Source: Bacilli bacterium
GTDB taxonomy: Bacteria; Bacillota_I; Bacilli_A; RFN20; CAG-826
Length of the DNA stretch: 64,000 nucleotides
Direction of reading: 5' to 3'
Assembly: GCA_024408105.1 (NCBI GenBank)
Contig: JAKSVG010000003.1
Span: 1-64,000, forward strand
The notes beneath the pieces are model-generated. The model worked only from the letters and a program-made list of their open reading frames with translations. It had not been told where the DNA came from and did no database searches. Below, piece by piece: positions 1 to 64,000 of the stretch; position 1 is the stretch's first letter; every line of letters begins with the position of its first letter. The translations under genes and the position numbers were made by a program.

Positions 1-1
1 T

Positions 2-805
2 ATGAAAATCAACAATAACATCCGCCTTGATGGTAATGAAATCCAAATTCCTAAAGTAGGCAGAGTTAAAATTGTAGTATCTCGTTTTATGCCTGAATCA
101 TTCTCTTTTACCACAGTCACCATCTCTAGAGTTGCAAACAGGTACTTTGTGACATTGACTGGCGAAGAAGATAATCCAAATGCCGAATTATTTGACATGT
201 TAGAAAAACTGGATGTAAATAATTCAATCGGATTAGATTTTTCTTTGTCGCATCTTTACGTTGATAGCGATGGCAATCATGCTGATATGCCAAAGTATCT
301 CCAAACCAGTTTAGAGAAGTTGGCAAAACTAACTAGAAGAGCATCAAAATGTCAAAAGGGTAGCAAGAACTCCATCAAATCTTGGCAAAAAGTCAAAAAA
401 CTTCAACTCCATATTTCTAATTCAAGAAAAGATTTTTTGCATAAAGAATCTAGAAAACTTGCAAACAAATACGATTATGTTTTTGTAGAAAACCTAGATT
501 TGAAATCAATGCAATCAAAAGATATAAAAATGAAGTTAGGAAGAAATGTTTCTGATCGAGCGTTTGGAACTTTTGTTAGTTTCCTAGATTACAAATTAAG
601 ATGGTTAGGTAAAGAATTAATAAAAGTAGATAAATATTTCCCATCTAGTAAAACATGTAGCGATTGTGGTTACATCAATAAAGAATTAAAATTAGATGAT
701 AGAGATTGGGTTTGTCCTATCTGTGGTAAAAAACACGATAGAGACAAAAATGCTGCAATCAATATCAAAAAAGAAGGAATTAGATTAGTACTTCAAAAAC
801 AATAG
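2..805 (+). CDS. tnpB: TnpB RNA-guided endonuclease, 5'-truncated by window edge
   Basis: This is the C-terminal two thirds or so of a TnpB/OrfB nuclease; family members are about 370 residues and 267 are visible, so the ATG at position 2 is probably internal. The RuvC catalytic residues are readable: Asp79 in IGLDFS, Glu163 in VFVENLD, and Asp246/Asp248 in DRDKNAA. A zinc ribbon (CSDCG then CPICG) lies between the second and third RuvC motifs. All acidic residues are kept, so the enzyme is predicted to be active, unlike RuvC-dead TnpB-derived regulators. TnpB proteins cleave DNA guided by an RNA made from the element's right end, and this has been linked to transposon retention. The stop (TAG, 803-805) runs straight into the hairpin-rich right end. 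Confidence 0.93.
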   Translation: MKINNNIRLDGNEIQIPKVGRVKIVVSRFMPESFSFTTVTISRVANRYFVTLTGEEDNPNAELFDMLEKLDVNNSIGLDFSLSHLYVDSDGNHADMPKYLQTSLEKLAKLTRRASKCQKGSKNSIKSWQKVKKLQLHISNSRKDFLHKESRKLANKYDYVFVENLDLKSMQSKDIKMKLGRNVSDRAFGTFVSFLDYKLRWLGKELIKVDKYFPSSKTCSDCGYINKELKLDDRDWVCPICGKKHDRDKNAAINIKKEGIRLVLQKQ

Positions 806-928
806 TGGTAGTCCACCAAACCGTAGGAACTACGGGGTTAGCCTATAGATACTGAAATCCGTTAGGATTCTTGAGTAGGAATCCCCCATCTTCAAAACAT
901 GTTAATGTTTAAGTGGCGGGAGGTTCAA
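800..928 (+). ncRNA. Probable omega-RNA (TnpB guide RNA scaffold) at transposon right end
   Basis: A run of hairpins follows the tnpB stop: TGGT/ACCA around 807-818, a perfect CCGTAG-GAA-CTACGG at 821-835, AATCC-gtta-GGATT at 856-869, and a long imperfect stem starting GAATCCCCC (879) and closing at GGAGGTTC (919-926), capped by AAACAT-gtta-ATGTTT (895-910). This layout matches omega-RNAs, whose scaffold ends at the RE and whose guide is the flanking host DNA. The guide would begin at about 929 and cover the glgC ribosome binding site and start codon. The 5' end probably lies inside tnpB. Confidence 0.65.
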
Positions 929-941
929 AAAGGAGAGGGCT

Positions 942-2075
942 ATGTCAGAAAAATTGGTCGCAATGATTCTAGCTGGCGGCAAAGGCACACGCCTTGAAGC
1001 ATTAACTAAAAAAATTGCTAAACCTGCAGTTAGTTTTGGCGCTAAATATCGCATTATCGATTTTCCATTGTCGAATTGTGCAAATTCAGGCATTAATACT
1101 GTTGGCGTTCTTATGCAGTATGAGTCTGTTGGTTTAGAACAATACATTGGTAATGGTGGAAAATGGGGTTTGAATGGTGTTCGTTCATTAACAACGACAT
1201 TAACACCAAGGCAAACTGAAGAAGGACTCAGCTGGTTTAAAGGAACTGCTGATGCAATTTATTGCAATATTGATTTTCTTGACCAGTGCGATTCTGAAAA
1301 TGTTTTAATTCTCTCTGGCGATCATATTTATTCAACAACATTCGATGAAATGCTTAGACAGCACGAAGAAAGCAATGCTGATTGTACAATTGCTGTTTAT
1401 CAAGTTCCTATTGAAGAAGCAAGTAGGTTTGGAATCCTTGTTACGGACAAAAAGAACCAAATTGTTGAATTTCAAGAAAAGCCTGCTCATCCAATCTCGA
1501 ACCTAGCTAGTATGGGTATTTATATTTTTAAATATAAAACACTACGTAGGTATTTATTAGATGATGCAAAAAACGAAAAATCTTCGCACGACTTTGGAAA
1601 AGACATTATTCCGACGATGTTAAAAGATGGACGAAAGATGATGGCTTATGTTTATGATGGCTATTGGAAAGATGTTGGAACAATTGCTTCCTTGCATCAA
1701 GCCAATATGGATCTTCTTCATGAAGGAACAACATTAGACGATATTACACATGGAAATCGAATTTATAGTGAAGATACTAACTCACACCCTCAATATATAG
1801 GTGCGCATGCAAGTGTTAAGCACTCATTAATTAATCAGGGTGCCATTATTCTAGGTGATGTTAGCGAATCAGTGATATCTAACGAAGTTGTTGTTTACGA
1901 AAATGCTAAAGTTATCAATTCTGTTTTGATGACTGGAGTAAAAATTCGAAAAGGCGCAATAGTTAGAAATGCTGTTTTAGCGCCTGGTTCTGTTGTTGGA
2001 GAAAATGAAGAAGTAAGCGCTCCTGATGGAGAAGTGATTTTATATTCGAAAAAGGTGGTGAAGAGTCATGAGTAG
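942..2075 (+). CDS. glgC: Glucose-1-phosphate adenylyltransferase GlgC
   Basis: Makes ADP-glucose from glucose-1-phosphate and ATP, the committed step of bacterial glycogen synthesis. The 377-residue protein has the N-terminal nucleotide-binding motif AGGKGTRLEALTKKIAKPAV, the sugar-binding stretch EFQEKP, and a C-terminal left-handed beta-helix with hexapeptide repeats (from about residue 285). The start is supported by AGGAGAG 5 nt upstream. It is the first gene of a tightly coupled run (glgD overlaps its last 8 nt). A TnpB element ends about 13 nt upstream, so the native promoter has probably been displaced, or transcription now enters from the element. Confidence 0.96.
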   Translation: MSEKLVAMILAGGKGTRLEALTKKIAKPAVSFGAKYRIIDFPLSNCANSGINTVGVLMQYESVGLEQYIGNGGKWGLNGVRSLTTTLTPRQTEEGLSWFKGTADAIYCNIDFLDQCDSENVLILSGDHIYSTTFDEMLRQHEESNADCTIAVYQVPIEEASRFGILVTDKKNQIVEFQEKPAHPISNLASMGIYIFKYKTLRRYLLDDAKNEKSSHDFGKDIIPTMLKDGRKMMAYVYDGYWKDVGTIASLHQANMDLLHEGTTLDDITHGNRIYSEDTNSHPQYIGAHASVKHSLINQGAIILGDVSESVISNEVVVYENAKVINSVLMTGVKIRKGAIVRNAVLAPGSVVGENEEVSAPDGEVILYSKKVVKSHE

Positions 2076-3198
2076 TAAAGTGGTTGGAATCTTAAATTTG
2101 TACGATTCGCCAAATCTTGGTCCTTTAACCGAAACTAGAACGCTTGGTTCAACCTCATTCTTAGGAAGATTTGCGTTGATGGATTTTTCATTGTCATGTT
2201 TTACAAATTCAGGTTTTAATAACATTAATATTTTAGTTAAAGACAATTTTAGAAGTGTTTCTAAACATGCAGGATCACTAAAAACTTGGGTTAATAATAC
2301 CAAATTAGGTCGTCAAAACATCTTAATAAATGAAAAGGGCATTCGTAATCCAAAAGATAATACCGATTTGGAATGCCTATTGCAAAATGACTGGGTGCTA
2401 TATGAAGCCAAGGCTGAAGTTGTAGTTATAATGCCTGCTCATATCATTACTCAAATGGACTTGCGACCAGTTATTGAAAAACATTTAGAAAAAGATACTG
2501 ATGTAACTATTGTTTATTCGCATATTCATAATGCGGATGAGACTTTCTCAACCTCAAATATTTTGAAAATCGCAGACAATAAAGTCGTTTCTTTTAGAAA
2601 AAACAACCAAAAAGCAAAAGAAGCGAATGTTTCTTTAGAAACATATGTAATTGGAATAAATACATTGCAAAGGATTCTTCATAATGCAGATTTGCTAAAA
2701 CTCAAATCATTAAAAAAGGTTATTGAGGCTTTGGTGAAAAATAAATCTGCTCGTATTGAGGGATATGAATATTCTGGATATTGTAGATGTGTGGATACAT
2801 TCGAACATTTTGTTGAATATTCATTTGAGCTTCTTGATAACAATGTTTCTAAGCAGCTTTATGGTCAGACCAATGATAAATTCTGGCCTATTTACACTCT
2901 TACTCATAACACGCAGCCTACATTATATGGAGAGCATGCAAAAGTTAAAAATTCATTTGTCGCAAATGGATCAAAAGTTGATGGAACAGTTGAAAATTCA
3001 ATAATTTCTCGTGACGTGGTTATTGCTAAAGGAGCTGTAATTAAAAATTCAATAATTTTTACTGGTACATATGTAGATGCCGGTGCGAAAATTAATAACT
3101 GTGTTATTGATAAATATTGTCATATTGCATCAAAAGCAGTAATTGAGGGAAGAAAAACAAGTTTGGTTTATATTGAGCAAGGAAAGTTGGTTAAATGA
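2068..3198 (+). CDS. glgD: GlgD, regulatory paralogue of ADP-glucose pyrophosphorylase
   Basis: A GlgC paralogue that in Bacillota usually pairs with GlgC. At 376 residues it keeps the nucleotidyltransferase fold and beta-helix tail, but the canonical AGGxGTRL loop is replaced by NLYDSPNLGPLTETRTLGS, so it is expected to be catalytically weak or non-catalytic and to modulate GlgC. Start ATG overlaps the end of glgC and stop overlaps the start of glgA (4 nt), indicating translational coupling and a probable 1:1 complex. Confidence 0.93.
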   Translation: MSSKVVGILNLYDSPNLGPLTETRTLGSTSFLGRFALMDFSLSCFTNSGFNNINILVKDNFRSVSKHAGSLKTWVNNTKLGRQNILINEKGIRNPKDNTDLECLLQNDWVLYEAKAEVVVIMPAHIITQMDLRPVIEKHLEKDTDVTIVYSHIHNADETFSTSNILKIADNKVVSFRKNNQKAKEANVSLETYVIGINTLQRILHNADLLKLKSLKKVIEALVKNKSARIEGYEYSGYCRCVDTFEHFVEYSFELLDNNVSKQLYGQTNDKFWPIYTLTHNTQPTLYGEHAKVKNSFVANGSKVDGTVENSIISRDVVIAKGAVIKNSIIFTGTYVDAGAKINNCVIDKYCHIASKAVIEGRKTSLVYIEQGKLVK

Positions 3199-4628
3199 GA
3201 ATCGCAATGATAACCTCAGAAGCTAATCCATTATGCAAAAGTGGTGGTTTAGCAGATGTAACATATTCATTATCAAGAGAACTTAACTCTAGTAAAGAAG
3301 AAGCAATCATTATTCTTCCGTATTACAAAAAAATTAAAGAAAAAGTTCTTAATGTCTCTTTTTTAGGCTACACATATGTTGATATGTCGTGGAGAAGGCA
3401 ATACATAGGAATATTTAAAACGACAATTGATGGAATAAATTATTATCTTTTAGATAATGAATATTATTTTTATCGCGATGAAATGTATGGCTATAATGAT
3501 GACCAAGAGCGTTTTGCTTATTTCTCTTTAGCATCTTTAGAGGCACTTAAATATATCGATTTTAAACCAGATATTATTCATGTCCATGACTGGCAAGGTG
3601 GTATGATTCCCTGCTTATTAAAAGAGAAATACAATAAAGATCCTTTTTATCAAGGAATTCATACTGTATTAACTATCCATAACCCAGCTTTTAAAGGATA
3701 TATGGATAAATATTATTTGAATAATTTTTATGGTTTAAGTGATGAATTATTTGATAAAGGGTTGGTCAGATTTGAAGGACAAGTTAGTACATTAAAAAGC
3801 GCAATTGTTTATGCTGATATGATATCTACCGTCTCTCCAACTCATCGAAACGAATTGTTAACTTCTGAATTCTCGCATGGATTAAATGGCGCACTATCGT
3901 TAAGAAAAGATGATTTTGTTGGCATTATCAATGGTTTAGATGTCGTTGAATTTAATCCCAGTAGTGATTCAAAAATAATAAAAACATATAACTCAAGGAC
4001 ATTTTTAAGTGGCAAAAATGAAAATAAAAATGATTTACTTTCTGCGTTTAATTTGCCACATAATGATGGCCCATTATTTGGTCTTGTAAGTCGACTTACT
4101 TGGCAAAAAGGAATTGATCTTGTTGTGTCAAATATATCCTATCTTGTTTCACAAGGCGCGTCAGTTGTTATTCTTGGAAACGGAGAAAAAGACCTAGAGC
4201 AAAAATTTCAAATGCTTAGGGATAAGTATCCTGATAGGGTTGGAATCTATATTGGCTATAATGATTCGTTAGCTCATAAGGTGTATGCGGGAAGCGATTT
4301 CTTCTTAATGCCTTCGTTATTTGAGCCGTGCGGAATTGGCCAAATTATTGCGCAACGTTACGGTACGCTTCCTCTTGTTAGAGAAACCGGTGGGCTTGTT
4401 GACACTGTTAATGGATATAATGGCAATAATATCGAAACTGCAACAGGGTTTAGCTTTAGGGATTATGATGGCATTGCACTTGGCTATTCAATCAATCAAG
4501 CACTTGAGGTTTATAAGAATAAAGAAATATTTAAAACAATGATAAAAAACGCAATGATTCTTGATAGATCTTGGAAATCTTCTATGAACGAATACGTTGC
4601 TTTATATAGAAAGGCTGTTAAAAAATGA
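3195..4628 (+). CDS. glgA: Glycogen synthase GlgA (ADP-glucose-dependent)
   Basis: Transfers glucose from ADP-glucose to the growing alpha-1,4-glucan. The 477-residue GT5 enzyme begins with the ADP-glucose-binding motif KSGGLADV (residues about 16-23), followed by the GT-B N-domain with HVHDWQGG. The C-domain contains [11 protein letters not shown] and the catalytic EPCGIGQI region (typically EPCGLTQ). It overlaps glgD by 4 nt at its start and leuS by 4 nt (ATGA) at its end. The branching enzyme and phosphorylase are encoded about 33 kb away, so the pathway is split between two loci. Confidence 0.96.
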
Positions 4629-7027
4629 GTTACGATCATAAGAAAATTGAACAAAAATGGTTAAAGGTTTACGAAGATGAAAAACCGTTCTTTTGCGATA
4701 CATATGATTTTTCAAAACCTAAATACTACGTATTAGATATGTTTCCTTACCCATCTGGACAAGGATTACATGTCGGCCATCCAGAAGGCTACACTGCAAC
4801 AGACATTGTTGCACGTATGAAAAGAATGCAAGGATACAATGTTCTCCACCCAATGGGTTGGGATTCCTTTGGTCTTCCTGCTGAGCAATTTGCAATTAAA
4901 AATAATCGTCATCCTGACGAATTTACTCAAAAAAATATTGCTAATTTCAAACGTCAAATAAAATCACTTGGATTTTCTTACGATTGGAGCAAAGAAATTG
5001 CGACAAGCGATCCGAGTTATTATAAATGGACGCAATGGATTTTTACTGAACTTTATAAGAATGATTTAGCATATGTTTCAAATGTCCCTGTAAATTTTTG
5101 CCCAGAACTTGGAACAGTGCTAGCAAACGAAGAAGTTATTGATGGCAAAAGTGAACGTGGTGGATTCCCAGTTATTAAGATGCCAATGAGACAATGGGTT
5201 TTAAGCATCACAAAATATGCTGATAAACTTCTTGAAGGACTTGATGGATTGGATTGGCCAAAATCAACTCTTGCTATGCAAGAAAATTGGATTGGAAAAA
5301 GCTTAGGTGCAGAAATTACATTCAAAGTTTTTGGCACTAATAAATCATTTAATGTATTTACAACTCGTGCCGATACATTGTTTGGATGTACATATTGCTG
5401 TTTAGCGCCTGAACATCCGTTAGTCAAAGAATTAGCAAGTAAAGAGCAACTTCCTGAAGTCTTAAAATACATTGATTCCATTAAGAGCAAATCTGATATG
5501 GAAAGAACAGAACTTAACAAAGACAAAACAGGAGTATTTATTGGAGCGTACGCTATTAATCCTATCAATGGTAAAAAGGTCCCAATTTTTGCTGCTGATT
5601 ATGTTTTATATGGTTATGGCAGTGGCGCAGTTATGGCTGTTCCAACACATGATCAAAGAGATTATGAGTTTGCAAAGAAACATAATTTAGAATTCATTCA
5701 AGTTCTTGAAGGAGATGTTTCAAAAGAGGCAATGGAATTAGACGCAAAACATATAAATAGTGATTTTGCAAATGGGATGAATATTGCCGACGCAAAGAAA
5801 GCGATCATTTCTAAACTCGAAACTCTTGGCGCTGGAAAAAGCAAAGTTAATTATAAATTAAGAGACTGGATATTCTCTCGTCAAAGATATTGGGGAGAAC
5901 CAATTCCTGTAACTTTCTTTGATGATGGAAAGGTTGAAACGCTTGATGTTAAAGAATTACCATTAACACTTCCTCAAATGGATAAATATGCTCCTAGCGG
6001 TGATGGATCATCCCCATTAAAAAATGCAACAAATTGGGTGAATGTTGATGTTGGTGGTAGACATGGTATTAGAGAAACTAATACAATGCCTCAATGGGCT
6101 GGCTCATGCTGGTATTATATCCGTTATATTGATCCAAAGAATAATGATGCATTTGCTGATCCAAAATTAATAAAACATTGGTTGCCAGTAGATTTATATA
6201 TTGGTGGTGCTGAACACGCAGTTTTGCACTTACTTTATTCTCGTTTTTGGCATAAATTCTTATTTGATAAAGGCTATGTTTTCACAAGTGAGCCTTATAA
6301 AAAGTTATTCCACCAAGGAATGATTCTTGGAGAAAATAATGAGAAGATGTCTAAATCCCGTGGCAATGTAATAAATCCTGATGATATTGTCAATAATTAC
6401 GGTGCTGACTCTTTACGTTTATTTGAAATGTTTGCAGGACCATTAGAAGAAAGTTTTCCCTGGTCAACAACAGGCATTGCTGGTGCAAGACGTTTTATCG
6501 AACGTGTATATAGATTATATACTGATGAAGAATTTGTTAATAAAATGAGTGACGAAAACTCTCATGAACTTGATTTTGCATATAATGCAACAGTTAAAAA
6601 AGTTACATCTGATTTTGAAACACTTCAAATCAATACAGCTATTTCACAAATGATGATTTTTGTTAATGCATTATATAAAGCAAATAGCATCTATAAGCCA
6701 TATTTAGAAGGCTTTATTAAGATGTTCTCATGTGTATGCCCGTTTGTTGGTGAAGAATTATTTGAAAAATTGACTGGAAAACATCTAGTTGATTATGAGA
6801 AATGGCCTCAATATAACGAAGCCTGTTTGGTACTAGATACGGTCAAAATGGCTGTTTCTGTAAATGGTAAACCTCGTGGAATTATTGAAGTCAAAAAAGA
6901 TATCTCTGATGAGGAAGTTAAAAATCTTGCCTTAGAACTTGATGGTGTTAAGCGTCATATAGATGGAAAAGAGATTAAACGTATCATTGTTGTGAAAGGA
7001 AAAATTGTAAACATTGTCGCTATATAA
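4625..7027 (+). CDS. leuS: Leucyl-tRNA synthetase
   Basis: Charges tRNA-Leu. The 800-residue class I enzyme has the HIGH-type motif HVGH (in [18 protein letters not shown]), the CP1 editing insertion with TTRADTLFG and [12 protein letters not shown], a [11 protein letters not shown] core motif and the KMSKS loop ([10 protein letters not shown]). Its start codon overlaps the glgA stop (ATGA) and no T-box leader or terminator precedes it. Its expression therefore appears tied to the glycogen operon, unlike thrS, pheS and ileS here, which all have T-boxes. Confidence 0.97.
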
Positions 7028-7028
7028 T

Positions 7029-7793
7029 ATGAATAACTCTCATTTAATGGTTGATGTTGGAAATTCAACAATCAATTTTGGAATATTTGTTGATGGCAAA
7101 TTAGCACAATCTTTTAATGTTAAATCTGATATTGATCATGTTGCTAAATTGTCTACAATATTAGGCGATATTATCAAAGATAAAAGCCTTAATATCCGTG
7201 ATTTTGTTGGTGGTTTAATCTGCAGTGTTGTTCCTTCCTATAATAAGAATATTCATGACGCTATTTTAAAAACATTTAAAATCGATGTTCAAATTATGGA
7301 TCATTCATACTTTGATGATTTAAAAATTATTGCCGATAATCGAAAAGAAGTAGGCTTTGATTTAATTGCTGATGTTGTTTTTGCAAATACTTTTTCGCAT
7401 TATCCATGCTTAATTATTGATTTAGGTACAATCACAAAATATATTCTGGTTGATGAATGTGGCACTCTATCTGGCGTTTCATTTTGTCCTGGAGTTGAAG
7501 TCTCCTTTGATTCCATGAGAAATGCAACAGCTCAATTGCCGTCAATCGATAAAATAGAAAGGCCAAACAAGTTATTCGGCAACAATACCAATGAAGCATT
7601 AATTTGTGGCGTATTTCATTCCAATATTGGAGCAATTAAAGAATTTGCAAATAAAGCCGAATCAAGATATGGAAAAATTAAAAAAATTCTTACCGGAGGC
7701 TTATCTAAATATTTTGCTGATGAATTTAAAGATTTTATATTTGATGAAAATGTTACCCTTAAGGGTATTTACGAAATATACAAGAAAAATTGA
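7029..7793 (+). CDS. coaX: Type III pantothenate kinase CoaX
   Basis: Phosphorylates pantothenate, the first step of CoA synthesis. The ASKHA-type fold is marked by the phosphate-binding motif MVDVGNSTINFG near the N-terminus, IDLGTITKYI in the middle, CPGVEVSFDSM, and LTGGLSKYF near the C-terminus. The ATG at 7029, just after the leuS stop, gives 254 residues, matching the family length; a TTG at 7014 inside leuS would be less likely. Type III kinases are typically not feedback-inhibited by CoA. The last pathway step (CoaE) is fused to MutM elsewhere in the window. Confidence 0.93.
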   Translation: MNNSHLMVDVGNSTINFGIFVDGKLAQSFNVKSDIDHVAKLSTILGDIIKDKSLNIRDFVGGLICSVVPSYNKNIHDAILKTFKIDVQIMDHSYFDDLKIIADNRKEVGFDLIADVVFANTFSHYPCLIIDLGTITKYILVDECGTLSGVSFCPGVEVSFDSMRNATAQLPSIDKIERPNKLFGNNTNEALICGVFHSNIGAIKEFANKAESRYGKIKKILTGGLSKYFADEFKDFIFDENVTLKGIYEIYKKN

Positions 7794-7802
7794 GGTGCTG
7801 TT

Positions 7803-9146
7803 ATGAACTACTATTCACTAATGAAACCATATAAGCAAGAAATGGTTGAAAAATTATGCGAGCTTTTAAAAATCCCATCTGTTTTAGATGAAAAAAGCGC
7901 TACATCAACTATGCCTTTTGGCAAAGGCGTTGATGATGCCCTTAAGTATGTTGGCAAACTTGGTGAGCAACTTGGATTTAAAGTTGATTATTGTGATGGT
8001 TATGCTACTGAACTTACAATTGGTACAGGCGATAAGTTAATTAGCATTTTTGCGCATACTGATGTTGTTCCCGCTACTGGTACATGGAAATATGGGCCAT
8101 TTGAGCCAACTATTGTTAAAAACAAACTTTACGCAAGGGGAAGCAGCGATGATAAAGGACCATTTATTGCTTCATTATATGCTGTAAAAGCATTATTTGA
8201 TAAAGGTCTAGTAAATAACTATCGCGTTCGTCTTGTTGTTGGTGGAGATGAAGAAAGTGGTTCTAGATGCTTAGTTCATTATTTTGAAAAACTAAAAAAA
8301 GAAAACCCTACATATGGCTTTACTCCTGATAGTGATTTTCCTCTTATTTATGGCGAGAAAGGAATTACAGACTTTGAAACAACTCTAAAAATTGATATCC
8401 CACATGTAAATTCAATAAAAGGAGGAGTTGTAACAAACGCTGTATGCGATAAAGTTATTGTGAACATGGATAAATTCGATGACTTTATTTGTTACTTAAA
8501 AGAGCAAAAAATAGATTTTGAAATAAGTGGAAATGATATAACGTTTATTGGAAAAGCTGTTCACGGTAGTACTCCTGAACTTGGTAAAAATGCAGCATTA
8601 ATAGCTTTGAAATCATTAGGTGATTTCTATAAAATAGAAAAATTATCAAATATTGGAGAAAAATTATTAGACACATCAGGAAAATCATTTAACGGATATT
8701 CTCATTCAAAATTACTTGGTGACACAACTTATTGTGTTGGAATAATTAATTACGAAAATGGTAATTTGTATTTTACAGTTAATTTCAGATTTAACGAACT
8801 AGTGAATCCTGAAGAGTTTATGAAAAATCTTGATAAAGAGCTTTTAGTTACATCAAAAATGGATGGTGTATCAAAAGTTTTACTATTTGATCCAAAATGC
8901 AAAATGGTTAAAACAATGATGAAAGCTTATAGAGCCGAAACTCATGATAGAACTAAGCCATTAACTACTGGTGGTGGAACATATGCTAAACATGCTGCAA
9001 ACACAGTTGCTTTTGGTGCACAATTTCCACACGCCGAATTTACAATGCATGAACCTAATGAATACATCAATTTAGATGACTTATTTATGTCTTCTGTAAT
9101 TTACGCTCACGCAATTAAGCTACTAGGAGAACTAGATGAGAACTAA
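7803..9146 (+). CDS. pepV: M20-family dipeptidase, PepV-like
   Basis: A cytosolic zinc dipeptidase/deacylase of the M20A family. Metal-binding landmarks are FAHTDVVP, RGSSDDKGP and GGDEESGSR, with a C-terminal GGGTYAKHA segment typical of PepV. Length (447 aa) fits PepV (about 465). A GAGGTG ribosome binding site overlaps the coaX stop, 7 nt from the ATG. It probably recycles amino acids from imported dipeptides, in keeping with a scavenging lifestyle. The exact substrate cannot be read from sequence. Confidence 0.9.
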   Translation: MNYYSLMKPYKQEMVEKLCELLKIPSVLDEKSATSTMPFGKGVDDALKYVGKLGEQLGFKVDYCDGYATELTIGTGDKLISIFAHTDVVPATGTWKYGPFEPTIVKNKLYARGSSDDKGPFIASLYAVKALFDKGLVNNYRVRLVVGGDEESGSRCLVHYFEKLKKENPTYGFTPDSDFPLIYGEKGITDFETTLKIDIPHVNSIKGGVVTNAVCDKVIVNMDKFDDFICYLKEQKIDFEISGNDITFIGKAVHGSTPELGKNAALIALKSLGDFYKIEKLSNIGEKLLDTSGKSFNGYSHSKLLGDTTYCVGIINYENGNLYFTVNFRFNELVNPEEFMKNLDKELLVTSKMDGVSKVLLFDPKCKMVKTMMKAYRAETHDRTKPLTTGGGTYAKHAANTVAFGAQFPHAEFTMHEPNEYINLDDLFMSSVIYAHAIKLLGELDEN

Positions 9147-9750
9147 ATATAAACAATGGGCAGTTGATTATCTTAATGAACATAAAGAAATTACCATTGA
9201 AAAAATAGATTTAAATCAGCCATTTTTTAAGAAAGACTTATGCATCGAGGTTGGCTCAGGCAAAGGAGATTTTATTTTAAATTTTTCTTCTAAAAATTTG
9301 ACCAAATCTTTTATTGCTATTGAGCGAGTTGATACTGTTGCTGGAATGATGGCAAAAAAACTTATTGAAGCTGAATCAAAAAATGTATTAATTTTCCCTC
9401 ATGATGCAAAATTAATTTTTGACCAAATCGGTGAAAACAAAGTAGATACAATTTTCCTAAACTTTGTTGATCCATGGCCAAAGAAAAAACACGCCAAAAG
9501 AAGATTAACATTTCATACATTTTTAGAAAGTTATTATCACATTTTAAAGCCTGGTGGTTTATTAATTTTTAAAAGTGATAATGATGGCTTGTACGATTTT
9601 ACATTAGAAGAAATTCAAACCACTAAGTTTGCTATGATATCAAACGAACCGGATTATTCTTTTGATGAAAGCCAAGATGCAATGACAGAATATGAAAGGA
9701 AATTCCGTGATTTAGGACAACCAATTCATAGAATTGTTTTAAAAAAATAA
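9136..9750 (+). CDS. trmB: tRNA (guanine-N7-)-methyltransferase TrmB
   Basis: SAM-dependent enzyme that makes m7G46 in the tRNA variable loop. The Rossmann SAM motif is IEVGSGKGDFI, followed by the family signature FVDPWPKKKHAKRR and KPGGLLIFKSD; the C-terminus contains TEYERKF. Length is 204 aa, slightly shorter than Bacillus TrmB because of a compact N-terminus. The start overlaps pepV by 11 nt and its TAA overlaps the ATG of the next gene (TAATG), so the three genes are translationally coupled. Confidence 0.95.
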   Translation: MRTKYKQWAVDYLNEHKEITIEKIDLNQPFFKKDLCIEVGSGKGDFILNFSSKNLTKSFIAIERVDTVAGMMAKKLIEAESKNVLIFPHDAKLIFDQIGENKVDTIFLNFVDPWPKKKHAKRRLTFHTFLESYYHILKPGGLLIFKSDNDGLYDFTLEEIQTTKFAMISNEPDYSFDESQDAMTEYERKFRDLGQPIHRIVLKK

Positions 9751-10019
9751 TGTATCATATTTATTACGATAGAAAGAATATTGGTGACATTTTAAGAATT
9801 AGTTTTGATAGTGAGCATTTACCTAATAAAACTGTTTTAAAAGATGACTTGAAAATCTCATATTTTGACGAGAAAGTTATTTCTATTGATATAAATAATT
9901 TTTCGAAAATCACGAGGATATTTTTTGAGGGTGAAATAATTGAACCATGCGATGAATTTCTCACTCTTGTTAATCACATATTAATTAATGCAGGCTTAGC
10001 GCCTTTGGAGGCAAAATAG
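9750..10019 (+). CDS. Small protein resembling the N-terminal (DUF4479) domain of YtpR
   Basis: An 89-residue protein beginning MYHIYYDRKNIGDILRISFD, which resembles the start of Bacillus YtpR (pattern fYNkegIGDvLlI). YtpR normally continues into an EMAP/OB tRNA-binding domain; here the protein stops after the first domain. Bacillus ytpR lies in the same chromosomal neighbourhood as trmB, which supports the assignment. The start is fused to the trmB stop (TAATG). Its end carries the ribosome binding site (GGAGG) for the next gene. Family assignment rests on a short N-terminal similarity and function is unknown. Confidence 0.5.
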   Translation: MYHIYYDRKNIGDILRISFDSEHLPNKTVLKDDLKISYFDEKVISIDINNFSKITRIFFEGEIIEPCDEFLTLVNHILINAGLAPLEAK

Positions 10020-10020
10020 A

Positions 10021-11130
10021 ATGGAATTAGAAATTAAATTAAAAGAGCAAGGTAAGATTTCTAGACTAACTAACGAAACTTTTAAGTTTGATTTGCGATT
10101 AAAAGACGGATTTTTTGCTGCAAATTATTTTCTTAAAAGCAGAGAAATAGTAAATCAATTTGCTCCTAATCATATTGTTACAATGCAATGGTTTCAAAGG
10201 ACTGATGATGCAATGGTTTGCGGAATTGATGAATCGATTGCTTTAATTCACACATTTGGAGTTGACCCTGCCTCTTTGAAAATTGAGGCATTAAATGATG
10301 GTGATCTAATAAATGCAAATGAACCTGTTCTAAAAGTCACTGGAAAATATGAAAATTTTGGTTTTCTTGAAAGCATGATCGATGGCATTTTAGCTCGTCG
10401 TAGTAGCGTTGCTACTAACGTTCATCGTGTAGTTAGAGAACTTAACGGAAAAGATATATTTTCAATGGCGGATAGGCAGGATGAATATAACACCCAAATT
10501 GGCGATGGCTACGCTTCATATGTTGCAGGTATTCGCAAAGTTAGCACAGATGCTCAAGGATTATGGTGGGGTGGGCACGGCGTCGGCACAATGCCTCATG
10601 CCTTGATTCAAGTTTGCGGTGGAGACATATTGAAAGCTAGTGATATCTATCACAAAACTTATCCTAACGAGCAAGTGACTGCGTTAATTGATTACAACAA
10701 CGATGTAATAACCGATTCATTAAAGTTAGCAAAACATCTAGGCAAAACATTAAGAGCAGTTAGAGTAGATACATCTAAATCATTGATTGATCATTATTTT
10801 GATGACAAAGATACTAGTGGTTTTGATCCTCATGGAGTGTGCAAAGAATTAATATTTGCTTTAAGAAAAGCGTTAGATGATAACGGATTTAACTATGTTA
10901 AAATTATAGTTTCATCATCATTTACTGCTGAAAAAATCAAAGAATGGGTGAAACTAAATGTTCCAGTAGATACTTACGGAGTCGGAACAGCTTTCGTAAA
11001 TAATATGACTGTTGGATTTACTGGCGATCTAGTTATGCTTGATGGTAGAAATGAAGCTAAGGAAGGACGCAAGAATATTAAAAGTGATCGCTTAAAGGAA
11101 GTTGAATTTCCTATATTGAAACAAAATTAA
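10021..11130 (+). CDS. pncB: Nicotinate phosphoribosyltransferase
   Basis: Makes nicotinate mononucleotide from nicotinate and PRPP in NAD salvage. The 369-residue protein shows the family landmarks FAANYFLKS, SMADRQDEYNTQIGDGYAS, WWGGHGVGTMPHALIQ, and a C-terminal DTYGVGT motif (phosphate-binding loop of the alpha/beta barrel). It belongs to the shorter subgroup found in many Bacillota and Mollicutes rather than the E. coli type. The ribosome binding site GGAGGC is 9 nt upstream. The next gene has its own promoter. Confidence 0.92.
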   Translation: MELEIKLKEQGKISRLTNETFKFDLRLKDGFFAANYFLKSREIVNQFAPNHIVTMQWFQRTDDAMVCGIDESIALIHTFGVDPASLKIEALNDGDLINANEPVLKVTGKYENFGFLESMIDGILARRSSVATNVHRVVRELNGKDIFSMADRQDEYNTQIGDGYASYVAGIRKVSTDAQGLWWGGHGVGTMPHALIQVCGGDILKASDIYHKTYPNEQVTALIDYNNDVITDSLKLAKHLGKTLRAVRVDTSKSLIDHYFDDKDTSGFDPHGVCKELIFALRKALDDNGFNYVKIIVSSSFTAEKIKEWVKLNVPVDTYGVGTAFVNNMTVGFTGDLVMLDGRNEAKEGRKNIKSDRLKEVEFPILKQN

Positions 11131-11138
11131 TCATTATT

Positions 11139-11172
11139 TTGATTATGAAAAAGTTTTCATATAAAATGAAAA
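11139..11172 (+). promoter_or_regulatory. Promoter with overlapping palindromic operator for the LacI-type gene
   Basis: TTGATT (11139-11144), a 17-nt spacer and TAAAAT (11162-11167) form a good vegetative promoter. A perfect inverted repeat, TTTTCAT-ataaa-ATGAAAA (11154-11172), overlaps the -10 element, and part of it recurs just before the start codon (TTTTCATGAA, 11191-11200). This suggests autorepression by the LacI-type protein encoded downstream; the operator assignment is inferred. Confidence 0.55.
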
Positions 11173-11194
11173 TATAGTAGGAGAAAAAATTTTC

Positions 11195-12196
11195 ATGAAT
11201 AACTTGAAAGATAGAGTCACGATTTACGAGGTTGCTAAAGCAAGTGGTGTTTCACTTGCTACAGTAAGTCGCGTTATTAATAAACAAAATAATGTAACAC
11301 CTGAAACAAGAGCAAAAGTTGAAGCAACAATTGCTCGCCTTGGATATAAACCTAGTGGTCTTGCACAGGCACTAGCAACAAATAAGTCAACTAATATTGG
11401 CATTGTTATTCCAAGTGCTAACTATGTTTATATATCTAACTTCCTTAATGGAATTACTGAAGTTGCTAAAGAAAAAGGCTTTACTCTTTCATTATTTTCT
11501 ACTTCCCATTCACGTGATGATGCGATAAATGTTCTAGAAAAAGTTATTACAAGCCATGTTGATGGCGCAATAATTTTTGATGATGAGCTTGATGAAGAAG
11601 ATGTCGCAAAACTTTCATCATATTATGTTCCAACAGTTGTTATTAATAATAAAGTAGAAGGAGAGAGAACAGGATGCGTCATTTTTGGATATGAGCACAA
11701 TTTAATTCATATCCTTGAGCAATATTTTGAAAAAGATGGCAGCAAGTGCCCAATTTTCCTTCATGTTCATAATTGTGGAAGACTTCTCGCTCGCACTGAA
11801 AAGGCATTCGTAAAAGCATGTAATAATGCTTCAAAAGAATATAAAATCATGAATGTTGATGATTCATATACTAGGTCATATCAAGACTTTAAAGCTTATT
11901 TTAAGACCCATAAAAGTGGATATTTTATTGCCTATAGAGACTCTATTGCTGCTGCAATAGTGAATGCGGCAACAGATAGCGGGTTGAATATTCCTGAAGA
12001 TGTAGAAGTTATTTCTCTTATCGGCACAAAATATGCTAATATTACTAGACCGACTTTGTCGTCGTTTAATATTAACTTACAAGAAGTTGGTAAACGTGCA
12101 ATGTATATGTTGATTGATCTTTCGAACAATGAATTGATGCAAAAAACATATAAGTTTGAATCAACATATGTTAAAAGACAGTCAACTAAGGAGTAA
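11195..12196 (+). CDS. LacI/GalR-family transcriptional regulator
   Basis: A 333-residue repressor with an N-terminal LacI helix-turn-helix (TIYEVAKASGVSLATVSRVI, residues about 8-27), a hinge helix (PSGLAQALA) and a type I periplasmic-binding-protein-like effector domain. The HTH resembles the CcpA/sugar-repressor group, but no HPr-contact residues could be judged, so CcpA itself is not claimed. A promoter-overlapping palindrome upstream suggests autoregulation. It lies between NAD salvage and tyrS; its true targets may be the glycogen or sugar genes elsewhere in the genome. RBS AGGAG is 11 nt upstream. Confidence 0.92.
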   Translation: MNNLKDRVTIYEVAKASGVSLATVSRVINKQNNVTPETRAKVEATIARLGYKPSGLAQALATNKSTNIGIVIPSANYVYISNFLNGITEVAKEKGFTLSLFSTSHSRDDAINVLEKVITSHVDGAIIFDDELDEEDVAKLSSYYVPTVVINNKVEGERTGCVIFGYEHNLIHILEQYFEKDGSKCPIFLHVHNCGRLLARTEKAFVKACNNASKEYKIMNVDDSYTRSYQDFKAYFKTHKSGYFIAYRDSIAAAIVNAATDSGLNIPEDVEVISLIGTKYANITRPTLSSFNINLQEVGKRAMYMLIDLSNNELMQKTYKFESTYVKRQSTKE

Positions 12197-12198
12197 TT

Positions 12199-13452
12199 AT
12201 GCCAAATATTATTGATGAATTAAAATATCGCGGACTAATTAAAGATTTTTCAAATGAAGAAGAAGTCCGCAAATTATTGGATAAACCTACAACCATTTAT
12301 TGTGGTTTTGATCCTTCAGCATCTTCTATGCATTTAGGTAACTTTGTTATGATTTCAATGCTTATGCGACTTCAAAGAGCAGGTCATAGGATAATAGCTG
12401 TTGTTGGTGGTGCAACTGGAATGATTGGAGATCCGAGTGGTAAATCAAAAGAAAGAAATTTGCTCGATAAAGAATCTCTCACTAAAAATACTTTATCTAT
12501 TAAAAATCAACTTGAAAGATTTATTGATTTATCAGATTCTAATAAAGGCATCATAGTTAATAACTATGATTGGATATCAAAATTGTCCGTATTAGATTAC
12601 CTTAGAGATTATGGGAAATATTTCCCTGTGAACTATATGCTTTCAAAAGATATAGTTGCCTCAAGACTTCAAAGTGGCGTTTCATATACTGAATTTTCTT
12701 ACATGATACTCCAATCAATTGACTTTTTAACTCTTTATAGAAATGAAGGATGTAAGATTCAAATTGGTGGTGGAGATCAATGGGGCAATCTTACAAGTGG
12801 CTTAGAATTAATTAGAAAAATTGAAGGTATAGATTCTTCTGCAGGCTGCTTTACAGTCCCATTATTGCTTGATAGTAATGGCAAAAAATTTGGTAAATCC
12901 GAGGGTGGAGCACTATATCTTGACTCAAAATTAGTGTCTCCTTATAAACTTTATCAATTTTTACTTAATAGTTCTGATGATGATGCTGCAAGATATCTTA
13001 AGATATTTTCGTTTAAATCAATTCCAGAAATCGAGGCTACGATTAAAGAACATTATGAGAATCTTGGACAACGTATTGCTCAAAAAGCATTGGCGTATGA
13101 AGTTGTTTCCATTATTCATGGAGAAGCCAAAGCAAAAGAAGCAGTTGAGATGTCCCAAGCATTATTCTCTGGAAATGTTAAAAATTTAAGCAAAGAAGCT
13201 ATTATTGAAATTCTTGGCGATTTACAAATCGAAGTTAAAGAAGGCTTACTTCTTGAAGATTTATTAATCTTCATCAAGTCCGCTACCAGCAAGCGTGAAG
13301 CTAGAGATTTTATTAAAGGAAATTCTGTTTCAATTAACGGAGATAAGGTTACTGATTTAACACACGTTGTTACAAAAGCTGATGCTTTACATGGCGAATA
13401 TGTTGTCGTTAAAAGAGGAAAAAAGAATTATTATTTAGTTAGACTTGTGTAA
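12199..13452 (+). CDS. tyrS: Tyrosyl-tRNA synthetase
   Basis: Charges tRNA-Tyr. The 417-residue class I enzyme has YCGFDPSASSMHLGN (HIGH-type motif HLGN), GGGDQWGN in the tyrosine pocket, KFGKSEGGALYL (KMSKS-type loop) and a C-terminal S4 RNA-binding domain (about 350-417). RBS AAGGAG lies 5 nt upstream, 3 nt after the lacI-type stop, so it is cotranscribed with the regulator. No T-box is visible in front of it, unlike many Bacillota tyrS genes. Confidence 0.97.
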   Translation: MPNIIDELKYRGLIKDFSNEEEVRKLLDKPTTIYCGFDPSASSMHLGNFVMISMLMRLQRAGHRIIAVVGGATGMIGDPSGKSKERNLLDKESLTKNTLSIKNQLERFIDLSDSNKGIIVNNYDWISKLSVLDYLRDYGKYFPVNYMLSKDIVASRLQSGVSYTEFSYMILQSIDFLTLYRNEGCKIQIGGGDQWGNLTSGLELIRKIEGIDSSAGCFTVPLLLDSNGKKFGKSEGGALYLDSKLVSPYKLYQFLLNSSDDDAARYLKIFSFKSIPEIEATIKEHYENLGQRIAQKALAYEVVSIIHGEAKAKEAVEMSQALFSGNVKNLSKEAIIEILGDLQIEVKEGLLLEDLLIFIKSATSKREARDFIKGNSVSINGDKVTDLTHVVTKADALHGEYVVVKRGKKNYYLVRLV

Positions 13453-13453
13453 T

Positions 13454-14134
13454 ATGAAAAAAATATCGTATTTTATTCCAATATTATTAGTTGCTCCAAT
13501 TTTGTCATCGTGCAAGGGCATGCTTATTTCGACTAATCAAGCACAAGTCATTATTGAAAATATTAAACAAAAGTTTAATGAAAATAATTATGAAAAATTT
13601 ACTGTTTCGTTGAACGAAAAAGATGGTGAAAATAGTTCTCTCATAACAAAGATTATCTATGATAAAAACGCTAAATATTATCATAGTTATGAGATAACTA
13701 ATACTCAAATTGCAGAATATTGGTCCTATGCAAAGAATAGTGCTAATGGTGAATACCATTTTTATGATTGTGTTAGATATAACGGCGCAGTCGATGAACA
13801 CGGCTACCCAGCTGTTAACGTTAAAGAAACTGTCTTTAGCGACGATCAGTGGTTGGCAGTGGAGACAAAGGTTAATAAAAAAATAAATTCATTTTTAACC
13901 TATTCATTAGAAACTATAGAAACATTGTTCAAAAAAGAAAATGAAGTATCACTAACTCTATCTTCAATGAATGATTATAGTCTTTGCGTCGAAGCTAAAC
14001 ATAATGATAATAGTATGAATTTTGTAATTGATAATAGTATGATTACTTCTTATTCAACTTCTACTGGTAAAGACTGCTATGCCAACTTTAATTGTGATTA
14101 TGGCAAGGCGTCGATTATATATTTGAATATATAA
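13454..14134 (+). CDS. Predicted lipoprotein of unknown function
   Basis: A 226-residue secreted protein with a lipoprotein signal peptide (MKKISYFIPILLVAPILSSC; lipobox LSSC, Cys20). It is not recognised. The mature part is polar and looks beta-rich, with no obvious catalytic motif. The ATG at 13454 places the signal correctly and follows the tyrS stop by 1 nt, so the gene is the last of the tyrS transcription unit; a strong terminator follows. Confidence 0.75.
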   Translation: MKKISYFIPILLVAPILSSCKGMLISTNQAQVIIENIKQKFNENNYEKFTVSLNEKDGENSSLITKIIYDKNAKYYHSYEITNTQIAEYWSYAKNSANGEYHFYDCVRYNGAVDEHGYPAVNVKETVFSDDQWLAVETKVNKKINSFLTYSLETIETLFKKENEVSLTLSSMNDYSLCVEAKHNDNSMNFVIDNSMITSYSTSTGKDCYANFNCDYGKASIIYLNI

Positions 14135-14145
14135 ATTAAAACAAT

Positions 14146-14175
14146 AAAAGGATGTCTGACAACATCCTTTTTTTC
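14146..14175 (+). terminator. Rho-independent terminator after the lipoprotein gene
   Basis: Perfect 10-bp stem AAAAGGATGT / ACATCCTTTT with a 6-nt loop (ctgaca), followed by a T tract. It ends the lacI-type/tyrS/lipoprotein unit. Confidence 0.88.
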
Positions 14176-14176
14176 A

Positions 14177-14201
14177 TAAAAAAGAGGGATAAATCCCTCT
14201 T
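14177..14201 (-). terminator. Rho-independent terminator of rpsD
   Basis: On the minus strand AAGAGGGAT-tt-ATCCCTCTT (14201-14182) is followed by a T run. It is back to back with the plus-strand terminator. Confidence 0.88.
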
Positions 14202-14214
14202 AATTTGCTCATTA

Positions 14215-14817
14215 TTACAGTAATCTGTTGTAGTATTCAATAACTTGAGCTTCGTTAATATCTGCTGGAAGTTCTTTACGTTCAGGTTGACGGAGGAAGA
14301 CGCCTTCCTTTTTGTCTGCATCAACTTTGACATATCCAACTGAAGCTGGCTTACTTTCGAGTGCTTCTTTGATAACCTTTAGTTCATGTCCTTCCTTAAT
14401 AGCGATTTTGTCGCCAACTTTGCAAAGATATGAAGGGATATCAACTTTTGAACCATTAACTGTAATGTGTCCGTGATTAACTAATTGACGGGCAGCTCTT
14501 CTGCTTCTTGCAAATCCCATTCTATAAACCAAGTTATCTAAACGGGATTCAAGAATTCTGAAGAAGGCGATACCTGTAACTTCATCTGAAGCTCTTGCAA
14601 TCATGAATAAACGACGGAATTGACGTTCATTGACGCCATACATTTGTTCAAGCTTTTGTTTTTCAACTAATTGTTTGCCGTATTCTGATGGTTTTTTCTT
14701 ACGACCATTGCCGTGTTGACCTGGACCATAAGGTCTTTTTGCAAGTTCCTTACCTGTTTCAAGTGTAGAAAAACCTAAACGACGTGAACGTTTGTAGTCT
14801 GAACCAGTATATCTCAT
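14215..14817 (-). CDS. rpsD: 30S ribosomal protein S4
   Basis: Primary 16S rRNA-binding protein of the small subunit. The 200-residue sequence starts MRYTGSDYKRSRRLGFSTLE and has the S4 RNA-binding domain RLDNLVYRMGFA-RSRRAARQLVNHGHI (about 90-120). It lacks the four-Cys zinc motif, so it is the zinc-free form. RBS AAGGAG lies upstream. A 150-nt leader with a strong hairpin precedes it, consistent with S4 autoregulation, and it stands alone between convergent and divergent neighbours as in Bacillus. Confidence 0.98.
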   Translation of the reverse strand: MRYTGSDYKRSRRLGFSTLETGKELAKRPYGPGQHGNGRKKKPSEYGKQLVEKQKLEQMYGVNERQFRRLFMIARASDEVTGIAFFRILESRLDNLVYRMGFARSRRAARQLVNHGHITVNGSKVDIPSYLCKVGDKIAIKEGHELKVIKEALESKPASVGYVKVDADKKEGVFLRQPERKELPADINEAQVIEYYNRLL

Positions 14818-14973
14818 GATATATGTCTCCTTTCACTTAACGCATTAAGCAAGAGGTGTAAATTCCTAGTTCCGGATGTGCTGGAGATGAATTTCGCCTT
14901 ATGAGCAAGAGGTTACTCTTCTACGATAGTTCCGACATCGGACGAACTAATATTTACATGCTGCAACAATGCA
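14818..14973 (-). promoter_or_regulatory. Structured rpsD leader (probable S4 autoregulatory RNA)
   Basis: Between the predicted start of transcription (about 14973) and the rpsD start lies about 155 nt. Read on the minus strand it contains a hairpin GTTCGTCCGATGTCGGAAC (inner stem TCCGA-tg-TCGGA) and further paired segments. Bacillota rpsD genes commonly carry S4-binding leaders; assignment is by position and structure only. Confidence 0.5.
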
Positions 14974-14979
14974 AGAAAT

Positions 14980-15008
14980 ATCTTATAGATACATTCTCGA
15001 TATGTCAA
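14980..15008 (-). promoter_or_regulatory. rpsD promoter
   Basis: On the minus strand, consensus -35 TTGACA (15008-15003), a 17-nt spacer and -10 TAAGAT (14985-14980). Confidence 0.8.
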
Positions 15009-15212
15009 TAGAAATTATCCTTGGCAAGGATTATCAAGAACAGTTCCTGTTGCTCCCATTTCATTTTTTTGCAAAAAAACAAAGATTATTTACATAAAAA
15101 TGAATTCAATAAAAACATTAATATATTTATATATTAGTAAATTAAAAGTATTAAAATAATGTGTCGTATTCATAAAGTTTTTTGTTTTTTAATATAAAAC
15201 AAGTCTAGTATA

Positions 15213-15221
15213 TGCTAAAAT
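15213..15221 (+). promoter_or_regulatory. Extended -10 promoter for ezrA
   Basis: TGC-TAAAAT (15213-15221), an extended -10 element, lies 16 nt before the ezrA start. A weak RBS (GGAAG, 15231-15235) follows. Between the rpsD promoter and this site (about 15009-15212) the sequence is very AT-rich and I see no gene. Confidence 0.6.
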
Positions 15222-15237
15222 CTATGCTTAGGAAGTT

Positions 15238-16974
15238 ATGAAAATTTTAGAAGGATTAAGCTCATTACACATTATATTAGTCATTGTTGGCGTAGTTGCC
15301 GGCATTGCATTAATTTGCTTTTTGCTTTTTAAATTTGTTTTTGAAAAAAATCAATTACGTCGTCAAATAAGAGACTTAGATTCTCGTTTTCAATATCTTC
15401 ACGCTCTTCTTATTGGCCAAGATGCTCAATATGTTAAAAGACTTGAAATTATTTCTAGAACAAATCTCCTTTACGTTGAAATTCATACGAAATTTTTGAA
15501 AAAATTTAAAGAAGTTAGAGATAAGCATGATAGTAATGCTCAATCAACAATCAATCATTTAAAAGATCTTTCAGATGATAGAAAGTTCAAAATTCTTAAA
15601 GAAGCATTGGTTGATGCAAAAGATTTAATATCTTCATATGAAAAAGAAGTTAACTCATTAAACAGTGAGCTACTTAAAGTTGTTAAACCTGAAGAAGAAT
15701 GTAGACAGTCATCGCTTTCTCTAAAAGAGAAACTTAGACTTATTAAACAAGATTATTATTCAAAACAAAGCGATCTTCAATTGCTTGCTGAATCATTTAA
15801 TGAAATATTCTCATACATCGATAGTTTGTTTGAACAATTTGAAAATTTTGTTGAAAGCGCTCAATATGATGACGCTAATGCTATTTTGCCAAAAATTAGC
15901 AAAATTCTATTAGAAATGTCAAACGCAATGGGTGAATTACCTAATTTGTGTGCAATGGTGATTTCATATATTCCTGATAAAATCTCATCTTTAGAAAATG
16001 CATATGAAATTATGTTGCAGGATAACTATCCTTTGAATCATTTATGCGTTGGAACCTCCATTAAAGAAATTAAAAATCGTCTTTCTCAACTTACTGTAAA
16101 AATCAAGCAATTTAATCTTCGTGGTGTTGCTGACGAACTAAACAATATAGTATCCCGCATTGAGGAATTCTTTGTTCTATTTGATGAAGAAAAGAAAGCT
16201 AGAGACATTTTTGAAAGTGATAATAATATTACATACCAAACAGTTAATACGATTGAGAGAAGATTTATTAAACTTTGCAATACTATACCGGAAGTTAGCA
16301 AAATTTATGTAATAAATGAAGAACATCAAAGTAAAATCAACATTATCCAAAATAATATAAATAAATTAGGAGCTTTGAAAAGGTCCCTTGACACATTTAT
16401 TCATAGTGCAACAAAACAGCCATACTCATTGCTTGTGTCGAAAATGGAAGAACTAAAGGAAGCCAGTCAAACAGTTATTGCATCAATGGATGAATTTTCA
16501 ATTTATTTATCATCCCTTAGAAATGACTCGGAAAATGCATATAAAATTATTTTTGAATATTTTTACAAAGTAAAAGAAGCTGAAAAAACTGTAAGAAATA
16601 TGAAAGTTGATAAAATTTGTGAAAAATATTCAGAACAATTCGAACATTTTTATGATTTGCTAAATAATGTTAACGATTTGCTTCTTGCTCAGCCAATTGA
16701 CATTGATAAAGTCAACTCCTACATTAATGAACTTTCTGAAATAAACAATTCTATTCTAGACAATGGTTTGATTGCTCAAGATTACAATATGATGATCTTA
16801 GCAAAAAATGCAATACTATACGCTAATAGAGATAGATATCGTTTAAGTGATATTAATTCAATTGTTAAGCAAGCAGAAGGCTTATATAACAACGGAGAAT
16901 TTGAACAAAGCTATATTATCGTTGGTAACGCTTTGAAAGCATTAAAATCTGTAGGAAATGAACAACATAAATAA
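15238..16974 (+). CDS. ezrA: Septation ring formation regulator EzrA
   Basis: A membrane-anchored coiled-coil protein that limits and organises FtsZ rings in Bacilli. The 578-residue protein has one N-terminal transmembrane helix (about residues 11-35) and then almost entirely heptad-rich, charged helix, matching EzrA in architecture and length (about 560). Context is decisive: ezrA next to rpsD and followed by cysteine desulfurase and thiI is the Bacillus order. Its presence alongside FtsZ and an FtsA-like protein implies conventional FtsZ-based division despite the reduced division cluster at 51-55 kb. Confidence 0.88.
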   Translation: MKILEGLSSLHIILVIVGVVAGIALICFLLFKFVFEKNQLRRQIRDLDSRFQYLHALLIGQDAQYVKRLEIISRTNLLYVEIHTKFLKKFKEVRDKHDSNAQSTINHLKDLSDDRKFKILKEALVDAKDLISSYEKEVNSLNSELLKVVKPEEECRQSSLSLKEKLRLIKQDYYSKQSDLQLLAESFNEIFSYIDSLFEQFENFVESAQYDDANAILPKISKILLEMSNAMGELPNLCAMVISYIPDKISSLENAYEIMLQDNYPLNHLCVGTSIKEIKNRLSQLTVKIKQFNLRGVADELNNIVSRIEEFFVLFDEEKKARDIFESDNNITYQTVNTIERRFIKLCNTIPEVSKIYVINEEHQSKINIIQNNINKLGALKRSLDTFIHSATKQPYSLLVSKMEELKEASQTVIASMDEFSIYLSSLRNDSENAYKIIFEYFYKVKEAEKTVRNMKVDKICEKYSEQFEHFYDLLNNVNDLLLAQPIDIDKVNSYINELSEINNSILDNGLIAQDYNMMILAKNAILYANRDRYRLSDINSIVKQAEGLYNNGEFEQSYIIVGNALKALKSVGNEQHK

Positions 16975-18097
16975 CATTTATTTCGATAATGCTGCGACGA
17001 CTTTACCAGACAGTAATGTCGTCGCTTTATATAATAAGGTTGAAACTGAATTTTTTGGCAATCCAAATAGTATTCATCATTTAGGGATTACAGCAAATAA
17101 ATATTTGGATAAAGCTCGTGAATCTATTATTAAATCTTTTAAGTTAAAAAATCATCGCGTAATTTTTACATCATCTTCTACCGAGGCAAACAATATTGCT
17201 ATTAAAGGTTATTGCTTAGCATATAAGAATCGTGGAAAGCACATTATTACTACTAATATTGAACACCCCTCTGTCCTAGAATGTTTTAAACAATTGAGAG
17301 ATGAATTTGGTTTTGATGTAACAATATTAAATGTTAATAAACATGGCGTAATTAGACTTGATGATTTAAAGTTCGCTATGCGAAATTCGACGATTTTAGT
17401 GTCAATAATGGCGGTAAATAATGAAATTGGAAGTATTAATCCTATAAAGGAAATAGCTGAAATTGTACATAATTATCCGAAGGCAATCCTCCATGTTGAT
17501 ACAACACAATCCATTGGAAAAGTAGATTTAGATTACGACACAATTGATAGTTTTGTTGTATCTTCTCATAAAATTCATGGGTTAAAAGGCAGTGGCTGTT
17601 TAATAGCAAAGAAAAATATTAAATGCCTCCCTCTTATTTCTGGTGGTGGTCAAGAAGAAGGCTTTAGAAGTGGGACGCAAAGTGTCGCCCTTGCTGTAAG
17701 TCTTGCCAAAGCTATACAAATCGCTCAGAAAGATATACTTAAGAAATGTCTTGCTATGAGCTCTTTAAATACATTATTGCGAAGTGAGTTAACAAAAAAT
17801 AAAGAAATTGTTTTGAATTCTGATTCATTTTGCAGTCCATACATTATTAATTTTTCTTTAAAAAACAAAAAAGCTAGTGTTGTTGTAGAAGCTTTATCAA
17901 GAATAGGAATATACGTTAGCAGTGTATCTGCTTGTCATAGTAAATACGAAGCATCCAGCTATGTTGTTAAAGCGATTGGAAAAGATAATTTTTTAGCAAG
18001 CAACACAATTCGTGTGTCTTTCGATTCATCAAATAACGAAAATGATGTAATAGTTTTTGCTAAAACACTTAACGAAATATTAAGGAGTCTTAGATGA
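16958..18097 (+). CDS. Cysteine desulfurase (IscS/NifS family, NifZ-type partner of ThiI)
   Basis: PLP enzyme that takes sulfur from cysteine. The 379-residue protein has IYFDNAATT at the N-terminus, the PLP lysine in SSHKIHGLKGSG, SGGGQEEGFRSGT, and the persulfide cysteine in VSACHSK. It overlaps ezrA by 17 nt and thiI by 4 nt (ATGA), so it is most likely the dedicated sulfur donor to ThiI for 4-thiouridine in tRNA, as for Bacillus NifZ. No Fe-S scaffold genes are adjacent. Confidence 0.93.
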   Translation: MNNINNIYFDNAATTLPDSNVVALYNKVETEFFGNPNSIHHLGITANKYLDKARESIIKSFKLKNHRVIFTSSSTEANNIAIKGYCLAYKNRGKHIITTNIEHPSVLECFKQLRDEFGFDVTILNVNKHGVIRLDDLKFAMRNSTILVSIMAVNNEIGSINPIKEIAEIVHNYPKAILHVDTTQSIGKVDLDYDTIDSFVVSSHKIHGLKGSGCLIAKKNIKCLPLISGGGQEEGFRSGTQSVALAVSLAKAIQIAQKDILKKCLAMSSLNTLLRSELTKNKEIVLNSDSFCSPYIINFSLKNKKASVVVEALSRIGIYVSSVSACHSKYEASSYVVKAIGKDNFLASNTIRVSFDSSNNENDVIVFAKTLNEILRSLR

Positions 18098-19269
18098 AAT
18101 ATGATCATATAATGGTTCGTTTTGGCGAGCTATCTACAAAAGGTAAAAATAAAAGTGAGTTTATTCGTGTTTTAGCTAAAAACATCAAATCCGCTTTAAG
18201 TGATTTTTCGTCTCTTGAATATATTGTTAAGCATGATCACATTTATGTAAAACTTAATGAAGAAAATCCTGACAATGTGATTTTAATTCTTCAAGATGTT
18301 TCTGGAATTCACTCTCTTTCACTTGTTTATAAAACAAGTGATGATATAGAAAACTTAAAGAAAGTCGCTCTTGAATTGATTAAAAGCGAAAGCGGAAAAA
18401 CATTTAAGGTTAAGGCAAAAAGATCTAACAAAGCATATCCAATTATTTCTGATCAAATTAACAGAATTATTGCTACTGAAATTTTAAAGAATACATCATT
18501 AAAAGTTGATGTTCATAATCCTGATATTCTTTTATCGATCGAAATTAGAGATGAAGGAGCATATCTCTTTACAAAAACATATAAAGCATGTGGTGGTTAT
18601 CCTTTAGGAATAGGTGGGAAAGTTATGCATATGCTGTCTGGAGGTATTGATTCCCCTGTTGCAGCTTATTTACTTATGAGAAGAGGTATCACAATTGAAT
18701 GTATTCATTTTGCATCACCTCCATACACAAATATAGGAGTTATTGAGAAACTTAAAGATTTATTGGCTAAGTTGAATCATTATCAAATTAAAATAAGACT
18801 AAATATTGTGCCGTTTACTAAAATTCAAGAAGAAATTTATCGCGTTAGTAACGAAAGTTATGCAATTACTATTATGAGAAGAATGATGTATCGCCTAGCT
18901 AGTAGACTTGCAGAGCAAAGACATTGCTTAGCAATATCTAGTGGTGAGTCTGTTGGGCAAGTTGCCTCCCAAACGCTTGACTCCATCAAAGTAATTAATG
19001 ATGTAACAAACATTCCTGTATTAAGGCCTCTTGTTACAGAAGACAAAGAAAACATCATCAAATTATCTCGCCATATTGATACATATGACATTTCTATTAG
19101 GCCATATGAAGATTGCTGTACAATATTCGCACCTAAAAACCCAAAAACTAAACCTAATCTAGAGAAATGCCTAGAATTTGAATCAAAGTTTGACTATGAA
19201 TCAATGATTGAAGAGGCGTTAAAAAATATTGAAGTTCTCTATATAGAGAAAAGTGATGAATTATTCTAA
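18094..19269 (+). CDS. thiI: tRNA 4-thiouridylase ThiI
   Basis: Adenylates U8 of tRNA and inserts sulfur. The 391-residue protein has an N-terminal ferredoxin-like/THUMP region (to about 165) and a PP-loop pyrophosphatase motif (MLSGGIDSPVAAYLL), followed by ISSGESVGQVASQTL. It ends near CCTIFAPKNP and has no rhodanese domain, as is usual in Bacillota, where the sulfur comes directly from the neighbouring desulfurase. Confidence 0.95.
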   Translation: MKYDHIMVRFGELSTKGKNKSEFIRVLAKNIKSALSDFSSLEYIVKHDHIYVKLNEENPDNVILILQDVSGIHSLSLVYKTSDDIENLKKVALELIKSESGKTFKVKAKRSNKAYPIISDQINRIIATEILKNTSLKVDVHNPDILLSIEIRDEGAYLFTKTYKACGGYPLGIGGKVMHMLSGGIDSPVAAYLLMRRGITIECIHFASPPYTNIGVIEKLKDLLAKLNHYQIKIRLNIVPFTKIQEEIYRVSNESYAITIMRRMMYRLASRLAEQRHCLAISSGESVGQVASQTLDSIKVINDVTNIPVLRPLVTEDKENIIKLSRHIDTYDISIRPYEDCCTIFAPKNPKTKPNLEKCLEFESKFDYESMIEEALKNIEVLYIEKSDELF

Positions 19270-19270
19270 C

Positions 19271-19300
19271 AAAAAACTCAGGTTGATTCCTGAGTTTTTT
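19271..19300. terminator. Bidirectional terminator between thiI and rplT
   Basis: AAAAAACTCAGG-ttgatt-CCTGAGTTTTTT is a perfect 12-bp inverted repeat with T runs on both strands, serving the convergent thiI (+) and rplT (-) units. Confidence 0.9.
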
Positions 19301-19307
19301 AATGAAT

Positions 19308-19661
19308 TTATTTAGCTTTTTTAGCAACTTTAACCAAGTCTGCGAATGCTTTTGGATCATTAATTGCAACTTCAGCAAGCATCTTTCTATTAACTTTAAT
19401 TCCTGCTTTGTTTAATCCTGCAATGAAACGTGAATATGAGATGTCGTTCAAACGGCATGCAGCATTGATACGTTTAATCCAAAGTTTACGATATTCACTT
19501 TTTAGTTTCTTACGATCAATGTAAGAATATCTTAATGAGCGAAGAACTTGTTCTTTAGCTGTTTTGAAGAGGAGATGTTTGCTACCGAAGTAACCCTTAG
19601 CTCTTTTTAAGATTTTTTTGCGGCGTGCTCTTGTGGCAACACTATTTTTTACTCTAGCCAT
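19308..19661 (-). CDS. rplT: 50S ribosomal protein L20
   Basis: 23S rRNA-binding assembly protein, 117 residues, starting [19 protein letters not shown] with the expected basic N-terminal extension and a globular C-terminal domain ([20 protein letters not shown]). Last gene of infC-rpmI-rplT. L20 is the likely ligand of the operon leader described at 20446-20578. RBS AGGAGG lies upstream. Confidence 0.98.
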
Positions 19662-19675
19662 TGGTCATTTCCTCC

Positions 19676-19867
19676 TTATTGAATTAAGGTTTTCACTCTC
19701 TTATAGTCTGTGTTGTGTACGAGTGAAGCCTTTCTTAAATGTCTTTTTTGTTTTGTTGTCTTGCGTGGTGCAAGGTGTGATGTGTAAGCGCTATGTCTTT
19801 TGAGCTTTCCGCTTCCAGTGACTTTGACACGTTTAGCGAGTGCTCTTTTTGTTTTCATTTTTGCCAT
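19676..19867 (-). CDS. rpmI: 50S ribosomal protein L35
   Basis: A 63-residue, highly basic large-subunit protein: [20 protein letters not shown] then [15 protein letters not shown], the standard L35 pattern. It sits in the conserved infC-rpmI-rplT order with short gaps and its own RBS. Confidence 0.98.
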
Positions 19868-19879
19868 TTGTCTTTCCTC

Positions 19880-20437
19880 CTATTTTTGCTTCTTTGGTGC
19901 AATTACTCCGTTGAGCCACTTTCCATCCATTGATGGAGTTTTCTCAACAGTAGATACATCTTCTAATAAAGATATGAATTTATTCATAACTTCCTCACCG
20001 ACCTCGATGTGCGTCATTTGTCTTCCGCGGAATCTGACGCCAACCTTAACTTTGTTACCATCTTCTAGAAAACGTCTAGCAGCTTTAACTTTCGTTTCTA
20101 GGTCATGCATACCTATTTGCGGTGTTAATTGAACTTCTTTTATTTCAACAACGTGTTGTTTTTTCTTGTTTTCTTTAGCTTTCTTTTGCTGTTCGAAACG
20201 ATATTTTCCATAGTTTATGATTTTACAAACTGGTGGATTTGCGTTTGGAGCAACACATAGAATGTCTAATTCTTGTTCAACTGCAATGTTGTAGGCTTCC
20301 TTTGATGACATAACTCCTAATTGTTCGCCTTTTGCGCCAATTAATAGTACTTGTGGGAAGCGAATTCTCTCATTGATGAGGTCTGTGTCTTGATTTTTTG
20401 GACGCTGTGGTCCATTTTTCATTGGATAGTTATTGAT
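19880..20437 (-). CDS. infC: Translation initiation factor IF-3, probably starting at an AUC codon
   Basis: IF-3 prevents premature subunit joining and rejects non-standard start codons. The N-domain (INERIRFPQVLLIGAKGEQLG) and C-domain (KEVQLTPQIGMHDLETK, VRFRGRQMTHIEVGEEVM) are intact. The first in-frame ATG (20422) is 23 nt from the only ribosome binding site (AAGGAGG, 20452-20446). An in-frame ATC at 20437-20435 is 8 nt from it, with an in-frame TAG two codons further upstream. The length from ATC is 185 aa. infC genes widely use AUU/AUC/AUA starts for IF-3 autoregulation, so I choose ATC; the ATG would give 180 aa. Confidence 0.9.
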   Translation of the reverse strand: MNNYPMKNGPQRPKNQDTDLINERIRFPQVLLIGAKGEQLGVMSSKEAYNIAVEQELDILCVAPNANPPVCKIINYGKYRFEQQKKAKENKKKQHVVEIKEVQLTPQIGMHDLETKVKAARRFLEDGNKVKVGVRFRGRQMTHIEVGEEVMNKFISLLEDVSTVEKTPSMDGKWLNGVIAPKKQK

Positions 20438-20445
20438 AAGCTATT

Positions 20446-20578
20446 CCTCCTTAATTAGAAAACGGGCACGAAGTGCGCCCGTCATAAAATGTTAATTATA
20501 AATTAACAGTAGCGTTTACCAATCGATTAGTCGATCTGGTGAGAAGCATGGGCGCTCTTCTTTCTACGTTTACTTTGC
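20446..20578 (-). promoter_or_regulatory. L20-type leader/attenuator upstream of infC
   Basis: On the minus strand the leader ends with a GC-rich stem (ACGGGCGCAC / GTGCCCGT, 20482-20462) and TTTTC, an attenuator-like hairpin. An upstream GCGCCC (20555-20550) is complementary to GGGCGC in the terminator's 5' arm, which would allow an alternative antiterminator. This is the logic of the L20 leaders of Bacillota infC operons. Confidence 0.65.
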
Positions 20579-20584
20579 GATGTA

Positions 20585-20613
20585 ATCTTATCACTACATA
20601 TTATGTAATGCAA
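20585..20613 (-). promoter_or_regulatory. infC-rpmI-rplT promoter
   Basis: Minus strand -35 TTGCAT (20613-20608), a 17-nt spacer and -10 TAAGAT (20590-20585). The whole promoter fits in the gap after the thrS stop. Confidence 0.78.
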
Positions 20614-20624
20614 GAGAATTATAC

Positions 20625-22352
20625 CTATTCAGCTTTTGGAAGTGCTCTAGATTTGATTTCTTCTTGAAGCATTTTTTCAAATTCGCCATATGGCAGAGTA
20701 ATTTGATTTTTACTTCCAAAATGGCGATATGTTACTGTGCCTTCATCTTTTTCATGATCGCCAATAACTAATGTATAAGGCACTTTTTTAACTTGTGATG
20801 CTCTCATTCGGTAGCCAAGTTTATCTTCACTTGCATCCAAAACTGCTCTAATACCAGCATTTCTTAGGCTTTCAACAATTTCTTTTGCTTTTTCTAAATG
20901 AAAATTATTGTTAACTGGTAAGACACGAACTTGTTCAGGCGCCATCCATAACGGGAATGCTCCAGCAAAGTGCTCAATAATAACACCTATAAATCTTTCT
21001 ACAGAGCCTAAACAAGCACGGTGAATCATAACTGGACGAGCCTTTTCACCTTTGTCATCAATGTAACTTACATCAAATCTTTCTGGAAGGTTCATATCAA
21101 GTTGAATTGTGCCACATTGCCACACACGTCCCATGCAATCCTTGACTTTAAAGTCAAGTTTAGGACCGTAGAATGCTCCATCTCCAGGATTAATTTTGAA
21201 TTCTTTTCCTGACTTTTCACATACTTCTTTAAGTATCGCTTCGCTTTTGTTCCAAATGTCAATACTTCCGATATATCCTTCTTCTGGACGTGTTGACAAT
21301 TCGATCTTATAGTTAAGTCCAAATAAGGAGTATACTTCATCATAAAGTTTTAAAATTGAGCGAATTTCTTCCTCAATTTGATCAACTCGAACAAATGTGT
21401 GAGCATCATCTTGAGTGAATGAACGAACTCTAAATAAACCGTTTAATGCTCCTGAAGCTTCGTAACGATGGACATGTCCAAGTTCTGCATAGCGAAGTGG
21501 AAGCTCACGATATGAATGTAAATCATTTTTGTAACAAAGGATTGCTCCAGGGCAATTCATTGGTTTAATTGCAAATTCGTTTTTGTCAATTTCTGTAGTA
21601 TACATGTTGTCTTTGTAATGGTCCCAGTGACCTGATGTAATCCAAAGTTCTTTGGATAACATAATTGGAGTATCAACTAACATGTAATTATATTTTTGAT
21701 GAAGTTGCTTCCACATGTTTTCAATTTCTGTTCTAACAATCATTCCGTTTGGTAGCCAGAAAGGAAAACCAGGGCCATATTCTGAAAGCATGAAAAGACC
21801 TAATTCTTTGCCTAAACGGCGGTGGTCTCTAGCTTTTCTTTCTTCTAATATGCGAAGATGTTCTTCTAAATCAGCTTTCTTTTCAAATGAGGTTCCATAA
21901 ATTCTTTGGAGTTGTTTATTTTTTGAATCACCTCTCCAGTAAGCTCCTGCTATAGAAAGAAGTTTAAAGTTTTGTATTTGACCTGTTCTTTCAACATGAG
22001 GGCCAGCACACAAATCAAAAAATCCGTCACCTTGGGTGTATATAGTAATTGTTCCATCAATTCCATTGATGAGCTCAATTTTATAAGGATTATCTTTGAA
22101 AAGTTTTAATGCTTCTTCCTTAGAAACTTCTTTTCTAACAAAAGGCAAATTTTTACCAGCGATTTTGCGCATTTCTTTTTCAATTTTTGCTAAATCTTCT
22201 TCTGTTAGTTGAAATGGTAAATCAACATCATAATAGAAGCCTTCTTCAATTGCTGGACCAAAACCGAGTTTTGCCTCTGGGTAAAGATTCATAATTGCTT
22301 CAGCCATTAAATGTGAAGTTGAATGGTTAAGTGTGTGTTGATCAAGTGCCAT
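20625..22352 (-). CDS. thrS: Threonyl-tRNA synthetase lacking the N-terminal TGS domain
   Basis: Charges tRNA-Thr. The 575-residue enzyme starts directly in the editing domain (HTLNHSTSHLMAEAI; zinc/editing residues in HxxxH and later CAGPHVERTG), then the class II core with zinc ligands (MNCPGAILCYK), FTQDDAHTF, and an anticodon domain (VRVLPVNNNF). Most bacterial ThrRS are about 640 residues with a TGS domain in the first 60; that domain is absent. The RBS (AGGAGG) sits correctly before this ATG, so the short N-terminus is real. Expression is controlled by a T-box. Confidence 0.96.
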   Translation of the reverse strand: MALDQHTLNHSTSHLMAEAIMNLYPEAKLGFGPAIEEGFYYDVDLPFQLTEEDLAKIEKEMRKIAGKNLPFVRKEVSKEEALKLFKDNPYKIELINGIDGTITIYTQGDGFFDLCAGPHVERTGQIQNFKLLSIAGAYWRGDSKNKQLQRIYGTSFEKKADLEEHLRILEERKARDHRRLGKELGLFMLSEYGPGFPFWLPNGMIVRTEIENMWKQLHQKYNYMLVDTPIMLSKELWITSGHWDHYKDNMYTTEIDKNEFAIKPMNCPGAILCYKNDLHSYRELPLRYAELGHVHRYEASGALNGLFRVRSFTQDDAHTFVRVDQIEEEIRSILKLYDEVYSLFGLNYKIELSTRPEEGYIGSIDIWNKSEAILKEVCEKSGKEFKINPGDGAFYGPKLDFKVKDCMGRVWQCGTIQLDMNLPERFDVSYIDDKGEKARPVMIHRACLGSVERFIGVIIEHFAGAFPLWMAPEQVRVLPVNNNFHLEKAKEIVESLRNAGIRAVLDASEDKLGYRMRASQVKKVPYTLVIGDHEKDEGTVTYRHFGSKNQITLPYGEFEKMLQEEIKSRALPKAE

Positions 22353-22374
22353 AAATTTATCCTCCTAAATATAT

Positions 22375-22577
22375 AAAAAGCGCCCTATATAAGGACGCTA
22401 TTAACGCGGTACCACCTTATTTCATATCAGTAGATATGCTCTTGGTTATTCTCTTAACGCGAGAAACGCTAGATTTCTCTAGATGCTCGGAAGTAGTATC
22501 ATAAGTTTTCTCTTAGAAGCTTCACAGCAAGCGCTCCCTCTCTTGAAGAGAATTTGTCCTATGACGTGTCTTCGTCA
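22375..22577 (-). promoter_or_regulatory. T-box riboswitch of thrS (specifier ACT)
   Basis: The minus strand contains the T-box sequence AAGGTGGTACCGCG (22418-22405) followed by a terminator AGCGTCCT/AGGGCGCT and T run (22399-22375). The specifier is ACT (22497-22495, Thr), located by its match with the other two T-boxes here: codon followed by ACTTCCGAGCA. The 5' end TGACGAAGACACGT (22577-22564) is identical to that of the ileS T-box. Confidence 0.93.
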
Positions 22578-22588
22578 TCGCTAATAGT

Positions 22589-22617
22589 AATATATGCTTA
22601 TTTAAGCATGAAATCAA
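22589..22617 (-). promoter_or_regulatory. Promoter of the thrS T-box unit, with palindromic spacer
   Basis: -35 TTGATT (22617-22612, overlapping the stop of the ROK gene), a 17-nt spacer and -10 TATATT (22594-22589). The spacer contains the palindrome ATGCTTA-AA-TAAGCAT, which could be a terminator remnant for the upstream gene or a protein-binding site. Confidence 0.65.
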
Positions 22618-23447
22618 ATCATTTTGAATGCATATGTAGCTGCACCTATAAGTCCAGCCTCTTCTTTAAAATGACATTCAACGATGTTTGAATTACTATT
22701 TTTTGCTAAAAGATCATTAAAGAAAATGTCTTTAGCTTTCATTACCCCTCCAGTAACACATATAACATCTGGCTCATAAGAATTTTGAACCATTGAAATA
22801 AACGAAGTTAATATATTAATCCACTCATTATACACATTAAGAGCTAAAGGCTCGTTCTTTGTAACTAAATCGAAAAATTCATGAGCATTTTTAATAGTTA
22901 AGCCATTAATTTTAGCAAGATTTACAATGCCTGTTCCTGATGCTAAATATTCATATTCTGAGATTTTGTTTTTATATTTAAATGCAGTATGTCCTATTTC
23001 AGTAACATAGTCTTGATTAACTTCATCGATAACTAACGCTCCACCTAGTCCAGTAGAAATAGTTATAAAAAAGACTTTTTCTAATCCTTTTCCATTTCCG
23101 TGACATGCCTCTGCTAAACATGCTACTTCGGCGTCATTTCTAATGAATGATTTCTTTCCATATTTTTTTAACATGTATTCACCAAATGGAATATCTTTGA
23201 TATGGACATTTGGTAAGTCATAAATATATCCTGTTTCGTGATTAACAACACCAGGGACGCCTACGCCAAAAGCGATTACATCGCTTAAATCAAATTTTGC
23301 TATTAAAGTGTCAATATTATCCAAAAAATCTTTAACACTATTTCTAATGGTTGGCAGTATTTCGATTTGCTCAATCTCAAAATGCTCGTTAATTAATGCG
23401 AGTCTTGAATTTGTTCCGCCGATATCGAATGCTAATACCTTTTTCAT
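22614..23447 (-). CDS. ROK-family sugar kinase (probable glucokinase) lacking the zinc motif
   Basis: ATP-dependent hexose kinase of the ROK family. The N-terminal phosphate loop is FDIGGTNSRLAL, the catalytic Asp lies in IRNDAEVACLAE, and ISTGLGGALV plus TGGVMKAKD complete the ASKHA fold. At 277 residues it is short (usual about 300-320). The region after EIGH, normally a CxCGxxGCxE zinc site, here has no cysteines, so the zinc-binding insert is lost. The start overlaps the pfkA stop by 1 nt, linking it to glycolysis. Glucose is the likely substrate, not proven. Confidence 0.82.
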   Translation of the reverse strand: MKKVLAFDIGGTNSRLALINEHFEIEQIEILPTIRNSVKDFLDNIDTLIAKFDLSDVIAFGVGVPGVVNHETGYIYDLPNVHIKDIPFGEYMLKKYGKKSFIRNDAEVACLAEACHGNGKGLEKVFFITISTGLGGALVIDEVNQDYVTEIGHTAFKYKNKISEYEYLASGTGIVNLAKINGLTIKNAHEFFDLVTKNEPLALNVYNEWINILTSFISMVQNSYEPDVICVTGGVMKAKDIFFNDLLAKNSNSNIVECHFKEEAGLIGAATYAFKMI

Positions 23448-24412
23448 TATCTATTTGCTAATTTGATGACTTCGAGAAGCTCATCGTGTGTATCACGTTT
23501 CATAGTCAAAGCATCTGCAATTGGGGTATGAACAAGTTTGTTACATTTAATGCCTATACAAACACTTGTTTCACCATTTAATAAAGCCTTAATGGCTTCA
23601 ACACCAAAGCGAGTTGCAAGAATTCTATCAAAAGCTGATGGTGAACCGCCTCTTTGAATATGTCCAAGAACTTGAGCACGTGTTTCAATGCCAGTGTTTT
23701 CTTGGACTTCTTTTACAAATTCAAAAATATTATCATACATTTTTTCTGAAACAATAACTAATGAGTGACGTTTTTTGCCTGCTGAAAATTCGATTAATTT
23801 ATCAAAAATATATTGTTTTTCAAGTGGGTGATCTGGAGAAATAATCATTTCAACACCTTCAGCTATTCCAGAGTTCATTGCTAAATCTCCACAATGATTA
23901 CCCATAACCTCAATAAAAGTGCATCTTTGATGAGATGTGGTGGTATCACGAATTTTATCAACGCATTCACAAATAGTATTTAAAGCCGTGTCATAGCCAA
24001 TTGTGTAGTCTGTTGAAGCTACATCATTATCAATTGTTCCAGGAATACCTATGGTATTAATTCCTAATTTAGCTAAATCCTGTGCACCTCTATATGTACC
24101 ATCTCCACCAATTACAACAAGGCCATCAATTCCGTATTCCTTTAAAACTGCAACTGCTTTCTTTTGCACTAAAGGCTCTTTAAATTCTTTAAGCCTTGCA
24201 GAATGAAGAATTGTTCCGCCTCTATTTATCGTATCACTAACAAAATAACGATCTACTTTTTCAATATCGCCATTTACTAGACCTCTATATCCTTCATAAA
24301 TAACATACATTTCCAAACCACTTTTAAGTCCAGCACGAACAACAGCACGAACACAAGCGTTCATTCCTGGTGCATCTCCACCAGAAGTTAAAACTGCAAC
24401 TTTATGTACCAT
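23447..24412 (-). CDS. pfkA: ATP-dependent 6-phosphofructokinase
   Basis: Commits fructose-6-phosphate to glycolysis. The 321-residue enzyme has the ATP loop LTSGGDAPGMNA, GGDGTYRGAQDLAK, the catalytic PGTIDNDV region, EVMGNHCGDLA and ISPDHPLE, the standard bacterial PfkA pattern and length. RBS GAGGT and a -10 TATAAT (24436-24431) precede it. It shares its upstream region with the divergent dnaB-dnaI operon and a DnaA-box cluster. Confidence 0.97.
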   Translation of the reverse strand: MVHKVAVLTSGGDAPGMNACVRAVVRAGLKSGLEMYVIYEGYRGLVNGDIEKVDRYFVSDTINRGGTILHSARLKEFKEPLVQKKAVAVLKEYGIDGLVVIGGDGTYRGAQDLAKLGINTIGIPGTIDNDVASTDYTIGYDTALNTICECVDKIRDTTTSHQRCTFIEVMGNHCGDLAMNSGIAEGVEMIISPDHPLEKQYIFDKLIEFSAGKKRHSLVIVSEKMYDNIFEFVKEVQENTGIETRAQVLGHIQRGGSPSAFDRILATRFGVEAIKALLNGETSVCIGIKCNKLVHTPIADALTMKRDTHDELLEVIKLANR

Positions 24413-24430
24413 AAAAAATACCTCATGTTA

Positions 24431-24436
24431 ATTATA
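24431..24436 (-). promoter_or_regulatory. pfkA promoter -10
   Basis: Consensus TATAAT on the minus strand, 18 nt before the start codon, with a GAGGT RBS between. The -35 is weak (TTTAAG, 16-nt spacing), so an activator or other input is possible. Confidence 0.55.
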
Positions 24437-24469
24437 TCATTTCTATAATTTTCTTAAAGAAAAATAAAT

Positions 24470-24563
24470 TGTGGAAAAGGTGTGGAAAGATTGTGAACAT
24501 TACTAAAAAAAGTCGATTGCATCGTTTATAAAACTGCATATATGTGTGAATAAGTTATCCACA
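24470..24563. promoter_or_regulatory. DnaA-box cluster between pfkA and dnaB
   Basis: Two perfect DnaA boxes lie head to head with 1 bp between them: TGTGAATAA (24545-24553, reverse) and TTATCCACA (24555-24563). Near-matches in reverse orientation are TGTGGAAAA (24470-24478, one mismatch), TGTGGAAAG (24481-24489) and TGTGAACAT (24492-24500). Position upstream of the helicase-loader operon suggests DnaA control of primosome genes. dnaA/dnaN are not nearby, so it is not claimed as oriC. Confidence 0.7.
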
Positions 24564-24589
24564 GAGTTGAAAAAGTATCGATTGCATCG
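24513..24589. repeat. Two direct copies of TCGATTGCATCG flanking the perfect DnaA boxes
   Basis: Identical 12-mers at 24513-24524 and 24578-24589, 65 bp apart and each preceded by an A tract. The core has CGAT...ATCG dyad symmetry. They lie on either side of the head-to-head DnaA boxes and could bind a second regulator; no known factor is recognised. Confidence 0.6.
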
Positions 24590-24619
24590 AAATAATTTGT
24601 AGATTTCTTTGTGTGTGCG

Positions 24620-24628
24620 TGTTATGAT
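24620..24628 (+). promoter_or_regulatory. Extended -10 promoter of dnaB-dnaI
   Basis: TGT-TATGAT (24620-24628) lies 15 nt before the ATG at 24644. No good -35 and no Shine-Dalgarno sequence are visible, so the mRNA would have a leader of about 9 nt. Confidence 0.5.
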
Positions 24629-24643
24629 TTCTTCAATAAATTT

Positions 24644-25909
24644 ATGGACTACATTTCACCAAAAGACGTATACGAAATAAGAATTGCTAGCTTGGTTAGC
24701 AATGTTGATAAGGATGTTATTATTGAACTTTATCAACCACTAATAGGCTCACTAGCTTCTGTTTTGTATTTGACGCTTCTTAAGCAAAAAAGAAACGAAG
24801 ATGATGATTCAATTGTTTTCACTCATGAACAGCTTCTTTCACTCACTCAAGTTAGCAGTGGAAATCTTCTAACTGCAAGGCATGCACTAGAGGGTGTTGG
24901 CTTATTAAGAACATATTTGAAAGAGTTTGAAGGTGAACGTTACTACATATATATGCTTTATGCACCAAAAACACCAAAAGAATTTTTTGATGATGTTTTA
25001 TTTAAGGGTTTAATGATTCAAGCAATTGGAGAAAAGGAAACAAAGCGTTTAGCTATGCATTATCGTGTTGATTTGGTCATTCCTGAAGAATTTAAAGAAA
25101 TAAGTGCTTCATTTGTTGATGTATTTAATCCAAATTATGATGATGCTTCCTTTAGGAAAAATATAAATAGTTCAATAGTTGGTCATGAATCAGGAAGAGT
25201 AAAAATTTCGTTTAATTACGATTTATTCTTTAAGTATATTGAAACAAATTCTCAAATTATAACTTCATCATTTTTGAAACGTGAATTAAAGGAAGTTGAA
25301 CGACTTGCAGCATTGTTTGGCTTAGATGAAAAGACAATGGCTGTAATTGTTATTGATGAATATCGTGGCGATAAAACGCCTCATCTTGATTTTGCATCAA
25401 TTGCCGAAAGAGCGAAAGAACAGATCAGATATCCGCATTTGCAAAGCAAAGTTGCATCCAAAAAGAGTCAGGTTAGTGGAGATGGCATTCTTGTTCAGAA
25501 GATTCATCTTATGGAGAAAACATCACCCGCCGATTGGCTTAAGTTACTACAAAACAACACTAAGGTAGCTAGTAGTGATTTAGATATTGTTAATAATTTA
25601 TCAAGTGATTATGGATTTTCTAATGGAGTAATTAATGCCATAACAGATTATGTTTTAACAAAAAATGACAATATATTGTCAAAAAAATATTGTGAAAAGA
25701 TTGCGTCTAGTCTAGCTAGAGAAAGAGTTGAAACAGCAATTGATGCAATGAATTACTTGAACAAAATTTCTCTAGGAAACAAATCAAAAAAACACATACC
25801 TGTTAAAAAGATTGAAGAATCTACTAAACCTGAACCATCCCAATCCACAATTTCTGATGAAGAAATGGAAGATATATTTAGCATGTTTGATAAAAAAGGA
25901 GGCAAGTAA
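24644..25909 (+). CDS. dnaB: DnaB/DnaD-type replication initiation (helicase loading) protein
   Basis: Bacilli DnaB works with DnaD and DnaI to load the replicative helicase. The protein shows the DnaB N-terminal winged-helix start (VDKDVIIELYQPLIGSLASVLYL) and a C-terminal DnaB/DnaD region (MEKTSPADWLKLL, NGVINAITDYVL). From the ATG at 24644 it has 421 residues; a GTG at 24611 lies upstream of the predicted -10 and is less likely. It is followed 1 nt later by dnaI. The C-terminal acidic tail is typical of the family. Confidence 0.88.
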   Translation: MDYISPKDVYEIRIASLVSNVDKDVIIELYQPLIGSLASVLYLTLLKQKRNEDDDSIVFTHEQLLSLTQVSSGNLLTARHALEGVGLLRTYLKEFEGERYYIYMLYAPKTPKEFFDDVLFKGLMIQAIGEKETKRLAMHYRVDLVIPEEFKEISASFVDVFNPNYDDASFRKNINSSIVGHESGRVKISFNYDLFFKYIETNSQIITSSFLKRELKEVERLAALFGLDEKTMAVIVIDEYRGDKTPHLDFASIAERAKEQIRYPHLQSKVASKKSQVSGDGILVQKIHLMEKTSPADWLKLLQNNTKVASSDLDIVNNLSSDYGFSNGVINAITDYVLTKNDNILSKKYCEKIASSLARERVETAIDAMNYLNKISLGNKSKKHIPVKKIEESTKPEPSQSTISDEEMEDIFSMFDKKGGK

Positions 25910-25910
25910 A

Positions 25911-26828
25911 ATGAAAGAACTTAATATTGAAAGCTTTGAAGATATTATTACCCCAGAATCCAATATGAAATCCTTAATTAGTAAACTAGTCAATGATTTA
26001 AGAGAAGATATTGAAGTTTATGAAAAAATCAAAGCATTAAATGTTACTGTAGGAGAAGTTAGAGAAAATATCGCTAAACTTACAGATTTTAAAGAAGATT
26101 ACAATTATTGTAAAAATTGCCCTGGAATTGATAAATGTTCTAAATCAACTCCTCATATTTCAATGCATCTAAAAAAAGAAGGAGATTATATTTCTGCTTC
26201 ATATGAGCCTTGTCCAAGAATGATTGAACAAATTGCTGTTAATCGCAAATATTTATGCGCTGATTTTCCATCTGAGTGGAAATCATCAACCCTAAGAACA
26301 CTCGACTTAACAGAAACACGTAAATTAGCAATTAAGGAATTTGCAAAGATTATCAAAGGCCAATCCGAAAGATGGATTTATGTTACTGGAAATCATAAAA
26401 CTGGAAAATCTTTCATGCTCGTAACATTTGCGAATGAATTCGCTTCTCAAGGTAAAGGCCAAGTAGCAGTGGTCAATTCAACAAAGTTGATTCAGTCACT
26501 AGCTGATTTATCGTATAAAGATAAAGAAGAATTCACTCGTCAAATGGTTGCTTTATCTAATGTTCCGTTACTTGTTTTTGATGACTTTGGTGAGGAATAT
26601 AAAAATGAATATATACGTGATCAAATTGTTTTGCCTATTCTCACTGAAAGAGAGCACAATTCAAAATTAACATTTTTCACAAGTGAATTTACAATTAGTG
26701 AAATAAAGAAACTTTACTCGGTCGGAGTAGCAAGTGGAGAAATTCGTGGAAGACAATTAGAAAAAATTCTAACCACAATGTGCGGTAAGGAATTTGATTT
26801 AACAGGTGCTTCTATTTACCGAAAATAG
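25911..26828 (+). CDS. dnaI: Primosomal helicase-loader ATPase DnaI
   Basis: AAA+ loader that opens the helicase ring. The ATG at 25911 has a strong AAGGAGG upstream and gives 305 residues. The N-terminal zinc-binding domain carries CKNCPGIDKC and later CPRM. The ATPase domain has Walker A GNHKTGKS, Walker B LLVFDDFGEE and sensor-like TFFTSEF. It is cotranscribed with dnaB. Its last 17 nt overlap the end of the convergent mutM::coaE gene. Confidence 0.95.
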   Translation: MKELNIESFEDIITPESNMKSLISKLVNDLREDIEVYEKIKALNVTVGEVRENIAKLTDFKEDYNYCKNCPGIDKCSKSTPHISMHLKKEGDYISASYEPCPRMIEQIAVNRKYLCADFPSEWKSSTLRTLDLTETRKLAIKEFAKIIKGQSERWIYVTGNHKTGKSFMLVTFANEFASQGKGQVAVVNSTKLIQSLADLSYKDKEEFTRQMVALSNVPLLVFDDFGEEYKNEYIRDQIVLPILTEREHNSKLTFFTSEFTISEIKKLYSVGVASGEIRGRQLEKILTTMCGKEFDLTGASIYRK

Positions 26829-28206
26829 TTTCTAATTTCTTATATAAACTAGCAACATCCTTATCATTATTGATTATGGCTGTTGCTTTTTTCTTATCTT
26901 CTTGAAGATAATATGATTCGTTCAATTTGATGTAAGAATCATAATCTCCATTGCGTTTTATTAATCTTTCTTTTTGAATGAGCGGCGATACTTCAATTAT
27001 AAAAATATCATTGCACAATTCTTCAATATGTGATTGGAAAATCATTGGAACTTCTAATGCGACCTTTTTAGTTTTATCTAACGAATGTATAAAGCTTTTT
27101 ATATATTTATATAATTCATCGTATAAATATGATTCGAGTTCCTTTTTTTTCTTTGGATTTTTAACTAAAAAATCTTTTAAATATTTTCGATCAATATCAT
27201 TATTTTTAATAACTAAAGATGGAATAATTTTTTTAATTTTTTCTTGGAATAAATTATTTTTATAAAATTCATGAATAATTTTGTCGGAATCTAACAATAT
27301 AAATCCTTTTTTTGCCAAATATTCTCCAACTAACGATTTTCCAGAAGAAATTGCTCCAGAAATGCCTACGACATATGGCAAGCATTTATTGACTTGGCAA
27401 TGTGGGCAAAAAGTTGTTCCTCTTGAATTAACAAGAATTTTGGATAAATTGCGACCACATGTTGGACATGGCTTATCTTTTTTACCATAGACTTGTAGTT
27501 GAACTTGAAAATTACCGCTTACGCCTTCTTGAGGATGATAACTTTTAATTGTTGATCCACCTGATTTAATTGCTTTTGTTAAAACATCTCTTGATGCATT
27601 TAAAATGGCTTTTAACTCATTAAGTGAAACTGCATTAGCTGGTGTTAATGGATGCAGTTTTACTTGAAATAAAACCTCATCAACATAGATATTACCAAGT
27701 CCAGACATGATTGATTGGTCAAGCAAAGCTTGTTTTATTGAAATTTTCTTGTTTTGAAAAGCTTTCACCAATAATTTCTCATCATTTAACATGAATGGGT
27801 CAGGACCAACATTACATATCGGCTTATTAGACATATATGTCGATTCTTTATCAACAACCATGCGTCCAAATCTTCGTGTGTCATTATAGGTTAAAAAAGT
27901 GCCGTCTTTAAAATAAAATATAACCAAATCATGTTTATTTAAAGGAGTGTTTTTTTCTTGCAAGAAAAATTTTCCCTCCATTCTAAGATGAGAAATCATT
28001 ACAACATCGTTTGTTAAATGAAAAATAATAAATTTTCCAATTCTTGTAATATTTTTGATTGTTTGATTTTTTAATGAATCAACAAAAAAATCAGTGTCGC
28101 AATCGATTGTTTGTTTTCTTTTTATTTGGACATGATCAATCGTCTTGCCATCAACAAGGCGGTTTAAGATACCAACTATAGTTTCAACCTCAGGGAGTTC
28201 AGGCAT
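26812..28206 (-). CDS. mutM-coaE: MutM (Fpg) DNA glycosylase fused to CoaE dephospho-CoA kinase
   Basis: One 464-residue ORF carries two complete enzymes. Residues 1 to about 275 are formamidopyrimidine-DNA glycosylase: catalytic Pro after Met (MPELPEVET), SGLGNIYVDE, and a C-terminal zinc finger CPTCG...CPHC. Residues about 277-464 are dephospho-CoA kinase: P-loop GISGAISSGKS, LDSDKIIHEF, and the lid region IKERL-type QKERLIKR with IINNDKDV. Only a few residues separate them, close to where MutM normally ends. Bacillus has mutM and coaE as close neighbours downstream of polA, so the fusion probably arose by loss of the intervening stop. The start lies 2 nt after the polA stop. Confidence 0.93.
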   Translation of the reverse strand: MPELPEVETIVGILNRLVDGKTIDHVQIKRKQTIDCDTDFFVDSLKNQTIKNITRIGKFIIFHLTNDVVMISHLRMEGKFFLQEKNTPLNKHDLVIFYFKDGTFLTYNDTRRFGRMVVDKESTYMSNKPICNVGPDPFMLNDEKLLVKAFQNKKISIKQALLDQSIMSGLGNIYVDEVLFQVKLHPLTPANAVSLNELKAILNASRDVLTKAIKSGGSTIKSYHPQEGVSGNFQVQLQVYGKKDKPCPTCGRNLSKILVNSRGTTFCPHCQVNKCLPYVVGISGAISSGKSLVGEYLAKKGFILLDSDKIIHEFYKNNLFQEKIKKIIPSLVIKNNDIDRKYLKDFLVKNPKKKKELESYLYDELYKYIKSFIHSLDKTKKVALEVPMIFQSHIEELCNDIFIIEVSPLIQKERLIKRNGDYDSYIKLNESYYLQEDKKKATAIINNDKDVASLYKKLETIFGK

Positions 28207-28208
28207 AA

Positions 28209-30812
28209 TTATTTACAATCGTACCAAGTACGACCATATCCTCCGTCTACTAACAATTTAACATCGAGTTCCAATGCATTTTCCATGATATCCTTTACTA
28301 AAGGTAAAATAATATCTTTTTCTTCGTTAGGAACTTTAAACAAAAGTTCATCATGAATTTGCAAGATCATCTTTGTTTTTAATTTTTTCTCACGTAAAGC
28401 ATTATTGACTTTTATCATTGCAATTTTGATTAAATCTGCCGCAGTACCTTGAATTGGAGCGTTCATTGCTGCACGGCGAGCAAATTCTCTAACTTGATAA
28501 TTGGAATCATGAACTTCACGTAAATATCTTCTTCTACCAAGGAGAGTTGTGACGTAGCCATCATTTATAACATTTGTTGAAATTTGTTGAAAATATTGTC
28601 CAATTTCAGGGTATGCATTATAAAATGCATCTATTATTTCTTTTGCTTTTTTAGGAGAAGTACCAATTTGCTCGGCAAGACCCCAATCTGATATGCCGTA
28701 TATTATTCCAAAATTTACCGCTTTTGCTTTACGTCTCTCTTCACTTGTTGGATTGTCTTTATGAAAAACTTTTTTAGCAGTTGATGTATGAATATCTTGA
28801 TTTGATGTAAATACTTCTTGCAGTGTCTTACATTTTGATAAGGAGGCGAGGATTCGTAACTCAATTTGTGAGTAATCTAATGACAAAATCGAATAATTTT
28901 CGTCTTTATAATAGAAAGCTTTTCGAATCATTTTGCCCTCTTCATCGCGAACCGATATGTTCTGCAAATTAGGTTCGCTAGAAGATAATCGTCCTGTAGC
29001 TGTTAAAGCTTGGTTAAACAAAGCGTGTATTTTTCCATCCTCATAAACATGTGATGACAAACTTGTAACATATGTTGAAAGAAGCTTTGCGTATTTTCTA
29101 TACAAAAGAATTGCTGGAACAATAGGATGAAGATTTTTAATTTCATTTAGTACCTCAACAGAAGTAGATGTTTTTCCACTAAAAGTTTTTAATCCTAATT
29201 TATTGAATAGTATTTCTCCAACTTGCTTTGGCGAATCTATATTAAATTCTTCACCAGCAAGTTTATAAACTAAATCTTGAGCATTTTTAAGATTAATCTT
29301 AAAAACTTCTCCCATTTCTTCTAATTTATTTATATCTAGAGGAAAACCTTCTATTTCCATATCTGCTAAAACATCACAAAGTTTTATATCTACATTTGTA
29401 TATAGATCTAGACATTGTAATTTATCTATTTCAGCACAAGCCTTGGTTGAACATTTTTTACATGAATATGCGATTTTGCATGTTCTTAATGGGTTTGAAT
29501 TATCAAATAGGGAAAGAGTGTCATCCTTGTTAGATGAGATATTATAGCCAAAGAACCTCATTGTCGAGTCAACATCACCAATTAATGAAGTATCAAGAAT
29601 ATATATTGCTAGTAATGCATCAAATTTTAAACCATTAATTTGAATATTTTCATGAGATAATGCAACTTTTATTGCTTTATAATCAAAACAGAATTTTTCA
29701 ATTTTATTATCAGCCAATATATCCAAGATATATTTATCTTTTTTAGCATCATCTAAAGAGATGTAGTAATTGTTCATGTTTGTTGAAATTGCTATTCCAT
29801 AAATTTGACTTAGATTATAGTTTCCAGGCTCTATATCAAGAGCAATTCCGATTGAATCTTCTAGTTTTATATTTCTGAAGGTTGTAATTTTTTCAAATTC
29901 AATTTCAGTCTCTTTTGATTCACTTTTTTGCAATTTGTTTGGCAGCCTATTCAAAAATTGTTTTAGTTCATAAATATTACAAAACTCATTAATTTTGTTG
30001 AATTCATATCCTTCGTAAACCGTATCGTTTACATTAAAAGGCAATTCAACGTTTATATCTATTGTTGCTAAATCATAGCTCATTTGTCCTAGTTCTTTAT
30101 TTTGAATTATTGATTCTCCAACCTTAGTTTTAAATGTTGGAGCGGCTTCAATAATTCTTTCAAAAGAGCCATATTCTTGGATGAGTTTTATTGCTGTTTT
30201 TTCTCCAATACCAGGTATTCCAGGGAGATTATCGCTTGAATCACCTCTTAATCCTTTATAATCAATTATTTGAATCGGTTTAATTCCGTATTGTTCAAGC
30301 ATAGCTTGCTCTGTCATAACATTTATGTTAGACATTCCGGTCTTAATTAAGTTAATTGTTATTTTATCGTCAATAAGTTGAAGATAATCTTTATCCGAAG
30401 TATAGATAATTACATTATAACCTTCTTTTCCCGCTAGCTTTGCGTATGTCCCACATAAATCATCTGCTTCATATCCTTCTTTTTCATATGTGAATATGTT
30501 TAATGATTTTAATAGCTGCCTAACAATTGGCATTTGAATTTTTAAATCTTCTGGGCATTCCTTGCGATTAGCTTTATAGTCTTTATTTTTTTCGTGGCGG
30601 AATGTAGGCTTTCCTGTATCAAAGCCAACGAATAATAAATCCCCATCTTTCAATTGAACGAGTATTTTATTTAGCATATTTGCAAATGCAAAGATTGCAT
30701 TTGTTGGAACGCCTTCTTTGTTACGCATAATTGAAGGGTTAGGACCGTAAGCGGTTGCGTAGTAGGCTCTAAAGAGCAAAGAGTTACCATCAATTACATA
30801 AGCCTTAGCCAT
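28209..30812 (-). CDS. polA: DNA polymerase I
   Basis: Fills gaps and removes RNA primers. The 867-residue protein has the 5'-3' exonuclease (AYVIDGNSLLFRAYY, GDSSDNLPGIPGIGEKTA), a 3'-5' exonuclease-like middle domain that looks degenerate, and a complete polymerase domain (TGRLSSSEPNLQNI, DYSQIELRILA, RRKAKAVNFGIIYG, QIHDELLF). The middle domain contains an unusual cysteine group (C445, C451, C454, C459, C467). The start overlaps dnaE by 8 nt, so it is coupled to the replicase gene. Confidence 0.96.
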   Translation of the reverse strand: MAKAYVIDGNSLLFRAYYATAYGPNPSIMRNKEGVPTNAIFAFANMLNKILVQLKDGDLLFVGFDTGKPTFRHEKNKDYKANRKECPEDLKIQMPIVRQLLKSLNIFTYEKEGYEADDLCGTYAKLAGKEGYNVIIYTSDKDYLQLIDDKITINLIKTGMSNINVMTEQAMLEQYGIKPIQIIDYKGLRGDSSDNLPGIPGIGEKTAIKLIQEYGSFERIIEAAPTFKTKVGESIIQNKELGQMSYDLATIDINVELPFNVNDTVYEGYEFNKINEFCNIYELKQFLNRLPNKLQKSESKETEIEFEKITTFRNIKLEDSIGIALDIEPGNYNLSQIYGIAISTNMNNYYISLDDAKKDKYILDILADNKIEKFCFDYKAIKVALSHENIQINGLKFDALLAIYILDTSLIGDVDSTMRFFGYNISSNKDDTLSLFDNSNPLRTCKIAYSCKKCSTKACAEIDKLQCLDLYTNVDIKLCDVLADMEIEGFPLDINKLEEMGEVFKINLKNAQDLVYKLAGEEFNIDSPKQVGEILFNKLGLKTFSGKTSTSVEVLNEIKNLHPIVPAILLYRKYAKLLSTYVTSLSSHVYEDGKIHALFNQALTATGRLSSSEPNLQNISVRDEEGKMIRKAFYYKDENYSILSLDYSQIELRILASLSKCKTLQEVFTSNQDIHTSTAKKVFHKDNPTSEERRKAKAVNFGIIYGISDWGLAEQIGTSPKKAKEIIDAFYNAYPEIGQYFQQISTNVINDGYVTTLLGRRRYLREVHDSNYQVREFARRAAMNAPIQGTAADLIKIAMIKVNNALREKKLKTKMILQIHDELLFKVPNEEKDIILPLVKDIMENALELDVKLLVDGGYGRTWYDCK

Positions 30813-33800
30813 TTATTAAATCCTCCAATTTCGAAATTTCTTTAACAACTAATTCGTCAGTTGATTGTTTATAATAACCATTAATTAGTATTGAAGTATT
30901 CTTTTTTAATGCATCAAATGATTTTTGGTATGCATCGGTGAATATAGTTATCTCAAGTTCACCTGAATCATCATATATATTCGCAAAAGCCATAGGCTTT
31001 CCGTTTTTTGTTTTAATTGTTTTTACGTTGCGAATAATGCAAGCAATTTTTATATTGCTCGAAGAGTATGGTATATCAGCAATGCTAATAGTTTTCACAT
31101 TTTTTAATCTATCTTTGTATATTTGTAATGGTGATCCAGAAATCATTAACCCTAGAGAATCAAATTCTTTATTTAGGTTAAATATCGAATCATCTTTACA
31201 TCTTTGCATTGAAGGTTTAGGGAACATGGAGATATCAATAATTGTTTCACCATTTATTCCTCCAAGCATTGATGCATAATTTAGTGCCGTTGGAATGTTT
31301 AGCCTTAAACTTGCTCTTGAGCATTCTAATTTATCAAATGCGCCTGCATCAATCAGCGAAATAATTTGCTTACTATTAATTTTGTACTTGTTCATTCTTA
31401 CAACAAAGTCAAAGAAATCAGTGAAAGGTTTTTCAGCTCTTTCTTTAATAATTGCATCTGATGTAATATTCATTATTCCTTTAACTGATGTGAGTGGAAA
31501 TACTATAGTATTTCCTTTTACAATGTATGAGTTTGTTGAGACATTAATATCCGGGTTAGCAACCTTAATTTTTGATGCTTTCATTTCAGATAAAGTAGTG
31601 GAGAAATGCTCGGAATTTGAATTCGTTAATATTGATGCATAAAATTCTTTAGGATAATGTGCTTTCAAATATGCCATACGACAAGTTAGTAGAGCATAGC
31701 CAATTGCATGTGATTTATTAAAACCATAATCTCCAAATTTATAAATTAATTTATAAACATCGTCGGCTTCTTTTTCACTATAGCCATTTTTAATTGCACC
31801 TTCAATAAACTTTGCTTGATATGACGCAAGTTTTTTTGCATCTTTTTTAGATATTGCTCTTCTTAATAAATCAGCTTCAGCAAAAGAAAATCCAGCCATC
31901 TTATTTGCAATTTGCATTACTTGTTCTTGATAAACTAGTACTCCATAAGTTGGACTTAAAATTTCTTCTAGGACTTTTGAGGCATAATATTGTTTTGTTT
32001 TTTTAAATTTGTGATTTGCGTATTCTTCAATATTATCTAAAGGACCAGGCCTATATAAACTTATTAAGGCAACGACATCCTCAAATGTTGATGGTTTTAA
32101 AATCTTAATAGATTTTCTCATGCCAAAAGATTCAATTTGGAATAAACCCATTGTTTTTGCTGATTTAATTTGTTCTAAAGCTTTGGGATCATCATAAGGT
32201 ATTTCATCACGATCGATTTTAATTCCATAGTTTTTATTGATTCGTTCTATACAATCATCAACAATAGTTAAATTGGTTAAACTCAAAATATCCATTTTAA
32301 GAAATGATTGTTCTTCCAAATAATCTTTTTCAAACTGCTCGATATATTTACCATCATAATCTTTGATTAATGGAATGCTTTCTTCTAATGATTCGTCATT
32401 TATCACAATACCTGCAGCGTGCATTCCAAGTTGCCTTGGAAATCCTTCGATTTTACTTGCTAACGAAACAATTTCTAAATAATATTTGTCCTCATTTACT
32501 AATGCTTTAAATTCCGGAACGCGCTTATAAAGCTCTCTAAGAGTTAGTTTTTCATCTTCTTTTCGAATTAGTTTTGTGAACAATTCTATATCTCTTTCTG
32601 GATAATTAAAAACTGACCCTATATCTCTTAGAGCTGCTTTTGCTCCAAATTTTTGAAATGCTATTATTTTGGCAACATTTTTGTTCGAGTATTTCCTGCG
32701 GATGTATTCAACGACATCATCTCTATTTGAATCTTTAAAGTCAACGTCGATATCTGGCAATGTTTGCCTTCCTTTATTTAAGAAACGTTCAAAAATTAAA
32801 TTATATTTAATAGGATCACCTTGAGTTATTCCTAATACATAAGATACTAGCGAGCCAACTGCGCTGCCTCTTCCAGGACCAACGGCTATATCGTTATTAC
32901 GTGCAAAATCAATATAGTCTTTGACAACAAGAAAATAGTCACTGTAACCCATTGAAGAAATTACTTGTAGTTCATTATTCAAACGTTCGTTATATTCATT
33001 GATTTCTTTATTAAGTTTTTTAAGACCTTCAAATGCAATTTTTTTCAAATATTCATCGCTTGTTAAACCAAGGTCATTTTTGAACGAAACCATTTTTCCT
33101 CTTTTTTGAACAAATTCAAAATCGACTTTATTTGCTATTTCAATAGTTAATGATATTTCACTTTCTTTAAACAATTTATTAACAAAGTTAATATCATATA
33201 AATATTCGTTTCCTTTAGAACTTTTATCAGTCAATTTTTCTTTATTTGAGACAGCATTTAGAATTTTGCAAACAATTTCGTCTTCCGGCTTAACGTATTT
33301 AACGAAAGGGAATGCGACAAGCGGATAGCCATGATCGAAGGCAAAATTCCTAATTGAATTCATATAATCTTCGTTATTTGGCTCCAATCCAATATAAAAA
33401 TCATCTATTCCTCGTGATAACTTTGCAAATTGCTTTGTCATATCTACATCAAATCGATTGTTTGAAGAGACAATAACAATTAAATCTGAAAAATATTGTT
33501 TTAAATCAGAAAGATTTCTTTTTTTGTCTTGAATCGCTAAGGATAGTTTTAGGATATTTTTGTAACCTTCTTCATTTTTTGCAATGAATGTAAATAAAAG
33601 GTTATCAATGATAAAATCCTCTCCAATTATTGGCTTTAATGATTTTTCTTTGCACAAAGAAACAAATTTAGGTGCTCCAGAAAGAAGTTCAAAATCTGTT
33701 AAAGCGATAGCAGGATAAGAAAAAGATTTAGCTTGTTTAACATAATCTTCTAAACGAAGACCGCTTTTCAATATTGAGTATCCGCTATACGCATGTAGAG

Positions 33801-33813
33801 GCACAAAGTTCAT
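30805..33813 (-). CDS. dnaE: DNA polymerase III alpha subunit, DnaE type
   Basis: Replicative polymerase subunit of the C family. The 1002-residue DnaE-type protein carries an N-terminal PHP domain, the catalytic PDIDVDF motif, GPGRGSAVGSLVSYVLGIT, LGMHAAGIVI, a helix-hairpin-helix region and a C-terminal OB fold (IACIIRNVKTIKTKNGKPMAFANI). The PHP metal site looks degenerate (LHAYSGYS instead of HxHS, and LTDFELL instead of LTDDH). In Bacilli DnaE acts beside PolC, which is not in this window. Start ATG lies 6 nt from a -10 hexamer with no RBS. Confidence 0.95.
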   Translation of the reverse strand: MNFVPLHAYSGYSILKSGLRLEDYVKQAKSFSYPAIALTDFELLSGAPKFVSLCKEKSLKPIIGEDFIIDNLLFTFIAKNEEGYKNILKLSLAIQDKKRNLSDLKQYFSDLIVIVSSNNRFDVDMTKQFAKLSRGIDDFYIGLEPNNEDYMNSIRNFAFDHGYPLVAFPFVKYVKPEDEIVCKILNAVSNKEKLTDKSSKGNEYLYDINFVNKLFKESEISLTIEIANKVDFEFVQKRGKMVSFKNDLGLTSDEYLKKIAFEGLKKLNKEINEYNERLNNELQVISSMGYSDYFLVVKDYIDFARNNDIAVGPGRGSAVGSLVSYVLGITQGDPIKYNLIFERFLNKGRQTLPDIDVDFKDSNRDDVVEYIRRKYSNKNVAKIIAFQKFGAKAALRDIGSVFNYPERDIELFTKLIRKEDEKLTLRELYKRVPEFKALVNEDKYYLEIVSLASKIEGFPRQLGMHAAGIVINDESLEESIPLIKDYDGKYIEQFEKDYLEEQSFLKMDILSLTNLTIVDDCIERINKNYGIKIDRDEIPYDDPKALEQIKSAKTMGLFQIESFGMRKSIKILKPSTFEDVVALISLYRPGPLDNIEEYANHKFKKTKQYYASKVLEEILSPTYGVLVYQEQVMQIANKMAGFSFAEADLLRRAISKKDAKKLASYQAKFIEGAIKNGYSEKEADDVYKLIYKFGDYGFNKSHAIGYALLTCRMAYLKAHYPKEFYASILTNSNSEHFSTTLSEMKASKIKVANPDINVSTNSYIVKGNTIVFPLTSVKGIMNITSDAIIKERAEKPFTDFFDFVVRMNKYKINSKQIISLIDAGAFDKLECSRASLRLNIPTALNYASMLGGINGETIIDISMFPKPSMQRCKDDSIFNLNKEFDSLGLMISGSPLQIYKDRLKNVKTISIADIPYSSSNIKIACIIRNVKTIKTKNGKPMAFANIYDDSGELEITIFTDAYQKSFDALKKNTSILINGYYKQSTDELVVKEISKLEDLING

Positions 33814-33819
33814 AACATT

Positions 33820-33825
33820 ATTTTA
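33820..33825 (-). promoter_or_regulatory. dnaE -10 element, leaderless arrangement
   Basis: TAAAAT on the minus strand, preceded by TATG, ends exactly 6 nt before the dnaE ATG, placing the start codon at the expected +1. There is no Shine-Dalgarno sequence. Confidence 0.5.
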
Positions 33826-33838
33826 CATAGTTCTATAG

Positions 33839-33868
33839 AAAAAAGGTATCAAAATTGACACCTTTTTT
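33839..33868 (-). terminator. Terminator of nrnA
   Basis: Minus strand AAAAAAGGTGTC-aatttt-GATACCTTTTTT (one G-U pair) with a T run. It lies between nrnA and the downstream dnaE unit. Confidence 0.82.
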
Positions 33869-33879
33869 GCAATTTGAGA

Positions 33880-34872
33880 TTATTTGAGCAAATTGTCTAA
33901 TTCACTTATTAATTTTGGTAAATTGTCGAGAGACTTGAGTTTCGCTCCGCTAGCTTGAGTGTGCCCACCTCCAGCATAGTTAGCTGCAACTCTTTCAACC
34001 GACACTCCATCACTTCTAAGTGATACACGATAAACACCTTTTGGTTCATCCCAGGAAACACTCATCCAAATATGAATTGAATCGAAGTGATCAAACAGGT
34101 ATAAGCAATCTTTTCCTCGTTCGGGCTGGAGATTCAATCTTTTTAAATCATCTTTTTCTAGAACGTAATAAGCAACGCCGTGAGGAGTGATGTGGTAATG
34201 GGAAAGAACCCATTTTGTGAATTCTAATGAAGTTAAATCTTCACTATACATATCTTTATAAATTTGAACGATGTCTATTCCCTTTTGAACTAAAAGTTCA
34301 CTTACTGCAAATGTATGGGCATTAACCTCTGCGTATAAAAATCTATTAGAATCACCGGCAATAGCTTTATATAAGTAAGTTGCTGTTTCTTTAGTGATGA
34401 CATAGTCTTCGAATTTTATAAGCATGTTTGCCAGTAATTCGCCAGCAGCAGACATTGTTTCGTCAACAATTTGCACTTTTCCATATTTATCGACTTCTGG
34501 GTGATGGTCAATCTTAACAATTACATCGGCATTTTTATAGCGTTCATCGCTTATGCGATTTGAGTTTGAAGTATCTAAAACAATTGCTAGAAATGGTTTA
34601 TCAAACCAATCATCATTTACTTGCATCATGTACGGAAAACACTTGGGAGTTAGGACAACGTGGTCATCGCCAGTGTAAATGATTTCTTTATTTTTGAAAT
34701 TGTCTTTTAACCAATTAACCATCGCCATCTGACATCCAAGAGCGTCATAATCGGGTCTAATATGCCTGAAAACTGCAATGCGATCATATTTAAGAATGTA
34801 TTTTAAAACTTTGTCGTATTTACTTTGAAACGATTTGCATCGATTAATTATTTCTATATCCAAGTTTTTCAT
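33880..34872 (-). CDS. nrnA: DHH-family oligoribonuclease/pAp phosphatase NrnA
   Basis: Degrades nanoRNA and dephosphorylates pAp. The 330-residue protein has HIRPDYDALGCQMAM (motif I), VLDTSNSNRI (motif II), the DHH motif KIDHHPEVDKYG, and the DHHA1 motif GGGHTQASGAK near the C-terminus. Neighbourhood with dnaE is conserved in Bacillus (ytqI). It has its own promoter (TTGAAT-17-TAAAAT) whose -10 ends 6 nt before the ATG, so a leaderless mRNA is predicted. Confidence 0.95.
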   Translation of the reverse strand: MKNLDIEIINRCKSFQSKYDKVLKYILKYDRIAVFRHIRPDYDALGCQMAMVNWLKDNFKNKEIIYTGDDHVVLTPKCFPYMMQVNDDWFDKPFLAIVLDTSNSNRISDERYKNADVIVKIDHHPEVDKYGKVQIVDETMSAAGELLANMLIKFEDYVITKETATYLYKAIAGDSNRFLYAEVNAHTFAVSELLVQKGIDIVQIYKDMYSEDLTSLEFTKWVLSHYHITPHGVAYYVLEKDDLKRLNLQPERGKDCLYLFDHFDSIHIWMSVSWDEPKGVYRVSLRSDGVSVERVAANYAGGGHTQASGAKLKSLDNLPKLISELDNLLK

Positions 34873-34878
34873 ACGTTT

Positions 34879-34907
34879 ATTTTATATAAATAAAAATATT
34901 TATTCAA
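34879..34907 (-). promoter_or_regulatory. nrnA promoter, leaderless arrangement
   Basis: -35 TTGAAT (34907-34902), a 17-nt spacer and -10 TAAAAT (34884-34879); 6 nt (AAACGT) separate the -10 from the ATG. No RBS. Confidence 0.72.
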
Positions 34908-34936
34908 CAAAAAAGACGATTCTTACGAACCGTCTT
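34908..34936 (-). terminator. Terminator of the lipoprotein gene
   Basis: Minus strand AAGACGGTTC-gtaa-GAATCGTCTT followed by TTTT. Confidence 0.82.
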
Positions 34937-34950
34937 AATTGTTATTAGCA

Positions 34951-36171
34951 TTAATATTCTTCGTCTAATTCGTGAACATCGAACCATGCACCGGAATCGA
35001 TTGAATCGCATTCACGGTATTTTGTTGGATCTGGAATATCGGATTTTTCGTATGCTCCAAGAGCCTCTTTTGAAGATGAGTATGTTTCAACTGTGTATGG
35101 TAGTGATGATAAATATCCAACACCTGTATATGGGTTTGGAATTTCTTCACCATCCATTGAAATTTTCTCTGGGATATATAAATCACATTGAGCCATATAT
35201 TCTGCAGATGGTTCGAAATCTGGAAGTGGATCACCAGCTTTATGGTTTCTGTCCTTATAGAGAATTCTATAATAACTGAAATATTGCATATGAACTGATT
35301 CAACTATGCCGTTTCCGATTGTATAACCATATTCGAAACGAATACCCATTAATACATACATTCCATCATATTCATCAGTTTCTTTTGTTAAAGGATGTTC
35401 ATAATCAACATCATCTTCTGCATATGTCCAACCCCAAACTCTTTCAGCTGAATAGATGTCATAATTTAAGTCTCCAGTGTATCTAACTGTGAGTTTGCCA
35501 TCTTTCTTGTTTGCTGTGAAAGTTTCGAGTGGATGTGCCCATGTAATGCTTCCTGCGTAGTAAGAGTATGTGTCTTCAACATCTAATACTCCTGAGATGA
35601 CATTTGTAGAGAAACCACCACCTTTGGTGAAGTGTTCTCTTAAAGCGTTGTTTGTCTCAACAGCATGTGTGAATGAATATGCATCATCTGACTTATTGTC
35701 TTGTGTGTATGTATAACGCATTTCGCCTGCATTTTCATAAATATGTGCTTTGCCAGTATATTTAATTGGCTTTCTTGCAAATCCATCATCGGATGTTGGG
35801 TCTTTGATTGTGCTTTTATCATATGGGTAATTTGTGTAATCTGTGGATGTTACAACAACATTGTTGTCATATGAACGGAAAGTTTCTTTAATTTGCAAAT
35901 TGTGAACATATTCTTCGTAGAATGATTCTTCTTGTCCTTCTGCGTAAGTCCAAAATGGTGAATAGTCGCCATAATAATATTGAGCAAACTTTACATCTTT
36001 GTCTCCTGATTCAAGGATTCCTTCTGCATAAATGCCTTCTATTTCTTCTTTTGTGAGATCGCCATCTTTTAATCCATCAACAAATGATTGGAGTTTATTT
36101 TTTGATCCACAACCTGTAGAAACAGTGACTGTGAGAAGTGCTGCGGGAATGAATTTTAGTAATTTATTCAT
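34951..36171 (-). CDS. Predicted lipoprotein, acidic and Tyr-rich, unknown function
   Basis: A 406-residue surface protein with a lipoprotein signal peptide (lipobox STGC, Cys21). I do not recognise the mature domain; it is acidic and rich in Tyr and Asp, with many short alternating hydrophobic segments that suggest beta structure (for example EDTYSYYAGSITW). The start at 36171 is preferred over an upstream ATG (36228) because it places the signal peptide at the N-terminus and follows an RBS (AAGGGG); the upstream ATG overlaps the -35. It has its own promoter and terminator, so it is a single-gene unit. Confidence 0.8.
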   Translation of the reverse strand: MNKLLKFIPAALLTVTVSTGCGSKNKLQSFVDGLKDGDLTKEEIEGIYAEGILESGDKDVKFAQYYYGDYSPFWTYAEGQEESFYEEYVHNLQIKETFRSYDNNVVVTSTDYTNYPYDKSTIKDPTSDDGFARKPIKYTGKAHIYENAGEMRYTYTQDNKSDDAYSFTHAVETNNALREHFTKGGGFSTNVISGVLDVEDTYSYYAGSITWAHPLETFTANKKDGKLTVRYTGDLNYDIYSAERVWGWTYAEDDVDYEHPLTKETDEYDGMYVLMGIRFEYGYTIGNGIVESVHMQYFSYYRILYKDRNHKAGDPLPDFEPSAEYMAQCDLYIPEKISMDGEEIPNPYTGVGYLSSLPYTVETYSSSKEALGAYEKSDIPDPTKYRECDSIDSGAWFDVHELDEEY

Positions 36172-36199
36172 AAATTGCCCCTTTCTTTTTATTGCGTAT

Positions 36200-36228
36200 A
36201 TATTACGAGCATACGATAAAATAGTCAA
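36200..36228 (-). promoter_or_regulatory. Promoter of the 406-aa lipoprotein gene
   Basis: -35 TTGACT (36228-36223), a 17-nt spacer and -10 TAATAT (36205-36200), near-consensus. Confidence 0.8.
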
Positions 36229-36244
36229 GTTTGTTCAAAAAGAA

Positions 36245-36264
36245 AAGCACCCCTCAGGATGCTT
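36245..36264 (-). terminator. Terminator of ackA
   Basis: Minus strand AAGCATCC-tgag-GGGTGCTT followed by TTCTTTTT. Confidence 0.82.
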
Positions 36265-36285
36265 ATCAAATAATCGAAATTATTA

Positions 36286-37476
36286 TTATTTATAGAACGA
36301 GAATGTGTCACGAGCAATCATAACTTCCTCATCGGTCGGGATGATTGCAACTTTGATCTTGCTATCGTTAGTAGAAAGTAGTGCTTCTTTTCCACGAATA
36401 GATGAGTTGAGTTCTTTGTTTATTTTTACTCCAAGAGCTTCACTTATTGCTTCGCAAACCTCTTCACGAGTACGAGCAGAATTTTCACCGATTCCAGCAG
36501 AGAATATAATTAAATCAGCGCCACCTAGACGAACGTAATATTGGCCAATGTAGTCTGCAATTCTTCTAATGAACAATTTGTTTGCAAGAATTGCTTTTTC
36601 ATTGCCTTCATCACATGCTTTAAGAACATCACGAGAGTCATTACTAACTTCGGAGACGCCTTGGAAGCCAGATTGTTTATTGAAAATTTGATACATCTCT
36701 TCAACTGATTTTCCAGTGCATTTGCAGAGGTAGTTCATTACTGACGGGTCAAGATCGCCAGTGCGTGTGCCCATCATGATGCCACCTAAAGGTGTTAAAC
36801 CCATAGATGTCGCGACGCACGCGCCATCTTTTATAGCGGTAATTGAAGCACCAGAACCAATGTGACAAGATATGATGCGTGGATGCTTAATTCCTTCAAG
36901 ATATTTCAAACCCATTTCTGATAGATATTTATGACTTGTTCCGTGAGCGCCATAACGACGGCAATCATACTTTTCGGTATATTCATATGGAATTGGGAAG
37001 ACATAATCTTGTGGTTCCATAGTTTGATGGAATGCTGTATCAAAAACAGCAACATTAACAACATCAGGAAGAATTTTCTTAAATGCTCTAAAACCGACAA
37101 GGTGAGCTTTATTATGCAAAGGTGCTAGTGGGATTAATGATTCAATTTTATCTTCAGTATCTTTATTAAATAATTCTGAATGAGAGAAATATTTCCCGCC
37201 TTGAACGATTCTATGTCCAACAGCTTTGATTTCGTTCATATTTTTTACAATGCCTTTTTCAAGCATAGCTTGTACAACAAGTTCTACTGCTCTAGCATGG
37301 TCTAAAATAGGAAGAATTTTTTTCTCGCTTTGATCAGCCCATTTTATTCCAAAAATAGCATCTTCATGTCCGATTCGTTCTGCGTTCCCAGAACATAAAA
37401 CCTTTTCTTCAGGCATTTCATATAACTTAAATTTTAAACTTGAACTGCCTGCATTAACTGCCATTACTTTTACCAT
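36286..37476 (-). CDS. ackA: Acetate kinase
   Basis: Interconverts acetyl phosphate and acetate, making ATP in fermentation. The 396-residue enzyme has the family signatures VMAVNAGSSSLKFKLY (N-terminus), VAVFDTAFHQTM, RRYGAHGTSHKY, SCHIGSGASITAI and FSAGIGENS. Length matches the family (about 400). RBS AGAGGT and promoter TTGAAA-16-TATAAT lie upstream. No phosphotransacetylase gene is adjacent, so acetyl phosphate must come from a pta elsewhere or another route. Confidence 0.97.
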   Translation of the reverse strand: MVKVMAVNAGSSSLKFKLYEMPEEKVLCSGNAERIGHEDAIFGIKWADQSEKKILPILDHARAVELVVQAMLEKGIVKNMNEIKAVGHRIVQGGKYFSHSELFNKDTEDKIESLIPLAPLHNKAHLVGFRAFKKILPDVVNVAVFDTAFHQTMEPQDYVFPIPYEYTEKYDCRRYGAHGTSHKYLSEMGLKYLEGIKHPRIISCHIGSGASITAIKDGACVATSMGLTPLGGIMMGTRTGDLDPSVMNYLCKCTGKSVEEMYQIFNKQSGFQGVSEVSNDSRDVLKACDEGNEKAILANKLFIRRIADYIGQYYVRLGGADLIIFSAGIGENSARTREEVCEAISEALGVKINKELNSSIRGKEALLSTNDSKIKVAIIPTDEEVMIARDTFSFYK

Positions 37477-37500
37477 TTTGTATACCTCTAATCTCTAAAA

Positions 37501-37528
37501 ATTATAGTTATTTTTTTCTTATTTTCAA
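37501..37528 (-). promoter_or_regulatory. ackA promoter
   Basis: -35 TTGAAA (37528-37523), a 16-nt spacer and -10 TATAAT (37506-37501) on the minus strand. Confidence 0.7.
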
Positions 37529-37568
37529 TAAAGTTAATCGCTTTCATGTATGTATTTGTTTGTGCGTA

Positions 37569-37577
37569 TGTTAAAAT
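37569..37577 (+). promoter_or_regulatory. glgB extended -10, leaderless arrangement
   Basis: TGT-TAAAAT (37569-37577) ends 9 nt before the glgB ATG. There is no RBS in the gap (AAATTCGCT), so transcription would start within a few nt of the start codon. Confidence 0.55.
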
Positions 37578-37586
37578 AAATTCGCT

Positions 37587-39422
37587 ATGGCATTCGGATT
37601 ACTTTACGATTATTTATTAGGTCAAACAATTGATGCTTATACCTATTTTGGTGCACATTTTGAAACAAGAGATAAGAAATCAGGCGTTGTGTTTAGATTG
37701 TATGCTCCTTGCGCTAGTGACGTAAGTGTTATTGGCGAATGGAATAACTGGGATGTCACAAAAGATAAGTTATCGAAAATTGATGATTGCGGTGCATGGG
37801 AAATTTTTATTCCTGGCTTAACAAATTATCAAAGTTATAAATTCCATTTTAAGAATGCAAAAGGAAGGTATGTTGATAAAGCAGATCCTTTTGCTTTTTA
37901 TAGCGAATATCGACCAGCAACTTGCTCACGATTATTCGATTATACAGGATTTATTTGGCACGACTCTTCTTATATGAAGAGAAGAACTCGCAATTTCGAT
38001 AAGGCAATGTCTATTTATGAAATTCATCTAGGAAGTTGGAAAGGCCAGGTAGATGGTAGAAATCTTTCTTACGAAGAAATTGCTGATTACCTAATTCCTT
38101 ATATAAAAGAACTTGGATATACTCATGTGGAAATCATGCCTATTGTTCAGTACCCATTCGACGGATCTTGGGGATATCAAGCAACCGGTTTTTATTCAGT
38201 CGATTCTCGTTATGGCAACCCGAAACAACTGATGAGTTTTGTTGATAGAATGCACCAAGAAGGTATTGGCGTTATTCTTGATTTTGCTCCTTGCCATTTT
38301 GCAAAAGATGATTTTGCTTTATATAACTTTGATGGAGCTCATTTATTTGAAAGTAGTAATCCTGCTAGAAGAATATCTCCTTGGGGTAGTGCATACTTTG
38401 ATTTAGGAAAAGATCCTGTTCGTTCATTTTTGATGTCATCCATGAACTATTTTGTTAGTGAATTCCATTTTGACGGAATTAGAGTGGACGCTGTTAGCAA
38501 TATGTTATTTATTGATGGCAACAAGGATAAAGGAGAAAATAGTGGGGCTGTAGAATTCTTAAAACGTTCAAATTATTATTTACATAATCGTCATTCATCA
38601 TTAATGATGATTGCTGAAGATAGTTCTGATTATTATGGCGTTACTAAACCACTTGATCAAAACGGTGTTGGTTTTGACTATAAATGGGATTTAGGTTGGA
38701 TGAATGACACATTGAAATATTACAAATTAGATCCTATTTACAAAAAATATGATCACAATTACATTACGTTCTCGATGGCGTATTTCTTTAATGAGAATTT
38801 TATGCTTCCGTTTTCACATGATGAGGTTGTACATGGAAAAGGTACAATAATCAATAAAATGTGGGGAAATTACGAACAAAAATTTGCGTTATTGAGAAAT
38901 CTATATACATATCAATTCGCCCATCCTGGAAAGAAACTTTCATTTATGGGAAATGAACTTGCTAGTTTCGATGAATGGAACGAAGCTAAATCACTCCCAT
39001 GGAATTTGAAAACATTCCCAAAGCATGATTCTGTTTCAAGATTAGTCAGAGATTTGAATTTGATATATAGATACGAACCAGGAATGAATCAAAATGAATA
39101 TAACCCTCAAAACTTTCATTGGCTTATGGTCGATAATAAAGATGATTCGATTCTTGCTTTTGAAAGATTTGTAGGAGATTCGCGACTTGTCTTTGTTTTT
39201 AATATGACAAGTAACTACTATGAATATTTTGAAATAGGTGTGTCGCAAGAAGGGATATATGAAGAAATATTTAATAGTGACAAAGATGTCTATGGAGGTT
39301 CAAACCAATATAATGGTTTGCCAATTAAAACTACTGAGTTTGGCCCATATAACCAACCTCATAAAATAACGATTAAAATAGCTTCATTTGGAGCAATGAT
39401 ATTTAAATATAAGAAGGTGTAG
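37587..39422 (+). CDS. glgB: 1,4-alpha-glucan branching enzyme GlgB
   Basis: Introduces alpha-1,6 branches into glycogen. The 611-residue GH13 enzyme has an N-terminal CBM48 module (VVFRLYAPCASDVSVIGEWNNW), HVEIMPIVQYPFDGSWGYQATGFYS, the nucleophile region FDGIRVDAV, the acid/base MIAEDSSDY, and FSHDEVVHGKGT. It starts the glgB-glgP-dUTPase unit, completing the glycogen pathway begun at the glgCDA locus. The C-terminal beta domain is present. Confidence 0.96.
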   Translation: MAFGLLYDYLLGQTIDAYTYFGAHFETRDKKSGVVFRLYAPCASDVSVIGEWNNWDVTKDKLSKIDDCGAWEIFIPGLTNYQSYKFHFKNAKGRYVDKADPFAFYSEYRPATCSRLFDYTGFIWHDSSYMKRRTRNFDKAMSIYEIHLGSWKGQVDGRNLSYEEIADYLIPYIKELGYTHVEIMPIVQYPFDGSWGYQATGFYSVDSRYGNPKQLMSFVDRMHQEGIGVILDFAPCHFAKDDFALYNFDGAHLFESSNPARRISPWGSAYFDLGKDPVRSFLMSSMNYFVSEFHFDGIRVDAVSNMLFIDGNKDKGENSGAVEFLKRSNYYLHNRHSSLMMIAEDSSDYYGVTKPLDQNGVGFDYKWDLGWMNDTLKYYKLDPIYKKYDHNYITFSMAYFFNENFMLPFSHDEVVHGKGTIINKMWGNYEQKFALLRNLYTYQFAHPGKKLSFMGNELASFDEWNEAKSLPWNLKTFPKHDSVSRLVRDLNLIYRYEPGMNQNEYNPQNFHWLMVDNKDDSILAFERFVGDSRLVFVFNMTSNYYEYFEIGVSQEGIYEEIFNSDKDVYGGSNQYNGLPIKTTEFGPYNQPHKITIKIASFGAMIFKYKKV

Positions 39423-39427
39423 ATATT

Positions 39428-41839
39428 ATGAATATGTTTTCAAACGCAAACGTTTTTAAAGAAGCTTTTCAACGTCGCTTGGCTGAAAAGTACTCAAACA
39501 CAATTGAAGAAAGTCATATCACTGAACAATTTGATGTTCTCGGAGAAATGGTAAGAGATTACGCGAACTATGACTGGAGAAATGTTAGAAAAGAAATTAA
39601 AAACGATGATAAAAAACAACTAATTTATTTTTCAATGGAATTCTTAATGGGAAGATTGCTTGTAAACAATCTTCAAAACCTAGGAATTTATGATGTTGCA
39701 AAAAAGGGCTTGGATGAATTAGGAATTGATATTAACAAACTCGAGGAGCAAGAAGCTGATGCAGGACTTGGAAACGGCGGATTAGGACGATTAGCAGCAT
39801 GCTTCCTTGATTCAATTAGTTCTCTTGGATATCCAGTTCAAGGCAACTGTATTAGATATGAATACGGATTTTTTAAACAACTTATTCAAAAAGGAAAACA
39901 ATTCGAAGTGCCAGATCAATGGCTAGTGAATGGTTTCTGCTTTGAGGTTAAGCGTCCTAAACACGCAGTTGAGGTTGAATTTGGCGGTTTTACTGAAACA
40001 TATATCAAAGATAACGGCGAATTCGGCATGAAGACTGTCGATGCGACACATGTTCGAGCGGTTCCATATGATGTGTCTATTGTTGGCTACCGTAATAAGG
40101 TTACTAATGTATTGAGACTATGGTCTGCTGAACCAAGTGAATCAAATCTTCCAAAGCATTCGTCTTTCGAGGATTATTTAACAACTCTTAAAGAGCTATC
40201 TCATGGTTTATATCCTGATGACTCAACCGAACACGGAAAATTATTAAGACTTAAACAACAATATTTTCTAGTTAGCGCTGGATTGCAAAGTGTGTTGAGA
40301 GGCCATTATAGAAGTAAACATACATTGCTAAATTTACCTGATTATGCAGTTTTTCAGTTAAATGATACTCATCCCATTCTTTCAATACCTGAAATGATGA
40401 GAATAATGATGGACAAATATGGCTATGGCTGGAATGAATCTTGGGAAGTTGTCACAAAAACAATGGCTTATACTAACCACACAATTATGGCAGAAGCCCT
40501 AGAAAGATGGCCTGTTCAATACGTGCAGCAAGTATGCCCACGTTGTTTTATGATTATTGAGGAAATCAATCGTCGTTTTAACCAAGAAATGATTGATAAA
40601 AATATTGACCAAGGTGCTCGTCAACAAATGCAAATTATTAAAGATGGACAAATTCATATGGCTAATTTAGCCATATATGCTTCATTTTCTGTTAATGGTG
40701 TTGCTAAACTACACACCAACATATTAAAAAACGAGACATTCAAAGATTTTTATAATCTATTCCCAAACAAATTTAATAATAAAACTAATGGTGTTACACA
40801 TCGTAGATGGTTAATGTATTCAAATCCAGAACTTGCTAAATTAATCACAAGCAAAATTTCTGATAAATGGATTTATGATATGTCCGAAGAATTATCTAAA
40901 TTCGACAAATATAAAGATGATCCAATTATTCAAAAAAAGGTCATGTCAATTAAACAAGCAAACAAAGAAAAACTTGCTAAATATATCAAAAATAAAATGG
41001 ATATTGATATTGATGTTAATTCTATTTTTGATGTGCAAATTAAACGACTACACGCTTACAAGCGTCAGCTTATGAACTTATTCCATATCATGTATTTATA
41101 CATAAAAATAGTAAGTGACCCTAATTTCACAATGCATCCTAGAACATTTATCTTCGGTGCAAAAGCTGCACCAAGTTATGTTTATGCAAAAAGAATTATT
41201 GAATTAATTCTTGCAGTTGCAGATGTTGTGAACAATGATCCACGTGCAAGCAAATTTATGAAAGTTGTTTTTCTAGAAAACTATGGTGTATCTCTTGCTG
41301 AACTAATTATTCCTGCAGCCGATGTTAGCGAGCAAATTTCAACTGCATCTAAAGAAGCTTCAGGAACATCTAATATGAAGTTTATGATGAATGGTGCAGT
41401 TACAATTGGCACAATGGATGGCGCAAATGTTGAAATTCATGATTTGGTTGGAGAAGATAACATTGTTATCTTTGGTTTAAGCAGTGATGAGGTTTTAAAT
41501 TATTACGCTAACGGAAATTATTCTGCATGGGATGAATATAATAAAGATGAAAGAATTAGAGCAGTTTTATCTAGTTTGTTTGATGGACCATGGGTTAATA
41601 AAGATCGATTCAAACTCATTTTCGATGAGATTATGAATAATAATGACTGCTATTTTATTCTTAAGGATTTTGCTTCATATATTGAAGCTCAAGAAAAAAT
41701 CGAAAAACTATACCAAGACAAAACAAGATGGGCGTCTATGTGTATTAGAAATATCGCTATGAGTGGATATTTTACAAGCGATAGAACAATCAAGGAATAT
41801 GTTCAAGATATTTGGCACTTGCAAAAGGTTGGAAAATAA
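39428..41839 (+). CDS. glgP: Glycogen/maltodextrin phosphorylase
   Basis: Releases glucose-1-phosphate from alpha-1,4-glucans. The 803-residue GT35 enzyme carries DAGLGNGGLGRLAACFLDS, NKTNGVTHRRWL, the catalytic core DVQIKRLHAYKRQLMN, and the PLP-lysine signature EASGTSNMKFMMNGA. A weak RBS (AAGGTG) lies upstream, 5 nt after the glgB stop. Coupling a synthesis gene with a breakdown gene suggests regulation at enzyme level. Confidence 0.97.
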   Translation: MNMFSNANVFKEAFQRRLAEKYSNTIEESHITEQFDVLGEMVRDYANYDWRNVRKEIKNDDKKQLIYFSMEFLMGRLLVNNLQNLGIYDVAKKGLDELGIDINKLEEQEADAGLGNGGLGRLAACFLDSISSLGYPVQGNCIRYEYGFFKQLIQKGKQFEVPDQWLVNGFCFEVKRPKHAVEVEFGGFTETYIKDNGEFGMKTVDATHVRAVPYDVSIVGYRNKVTNVLRLWSAEPSESNLPKHSSFEDYLTTLKELSHGLYPDDSTEHGKLLRLKQQYFLVSAGLQSVLRGHYRSKHTLLNLPDYAVFQLNDTHPILSIPEMMRIMMDKYGYGWNESWEVVTKTMAYTNHTIMAEALERWPVQYVQQVCPRCFMIIEEINRRFNQEMIDKNIDQGARQQMQIIKDGQIHMANLAIYASFSVNGVAKLHTNILKNETFKDFYNLFPNKFNNKTNGVTHRRWLMYSNPELAKLITSKISDKWIYDMSEELSKFDKYKDDPIIQKKVMSIKQANKEKLAKYIKNKMDIDIDVNSIFDVQIKRLHAYKRQLMNLFHIMYLYIKIVSDPNFTMHPRTFIFGAKAAPSYVYAKRIIELILAVADVVNNDPRASKFMKVVFLENYGVSLAELIIPAADVSEQISTASKEASGTSNMKFMMNGAVTIGTMDGANVEIHDLVGEDNIVIFGLSSDEVLNYYANGNYSAWDEYNKDERIRAVLSSLFDGPWVNKDRFKLIFDEIMNNNDCYFILKDFASYIEAQEKIEKLYQDKTRWASMCIRNIAMSGYFTSDRTIKEYVQDIWHLQKVGK

Positions 41840-42334
41840 ATGGAAATAATTAATTTAAAAAATCTTTATTCGTTGCAAGCCGGTTTAGATAAAGAAATAG
41901 CGGATAATCACAATGTTTCTTATGAAACTACAAAAACAAAAAGGCTTCTAGCCTTAATTGTTGAAATTGGCGAGTTAGCAAATGAAACAAGATGTTTTAA
42001 ATTTTGGTCCAATAAAGGCCCTTCAGCAAAAGAAATAATAATGGACGAATTTGCAGACGGACTTCATTTTCTTTTATCTCTTGGAATAATTCTTGGCGCA
42101 AATAAGTTTGATTATGAATTAACTAAAAGTGACGAAGAATTGACTGAGCAATTTTTAAATGTTTATAAGTTAGCACTTTGTTTGAAAGATAATTTTGATT
42201 TAAGTCATTATGAAAAATGCTTCTCTTCTTATTTGAATTTGGCTTTGTCAATAGGGATGAACTGTAAGGATATCATTGATTCTTATAACAAAAAACTTTC
42301 AGTTAATTACCAAAGACAAGAAAATAATTATTAA
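41840..42334 (+). CDS. dUTPase-like protein (dimeric dUTPase_2/MazG-type)
   Basis: A 164-residue all-alpha NTP pyrophosphohydrolase-like protein. The N-terminal LYSLQAGLDKEI, the metal-binding LALIVEIGELANETRCFKFW and the later MDEFADGLHFLLSLG (E..E and E..D pairs) are the dimeric dUTPase pattern found in Bacillota and phages. It would keep dUTP out of DNA and supply dUMP. Its ATG abuts the glgP stop directly with no clear RBS, so it is translated by coupling. Its placement behind glgP has no obvious metabolic logic. Confidence 0.82.
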   Translation: MEIINLKNLYSLQAGLDKEIADNHNVSYETTKTKRLLALIVEIGELANETRCFKFWSNKGPSAKEIIMDEFADGLHFLLSLGIILGANKFDYELTKSDEELTEQFLNVYKLALCLKDNFDLSHYEKCFSSYLNLALSIGMNCKDIIDSYNKKLSVNYQRQENNY

Positions 42335-42715
42335 TTATTTTAATAAAGATGCAATGAATAGCAGAGCTGCTGAAATATAGTTGATAATTGAGACAATAAT
42401 TGCTCCAAACGCAATCTCGTTAATAAAAAATAAAACAGTCGCGGCCGAAATACAAAATACGCTTAATGCGACTAGTAAAATCTTCCCCCAAGGGAAGTTT
42501 TTTATTACAAAGATGAGCAAGCTCATCACAATGGAGACTACGATCAATATAAATGAAATTAAGGCAAATACGGAAAAGTCTTTCCCAAGCGCAACTTCTA
42601 ATCCCATTATGTTGCTTTTGAATGGGAGAAAAAATAGCATTATTGAAATAGTTTCTAGCATTAAACCGCTAAGAAGAAGCTTATTTCCAATTTTCATTGA
42701 TTTTTCTTTTATCAT
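42335..42715 (-). CDS. Small integral membrane protein, unknown function
   Basis: A 126-residue protein with four predicted transmembrane helices (around residues 12-30, 45-67, 74-93 and 100-123) and no recognisable family motif. It is coupled to the upstream DUF523 gene by an ATGA overlap. It ends directly beside the convergent dUTPase stop. Confidence 0.7.
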   Translation of the reverse strand: MIKEKSMKIGNKLLLSGLMLETISIMLFFLPFKSNIMGLEVALGKDFSVFALISFILIVVSIVMSLLIFVIKNFPWGKILLVALSVFCISAATVLFFINEIAFGAIIVSIINYISAALLFIASLLK

Positions 42716-43143
42716 AATAATTTTTCTATTTCTTCTTCGGAATATACTTCTATTCCATTGCTTTTGAGCAATTTGGCGGTTATACCCATTCCAGGGATTT
42801 TTCTTCCTTGGAAATAACCATCATGAATTAGGTGTGTTCCGCAACTAGGTGAACTTTCTTTTAATATGGCTTTTGTAATTCCAAGATATTTACATAAAGC
42901 TAAAGCTTTCTTTGCACCTAATTCAAATTCTCTAGTTACTAATTTGCCATCTTTTCTTATTACTTGTGAACCACGAATTTCATTTGGGAGTCGTGGAGTT
43001 GATAATCCACCTTCACATTCTGGGCAAAATAATACTAATTCATATTTTTCTTTTAGTTTTTCTACCATAGGCGCATAATTGCCTTGGCCTTTGTAATTTA
43101 CTTTGTCGCCTACTAAGCAGGCAGAGATTAATATTTTAGACAT
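42712..43143 (-). CDS. DUF523 family protein
   Basis: A 143-residue cytosolic protein with conserved cysteines: ILISACLVGDKVNYKG, VLFCPECEGGLSTPRLPNEI, and LKESSPSCGTHLI. These are the DUF523 signatures; the biochemical role is not established, though the cysteines suggest metal or sulfur chemistry. A TAGAAT hexamer ends 7 nt before the ATG with no RBS, a leaderless arrangement. It is cotranscribed with the downstream membrane protein. Confidence 0.88.
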   Translation of the reverse strand: MSKILISACLVGDKVNYKGQGNYAPMVEKLKEKYELVLFCPECEGGLSTPRLPNEIRGSQVIRKDGKLVTREFELGAKKALALCKYLGITKAILKESSPSCGTHLIHDGYFQGRKIPGMGITAKLLKSNGIEVYSEEEIEKLL

Positions 43144-43201
43144 ATGTATTATTCTATATTTTTAAAAGAAAAATGAAAATAAATAATGTATTATATTCAT
43201 T

Positions 43202-43354
43202 ATGATGGATGATAAGAAACTAATTGATGAAAAAACGAAGGACTATCCTTCTATTAAACCGAAAAAAGTTACTATTATTATTCGAATAATTTTAAGTATT
43301 GCTGCTCTTGCACTAGCTGGAGTAGCGCTTTATTTCTTAGTATTTTATAGATGA
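43202..43354 (+). CDS. 50-residue single-pass membrane microprotein
   Basis: Small ORF starting MMDDKKLIDEKTKDYPS, with a charged N-terminal half (KPKK before the membrane) and one C-terminal transmembrane helix (about residues 24-48) ending LVFYR. It is supported by an ATGA overlap with the next gene at 43351 and by a -10-like hexamer (TATATT, 43192-43197) just before it. No RBS; the second ATG (43205) would be 7 nt from the hexamer. Function unknown; it may anchor or regulate its coupled metallopeptidase partner. Confidence 0.6.
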   Translation: MMDDKKLIDEKTKDYPSIKPKKVTIIIRIILSIAALALAGVALYFLVFYR

Positions 43355-43950
43355 AAACAAAAGAATATTCATTCATTGTAGACGGGACAAACTATATTGT
43401 TCCTGTAACATATAAACACCAAAATGGTGTTTATTTGAGAGCAAATTCTAAGGGATTTGCCGCATCTGCTCCTATTTTACTTAGTGAAAAAAGGGTGATA
43501 GATTTTATATCATCAGCACTTCCTAAATTAATTAAAAGAGTTAATAAAAGACAGTTTTCCGAAAAGCTCTCATGCGATGAGTATACATATATTCTTGGAG
43601 AAAAAGTTGATGGCAAGATTGATGAAAAACAATTAAAACAATTCGCTTTAGAGACATTTACAAATTTAACGAGAGAATGTGAATATGAGATGGGAGTCAA
43701 AAAGCCTTATAAGATTCACGTTAGGAATATGAAGACACGTTATGGCTCTAATTCAATGAAAACTCATTCGATTAATTATCAACTTTCTTTAATTCATTTT
43801 TCGAAAGATATCATTAGATCTGTTGTTGTTCATGAGCTTGCTCATGACTTCTTTAGAAATCATCAAGATAAATTTTACAAATGTGTATTAAAATATTGCC
43901 CAAATTATTGGGATCTTAAAAAGAAACTTAGAAAGGGAATAACAAAATGA
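43351..43950 (+). CDS. YgjP-like M48-type metal-dependent hydrolase
   Basis: A 199-residue predicted zinc metallopeptidase-like protein. The motif VVVHELAHDFFRNHQDKFYK supplies HExxH and the downstream His, and MKTRYGSNSMKTHSINYQL matches the usual YgjP/SprT-like lead-in (MKTRWGSCS...). No signal peptide or membrane segment is seen. It is translationally coupled to the 50-residue membrane protein upstream and to the SpoU methyltransferase downstream (both ATGA overlaps). Confidence 0.88.
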   Translation: MKTKEYSFIVDGTNYIVPVTYKHQNGVYLRANSKGFAASAPILLSEKRVIDFISSALPKLIKRVNKRQFSEKLSCDEYTYILGEKVDGKIDEKQLKQFALETFTNLTRECEYEMGVKKPYKIHVRNMKTRYGSNSMKTHSINYQLSLIHFSKDIIRSVVVHELAHDFFRNHQDKFYKCVLKYCPNYWDLKKKLRKGITK

Positions 43951-44663
43951 TATACAAGATAAGTTCTAGACAAAATGAACACATCAAAGAAGTTTTCAAG
44001 CTATATCAATCTGGCGAACGTAAACTTCAAAATAAATTCATTATTGAAGGATTTCATCTCTTAGATATGGCTCTTAAAGCCAAACAAGTAGTGGAAGTGT
44101 TTACCTTAAAAGAACTTAATATAGATAAGACAATTGATCAATATATCGTTACGAGCGAAATTCTTGAAAAACTCTCAAAAGTAAAGAATCCTCAAGGTGT
44201 TATTGCAGTTTGCAAATGTAAATCACCAAGCAAAATTGTAGGAAAAAAAGTTTTATATTTAGATGATGTTTCTGACCCGGGAAATGTTGGAACTTTGCTA
44301 AGAACCGCTTTAGCATTCGGCTATAAAGATGTTGTTTTAAGTAAAAATACATGTTCGATTTATAACGAGAAAGTGATTTCGGCATGCCAAGGAGCGTTGT
44401 TCGAATTAAATATTGTTGAAAATATGCCTATAGCAAATCTTAAAAAAGATTACCAAATATTGGCTACAGAAATAAAAGGATCTGTTTCAGCCGACGAATT
44501 CGAACCATCAAAAAAATTCGTTCTTGTTTTAGGAAATGAAGCTCATGGTGTTAGTAAAGAAATATTGGCATTAGCAGATAAAAGAATCCGCATTGAAATT
44601 AATGATATTGAATCACTTAATGTCGCGGTTGCTGGTGGAATTATGATGTATATTCTTAAATAA
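43947..44663 (+). CDS. SpoU/TrmH-family RNA 2'-O-methyltransferase
   Basis: A 238-residue RNA ribose methyltransferase of the SPOUT class: N-terminal substrate-binding domain (FIIEGFHLLDMAL) and the SAM-knot motifs LDDVSDPGNVGTLLRTALAFG, LVLGNEAHGVS and IEINDIESLNVAVAGGIMMY. It resembles Bacillus YsgA, which lies next to pheST, as here. rRNA is the likely target. Its last 51 nt overlap the end of the convergent ECF S-component gene. Confidence 0.92.
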   Translation: MIYKISSRQNEHIKEVFKLYQSGERKLQNKFIIEGFHLLDMALKAKQVVEVFTLKELNIDKTIDQYIVTSEILEKLSKVKNPQGVIAVCKCKSPSKIVGKKVLYLDDVSDPGNVGTLLRTALAFGYKDVVLSKNTCSIYNEKVISACQGALFELNIVENMPIANLKKDYQILATEIKGSVSADEFEPSKKFVLVLGNEAHGVSKEILALADKRIRIEINDIESLNVAVAGGIMMYILK

Positions 44664-45119
44664 AAATGATAAGGCAGTTGCAAGTAAAATCGCAATTGTA
44701 CCTTGAATTAAATCAAAGAGAGAATTTATTAATCCTCCAAAACCATAAATGATATAATAACTTACTAAGTAAGTTGCTATCATCCAAATGGCTCCTAAAA
44801 CATAAGCGAGCCATTTTATTTTTTTAGGAAAATATCTATATAAAAGACCACTAATTAAACCCTCTCCACCTTTTGCAATAATGCTAAAAGGAATAAAATA
44901 TGCCGCTCCTAATGTTAAATCTGCTAGTGGTCCAATGATTGCTCCAACTAATGCTCCCCAAAAAGGTCCAATAAATGCTGAAGAAAATAAAATAATAGCA
45001 TCGCCAAAATTAATATATGCTTGTCCTGTGAAAATAGGGATTACAGCAAATGTTGTGAGCAAATATCCAATTGCTGCAAGCATTGCTGTTAAACACATTT
45101 TTTTAGTAAACGAATTCAT
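44613..45119 (-). CDS. ECF transporter S component (vitamin-uptake specificity subunit)
   Basis: A 168-residue protein with about five to six transmembrane helices and the S-component pattern AAIGYLLTTF, INFGDAIILFSSAFIGPFWGALVGAIIGPLADL and KGGEGLISGLLYR. It would bind a vitamin or precursor and partner with the shared EcfA/EcfT module encoded elsewhere. The substrate cannot be assigned. The start at 45119 is chosen because the upstream ATG (45128) lies inside a consensus -10 TATAAT; that hexamer ends 7 nt before this ATG and there is no RBS. Confidence 0.85.
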   Translation of the reverse strand: MNSFTKKMCLTAMLAAIGYLLTTFAVIPIFTGQAYINFGDAIILFSSAFIGPFWGALVGAIIGPLADLTLGAAYFIPFSIIAKGGEGLISGLLYRYFPKKIKWLAYVLGAIWMIATYLVSYYIIYGFGGLINSLFDLIQGTIAILLATALSFLFKNIHHNSTSNRDIK

Positions 45120-45126
45120 AACAAAC

Positions 45127-45132
45127 ATTATA
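45127..45132 (-). promoter_or_regulatory. -10 element of the ECF S-component gene, leaderless arrangement
   Basis: Consensus TATAAT on the minus strand followed by GTTTGTT and then ATG. It decides the start codon of the gene. Confidence 0.6.
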
Positions 45133-45162
45133 CTCTTAAAAGAATAGTAAATAAGAATAATA

Positions 45163-45200
45163 TTTACTTAATTTGAGCATAGGAATACAATATGTCCTAT
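45163..45200 (+). promoter_or_regulatory. Promoter with inverted repeat upstream of the repeat lipoprotein
   Basis: TTTACT (45163-45168), a 17-nt spacer and TACAAT (45186-45191). The -10 sits inside ATAGGA-N10-TCCTAT (45179-45200), a possible operator. Confidence 0.55.
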
Positions 45201-45222
45201 CACAAAGAAAGGAAATAAAATT

Positions 45223-46527
45223 ATGAAGAAATTTCGAATTTTAACCGTTTTTGCAGCAAGCGTACTTTTGCTAGCTGGCTGTAATGGCGGTGGAAATAGT
45301 AGTAGCAGTCAATCATCTTCTTCATCTATTCCAACATCTGGATCAGGCCAATCGGAAAATTGGCCAACTGAGTTACTTGCCGGATTTTGTAGTCAATATA
45401 AAGTCACATTCCAAGTTCCTCAAGCTGATGGGACCAATTGGGAATATGAATATGGTGAAGCTAGTGATGAAGGCGGCAGATATGGCTATTTCTATTTAGC
45501 ACGTGAAGGGAAGGGCGAAGACGCCTATAAATCCAAATGTGAAGCAGCAGGCTTTACAATTGATGATTCTCTCTACGATTATTATGGCTATTTTGCTGAT
45601 AAAGGCAGCGACGATGAATACATCATGTTTTATGATGGACAAGACGATGCAGGCAAAGATTGGTTTTGCGTCGAAGTTATTGGACCATATTTAGGTGGTG
45701 GAGGTTCTACTACTGGAAGTAGCGGTTCATCATCTGGATCAACAACAGGTTCATCTACATCTTATCCAGAAGATTCTGGTGAATCAGCTACATGGCCAGC
45801 CGAAAAAGTTGCAGCATTTAATAGCGCATTCCATGTTTCATTTGAAACACCTGCTCCAGCAGGAAGTAACTGGGAGTATGCATACTACGCAGACACTGAT
45901 GAGTATGGCACATATGGCATTTTTGAAGCTTCTTGTGAAGATGCAGGCACACCAGGAACAGACGCTATAGAGGATACATATAAATCTGTACTCACTGCGG
46001 CTGGATTTAATATTGATGATTCGGATTATGAAGATAGTGGATATTACGCTGATAAAGGTAGTGATGACGAATATATCCAATTCTTTTCGTATGGAGGAGA
46101 ATTCTGGCTTTATATCTATGGTCCATATTTAGGAGATAGTCCTACACCTGGACCAGTTGCTGATGAGACAATTACATTTACAAGTGCTGATAAAGGAAAA
46201 ACATCTGCACAAGGTGTCTCGTTTGGTTCAGCATCGACAGGATGGGAAGACGACCGTGGTTTACAATGGCAATCCAAAGGACACCCTGGAACAATTTCAT
46301 TCTCAGTCAGTTTTGCTGTTTCAGCAATTGTTATTGATGCATCAGCAAACTCAGATGGCGCTTCATTCACTTGCAGTGGTTCAACTGTGACCCTTGCTAG
46401 TGGCGCAAAACATGAGTCTGTTACATTTAATGTTTCATTTGCAGCAAACGAAACAATTACAATTACCACAACAGGATCAGGCAAATCACTTTGGATTAAG
46501 TCAATTTCACTTACTAAAGCTGCCTAA
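45223..46527 (+). CDS. Lipoprotein with two tandem Trp/Tyr/Asp-rich repeats and a C-terminal beta domain
   Basis: A 434-residue surface lipoprotein (lipobox LAGC, Cys20). After a Ser-rich linker come two homologous modules of about 110 residues (roughly 46-158 and 189-304), sharing NWEYxY, AGFxIDDSxY, ADKGSDDEYIxF and the ending GPYLG, separated by a second Ser/Gly/Thr-rich linker. From about 310 a different beta-rich domain follows (ETITFTSADKGKTSAQGV ... LWIKSISLTK), similar in style to carbohydrate- or adhesion-type beta sandwiches. RBS AAAGGAAA precedes it and a terminator follows. No family recognised. Confidence 0.82.
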   Translation: MKKFRILTVFAASVLLLAGCNGGGNSSSSQSSSSSIPTSGSGQSENWPTELLAGFCSQYKVTFQVPQADGTNWEYEYGEASDEGGRYGYFYLAREGKGEDAYKSKCEAAGFTIDDSLYDYYGYFADKGSDDEYIMFYDGQDDAGKDWFCVEVIGPYLGGGGSTTGSSGSSSGSTTGSSTSYPEDSGESATWPAEKVAAFNSAFHVSFETPAPAGSNWEYAYYADTDEYGTYGIFEASCEDAGTPGTDAIEDTYKSVLTAAGFNIDDSDYEDSGYYADKGSDDEYIQFFSYGGEFWLYIYGPYLGDSPTPGPVADETITFTSADKGKTSAQGVSFGSASTGWEDDRGLQWQSKGHPGTISFSVSFAVSAIVIDASANSDGASFTCSGSTVTLASGAKHESVTFNVSFAANETITITTTGSGKSLWIKSISLTKAA

Positions 46528-46544
46528 TTTATAAAAAAGCTATT

Positions 46545-46577
46545 AAGCCTTTGCTCTTGAAGTAAAGGCTTTTTCTT
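46545..46577 (+). terminator. Terminator after the repeat lipoprotein gene
   Basis: AAGCCTTT (46545-46552), an 11-nt loop, AAAGGCTT (46564-46571), then a T-rich run. Confidence 0.82.
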
Positions 46578-46588
46578 TTGCGCAAGTG

Positions 46589-46597
46589 TGATATAAT
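46589..46597 (+). promoter_or_regulatory. Extended -10 promoter of pheST
   Basis: TGA-TATAAT, a consensus extended -10, just upstream of the T-box leader; no good -35. Confidence 0.7.
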
Positions 46598-46607
46598 ATT
46601 TAACGCA

Positions 46608-46818
46608 AAGACGAGAAATAGTACCTCGACAACTTATTTGATAGGGAATGTGGAATAGTGGAACCCACAAGCATATAAGCCGAGCGAATTCACCTCTGAG
46701 CATTCTTCTGTAATGGAAGACGTACTTCGCGTTAAGATGTAGAGCTAAATCAAGATATTGAAATAGAATATGGATGGCACCACGGAGTAATTCGTTCCTG
46801 AGTGTCATTTTATTTTTG
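46608..46818 (+). promoter_or_regulatory. T-box riboswitch of pheST (specifier TTC)
   Basis: The specifier TTC (46689-46691, Phe) is followed by ACCTCTGAGCA, the same context as in the thrS and ileS T-boxes. The antiterminator carries a variant T-box, GATGGCACCACGG (about 46774-46786), and an ATGGCAC/GTGTCAT stem followed by TTTTATTTTT (to 46817) forms the terminator. The tRNA-end-pairing base is C (TGGC) rather than T. Confidence 0.88.
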
Positions 46819-46835
46819 CCTAAGGAGGGTTGAAA

Positions 46836-47876
46836 ATGATTGAACCAATTAAGAAACTAATTGAATTAAAAGATAAAATTCTCGAAAAAATTAATGAAGC
46901 AGCAGATGAGAAAACATTAAAGTCTGTTCAAGAACAGGATTTATCTAAAAAATCATCTTTAAGTGGAATGATGTCACTTATTAGTAGTTTATCTGGAGAA
47001 GATAAAATTACTTTTGGACAAGCAATGAATTCTACTAAAAAAGAGATTCAAGAAAAATTTGCTGATAAAGAAAAAGAAATTCATGAAAAAGCAATTAAAG
47101 AACGCTTAGAGAAGGAGAAAATTGATATTTCTCTTCCTGGTACAACATATAAAATGGGTGGAATTAATCCATTTTATCAAATTGTCGATGAGATGATTGA
47201 TGTTTTTACATCAATGGGTTATCAAGTCAAAGAAGGACCCGATGTTGAAACTGATTTCTTCAATTTTGAAAGAATGAACATTCCAGCAAATCACCCAGCT
47301 CGTGAGATGCAAGATTCTTTCTATATTACTAATTCAACCCTTTTGAGAACCCACACTTCTCCGGCTCAGGCTCACGCAATGGATGAAGCTAATGGAAGAC
47401 CTTTAAAAATCATTTGTCCAGGTAAATGTTTTAGAAGAGATGATGACGATGCAACCCATTCACATCAATTTGGTCAAATTGAGGGCTTGGTCATTGATAA
47501 GAATATTAATTTAGGAAATTTAAAAGCAACATTGGAACTTTTCTTGAGAAGGATGTTTGGCGAAAAACGTGAAGTCAGATTTAGAAGTTCTTATTTCCCG
47601 TTTACTGAACCATCTGTAGAAGTGGATATTTCATGTATGGAATGTCACGGAAAAGGATGCCCAATGTGTAAAGGAACTGGATATATTGAAATTTTAGGTG
47701 CAGGAATGGTTCACCCTAACGTACTTGAAATGAGCGGATATGATCCAAAAGAGTATTCAGGATTTGCATTTGGAATTGGTATAGAACGTGTAGCAATGCT
47801 TAGATATGGCGTTGATGATATTCGTAAATTTTATCAAGGCGATGTTCGATTCATCGAACAATTTACAAGAAAATAG
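46836..47876 (+). CDS. pheS: Phenylalanyl-tRNA synthetase alpha subunit
   Basis: Catalytic subunit of the alpha2-beta2 enzyme. The 346-residue protein (ATG 46836, RBS AAGGAGGG 6 nt upstream; a TTG at 46830 is less likely) has an N-terminal coiled-coil for tRNA binding and the class II motifs NHPAREMQDSFYI, LLRTHTSPAQ, GKCFRRDD and GFAFGIGIERVAML. A CMECHGKGCPMCKGTGY segment carries a four-cysteine group between motifs 2 and 3, as in many Bacillota PheS. Confidence 0.97.
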   Translation: MIEPIKKLIELKDKILEKINEAADEKTLKSVQEQDLSKKSSLSGMMSLISSLSGEDKITFGQAMNSTKKEIQEKFADKEKEIHEKAIKERLEKEKIDISLPGTTYKMGGINPFYQIVDEMIDVFTSMGYQVKEGPDVETDFFNFERMNIPANHPAREMQDSFYITNSTLLRTHTSPAQAHAMDEANGRPLKIICPGKCFRRDDDDATHSHQFGQIEGLVIDKNINLGNLKATLELFLRRMFGEKREVRFRSSYFPFTEPSVEVDISCMECHGKGCPMCKGTGYIEILGAGMVHPNVLEMSGYDPKEYSGFAFGIGIERVAMLRYGVDDIRKFYQGDVRFIEQFTRK

Positions 47877-47888
47877 GAGGTTAAGAAA

Positions 47889-50279
47889 ATGAAAGTATCA
47901 TTAAATTTAGTTAAAAAATTCATTAATTTAGACGGATTAACTGTTGATGAAATTGTTCATCGATTAACCTTTGCAGGCGTTGAAGTGGAAAGTGTTGAAC
48001 AAATTGCTTACGGAACAAATTTAACTGTAGGTGAAGTTATAACTTGTGAAAAAATGCCTGATAGTGATCATTTACATTTAACAACAGTTTTTACTGGTAA
48101 TTATGGACTACTTCACATAGTTTGTGGTGCACCGAATGTTCGCGTAGGTCTAAAGGTAATTGTTGCTCTTGATGGAGCTAAACTCCCTGGTGGTATAACT
48201 ATCAAAAAAGGTAAAATCAGAGGTCACGAATCAGAAGGAATGCTTTGTTCATTACTTGAATTAGGTGTTAATTCTAAATTCTTAAAAGAAGAACAAACTA
48301 AAGGCATAGAAGAACTGCCTTCTGATAGCGAAGTTGGTAATGATAATGTTTTAGAATTACTCGGCCTAGATGATGTTATTTTAGATTTGAAGCTTTTAGC
48401 TAATAGAAGCGATTTATATAGTGTGATTAATGTTGCTAAGGAACTTGAGACTTTATTTGGCAGAAAAGCAAATATTTCAAAATCAAAAGACCCTAAAAAT
48501 AAAGAAATTTCATTTGCTGTTAATTCATTAACAGATAAATGTTCACAATTCTCTGCAAGAGTAATTAAAGGTATTGAGGTTAAAGAGTCTCCAAAATGGA
48601 TCAAACAAGCTTTAATGTCATCTGGTATTCGCTCTATCAATAACATTGTTGATATAGGTAACTACGTTATGCTTTTAACTGGTCAACCTCTTCATATGTA
48701 TGATTTAGATAAACTTCCTGCTACCGAATTAATTGTTCGTGATGATTATGAAGGTGATTTTGTTGCTTTAGATGAAAAGACATACAAAGTAAAAAATGGA
48801 GACGTTGTCATCACATCAAAAGGCAAGGTTATGTGCCTTGGTGGAGTAATGGGGTCACTTGAATGTGCAGTTGATGAGAACACAAAAAATGTAGTTATTG
48901 AATCTGCAAATTTTGACTTTGCTTCTATAAGAAGAACATCAATTAGGCTCAATTTATCTTCAGATTCATCAATGAGATTTGTTAAAGGAATAAATCCAAA
49001 TCAATACAACGAAGTTGAGAACTTTACAGCTCAACTTATTTGTGATCTTTGCAATGCAAAAGAAATTGGCGAAACAAATACATATTTAAAATCTAAATAT
49101 ATTAAGAAAGTTGTTAAAACAACTCCAAGATATATTAATGCAAGATTGGGAACATCATTCACTGATGAGCAAATTGTTTCCGCTTTAAAATCTGCATTTA
49201 TTTCAATCAGTGAAAAAGATGGCGTTCTTGCTTGTGAAATTCCTGATTGGAGAATTGACATAAACGGTGAGGCAGATTTAAGCGAGGAAGTTATTCGTAT
49301 ACTTGGATTTGAAAATGTTAATAGTGAACTTCCTAGTATCAAATTAAGTGTTGGGCAAATGGAAGAAAAACTTCTTCACAAATGCGAAGTCAGAAGCTTT
49401 TTGAGAGGTTTAGGTTTGACAGAACAATTAACATATTCTCTTATAAGAGAAAGTGAAGTAAAACAATTTGCAATTTTGAATAAAGAATCTGCTTATAAAG
49501 TTATGAATCCATTAACCGATGAACATGAATATGTTCGTACTAATCTACTTCCTTCGTTAATGAATGTTCTTCAATATAATGTCAACCATTCACAAGAAGA
49601 CCTTTCTTTCTTTGAAGTAAGTGATTTATATAGTGAAGGCAATAGACATATCCATTTAGGAATCATTCTTTCAGGAAATGATTTAAGACAATCTCATCTT
49701 AAAGGAGAAGCTTATAGTTTTTATCATATGAAAGGCATAGTTGATGGCCTATTAAAACTGTACGGAATTGAAGAAAAACGCTATACATACGAACGTTCAA
49801 ATGCTTCTGAATTACATCCTGGTAAATCCGCAATGTTAAAACTAGATGGAAAAATCATTGCTCACTTTGGGGAACTTCATCCAATTGTTGCGAGTAAACT
49901 TGGACTAAATAAGATTAATGTGATTGCTCTAGAATTAGATCTTGATGCATTATTCAATACAAAAGTTAGTCAAAAGAAAATGGAAATTACATCGCGATTC
50001 CCAGCAGTTAAACGAGATTTTGCATTGATCGTTAATAATGACGTGAGTGCGGGACAATTAACACAAGAAATAAAAAAAGTTAGCAGAATGTTAATTAAGA
50101 ACGTCGATATCTTTGACGTTTATCGTGGTGAACACATTAATCATGGCCATTATTCAATTGCTTTAACTGTTACATTTTCTTCATTAGAAAAAACATTAAC
50201 TGATAGTGAAATCAACGCTCTTCAAGATCAAATTATTGAAACATTAAAATCAAAATTTGGCGCGGAGTTAAGAAAATGA
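47889..50279 (+). CDS. pheT: Phenylalanyl-tRNA synthetase beta subunit
   Basis: Editing and tRNA-binding subunit. The 796-residue protein has the N-terminal EMAP/OB tRNA-binding domain (VGEVITCEKMPDSDHLHLTTV), the B3/B4 editing region (IVDIGNYVMLLTGQPLHMYD), B5 domains, a catalytic-like core (MNPLTDEHEYVRTNLLPSL) and a C-terminal ferredoxin-fold anticodon-binding domain (SRFPAVKRDFALIV). RBS AGGAGG is placed well. It overlaps yceD by 4 nt. Confidence 0.97.
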   Translation: MKVSLNLVKKFINLDGLTVDEIVHRLTFAGVEVESVEQIAYGTNLTVGEVITCEKMPDSDHLHLTTVFTGNYGLLHIVCGAPNVRVGLKVIVALDGAKLPGGITIKKGKIRGHESEGMLCSLLELGVNSKFLKEEQTKGIEELPSDSEVGNDNVLELLGLDDVILDLKLLANRSDLYSVINVAKELETLFGRKANISKSKDPKNKEISFAVNSLTDKCSQFSARVIKGIEVKESPKWIKQALMSSGIRSINNIVDIGNYVMLLTGQPLHMYDLDKLPATELIVRDDYEGDFVALDEKTYKVKNGDVVITSKGKVMCLGGVMGSLECAVDENTKNVVIESANFDFASIRRTSIRLNLSSDSSMRFVKGINPNQYNEVENFTAQLICDLCNAKEIGETNTYLKSKYIKKVVKTTPRYINARLGTSFTDEQIVSALKSAFISISEKDGVLACEIPDWRIDINGEADLSEEVIRILGFENVNSELPSIKLSVGQMEEKLLHKCEVRSFLRGLGLTEQLTYSLIRESEVKQFAILNKESAYKVMNPLTDEHEYVRTNLLPSLMNVLQYNVNHSQEDLSFFEVSDLYSEGNRHIHLGIILSGNDLRQSHLKGEAYSFYHMKGIVDGLLKLYGIEEKRYTYERSNASELHPGKSAMLKLDGKIIAHFGELHPIVASKLGLNKINVIALELDLDALFNTKVSQKKMEITSRFPAVKRDFALIVNNDVSAGQLTQEIKKVSRMLIKNVDIFDVYRGEHINHGHYSIALTVTFSSLEKTLTDSEINALQDQIIETLKSKFGAELRK

Positions 50280-50770
50280 TTTTAGAAGTTAACAAACTCG
50301 TTTCAACAAAACCATTTGAAGAAAGTGAAGATATCACTTTTGACAAAGAAAAATATAAATGTGTTTTGCCTCTAATAGAAATCAAAAAATGCCATGTTAA
50401 AGTTGACGCAACAAATTATAATGACTTTATTGAAGTTATGATTCTTGTTGATGCGGTGGTTTTACTTGAAAGTAGTTATACGCTTAAGCCATTCGAATTT
50501 CATATGCTAACTGGCGAAGAATACCATTTTGGAACGAGTGCATACGAAGGCGATGATGTAATTGAATACAAAGGAAATATTATCAAACTTGATGATTATA
50601 TTTTTAATTTAATTTCTGCTTCTATTCCTTTATCTCCTAAAGCTCCTGGAGAAACACTTCCCAAAAGTGGAAAAGGATATAGAATTTTGAGTGAAGATGA
50701 CTACGAAAAAGAAAAGCAAAGTAGTGGCGATCCCAGATTTTCTAAATTAGATGATATTGACTTCAATTAG
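50276..50770 (+). CDS. YceD/DUF177-family protein
   Basis: A 164-residue DUF177 protein. The central region with IEVMILVDAVVLLESSYTLKPFE replaces the usual cysteine-containing motif, and the C-terminus ends with DPRFSKLDDI, the family hallmark. DUF177 genes normally sit directly upstream of rpmF (L32) and function with 23S rRNA/L32; here no L32 gene follows. It is coupled to pheT by ATGA. A terminator follows. Confidence 0.82.
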   Translation: MILEVNKLVSTKPFEESEDITFDKEKYKCVLPLIEIKKCHVKVDATNYNDFIEVMILVDAVVLLESSYTLKPFEFHMLTGEEYHFGTSAYEGDDVIEYKGNIIKLDDYIFNLISASIPLSPKAPGETLPKSGKGYRILSEDDYEKEKQSSGDPRFSKLDDIDFN

Positions 50771-50891
50771 TAGTTTGCTTGCATATAGTGCTTAACATAA
50801 TTGTCTTACTAAGAAACTACTAAAAACAAAAAATATTACAAAGTAATAAAAGCCGTCATTTGATGGCTTTTTCTATTTTTTACTACTAATT
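50765..50891 (+). repeat. Competing inverted repeats around the yceD terminator
   Basis: AATTAGTAGTTT at the yceD stop (50765-50776) can pair over 10 bp with AAACTACTAA (50814-50823) before the terminator, or over 10 bp with ACTACTAATT (50882-50891) after it. The two pairings are mutually exclusive. Function unknown. Confidence 0.5.
50849..50875 (+). terminator. Terminator after yceD
   Basis: AAAGCCGTCA-tt-TGATGGCTTT (one G-U pair) followed by a T-rich run. Confidence 0.85.
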
Positions 50892-50906
50892 CAAAACTAT
50901 TTTATG

Positions 50907-50963
50907 TTTACACACAAGTACTCACTCGTTATAATTTAGTTACGCATGTGGGACAAAGTGGGA
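50907..50963 (+). promoter_or_regulatory. mraZ promoter and two MraZ-binding boxes
   Basis: TTTACA (50907-50912), a 17-nt spacer and TATAAT (50930-50935). Just downstream, TGGGA occurs twice (50949-50953 and 50959-50963) with exactly 5 nt between, the TGGGN-N5-TGGGN arrangement bound by MraZ. The second box touches the start codon. Confidence 0.72.
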
Positions 50964-51397
50964 TGATATACGGAAGTTTCGAACATAACCTTGATGAGAA
51001 AAACAGACTAGTAATTCCCTCAAAATTACGTGAATGTTTGTCAAAAGTCCTTTTTATAATAAAGGGATTTGAAGGATGCATTTCAATTTATCCTGAAGAT
51101 GAATTTAATGTTTATTTAGCTAACCTATCAAAATTAGATGATAATATCAAAATTTCTCGTGACTTTAAGCGGGTTGCATTAAGTAGTGTATGCAGACTCG
51201 AAATCGATTCAAAAAATAGAATTCAAATTCCGACAGCTATTGTTAATAAGTATTCATTGGATAATGATGTGATTATTGTTGGAATGATAAATCATATTGA
51301 AATTTGGAATTTATCCTTATGGAAAAAATATTTCCAAGAAAATGAAACTCTTTTTGAAAAAAACGCTGAAAAACTATTGGTGAAAAACGATGAGTAG
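50963..51397 (+). CDS. mraZ: Transcriptional regulator MraZ
   Basis: DNA-binding regulator of the division cluster. From the ATG at 50963 it is 144 residues, the normal family length, with two SpoVT-AbrB half-domains (YGSFEHNLDEKNRLVIPSKLR and CRLEIDSKNRIQIPTAIV). A GTG at 50948 would add five residues and lies 12 nt from the -10. It probably represses its own operon through the two TGGGN boxes. It overlaps rsmH by 8 nt. Confidence 0.94.
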   Translation: MIYGSFEHNLDEKNRLVIPSKLRECLSKVLFIIKGFEGCISIYPEDEFNVYLANLSKLDDNIKISRDFKRVALSSVCRLEIDSKNRIQIPTAIVNKYSLDNDVIIVGMINHIEIWNLSLWKKYFQENETLFEKNAEKLLVKNDE

Positions 51398-52328
51398 TCA
51401 TGTATCCGTGTTATTAAACGAAGCAATCCAAGGCTTAAATATTAAGCCAGACGGCTTTTATGTCGACTTAACTCTTGGTAGAGGTGGCCATAGTGGTGAA
51501 ATTTTAAGCAAATTAAATAGTGGTAAATTATTTGCTTTTGATAAAGATAAACAAGCAATTATTGAGTCGAAAGGAAAACTTGAAAAAATTGGTAATAATT
51601 TTGAAATAATTCATGAAGACTTTAGGAACTTTAAACTCCCTTTAATAAATAAAGGAATCAAAAAAGTTGATGGTATATTAGCTGATTTAGGAGTCTCATC
51701 ACCTCAATTTGACGAAGATAAACGCGGTTTTTCTTATAGAAATGACGCTAGACTTGATATGCGTATGGATTTGAGACAATCTTTAACTGCGTATGACGTT
51801 GTTAATAACTATTCTCTTAATGATTTAACAAGAATTTTTAGGGAATACGGAGAAGAAAAATATTCTTATCAAATTGCAAAAAAAATTGTTTTAAATAGGG
51901 AAAATAAACCTATTGAAACAACTACTGAATTGGTAGAAATAATAAAATCTGCAAAGCCAATGAAGGAATTGTCAAAGAAAGGTCACCCTGCAAAACAAGT
52001 TTTTCAAGCGCTTCGTATAGAAGTTAATGACGAATTAGGTGCATTAAAAGATATGCTTAATGATGCAATAGAGATGCTAAATGTGAATGGAAGATTAGTT
52101 ATTATCACATTTCATTCATTGGAAGATCGTATTGTGAAAAATGCCTTTCAAAAAGTAGCTAAATTAGAAGGAACCAGACACAATGTTTTCTCCCTTCCAG
52201 TAGACAATGATATGCCAAGATATACTATTATTAATAACAAAGTTATTACACCAACAGATATGGAATTGCAAAATAACCCGAGAAGTAAAAGTGCGAAAAT
52301 GAGAATTTTGGAAAGGATTAAACTATGA
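51390..52328 (+). CDS. rsmH: 16S rRNA m4C1402 methyltransferase RsmH (MraW)
   Basis: SAM-dependent rRNA methyltransferase, conserved second gene of the division cluster. The 312-residue protein has HVSVLLNEAIQGL, DLTLGRGGHSGEIL, LADLGVSSPQFD, RGFSYRNDARLDMRMD, and ITFHSLEDRIVKN. Start overlaps mraZ, stop overlaps the next small gene by 4 nt. Confidence 0.97.
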   Translation: MSSHVSVLLNEAIQGLNIKPDGFYVDLTLGRGGHSGEILSKLNSGKLFAFDKDKQAIIESKGKLEKIGNNFEIIHEDFRNFKLPLINKGIKKVDGILADLGVSSPQFDEDKRGFSYRNDARLDMRMDLRQSLTAYDVVNNYSLNDLTRIFREYGEEKYSYQIAKKIVLNRENKPIETTTELVEIIKSAKPMKELSKKGHPAKQVFQALRIEVNDELGALKDMLNDAIEMLNVNGRLVIITFHSLEDRIVKNAFQKVAKLEGTRHNVFSLPVDNDMPRYTIINNKVITPTDMELQNNPRSKSAKMRILERIKL

Positions 52329-52483
52329 AAGATAAGTTAAAGAAGCATGGTAAATCCACAAAATATTTCCTTTTCAGAAAGATACTGATTATTTCATCAA
52401 TTGCTTTATTGCTCAGTGCATCAATAGGCATACCTGTTGGAATCAAAATCGCTCAATCGTATATTCATCAAAGAACAAATTAA
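52325..52483 (+). CDS. 52-residue membrane protein at the ftsL position
   Basis: Small ORF coupled to rsmH (ATGA overlap). It starts MKDKLKKHGKSTKYFLFRK, a very basic cytoplasmic segment, followed by one transmembrane helix (about residues 20-42) and a short tail. Position after rsmH is where ftsL lies in Bacilli, and topology fits FtsL, but the extracellular coiled coil is missing, so it is either a vestigial FtsL or an unrelated microprotein. A terminator follows. Confidence 0.6.
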   Translation: MKDKLKKHGKSTKYFLFRKILIISSIALLLSASIGIPVGIKIAQSYIHQRTN

Positions 52484-52497
52484 CCATAAAAGAGAAT

Positions 52498-52516
52498 AGC
52501 CTTTAGGCTTTTTCTT
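52498..52516 (+). terminator. Short terminator after the mraZ-rsmH unit
   Basis: AGCCT-tt-AGGCT followed by TTTTCTTT. The stem is short, so partial read-through is plausible. Confidence 0.55.
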
Positions 52517-52535
52517 TAGTTTGTTTTAATTATGA

Positions 52536-52564
52536 TTGCATTGTTTATTTAGAATATATAAAAT
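52536..52564 (+). promoter_or_regulatory. Promoter of the ftsA-like/ftsZ unit
   Basis: TTGCAT (52536-52541), a 17-nt spacer and TAAAAT (52559-52564), 16 nt before the ATG, with a weak AGGT RBS. Confidence 0.68.
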
Positions 52565-52580
52565 ATATTAGGTATTTATT

Positions 52581-53780
52581 ATGGCAACTCATAACGCAGT
52601 TATAGAAATTACAGATTCAAAAGTCAGACTTATCATTGGCAATGTTGTTGATGGCAAGCCTGTTATTTGCTATGCAATTGAGAAGCCCATTTATGGGATG
52701 GTGTCTCGCGGAGAAATCATCGAATATAATAGACTTATTCAGACAATTTCTTCATTGGCTCACATGCACGACGAAGATGTAAAACTTAATCTTAATGTTT
52801 CTGAGGCTTATGTTATTCTCCCACCAATAGGCTTTGAGGTTTTTGAGACAAATAAGGTAACAAATGTTGTCTCTCCAACAAGCATTATTGAATCAATTGA
52901 TATACGAAATGTTATGTCGCTGGTAAAAAAAGAAATTGTTCCTCCAGGACAAGCAATTGTTGATATTATTCCTGATGCTTTTATTCTCGAAGGTGACAGA
53001 TCGTTTGCAAATCCACCTATTGGTGAAAAATCTAATTCAATTACTCTTTATACAAAAATACATACATTGCCATCTCGCTTGTTGGCTTCTTACACGAATG
53101 CTGTTCGAAACTCGCAAATACGTCCATCTCGTTCATTACTTGCTCCTTATTGTTTGTGTGAATACATAAAGACAAATAACGAATATCCAAAGAATTATAT
53201 TCTTGTCGATTGCAACGCTGGCTATTCATCAATTTCTTTAATAGGCAACTCGACGCCATTCTCATCTGATCATGTTTTGTTAGGATACAACGACTTGGTT
53301 TTAAAAATTAGCCAAGCATTCCAAATCACTGAAGAAAAAGCGAAAGAAGTACTTGATACTTATGGATTGGATGAAAGAAACATTACATTTAATCCAGTTA
53401 TCGTTTCATCACAAGATGAATTTGGACATGAAATTGATTTTGTCCAAGATGATTTAAATAAATTAATTAGAGAATTTACTACTGAATTCTTAAAGCAACT
53501 TGATTCTTGCTATTTGACATTACTTACTGGTTATTCCGAAGAAGTTAGAAAATTACCTATTGTTGTTACTGGTGAATTGATTAATGTTCACGGAATCAAA
53601 AAGGTGTTAGAAAGTCACTTTACCAATAGCGATGAAGTAATATTTGTCTCGTCGGATATAGTTGGCGCTAGAGGCCCTGAGTTTGCTACATGTGTTGGTG
53701 CTCTTCTTATTGGTGGAAGCTTTAAAGGTTCCTTATCAGAAGAAAGAGCAAAAGTAAGTGAACTCAATCGTGTTGAATAA
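52581..53780 (+). CDS. ftsA: Divergent FtsA-like cell-division ATPase
   Basis: A 399-residue actin-fold protein directly upstream of ftsZ. Sequence weakly follows FtsA: phosphate-1 region AVIEITDSKVRLIIG, phosphate-2 region ILVDCNAGYSSISLI, adenosine motif IVVTGELINVHGIKKV. The usual Asp/Gly residues of the nucleotide site are partly replaced (EIT for DIG, CNAG for IGGG). The C-terminus ends RAKVSELNRVE without the amphipathic membrane-targeting helix FtsA normally has. Identity rests mainly on position and overall pattern; ATP binding and membrane attachment are doubtful. Confidence 0.75.
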   Translation: MATHNAVIEITDSKVRLIIGNVVDGKPVICYAIEKPIYGMVSRGEIIEYNRLIQTISSLAHMHDEDVKLNLNVSEAYVILPPIGFEVFETNKVTNVVSPTSIIESIDIRNVMSLVKKEIVPPGQAIVDIIPDAFILEGDRSFANPPIGEKSNSITLYTKIHTLPSRLLASYTNAVRNSQIRPSRSLLAPYCLCEYIKTNNEYPKNYILVDCNAGYSSISLIGNSTPFSSDHVLLGYNDLVLKISQAFQITEEKAKEVLDTYGLDERNITFNPVIVSSQDEFGHEIDFVQDDLNKLIREFTTEFLKQLDSCYLTLLTGYSEEVRKLPIVVTGELINVHGIKKVLESHFTNSDEVIFVSSDIVGARGPEFATCVGALLIGGSFKGSLSEERAKVSELNRVE

Positions 53781-53801
53781 TGAAAATGTGGAGGTACTGA
53801 A

Positions 53802-54932
53802 ATGATAGATAATCTCGATAATTATGAAGCTGTTGCTCGCATTGTTGTAATCGGTGTCGGTGGTGCTGGTAACAATGCAGTTAACAGAATGATAGATGAA
53901 AACATAGATTCTGTTGAATTTTATGTTGCAAATACTGATAGACAAGCTTTAGCAACTAGCAAAGCTAGAAATCGCCTTGTTCTTGGAGAAGACCTTACGG
54001 GAGGATTAGGAGCTGGTGGTGAACCAAGTATTGGAAAGCAAGCTGCCGAAGCCTCTATCGAAGATATTCGCCAAATAGTAAAAGGCGCGAATATGGTTTT
54101 CATCGCTGCAGGCATGGGAGGCGGCACTGGTACAGGAGCTGCACCCGTTGTTGCACGCGTTGCAAAAGAAGAGGGCGCATTGACAGTTGCAATTGTTACA
54201 AGACCTTTCTCGTTTGAAGGAAAAAAACGCATTGCAAATTCTGTTGAGGGACTTAATGAATTAAAAGAAGCTGTTGATTCAATCATTATTGTTTCGAATG
54301 ACAAACTTTTAATGGTTAGTGGCACACAACCAATTTCTGAAGCTTTCAGTGAATCTGATAGAGTTCTCGCTCAATCAGTTAAAACTGTCACAGATTTAAT
54401 TCTTATGCCAGCAGTCATCAATCTTGATTTTGCTGATGTTAAAAATACTTTGAAAGACTCCGGCATAGCCTTAATTGGTTTTGGTATGGGTGCTGGTAGC
54501 AATAAAGCTCAAGAAGCTGCTCAAAATGCAATTAGTTCACCTTTACTTGAAGCGAGTATTAATGGTGCAAGGCGCGCCATATGCGCAGTAACATGCGGCT
54601 CACAAGTTTCACTTTATGAGGCTCAAGAAACTGTTGATAGAATTATTGAGGCAGCTGGAAATGCAATTGATATAAAATTTGGTGTATCAATTAACCCTCA
54701 ATTAACTGATCAAATTCTTGTAAGTGTTATTGCAAGTGATTTTACTGAAGACTTCGACTTTACAGCCGTTCCATCATACGAAAAACCTGTCGTTAAAGAA
54801 AATCAAAATCTAGAAAACATTGAAAGTTCTTATTCTGATGGGCAAAACATTGATGAAGACGTTCAATCGGAAGATGCAACTGTAGAGGATAATTTTTTAC
54901 CATCATTTTTAAAAGACAAACATATTGATTAA
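53802..54932 (+). CDS. ftsZ: Cell division GTPase FtsZ
   Basis: Tubulin homologue forming the division ring. The 376-residue protein has the GTP motifs VIGVGGAGNNAVNRM, NTDRQAL, the tubulin signature GGGTGTGAAPVVA, and the T7-loop region DLILMPAVINLDFADVKN. A variable acidic linker leads to a C-terminal peptide FLPSFLKDKHID, close to the consensus that binds FtsA, EzrA or SepF. EzrA is also encoded in the window. RBS GGAGGT lies upstream. Confidence 0.98.
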   Translation: MIDNLDNYEAVARIVVIGVGGAGNNAVNRMIDENIDSVEFYVANTDRQALATSKARNRLVLGEDLTGGLGAGGEPSIGKQAAEASIEDIRQIVKGANMVFIAAGMGGGTGTGAAPVVARVAKEEGALTVAIVTRPFSFEGKKRIANSVEGLNELKEAVDSIIIVSNDKLLMVSGTQPISEAFSESDRVLAQSVKTVTDLILMPAVINLDFADVKNTLKDSGIALIGFGMGAGSNKAQEAAQNAISSPLLEASINGARRAICAVTCGSQVSLYEAQETVDRIIEAAGNAIDIKFGVSINPQLTDQILVSVIASDFTEDFDFTAVPSYEKPVVKENQNLENIESSYSDGQNIDEDVQSEDATVEDNFLPSFLKDKHID

Positions 54933-54947
54933 GGAGGAATAATCTCT

Positions 54948-56711
54948 ATGAAAGCAAAAAGATTAGCTGTTCTTCTTACCGCCTTACTAGCTAGCGTTAC
55001 AATGCTTGGTTCATGTAATGGTGGAAACACAACATCATCTGAGCCTTACGAAGGCACTGATCCAGCAACAATTTTAAATGGTTATTATAAGGAACTTACT
55101 AGTTGGAAAAATTATCTCGATTTAAAGAAAAAATTGTACACAATAATTCGTAAGAATTATACTCCTATTTCATATACAAAAGATCCGCAAGACACATCTA
55201 GGGCAAATTGGTCAACGAATAGAAATGCTGATCAATCATTAACAAACCATGATAAGGTTCATTTGCTCTATATAGATGATGAGGAATTTAAACAAACCGG
55301 AAATACATCTAATTGGCAAAGAGAGCATTGTTTTCCTGCATCGCTTATGACCGGTTTAGGAACAGGTGATGCAGTTAAAGTTTTAGGAACCGCAACTGAT
55401 TTTCATAACTTGTATGCTTCTTATTCTAGTGGAAATAGTGCTCACTCAAATATGAGTTTTGGCTATGTAGATCCTACGAAGGGCGAAGTGAAAACAACCG
55501 GCAACAGCAAATATCAAGAAGATGATTCTTCAACTACTCAAGTCAATGAGGGCGTTTTTGAGCCAGCAGATATTGATAAGGGTAGAGTATCAAGAGCCGT
55601 ATTTTATATGGCTGTAATGTATGGCGATGATGCATGGGTTGAAAATAATGACGGAAATGGCCATGAATTATCTGTTGGATTAAAGATTATAAAAAAGGGC
55701 GCAGGTGAATGCACACTACATCAAGCTGCATCCGGAAATAAATGCCATTCAAATCTTGATGATATTGTTGAATGGAATAACAAGTTTTGGCCTGATAGAC
55801 TCGAATATCAACATACAACGTATGTTCAATCATTACAACATAATAGAAATCCGTTTGTTGATTTCCCTGAACTAGTTGATTATGTCTTTGGCGAGAAACG
55901 CCTTGAATCTGGAGAATTAAAACACCTCCACAATATTTATGACATTTTAAGTATGGGCAAAGAAGAAATTGCTGATGTTGCTGTAAAAAATGTCAAATAT
56001 AGTTATGATGGTGGAGACACATTTAATTCACGAAGTGATATTGAAGTTTACACAACAACAAACAACTTCACTAGAACAAAATGCGAAAACTATACTGTTA
56101 GTGGAGTCACTGATGGTAGTGTTTTAAGTCAAAACCAAAACGGACAAGAAATTACAATTTCTGTTAATGATAGACAAGCTAAATATAAAATTAGTGTCGC
56201 TAATGACAATTGGAAAAATTTAAATTATAAGGTTATGCCAACAAGTTCTATTCTTAAGGGGTGGAAAGCTGGCAATGATATTAAAACAACATTAAGCGGC
56301 ATTGATTGGAATTTCAGTGCAGCAACATTAAAAGGTGTTGAAACACTTGATGAAAATCTTAAAGAGATTGGTGTTAGCGTGGGATCAAATTCTTCACCTG
56401 CTGGTGATGTTACGATTGAAACATTAAACACAGTTTCTATCGATGGCAATTATATTATTAAGAAAATTTATGTTGAAGCTAATATGACAAGCAAATATAT
56501 GTCAGATTTCAATATAAAATATTATATTGGTAGTGATGAAGTGTATTCAACAAAAGGAACATACCATAGTGAATCAACTCTTTATACTTATGCTGCTGAT
56601 TTATCATCACTTAAACAAGGAGCCGGAAAAGTTAAAATAGTTATTTCTGGTCTCCAAAGAAGATTGAATTTAGGACGTATTGGATTATTGGTTGAAAAGA
56701 CGTCTGATTAA
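54948..56711 (+). CDS. Secreted endonuclease I-family lipoprotein
   Basis: A 587-residue surface nuclease. Lipoprotein signal peptide with lipobox LGSC (Cys23). The endonuclease I domain (about 40-320) has the catalytic NWQREHCFP (His127), ATDFHNLYAS and NSAHSNMSFG, matching the HxxP/DxHNL/N pattern of the family. The C-terminal 250 residues are beta-rich and may bind cell surface or substrate. It would degrade external DNA or RNA for nucleotide uptake. RBS AAGGAGG lies upstream, 15 nt after ftsZ, so it is probably cotranscribed with the division genes. Confidence 0.9.
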   Translation: MKAKRLAVLLTALLASVTMLGSCNGGNTTSSEPYEGTDPATILNGYYKELTSWKNYLDLKKKLYTIIRKNYTPISYTKDPQDTSRANWSTNRNADQSLTNHDKVHLLYIDDEEFKQTGNTSNWQREHCFPASLMTGLGTGDAVKVLGTATDFHNLYASYSSGNSAHSNMSFGYVDPTKGEVKTTGNSKYQEDDSSTTQVNEGVFEPADIDKGRVSRAVFYMAVMYGDDAWVENNDGNGHELSVGLKIIKKGAGECTLHQAASGNKCHSNLDDIVEWNNKFWPDRLEYQHTTYVQSLQHNRNPFVDFPELVDYVFGEKRLESGELKHLHNIYDILSMGKEEIADVAVKNVKYSYDGGDTFNSRSDIEVYTTTNNFTRTKCENYTVSGVTDGSVLSQNQNGQEITISVNDRQAKYKISVANDNWKNLNYKVMPTSSILKGWKAGNDIKTTLSGIDWNFSAATLKGVETLDENLKEIGVSVGSNSSPAGDVTIETLNTVSIDGNYIIKKIYVEANMTSKYMSDFNIKYYIGSDEVYSTKGTYHSESTLYTYAADLSSLKQGAGKVKIVISGLQRRLNLGRIGLLVEKTSD

Positions 56712-56723
56712 TTATTGTTGCGT

Positions 56724-56924
56724 TGACGAAGACACGTTCTTTACCCCTCTTAGCGAGATGAGGATGGTGGAAGCTCATCACATTGTAAGGAATATCACTT
56801 CTGAGCATGCTTTCTGAAAATAGTAGGAAAACCGGATTTCGCCGTTATCGAAAATTAAGTGCTATAACTTTATGTTATAGAATTAAGGTGGTACCGCGTG
56901 AGGAGCGCCCTTAAGGCGCTTTTT
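56724..56924 (+). promoter_or_regulatory. T-box riboswitch of ileS (specifier ATC)
   Basis: Contains TGACGAAGACACGT (56724-56737), identical to the thrS T-box; specifier ATC (56794-56796, Ile) followed by ACTTCTGAGCA; T-box AAGGTGGTACCGCG (56885-56898); terminator AGCGCC-cttaa-GGCGCT and T run (56904-56924). No clear promoter was found between the nuclease gene and the T-box. Confidence 0.95.
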
Positions 56925-56945
56925 ATATGCGCAAGGAGAAGAAAA

Positions 56946-59675
56946 ATGGAACTTAAGAACTCATTATTAATGCCTAAAACAAACTTTGAAATGAGAGGAA
57001 ATCTTTCTCAAAAAGAACCTATTTTAGTTAAAAAATGGCAAGACGAAAAATTATATGAGCAAATGCTCGAATTAAGAAAAGGATCAGAAGAATATGCTTT
57101 CCATGATGGTCCTCCATACGCTAATGGTGACATTCATTGTGGTCATATGCTCAATCGTATCTTAAAAGATATGATCGTTAGATATAAGGTTATGTCTGGA
57201 TATTATGTACCATTTATTTTCGGATTTGATACACACGGGCTTCCTATCGAAGTTCAAGTTACAAAATCCGGTGTAAATAGAAAACTCACCCCACCTGATG
57301 AATTTAGGCAAAAGTGTCGCGAATATGCATTAAAGCAGGTTGAGCATCAAAAGTCGCAAATTGTCAGACTTGGTGCAATTGGAGATTATGAACATGCATA
57401 TTTAACGCTTAATAAAGATTTCGAAGTTCAACAAATTGAAGTTTTTGTTAAGATGGCTCTCCGTGGGTTAATTTACAAAGGATTAAAACCAGTTTATTGG
57501 TCATGGAGCAGTGAATCTGCTTTAGCAGAAGCTGAAATTGAATATAAAGATGTTAAATCATATGCAATCTATGTTGCGTTCAATGTAAAAGATGGAAAAG
57601 GGGTTGTTCCAGCTGGCTCAAGAGCTGTTATCTGGACAACAACACCTTGGACTCTTCCTGCTAATTTAGCAATTTCTGTCCATCCAAGATTTGAATATGG
57701 ATTATATAAAACTAATCTTGGTAATTTGATTCTTTTAAAAGAATTTGAAGAAAGATTAACTACTGAACTTGGACTAACACAATGTGAGCTATTAAAAACA
57801 TTTAAAGGTCAAGACCTTGAAGGCGTAAAAACTTCTCATCCATTCTATGATAGAGAATCAGTGATTTTGGTCGGTGAGCACGTCACAAATGAATCAGGAA
57901 CAGGTTTAGTTCATACTGCTCCTGGACATGGTGTTGATGACTTCACTGTTTGCCAAAAATATGGCATTCAGCCATATTGCCCTGTTGATGAACACGGAAA
58001 ATTAACGGCTGATTGCGGCGATAAACTCGCAGGATTATTTTACGAAGATGCAAATAAAACTGTTTTGGAAATTATCCAAAATAATGGCTCACTATTAAAG
58101 TGTGATGAGATTGTTCATAGTTATCCTCACGATTGGAGAACTGGAAAGCCAGTAATTTTCCGTGCAACACCTCAATGGTTTTGCTCAATTGGAAAAATTA
58201 AAGATGAATTATTGAGTGAGGTTCAGAAAGTTAATTGGCAACCTTCATGGGGAAAAGAACGTATCTCAAATATGATTAAAGATCGTACTGATTGGTGCAT
58301 TTCTAGACAAAGGATTTGGGGAGTTCCAATTCCAATAATTTATGCAGAAGACGGTACGCCGATTACAGAAAAAGAAGTATTTGATTCTATCGTCAGCAAA
58401 TTCAAAGAATTTGGAAGCGATATTTGGTTCACTAAAGATGCTTATTATTTCCTTCCTGAAGGATATAAAAATGCTCATTCACCAAATGGTGTTTTTACTA
58501 AAGAAAAAGATATTATGGATGTTTGGTTTGACTCAGGTTCAAGCTTTAACGCTGTCATGATTAATGGTGGCCATAAATTTCCTTGCGACCTTTATTTAGA
58601 AGGTGCAGATCAATTTAGAGGTTGGTTCAACTCTTCATTAAGTGTATCAGTTTCTTGCTATGATAAAGCACCGTATGAAACTGTTGTATCACATGGTTGG
58701 GTTTTAGATGAAAAAGGTGAAAAAATGTCCAAGTCTAAGGGCAATGGAATTGATCCAAATAAAATGGCGAATATCTATGGTGCAGACATCCTTAGATTAT
58801 GGGTATCAACGGTTAACTATCAACAAGATGTTCGCATAAGCGAAAATCTATTAAAACAAGTTGCTGAACAATATCGTAAAATTCGTAATACATTTAAATT
58901 TTTGTTAGGTAATCTTTCTAATGGAGAAATGTCTAAATTTGATCCTAAAAAAGATATGGTTAACGAATTCGCTGCTGTAGATAAATTTATTTTAGCCAAA
59001 CTTGAAGATGTCAAAAATTCAGTTATTGAAAGTTTTGATCATTTCGACTTTGCAAGTGCACTAACTAAAATTATGACATTTATGTCTAGCGACCTTTCAA
59101 GTTTTTATCTTGATATTGGTAAAGATATTCTTTATTGCGAAAGTGCAAAATCTTTACGCAGAAAGCAAATGCAAAGTGTTATATATCTATTAACAAGCGA
59201 TCTAATGAGGATGCTAGCACCTGTTCTTCCATTCACTATGGAAGAAGTGCACACAAACATGCCTGATTATAATAATAAATCTGTCGCTTTACTCGACTAT
59301 CCAAAAGAATCGCATAAATTTGATAAAAGCATCCTTGAACAATACGAGTCTTTCTTAGCGTATAGAAATGATGTAAATAAAGCGATTGAAGATATAAGAG
59401 CAAAGAATATCGTTGGTTCTTCACAAGAAGCTTTGATTGTTACTCCTGATGTCGCTGTTTTAAAAGAAACAGGATTGGATAAAGATTTAAGTGAACTTGC
59501 AAAATTGCTTATTGTTTCAAAAGTAGAACTCAATCCTTCTTTAAAACAAGTGGAAGCACATCGCATTGACGCTGTTAAATGTCCACGTTGTTGGAATTAT
59601 GTTGACAAGTTAGTTAAAGTTGATGATGAAGTAGAGGTTTGTGAACGTTGTGCAGGAGTTCTTAAAAATGAATAA
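56946..59675 (+). CDS. ileS: Isoleucyl-tRNA synthetase
   Basis: Charges tRNA-Ile. The 909-residue class I enzyme has the HIGH-type motif GDIHCGHMLNRILKD, the editing domain (TTPWTLPANLA, HTAPGHGVDDF), EGADQFRGWFNSSL, the KMSKS loop (EKMSKSKGNG) and a C-terminal zinc ribbon (CPRCWNYVD and CERCAG). ATG at 56946 follows AAGGAG; the longer frame from 56898 begins inside the T-box terminator and is rejected. Bacterial-type, mupirocin-sensitive architecture is suggested by the C-terminal zinc site. Confidence 0.97.
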   Translation: MELKNSLLMPKTNFEMRGNLSQKEPILVKKWQDEKLYEQMLELRKGSEEYAFHDGPPYANGDIHCGHMLNRILKDMIVRYKVMSGYYVPFIFGFDTHGLPIEVQVTKSGVNRKLTPPDEFRQKCREYALKQVEHQKSQIVRLGAIGDYEHAYLTLNKDFEVQQIEVFVKMALRGLIYKGLKPVYWSWSSESALAEAEIEYKDVKSYAIYVAFNVKDGKGVVPAGSRAVIWTTTPWTLPANLAISVHPRFEYGLYKTNLGNLILLKEFEERLTTELGLTQCELLKTFKGQDLEGVKTSHPFYDRESVILVGEHVTNESGTGLVHTAPGHGVDDFTVCQKYGIQPYCPVDEHGKLTADCGDKLAGLFYEDANKTVLEIIQNNGSLLKCDEIVHSYPHDWRTGKPVIFRATPQWFCSIGKIKDELLSEVQKVNWQPSWGKERISNMIKDRTDWCISRQRIWGVPIPIIYAEDGTPITEKEVFDSIVSKFKEFGSDIWFTKDAYYFLPEGYKNAHSPNGVFTKEKDIMDVWFDSGSSFNAVMINGGHKFPCDLYLEGADQFRGWFNSSLSVSVSCYDKAPYETVVSHGWVLDEKGEKMSKSKGNGIDPNKMANIYGADILRLWVSTVNYQQDVRISENLLKQVAEQYRKIRNTFKFLLGNLSNGEMSKFDPKKDMVNEFAAVDKFILAKLEDVKNSVIESFDHFDFASALTKIMTFMSSDLSSFYLDIGKDILYCESAKSLRRKQMQSVIYLLTSDLMRMLAPVLPFTMEEVHTNMPDYNNKSVALLDYPKESHKFDKSILEQYESFLAYRNDVNKAIEDIRAKNIVGSSQEALIVTPDVAVLKETGLDKDLSELAKLLIVSKVELNPSLKQVEAHRIDAVKCPRCWNYVDKLVKVDDEVEVCERCAGVLKNE

Positions 59676-60297
59676 GGAAAAAGTTATTTTAGGTCTAAAA
59701 TGGTTTTTGAACTCATTTATTTGGCTTGGTGTTTTATTGTTTGTATTGGATATTGCTACTAAATGGGGTATTCAAAACACATTTGTTAATGAAATCTGGA
59801 TTATTCCTAATTTTTTAAGCATTAATCTTTCTCATAACATGGGCGCTGCATGGTCAATGGGCGGCGATGGGAACATCGGAATGCGTGCTTTGTGGATTAT
59901 AATTTCGGTTGTTCTTTCAGGTGCTTTAATTGCATTTTACGTTATAAAACGTAATAAACTAAGTAATTGGTATAAAGCAGCATTAATAATGATGATTGCC
60001 GGTGCGCTTGGAAATATGATTGATAGAATATTCTATTGGAAAGAAATTGTTGGTTTTGATGGAGTTATAGACTGGATTTCTTTCACATTTGGTTCATATA
60101 AATTTCCAACTTTTAATATCGCTGATTCATCATTAGTAATCGGAGTAATTATTCTTATTGTTTTAATTATTATTGAAATGGTTCAGGATTCGATTAAGCA
60201 AGGCAAAAAAGGTGCATATAAATTGAAACCTGAAGAATACGAGAAAAAAATAAAAGAAGAAGCAGAAAAAGCTAAAAATGAAGAGCACAAAGATTAG
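59668..60297 (+). CDS. lspA: Prolipoprotein signal peptidase (signal peptidase II)
   Basis: Cuts signal peptides of lipoproteins, of which this window encodes four. From the ATG at 59668 it has 209 residues and four transmembrane helices. The catalytic aspartates are in GNMIDRIFY and FNIADSS; NLSHNMGAAWSM corresponds to the conserved N-x-GAA segment. A Lys/Glu-rich cytoplasmic tail of about 40 residues extends beyond the usual end. It overlaps ileS by 8 nt and rluD by 20 nt. Confidence 0.95.
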   Translation: MNKEKVILGLKWFLNSFIWLGVLLFVLDIATKWGIQNTFVNEIWIIPNFLSINLSHNMGAAWSMGGDGNIGMRALWIIISVVLSGALIAFYVIKRNKLSNWYKAALIMMIAGALGNMIDRIFYWKEIVGFDGVIDWISFTFGSYKFPTFNIADSSLVIGVIILIVLIIIEMVQDSIKQGKKGAYKLKPEEYEKKIKEEAEKAKNEEHKD

Positions 60298-61177
60298 TGA
60301 AGAATATATTGGCGTCAGGCTTGATAAAGCCTTATCTAGTATATTAAGTGAAGTTTCTCGAAGTAAAATTCAAGAATATCTTTCGCTTGGTTTAATCTTA
60401 GTAAATTCTAAAGTTGAAAAGCCTTCTTATAAGCTTGATAAAGACGATATTATTACTTTTAACGATTTTCCAAAGCCTGAATCATCTTTAAAAGCTGAGG
60501 ACATTCCGTTAGATATTGTTTATGATGACGATGATGTAATTGTTATAAACAAACCTGTTGGTTTGGTAACTCATCCAGGTGCTGGAAACTATGAACATAC
60601 TCTTGCAAATGCATTAAAACATCATAGTGATAGTCTTTCGTCGTTAAACGGCGAATTTAGGCCCGGTATTGTTCATCGTCTTGATAAAGACACATCTGGT
60701 TTACTTGTCGTGGCTAAAAACGACTATTCACACGCATTTTTAGCAGATCAACTAAAAGATCATACACTAGCAAGACACTACTACGCGCTTGTTCTTGGTA
60801 AAATTAATGAAGATGAAGGAAAAATCATTGCTCCAATAGGACGAGACAAAAAATATCGCTTAAAGATGGCAGTGGACCTAATAAACGGAAAAGAAGCCAT
60901 CACAAACTTCAAAGTTATCCAAAGATTCGATAACTATACATTGGTTGAGTGCATTTTAGAAACTGGAAGAACCCATCAAATTAGAGTTCATTTTAATTAT
61001 ATTAAGCATCCAGTAATAGGAGATCAATTATACGGAAAAGGCAATCGAATAATTTACGATAAAGGACAGTTGTTATTTGCTCATAAAATTAAATTTATTC
61101 ATCCGAAAACAAAAAAAGAAATGGAGTTTTCCGCTCCACTTCCTAAGTTTTTTGATGATGTTTTAAAATCAATCTAA
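60278..61177 (+). CDS. rluD: RluD-type 23S rRNA pseudouridine synthase
   Basis: Makes pseudouridines in large-subunit rRNA. The 299-residue protein has an N-terminal S4 domain (VRLDKALSSILSEVSRSKIQEYL), the catalytic motif GIVHRLDKDTSGLLVVAK (Asp nucleophile), and GRTHQIRVHF. It follows lspA as in Bacillus (ylyB). The C-terminal 9 nt overlap the end of the convergent rnhC. Confidence 0.94.
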   Translation: MKSTKISEEYIGVRLDKALSSILSEVSRSKIQEYLSLGLILVNSKVEKPSYKLDKDDIITFNDFPKPESSLKAEDIPLDIVYDDDDVIVINKPVGLVTHPGAGNYEHTLANALKHHSDSLSSLNGEFRPGIVHRLDKDTSGLLVVAKNDYSHAFLADQLKDHTLARHYYALVLGKINEDEGKIIAPIGRDKKYRLKMAVDLINGKEAITNFKVIQRFDNYTLVECILETGRTHQIRVHFNYIKHPVIGDQLYGKGNRIIYDKGQLLFAHKIKFIHPKTKKEMEFSAPLPKFFDDVLKSI

Positions 61178-62089
61178 TTCACTTAAATTTGCAAAGTTCT
61201 TTTTGACATTTTTTAATAATTCATCTTTGCCATATGCTTTCGCGAAATCAACTGCAAACTTAGTGACTTTTTTACTTGCTCCAAACGGAATATCTTTTTT
61301 ATATTTATTGCTCATATCTTCCATCTTTTTTAAAAATGAATAACGAGCAATAATTGAGGCTACTGCAACTGAAGGAAAATACGACTCTCCTTTTGTTCTG
61401 AATGTGATTGTATTAACAACATCTTTCGCATCTTCTAAATATTTGTAATATTTATCGCTTTCAAGAAATTGATCTACAAAAACATTTTTTACATCAGGAT
61501 ATTTTTCAATAAGATTATGCAAAACTTGATTGTGCATTTTGCATTTCATCTCATTTATATTTAAGCCTTTATCTACTAGTTCATTGTACTTTTCATTATT
61601 TAATGAAATTTGAGAATACTTAAATTTTTTAATTAATATTTCGCCTAGTCTTAATATTTCATCATCGTTTAAGCGTTTACTATCATCTACACCTAACTCT
61701 TTTAAATATTGAATATCACTTTCTTTTACTAGTGCAGCAGCAACGCATATTGGACCAAATAAATCTCCAGTGCCGACTTCATCGCTACCAATTTGGTTTT
61801 CTAAACAAATCCAAGATGCTTTTTTAGGAGTTGTTTTTTCTTTTTTTGGATTAATTTTTGCGTCTTTATCCCATCTGATTGCTTCTTTTAATGGGTCATA
61901 GCCCATAAACATAAGTTTATATTCGTTTTCTTTTTTGCTTGAATAAATGGAAATTATTAGTCCTTCAAGCTTAGCAAAAAATACAATGTACTCTCCATTG
62001 TTTTCTACTTCATATGGGGCATAGACATTAATGACTTCATTTTTCTTTGCTTCATCGATTAAGATAGTTACTGACTTACGTTCGATCAT
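61169..62089 (-). CDS. rnhC: Ribonuclease HIII
   Basis: Removes RNA from RNA-DNA hybrids. The 306-residue protein has the N-terminal TBP-like substrate-binding domain of RNase HIII (about 1-85) and the type 2 RNase H core with IGSDEVGTGDLFGP, GVDDSKRLND and VASIIARY. Next to mutS2 as in Bacillus. The ATG lies 6 nt from an extended -10 (TGC-TAATAT) with no RBS, predicting a leaderless transcript. Confidence 0.95.
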   Translation of the reverse strand: MIERKSVTILIDEAKKNEVINVYAPYEVENNGEYIVFFAKLEGLIISIYSSKKENEYKLMFMGYDPLKEAIRWDKDAKINPKKEKTTPKKASWICLENQIGSDEVGTGDLFGPICVAAALVKESDIQYLKELGVDDSKRLNDDEILRLGEILIKKFKYSQISLNNEKYNELVDKGLNINEMKCKMHNQVLHNLIEKYPDVKNVFVDQFLESDKYYKYLEDAKDVVNTITFRTKGESYFPSVAVASIIARYSFLKKMEDMSNKYKKDIPFGASKKVTKFAVDFAKAYGKDELLKNVKKNFANLSELD

Positions 62090-62095
62090 ATTTCT

Positions 62096-62104
62096 ATATT
62101 AGCA
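62096..62104 (-). promoter_or_regulatory. rnhC extended -10, leaderless arrangement
   Basis: Minus strand TGC-TAATAT (62104-62096); 6 nt (AGAAAT) to the ATG. Confidence 0.6.
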
Positions 62105-62245
62105 TATTGATTAAAAAATTAAATATTAATTTTTATTAAATCTGCCGCTCCTTTCTTTCTTCACTATATAGTTGGTAGTTTTTTGCAAAAAAGTGTTGAA
62201 ATATTTTCTATCAATAATTGAAGAATTTTTATATTCTTCTTTCTA

Positions 62246-62254
62246 TGATATAAT
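62246..62254 (+). promoter_or_regulatory. mutS2 extended -10, leaderless arrangement
   Basis: TGA-TATAAT (62246-62254) ends 7 nt before the mutS2 ATG; the gap TTTCAAT contains no RBS. Confidence 0.65.
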
Positions 62255-62261
62255 TTCAAAT

Positions 62262-64000
62262 ATGTTAGACATTTATCAAACTCTTGAAATCAAATCCATA
62301 CTTAATGAAATTGCTGAATTTTCTAGAAGCGAAATTTCTAAGGATAGGATTAGAACATTGAGAATGCTTTCAAACTTTTCTGACGTAAAGAAAGAACTTT
62401 TTATTTTAGATGAAATGCTATCATGTTCTTTAAGACACGGAAGACTTCCTATTGATGTATCCTTTGATATTTCTAAATACATTGATATGGCGAAAAAAGG
62501 TGGCATTTTAACTCCTTTAGATTTAGAACATGTTGCTCACGATGTTCTTCTAGCTAATAAATTATTTGAATATTTTAAAAAGGTAGAAAAGGATTTATAT
62601 CCTTTACTTATCGATTTAGCAAACCAACTATATGATATTTCTTCATTAGAAATTGAAATCCATAAAGTAATAAATCCTTCTCTAGGCATTTATGATGATG
62701 CTTCAATTGAACTTTCTAAAATTAGAAGGCAAATTTTGAATTTAGAAAATTCTATTCGAAGTATGTTTTCATCATTAGTTAATAAGTACAAAGATTATCT
62801 TTCCGATACATCTATTTCGATTAGAAATGATCATTTCGTATTAGCGGTTAAAAGTGCTGATAAAAACAAGGTTCCTGGTGTTATTCACGATATATCAGAT
62901 TCAGGCCAAACCACATTTATCGAACCGAATGTCTTGGTTGATATGTCTAACGAACTTTATCTTGCCCATAAAAAAGAAAAAGAAGAGATAACAAGAATAC
63001 TTAAAGAATTGTCAAATAAAGTAGTGGATAAGGCACCTGAAGTAGTTTCAAATAACAAAGTTATTTCTGAATTAGATTTTATTGATTCTAAGGCTTGCTA
63101 TGGAAACAAGCATAATTGCTATGTAGCCTCATTAAGTGATCAACCATTAATTGACATAAAAGGCGCAAGGCATCCTTTAATTAGTGATGAAGTAGTGGTT
63201 GCCAATGATTTTTATTTAGATCAAAAGCAAAGAATAATTATTATTTCAGGCCCTAATGCAGGCGGAAAAACAGTTGCGCTAAAGACGCTTGGGCTTATGG
63301 TTATGATGAATCAAATGGGATTAGCATTACCTACTAAATCCTCTGCGACATTATCATTTTTTCCTAAGATATATGCAGATATTGGTGATAACCAATCTTT
63401 AAGTGATAATTTATCTACATTTGCTGCCCATATATCTAATTTATCAACAATTACATATTTCATTACTCAAAATGATTTAGTTCTTTTAGATGAACTAGGA
63501 ACAGGAACATCACCTAACGAAGGTGAAGCAATTGCGGTTGCTGTTTGCGATTTTCTTTTAGAAAAGAAATGCTTTGGAATTATATCTTCACACTTTGAAG
63601 ATATGAAAGAATACGCATATAAACGTGAAAACGTTGTTAACGCTATGATGGTTTTTGACGAGAAGAAATTATTACCTACATACACTTTAAAAATTGGCCT
63701 TCCAGGTAGAAGCTATGGTTTAGAAATGGCAAAACGCTACCATTTAAAAGATTCGGTGATAGATAATGCCAAAGCAAATTTAAATAAATCGAAAAAGCGT
63801 TCAATAAATGACGTATTAGATAAATTAAATTCTGTTTTAAGGCAAAACGAAGAAATAAAAGAAGATTTATTGAAACGTGAAAAGGCACTTCAATCAAAAG
63901 AAAAGGATGTTTCTTATCAGGTAAAAACTCTTCAAAAAAAGAAAGATACTTTGCTTGAAGATGTAAATCTTGAAAAAGAAAAGATGATTGATGAAGCAAA
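62262..64000 (+). CDS. mutS2: MutS2-family ATPase, C-terminus beyond window
   Basis: MutS2 acts on branched DNA and, in Bacillus, on collided ribosomes. About 580 residues are visible: the N-terminal helical core (MLDIYQTLEIKSILNEIAEF), the clamp region, and the ATPase with Walker A ISGPNAGGKTVALK, DIGDNQSLSDNLSTF, Walker B LVLLDELGTGT and SSHFEDMKEYAY. A Lys/Glu-rich coiled coil begins at about residue 520. The KOW and Smr domains would lie past the edge. It lacks the MutS mismatch-recognition domain, which separates it from MutS. The divergent neighbour is rnhC. Confidence 0.95.
   Translation, partial: MLDIYQTLEIKSILNEIAEFSRSEISKDRIRTLRMLSNFSDVKKELFILDEMLSCSLRHGRLPIDVSFDISKYIDMAKKGGILTPLDLEHVAHDVLLANKLFEYFKKVEKDLYPLLIDLANQLYDISSLEIEIHKVINPSLGIYDDASIELSKIRRQILNLENSIRSMFSSLVNKYKDYLSDTSISIRNDHFVLAVKSADKNKVPGVIHDISDSGQTTFIEPNVLVDMSNELYLAHKKEKEEITRILKELSNKVVDKAPEVVSNNKVISELDFIDSKACYGNKHNCYVASLSDQPLIDIKGARHPLISDEVVVANDFYLDQKQRIIIISGPNAGGKTVALKTLGLMVMMNQMGLALPTKSSATLSFFPKIYADIGDNQSLSDNLSTFAAHISNLSTITYFITQNDLVLLDELGTGTSPNEGEAIAVAVCDFLLEKKCFGIISSHFEDMKEYAYKRENVVNAMMVFDEKKLLPTYTLKIGLPGRSYGLEMAKRYHLKDSVIDNAKANLNKSKKRSINDVLDKLNSVLRQNEEIKEDLLKREKALQSKEKDVSYQVKTLQKKKDTLLEDVNLEKEKMIDEA

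Follow-up and report, generated by a model that had tools for sequence, protein, structure and literature searches.

A MutM-CoaE gene fusion in Bacilli: a probably bifunctional protein, likely born by stop-codon loss within an operon

The window analyzed here, a stretch of 64,000 nt from a metagenome-assembled genome of a Bacilli bacterium (GCA_024408105.1, contig JAKSVG010000003.1), contains a reading frame in which a DNA repair glycosylase, MutM/Fpg, is followed by dephospho-CoA kinase, CoaE, without an intervening stop codon. Is this arrangement a genuine gene fusion, is it translated as one chain, and why would two enzymes without a shared pathway be joined? The first-pass annotation had proposed a MutM-CoaE fusion in the single frame 26812–28206, and both the Pfam domains and the NCBIfam equivalogs bear this out; what that annotation did not give is the strand, which is minus (Table 1). 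Translated, it gives a complete MutM/Fpg (residues 1–271) followed, after six residues, by CoaE (residues 278–451). All four Pfam domains of the fusion protein scored above their curated cut-offs, with 80.2 versus 27 bits for PF01121 (CoaE), and the scores also exceeded the cut-offs of the equivalog models TIGR00577 (fpg; 289.5 bits, cut-off 203.3 bits) and TIGR00152 (dephospho-CoA kinase; 96.7 bits, cut-off 65.55 bits), as well as that of PRK01103 (MutM/Fpg; 291.2 versus 212 bits). The MutM zinc finger (residues 245–271) is internal, as had been predicted, given that CoaE follows from residue 278 onward. From the last zinc cysteine, C270, to the first glycine of the P-loop there are 13 residues, about six of which are linker.

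Table 1. Features of the fusion gene and of its neighbors in the window.
Feature	Coordinates	Strand	Remarks
mutM-coaE fusion gene	26812..28206	-	464 codons, ATG start, TAG stop; full-length homologues found
MutM N-terminal catalytic domain, residues 1-116	27859..28206	-	Pfam Fapy_DNA_glyco; P2, E3, K58, M76, R111, F113 invariant in 26 fusions
MutM H2TH domain, residues 134-222	27541..27807	-	Pfam H2TH
MutM zinc finger, residues 245-271	27394..27474	-	Pfam zf-FPG_IleRS; internal in the fusion; C247, C250, C267, C270 invariant
Linker VNKCLP, residues 272-277	27376..27393	-	No ATG or GTG; no start backed by a Shine-Dalgarno sequence
CoaE (dephospho-CoA kinase) domain, residues 278-451	26854..27375	-	Pfam CoaE, TIGR00152, structure model
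CoaE P-loop GAISSGKS, residues 284-291	27334..27357	-	K290 invariant
CoaE DxD motif, D306-S307-D308	27283..27291	-	D306 varies within the window's clade, D308 is invariant
CoaE lid segment, residues 418-447	26866..26955	-	Shortened; Arg-x-x-x-Gln lost, N429 conserved instead
polA	28209..30812	-	Directly upstream of the fusion, 2 nt gap, same operon
dnaE (DNA polymerase III alpha)	30805..33813	-	Overlaps polA by 8 nt; first gene of the run dnaE-polA-mutM-coaE
dnaI-like helicase loader	25812..26828	+	Convergent; overlaps the 3' end of the fusion by 17 nt

The source assembly is fragmented (1.03 Mb in 46 contigs, 73% complete), which might point to an assembly or base-calling artefact with loss of a stop codon at the junction. 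However, about 19 independent genomes of the genus contain the same unbroken frame, as do scores of others in the order and the class, and the start signal of CoaE is gone in the fused genes, so that the artefact was rejected, with a probability that we consider close to nil. The full-length fusion protein was matched in 54 of the 59 relatives searched. Nearly all of the same-genus genomes match the whole query in one frame, with no inner stop and with 44–55% identity, and the search among relatives for the two-domain architecture, as recommended in the first-pass annotation, also returned the fusion, full-length or near it, from most genera of the same family and from several other families of the order. 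Of the 279 genomes of the order, 253 gave a CoaE match; among the approximately 150 best matches listed, all but seven lie in frames of more than 330 aa, a length that the fusion would predict, and two of the seven shorter frames end at contig ends. Fused frames recur in separate families across the class, named examples being Acholeplasma equifetale ATCC 29724, Candidatus Onthovivens merdipullorum, and several MAGs labeled ‘Bacillales’ or ‘Bacilli’. A sequencing error at the junction, or a fusion missing from the relatives combined with a second coaE gene, had been named beforehand as evidence that would speak against the fusion. What was found is that the relatives are fused and that the 73% complete source assembly yielded neither a second CoaE nor a second H2TH-domain protein. 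MutM-CoaE is a real gene fusion that is carried by almost all genomes of the genus and by the greater part of the order, and that is present in hundreds of related Bacilli genomes.

Several observations were made alongside these searches. Two or more CoaE matches occur in a few genomes of the order (G406, G462, G463, G465, G565, G572, G044, and G056). One genome, G378, carries two different fusions (L142 and L143), and with one of the two clustering with a different family, this bin is probably contaminated. In genus g159, which comprises small genomes of the family that contains Acholeplasma, MutM lacks an adjoining CoaE (L180 to L188), unlike in the fused relatives.

Whether the fused gene gives rise to one chain or to two can be judged from the junction. 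Of 76 split genes, 64 carry a start codon together with a Shine-Dalgarno-like sequence ahead of the CoaE P-loop, compared with just 2 of 70 fused genes, and in 51 of the 70 fused genes no start codon at all is present at the junction. Therefore, an internal start yielding a separate CoaE was rejected. Across the fusions, the spacing between the last zinc cysteine and the P-loop glycine varies from 9 to 18 residues. Given that the separate start and ribosome-binding site of CoaE are gone in the fused genes, CoaE is most likely made solely within the fusion; proteolytic cleavage of the chain into two proteins may occur.

In the window, a tight run of genes, dnaE-polA-mutM-coaE, ends with the fusion, which stands head-on to dnaB-dnaI. 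Stop-codon loss, which the first-pass annotation had put forward as the origin of the fusion, indeed appears likely because there are relatives in which the two genes abut in the same frame and are separated by one stop. Bacillus, on which the ancestral arrangement had been modeled, is less well suited to this purpose: in Bacillus proper, about 600–870 nt separate mutM and coaE, whereas in many other Bacilli the genes abut or overlap. Split relatives with coaE behind mutM, in the same frame and after a single stop, include streptococci, Floricoccus, Shimazuella, and the loci L040, L042, and L047; in other split relatives, mutM and coaE overlap by a few bases. The three loci belong to family f8 of the window's own order, and the single TAA between their mutM and coaE is either ancestral or the trace of a fusion that was split again.

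To follow the two states through the class, trees were built on both domains, with 147 rows in a quick search and 67 rows in a careful search. The fused/split label changed 15 times in the former and 11 times in the latter, and at least 8 of the 11 changes are forced by well-supported branches of the 67-row class tree. None of the 200 bootstrap trees had a single change, and a single origin of all fusions was accordingly rejected, the count alone being compatible with gains as well as with losses. The window's clade is fused throughout (17 of 17, support 100/97 in the careful tree). The sampled Bacillales and Lactobacillales proper are all split, which makes fusion by stop loss the natural direction for most of the changes. 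Apparently, the fusion did not arise once but probably repeatedly.

The first-pass annotation had also stated that both active sites are intact. For the MutM half, this is the case, with all of the residues present: P2, E3, M76, R111, and F113, which were aligned to 1l1t, as well as the zinc cysteines are invariant across 26 fusions. The fusion chain was modeled with a pLDDT of 88.7 and a pTM of 0.81, and the MutM part of this model matches 3jr5 with a Z of 34.9. For close fused pairs, dN/dS of the MutM half is 0.015–0.134, indicating purifying selection. The known MutM/Fpg proteins (TIGR00577; 1l1t, 1r2y, 3jr5) and the MutM half have in common the whole sequence and fold, Pro2/Glu3, the Met/Arg/Phe reading head, the H2TH domain, and the four-Cys zinc finger. 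The difference is that the zinc finger is C-terminal in the known proteins, whereas in the fusion it is followed, after six residues, by a kinase.

For the CoaE half, the claim of an intact active site stands in part. K290 (the P-loop Lys) and D308 (the catalytic Asp) are in place and, like R418, are invariant in 26 fusions, but in the window's clade the lid Arg-x-x-x-Gln is lost, and the DxD motif varies at its first Asp, which is mostly Ser or Asn. Modeled alone, the CoaE domain has a pLDDT of 91.5 and matches 2grj with a Z of 21.6 and an rmsd of 2.0 over 176 residues; the best 18 structures for this model are dephospho-CoA kinases or the kinase domain of CoA synthase, with Z from 21.6 to 14.8. 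The features shared with CoaE (TIGR00152; 2grj, 8dv0, 1jjv) are the fold, the P-loop, the catalytic Asp, the ‘VPLLFE’ segment, and the second Arg of the ‘RLxxR’ helix, whereas the attachment behind MutM and, in the window's clade, the shorter lid with its replaced Arg-x-x-x-Gln set the fused domain apart. In close fused pairs, dN/dS of the CoaE half is 0.06–0.26, so that the domain is under purifying selection, less tight than that on MutM, and its rate of evolution is two to five times that of the MutM half. With these ratios well under 1, pseudogene decay of the CoaE half was rejected. The suggestion that both functions are selected for in one chain is thus upheld by the purifying selection on each domain as far as the two functions are concerned, but not with respect to the single chain.

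The lid of the window's clade has been remodeled. In CoaE of Mycobacterium tuberculosis, Asp32, the counterpart of D308, is the general base, and Asp30, Arg36, Arg66, Arg140, and Gln144 lie around this catalytic residue and the phosphates of the substrate, as deduced partly by docking (PMC2765170). The lid pair Arg-x-x-x-Gln, which is typical of the CoaE family but lies outside its curated definition, was scored as [RK]-[ILVM]-x-x-Gln and was equated by spacing, not by structural superposition, with Arg140/Gln144, for which contacts to the substrate phosphates have been modeled. This motif was found in 72 of 77 split CoaE proteins and in 16 of 24 fusions outside the window's clade, but all 46 fusions within that clade lack it. 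In the latter, the segment from R418 to N447 comprises 27–31 residues rather than 32, and 41 of the 46 fusions share a conserved Asn, which is N429 in the window. The lid change was rejected as a consequence of fusion because other fused lineages mostly keep the motif; it looks like a replaced substrate contact. The loss of the motif in 46 of 46 proteins, the shorter lid, and the frequent Ser or Asn in place of the first Asp of DxD might also mean that the CoaE half of this clade has ceased to be an ordinary dephospho-CoA kinase, having changed its substrate, turned into a regulatory nucleotide-binding domain, or decayed. We consider this unlikely, as K290 and D308 are invariant, N429 has the appearance of a replacement and not of decay, selection is purifying, the score lies above the TIGR00152 cut-off, and the genome, which encodes CoaD, yielded no other CoaE. 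The CoaE of the window's clade could be an altered or weaker kinase.

The remaining CoA pathway was traced in the relatives. CoaD was found in 56 of 59 relatives, in 48 of them above the cut-off, and also in the source genome. The holo-ACP synthase (ACPS) domain is present in 24 of 31 genomes and in the source genome, and type III pantothenate kinase (PF03309) in 26 of 31 relatives and in the window at 7014–7793 (+). CoaBC (TIGR00521) was not found over the cut-off in any of the 31 relatives, 30 of which were without any match. As far as these profile searches can tell, the intermediate steps of CoA synthesis are either absent or divergent in these relatives. The presence of a single CoaE, of CoaD, and of the ACPS domain in the source genome suggests that CoA is probably made and used, in which case CoaD and the fused CoaE would probably finish it. 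Upstream of these steps, the cells might take up phosphopantetheine or might possess CoaB and CoaC as two individual proteins of divergent sequence (compare PMC8721197, PMC6593275).

Our preferred reading, to which we assign a probability of roughly 0.78, is that MutM-CoaE is a bifunctional protein that was born by stop-codon loss in the dnaE-polA-mutM-coaE operon and has been kept because both of its parts are needed. The stop codon would have been lost between the translationally coupled neighbors mutM and coaE, which would have tethered CoaE just behind the MutM zinc finger in one polypeptide. The N-terminal MutM/Fpg glycosylase-lyase would then excise oxidized purines, and the C-terminal CoaE would phosphorylate dephospho-CoA to CoA. 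Retention of the fusion would be due mainly to the need for each half and to the difficulty of reversal, not to cooperation between the two reactions.

Alternatively, the two halves might be functionally coupled, with CoaE or its ligands (dephospho-CoA, CoA, ATP) regulating or positioning MutM, or with an advantage of fixed 1:1 expression or of solubility. Such coupling would fit the way in which mutM and coaE have fused repeatedly, in one order and with short spacing (9–18 residues), as well as the long retention of the fusion within one order; moreover, an appended domain is needed for the folding of M. tuberculosis CoaE (PMC2765170), so partner domains can matter. Nevertheless, in many Bacilli mutM and coaE are coupled neighbors to begin with, split relatives manage, the linker sequence is not conserved, and there is no known pathway connection. 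Because the adjacency of mutM and coaE is shared across many Bacilli, repeated fusion is to be expected even without functional linkage, and we regard coupling as improbable. Its more specific form, in which oxidative DNA repair would be coupled to CoA metabolism through a lid adapted to MutM, with CoA precursors or ATP tuning the glycosylase or DNA-bound MutM tuning CoA synthesis, seems to us decidedly more doubtful still. By itself, the fusion is no proof of a link between the two functions.

Fusions of CoaE to other partners have been described. In Mycoplasma, CoaE is fused to a HAD hydrolase (HAD-DPCK; PMC8721197), which resembles the present case in that CoaE comes last, in its length of about 445 aa, and in its occurrence in genome-reduced relatives; its N-terminal partner, however, is a HAD-like hydrolase, whereas that in the window is MutM. 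CoaE is also a module of two-domain proteins in CoaE-UPF0157 of mycobacteria (PMC2765170) and in the eukaryotic CoA synthase PPAT-DPCK (2f6r), but CoaE is N-terminal with UPF0157 behind it in the former and is joined to its own pathway partner in the latter, and neither contains a DNA repair domain. The nearest earlier notice concerns phytoplasmas, relatives of Acholeplasma, for which a review lists one gene under both names, as CoaE but ‘annotated as formamidopyrimidine-DNA glycosylase’ (PMC3322544); a fusion is not described there. Beyond this remark, no description of a MutM-CoaE fusion was found among open-licence papers.

With the preferred reading of a bifunctional protein born by stop-codon loss, two enzymes without a shared pathway would have been joined several times over, seemingly for no other reason than that their genes are coupled neighbors. 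The split state, the state one stop away from fusion, and the fused state are all alive in one class, providing a system in which it can be tested whether fusion needs functional linkage. For the MutM-CoaE pair, ‘Rosetta stone’ reasoning, which takes fusion as a sign of a functional link, should be discounted. The fusion also sets an annotation trap: naming by the best model would give MutM and can miss the sole CoaE, so that CoA synthesis looks incomplete in many uncultured Bacilli. A. laidlawii has been reported to lack mutM (PMC3322544), and this absence could be the mirror image of the same trap.

Some minor observations concern the surroundings of the gene. Terminator- and promoter-like sites around the operon were no more common than in shuffled sequences. 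The tail-to-tail overlap between the fusion and the dnaI-like gene, which is 17 nt in the window (26812–26828), spans 17–29 nt in all 19 same-genus loci examined. Elsewhere in the window, two T-box leaders scored above the Rfam gathering score, at 22388–22587 (−) and at 56714–56915 (+).
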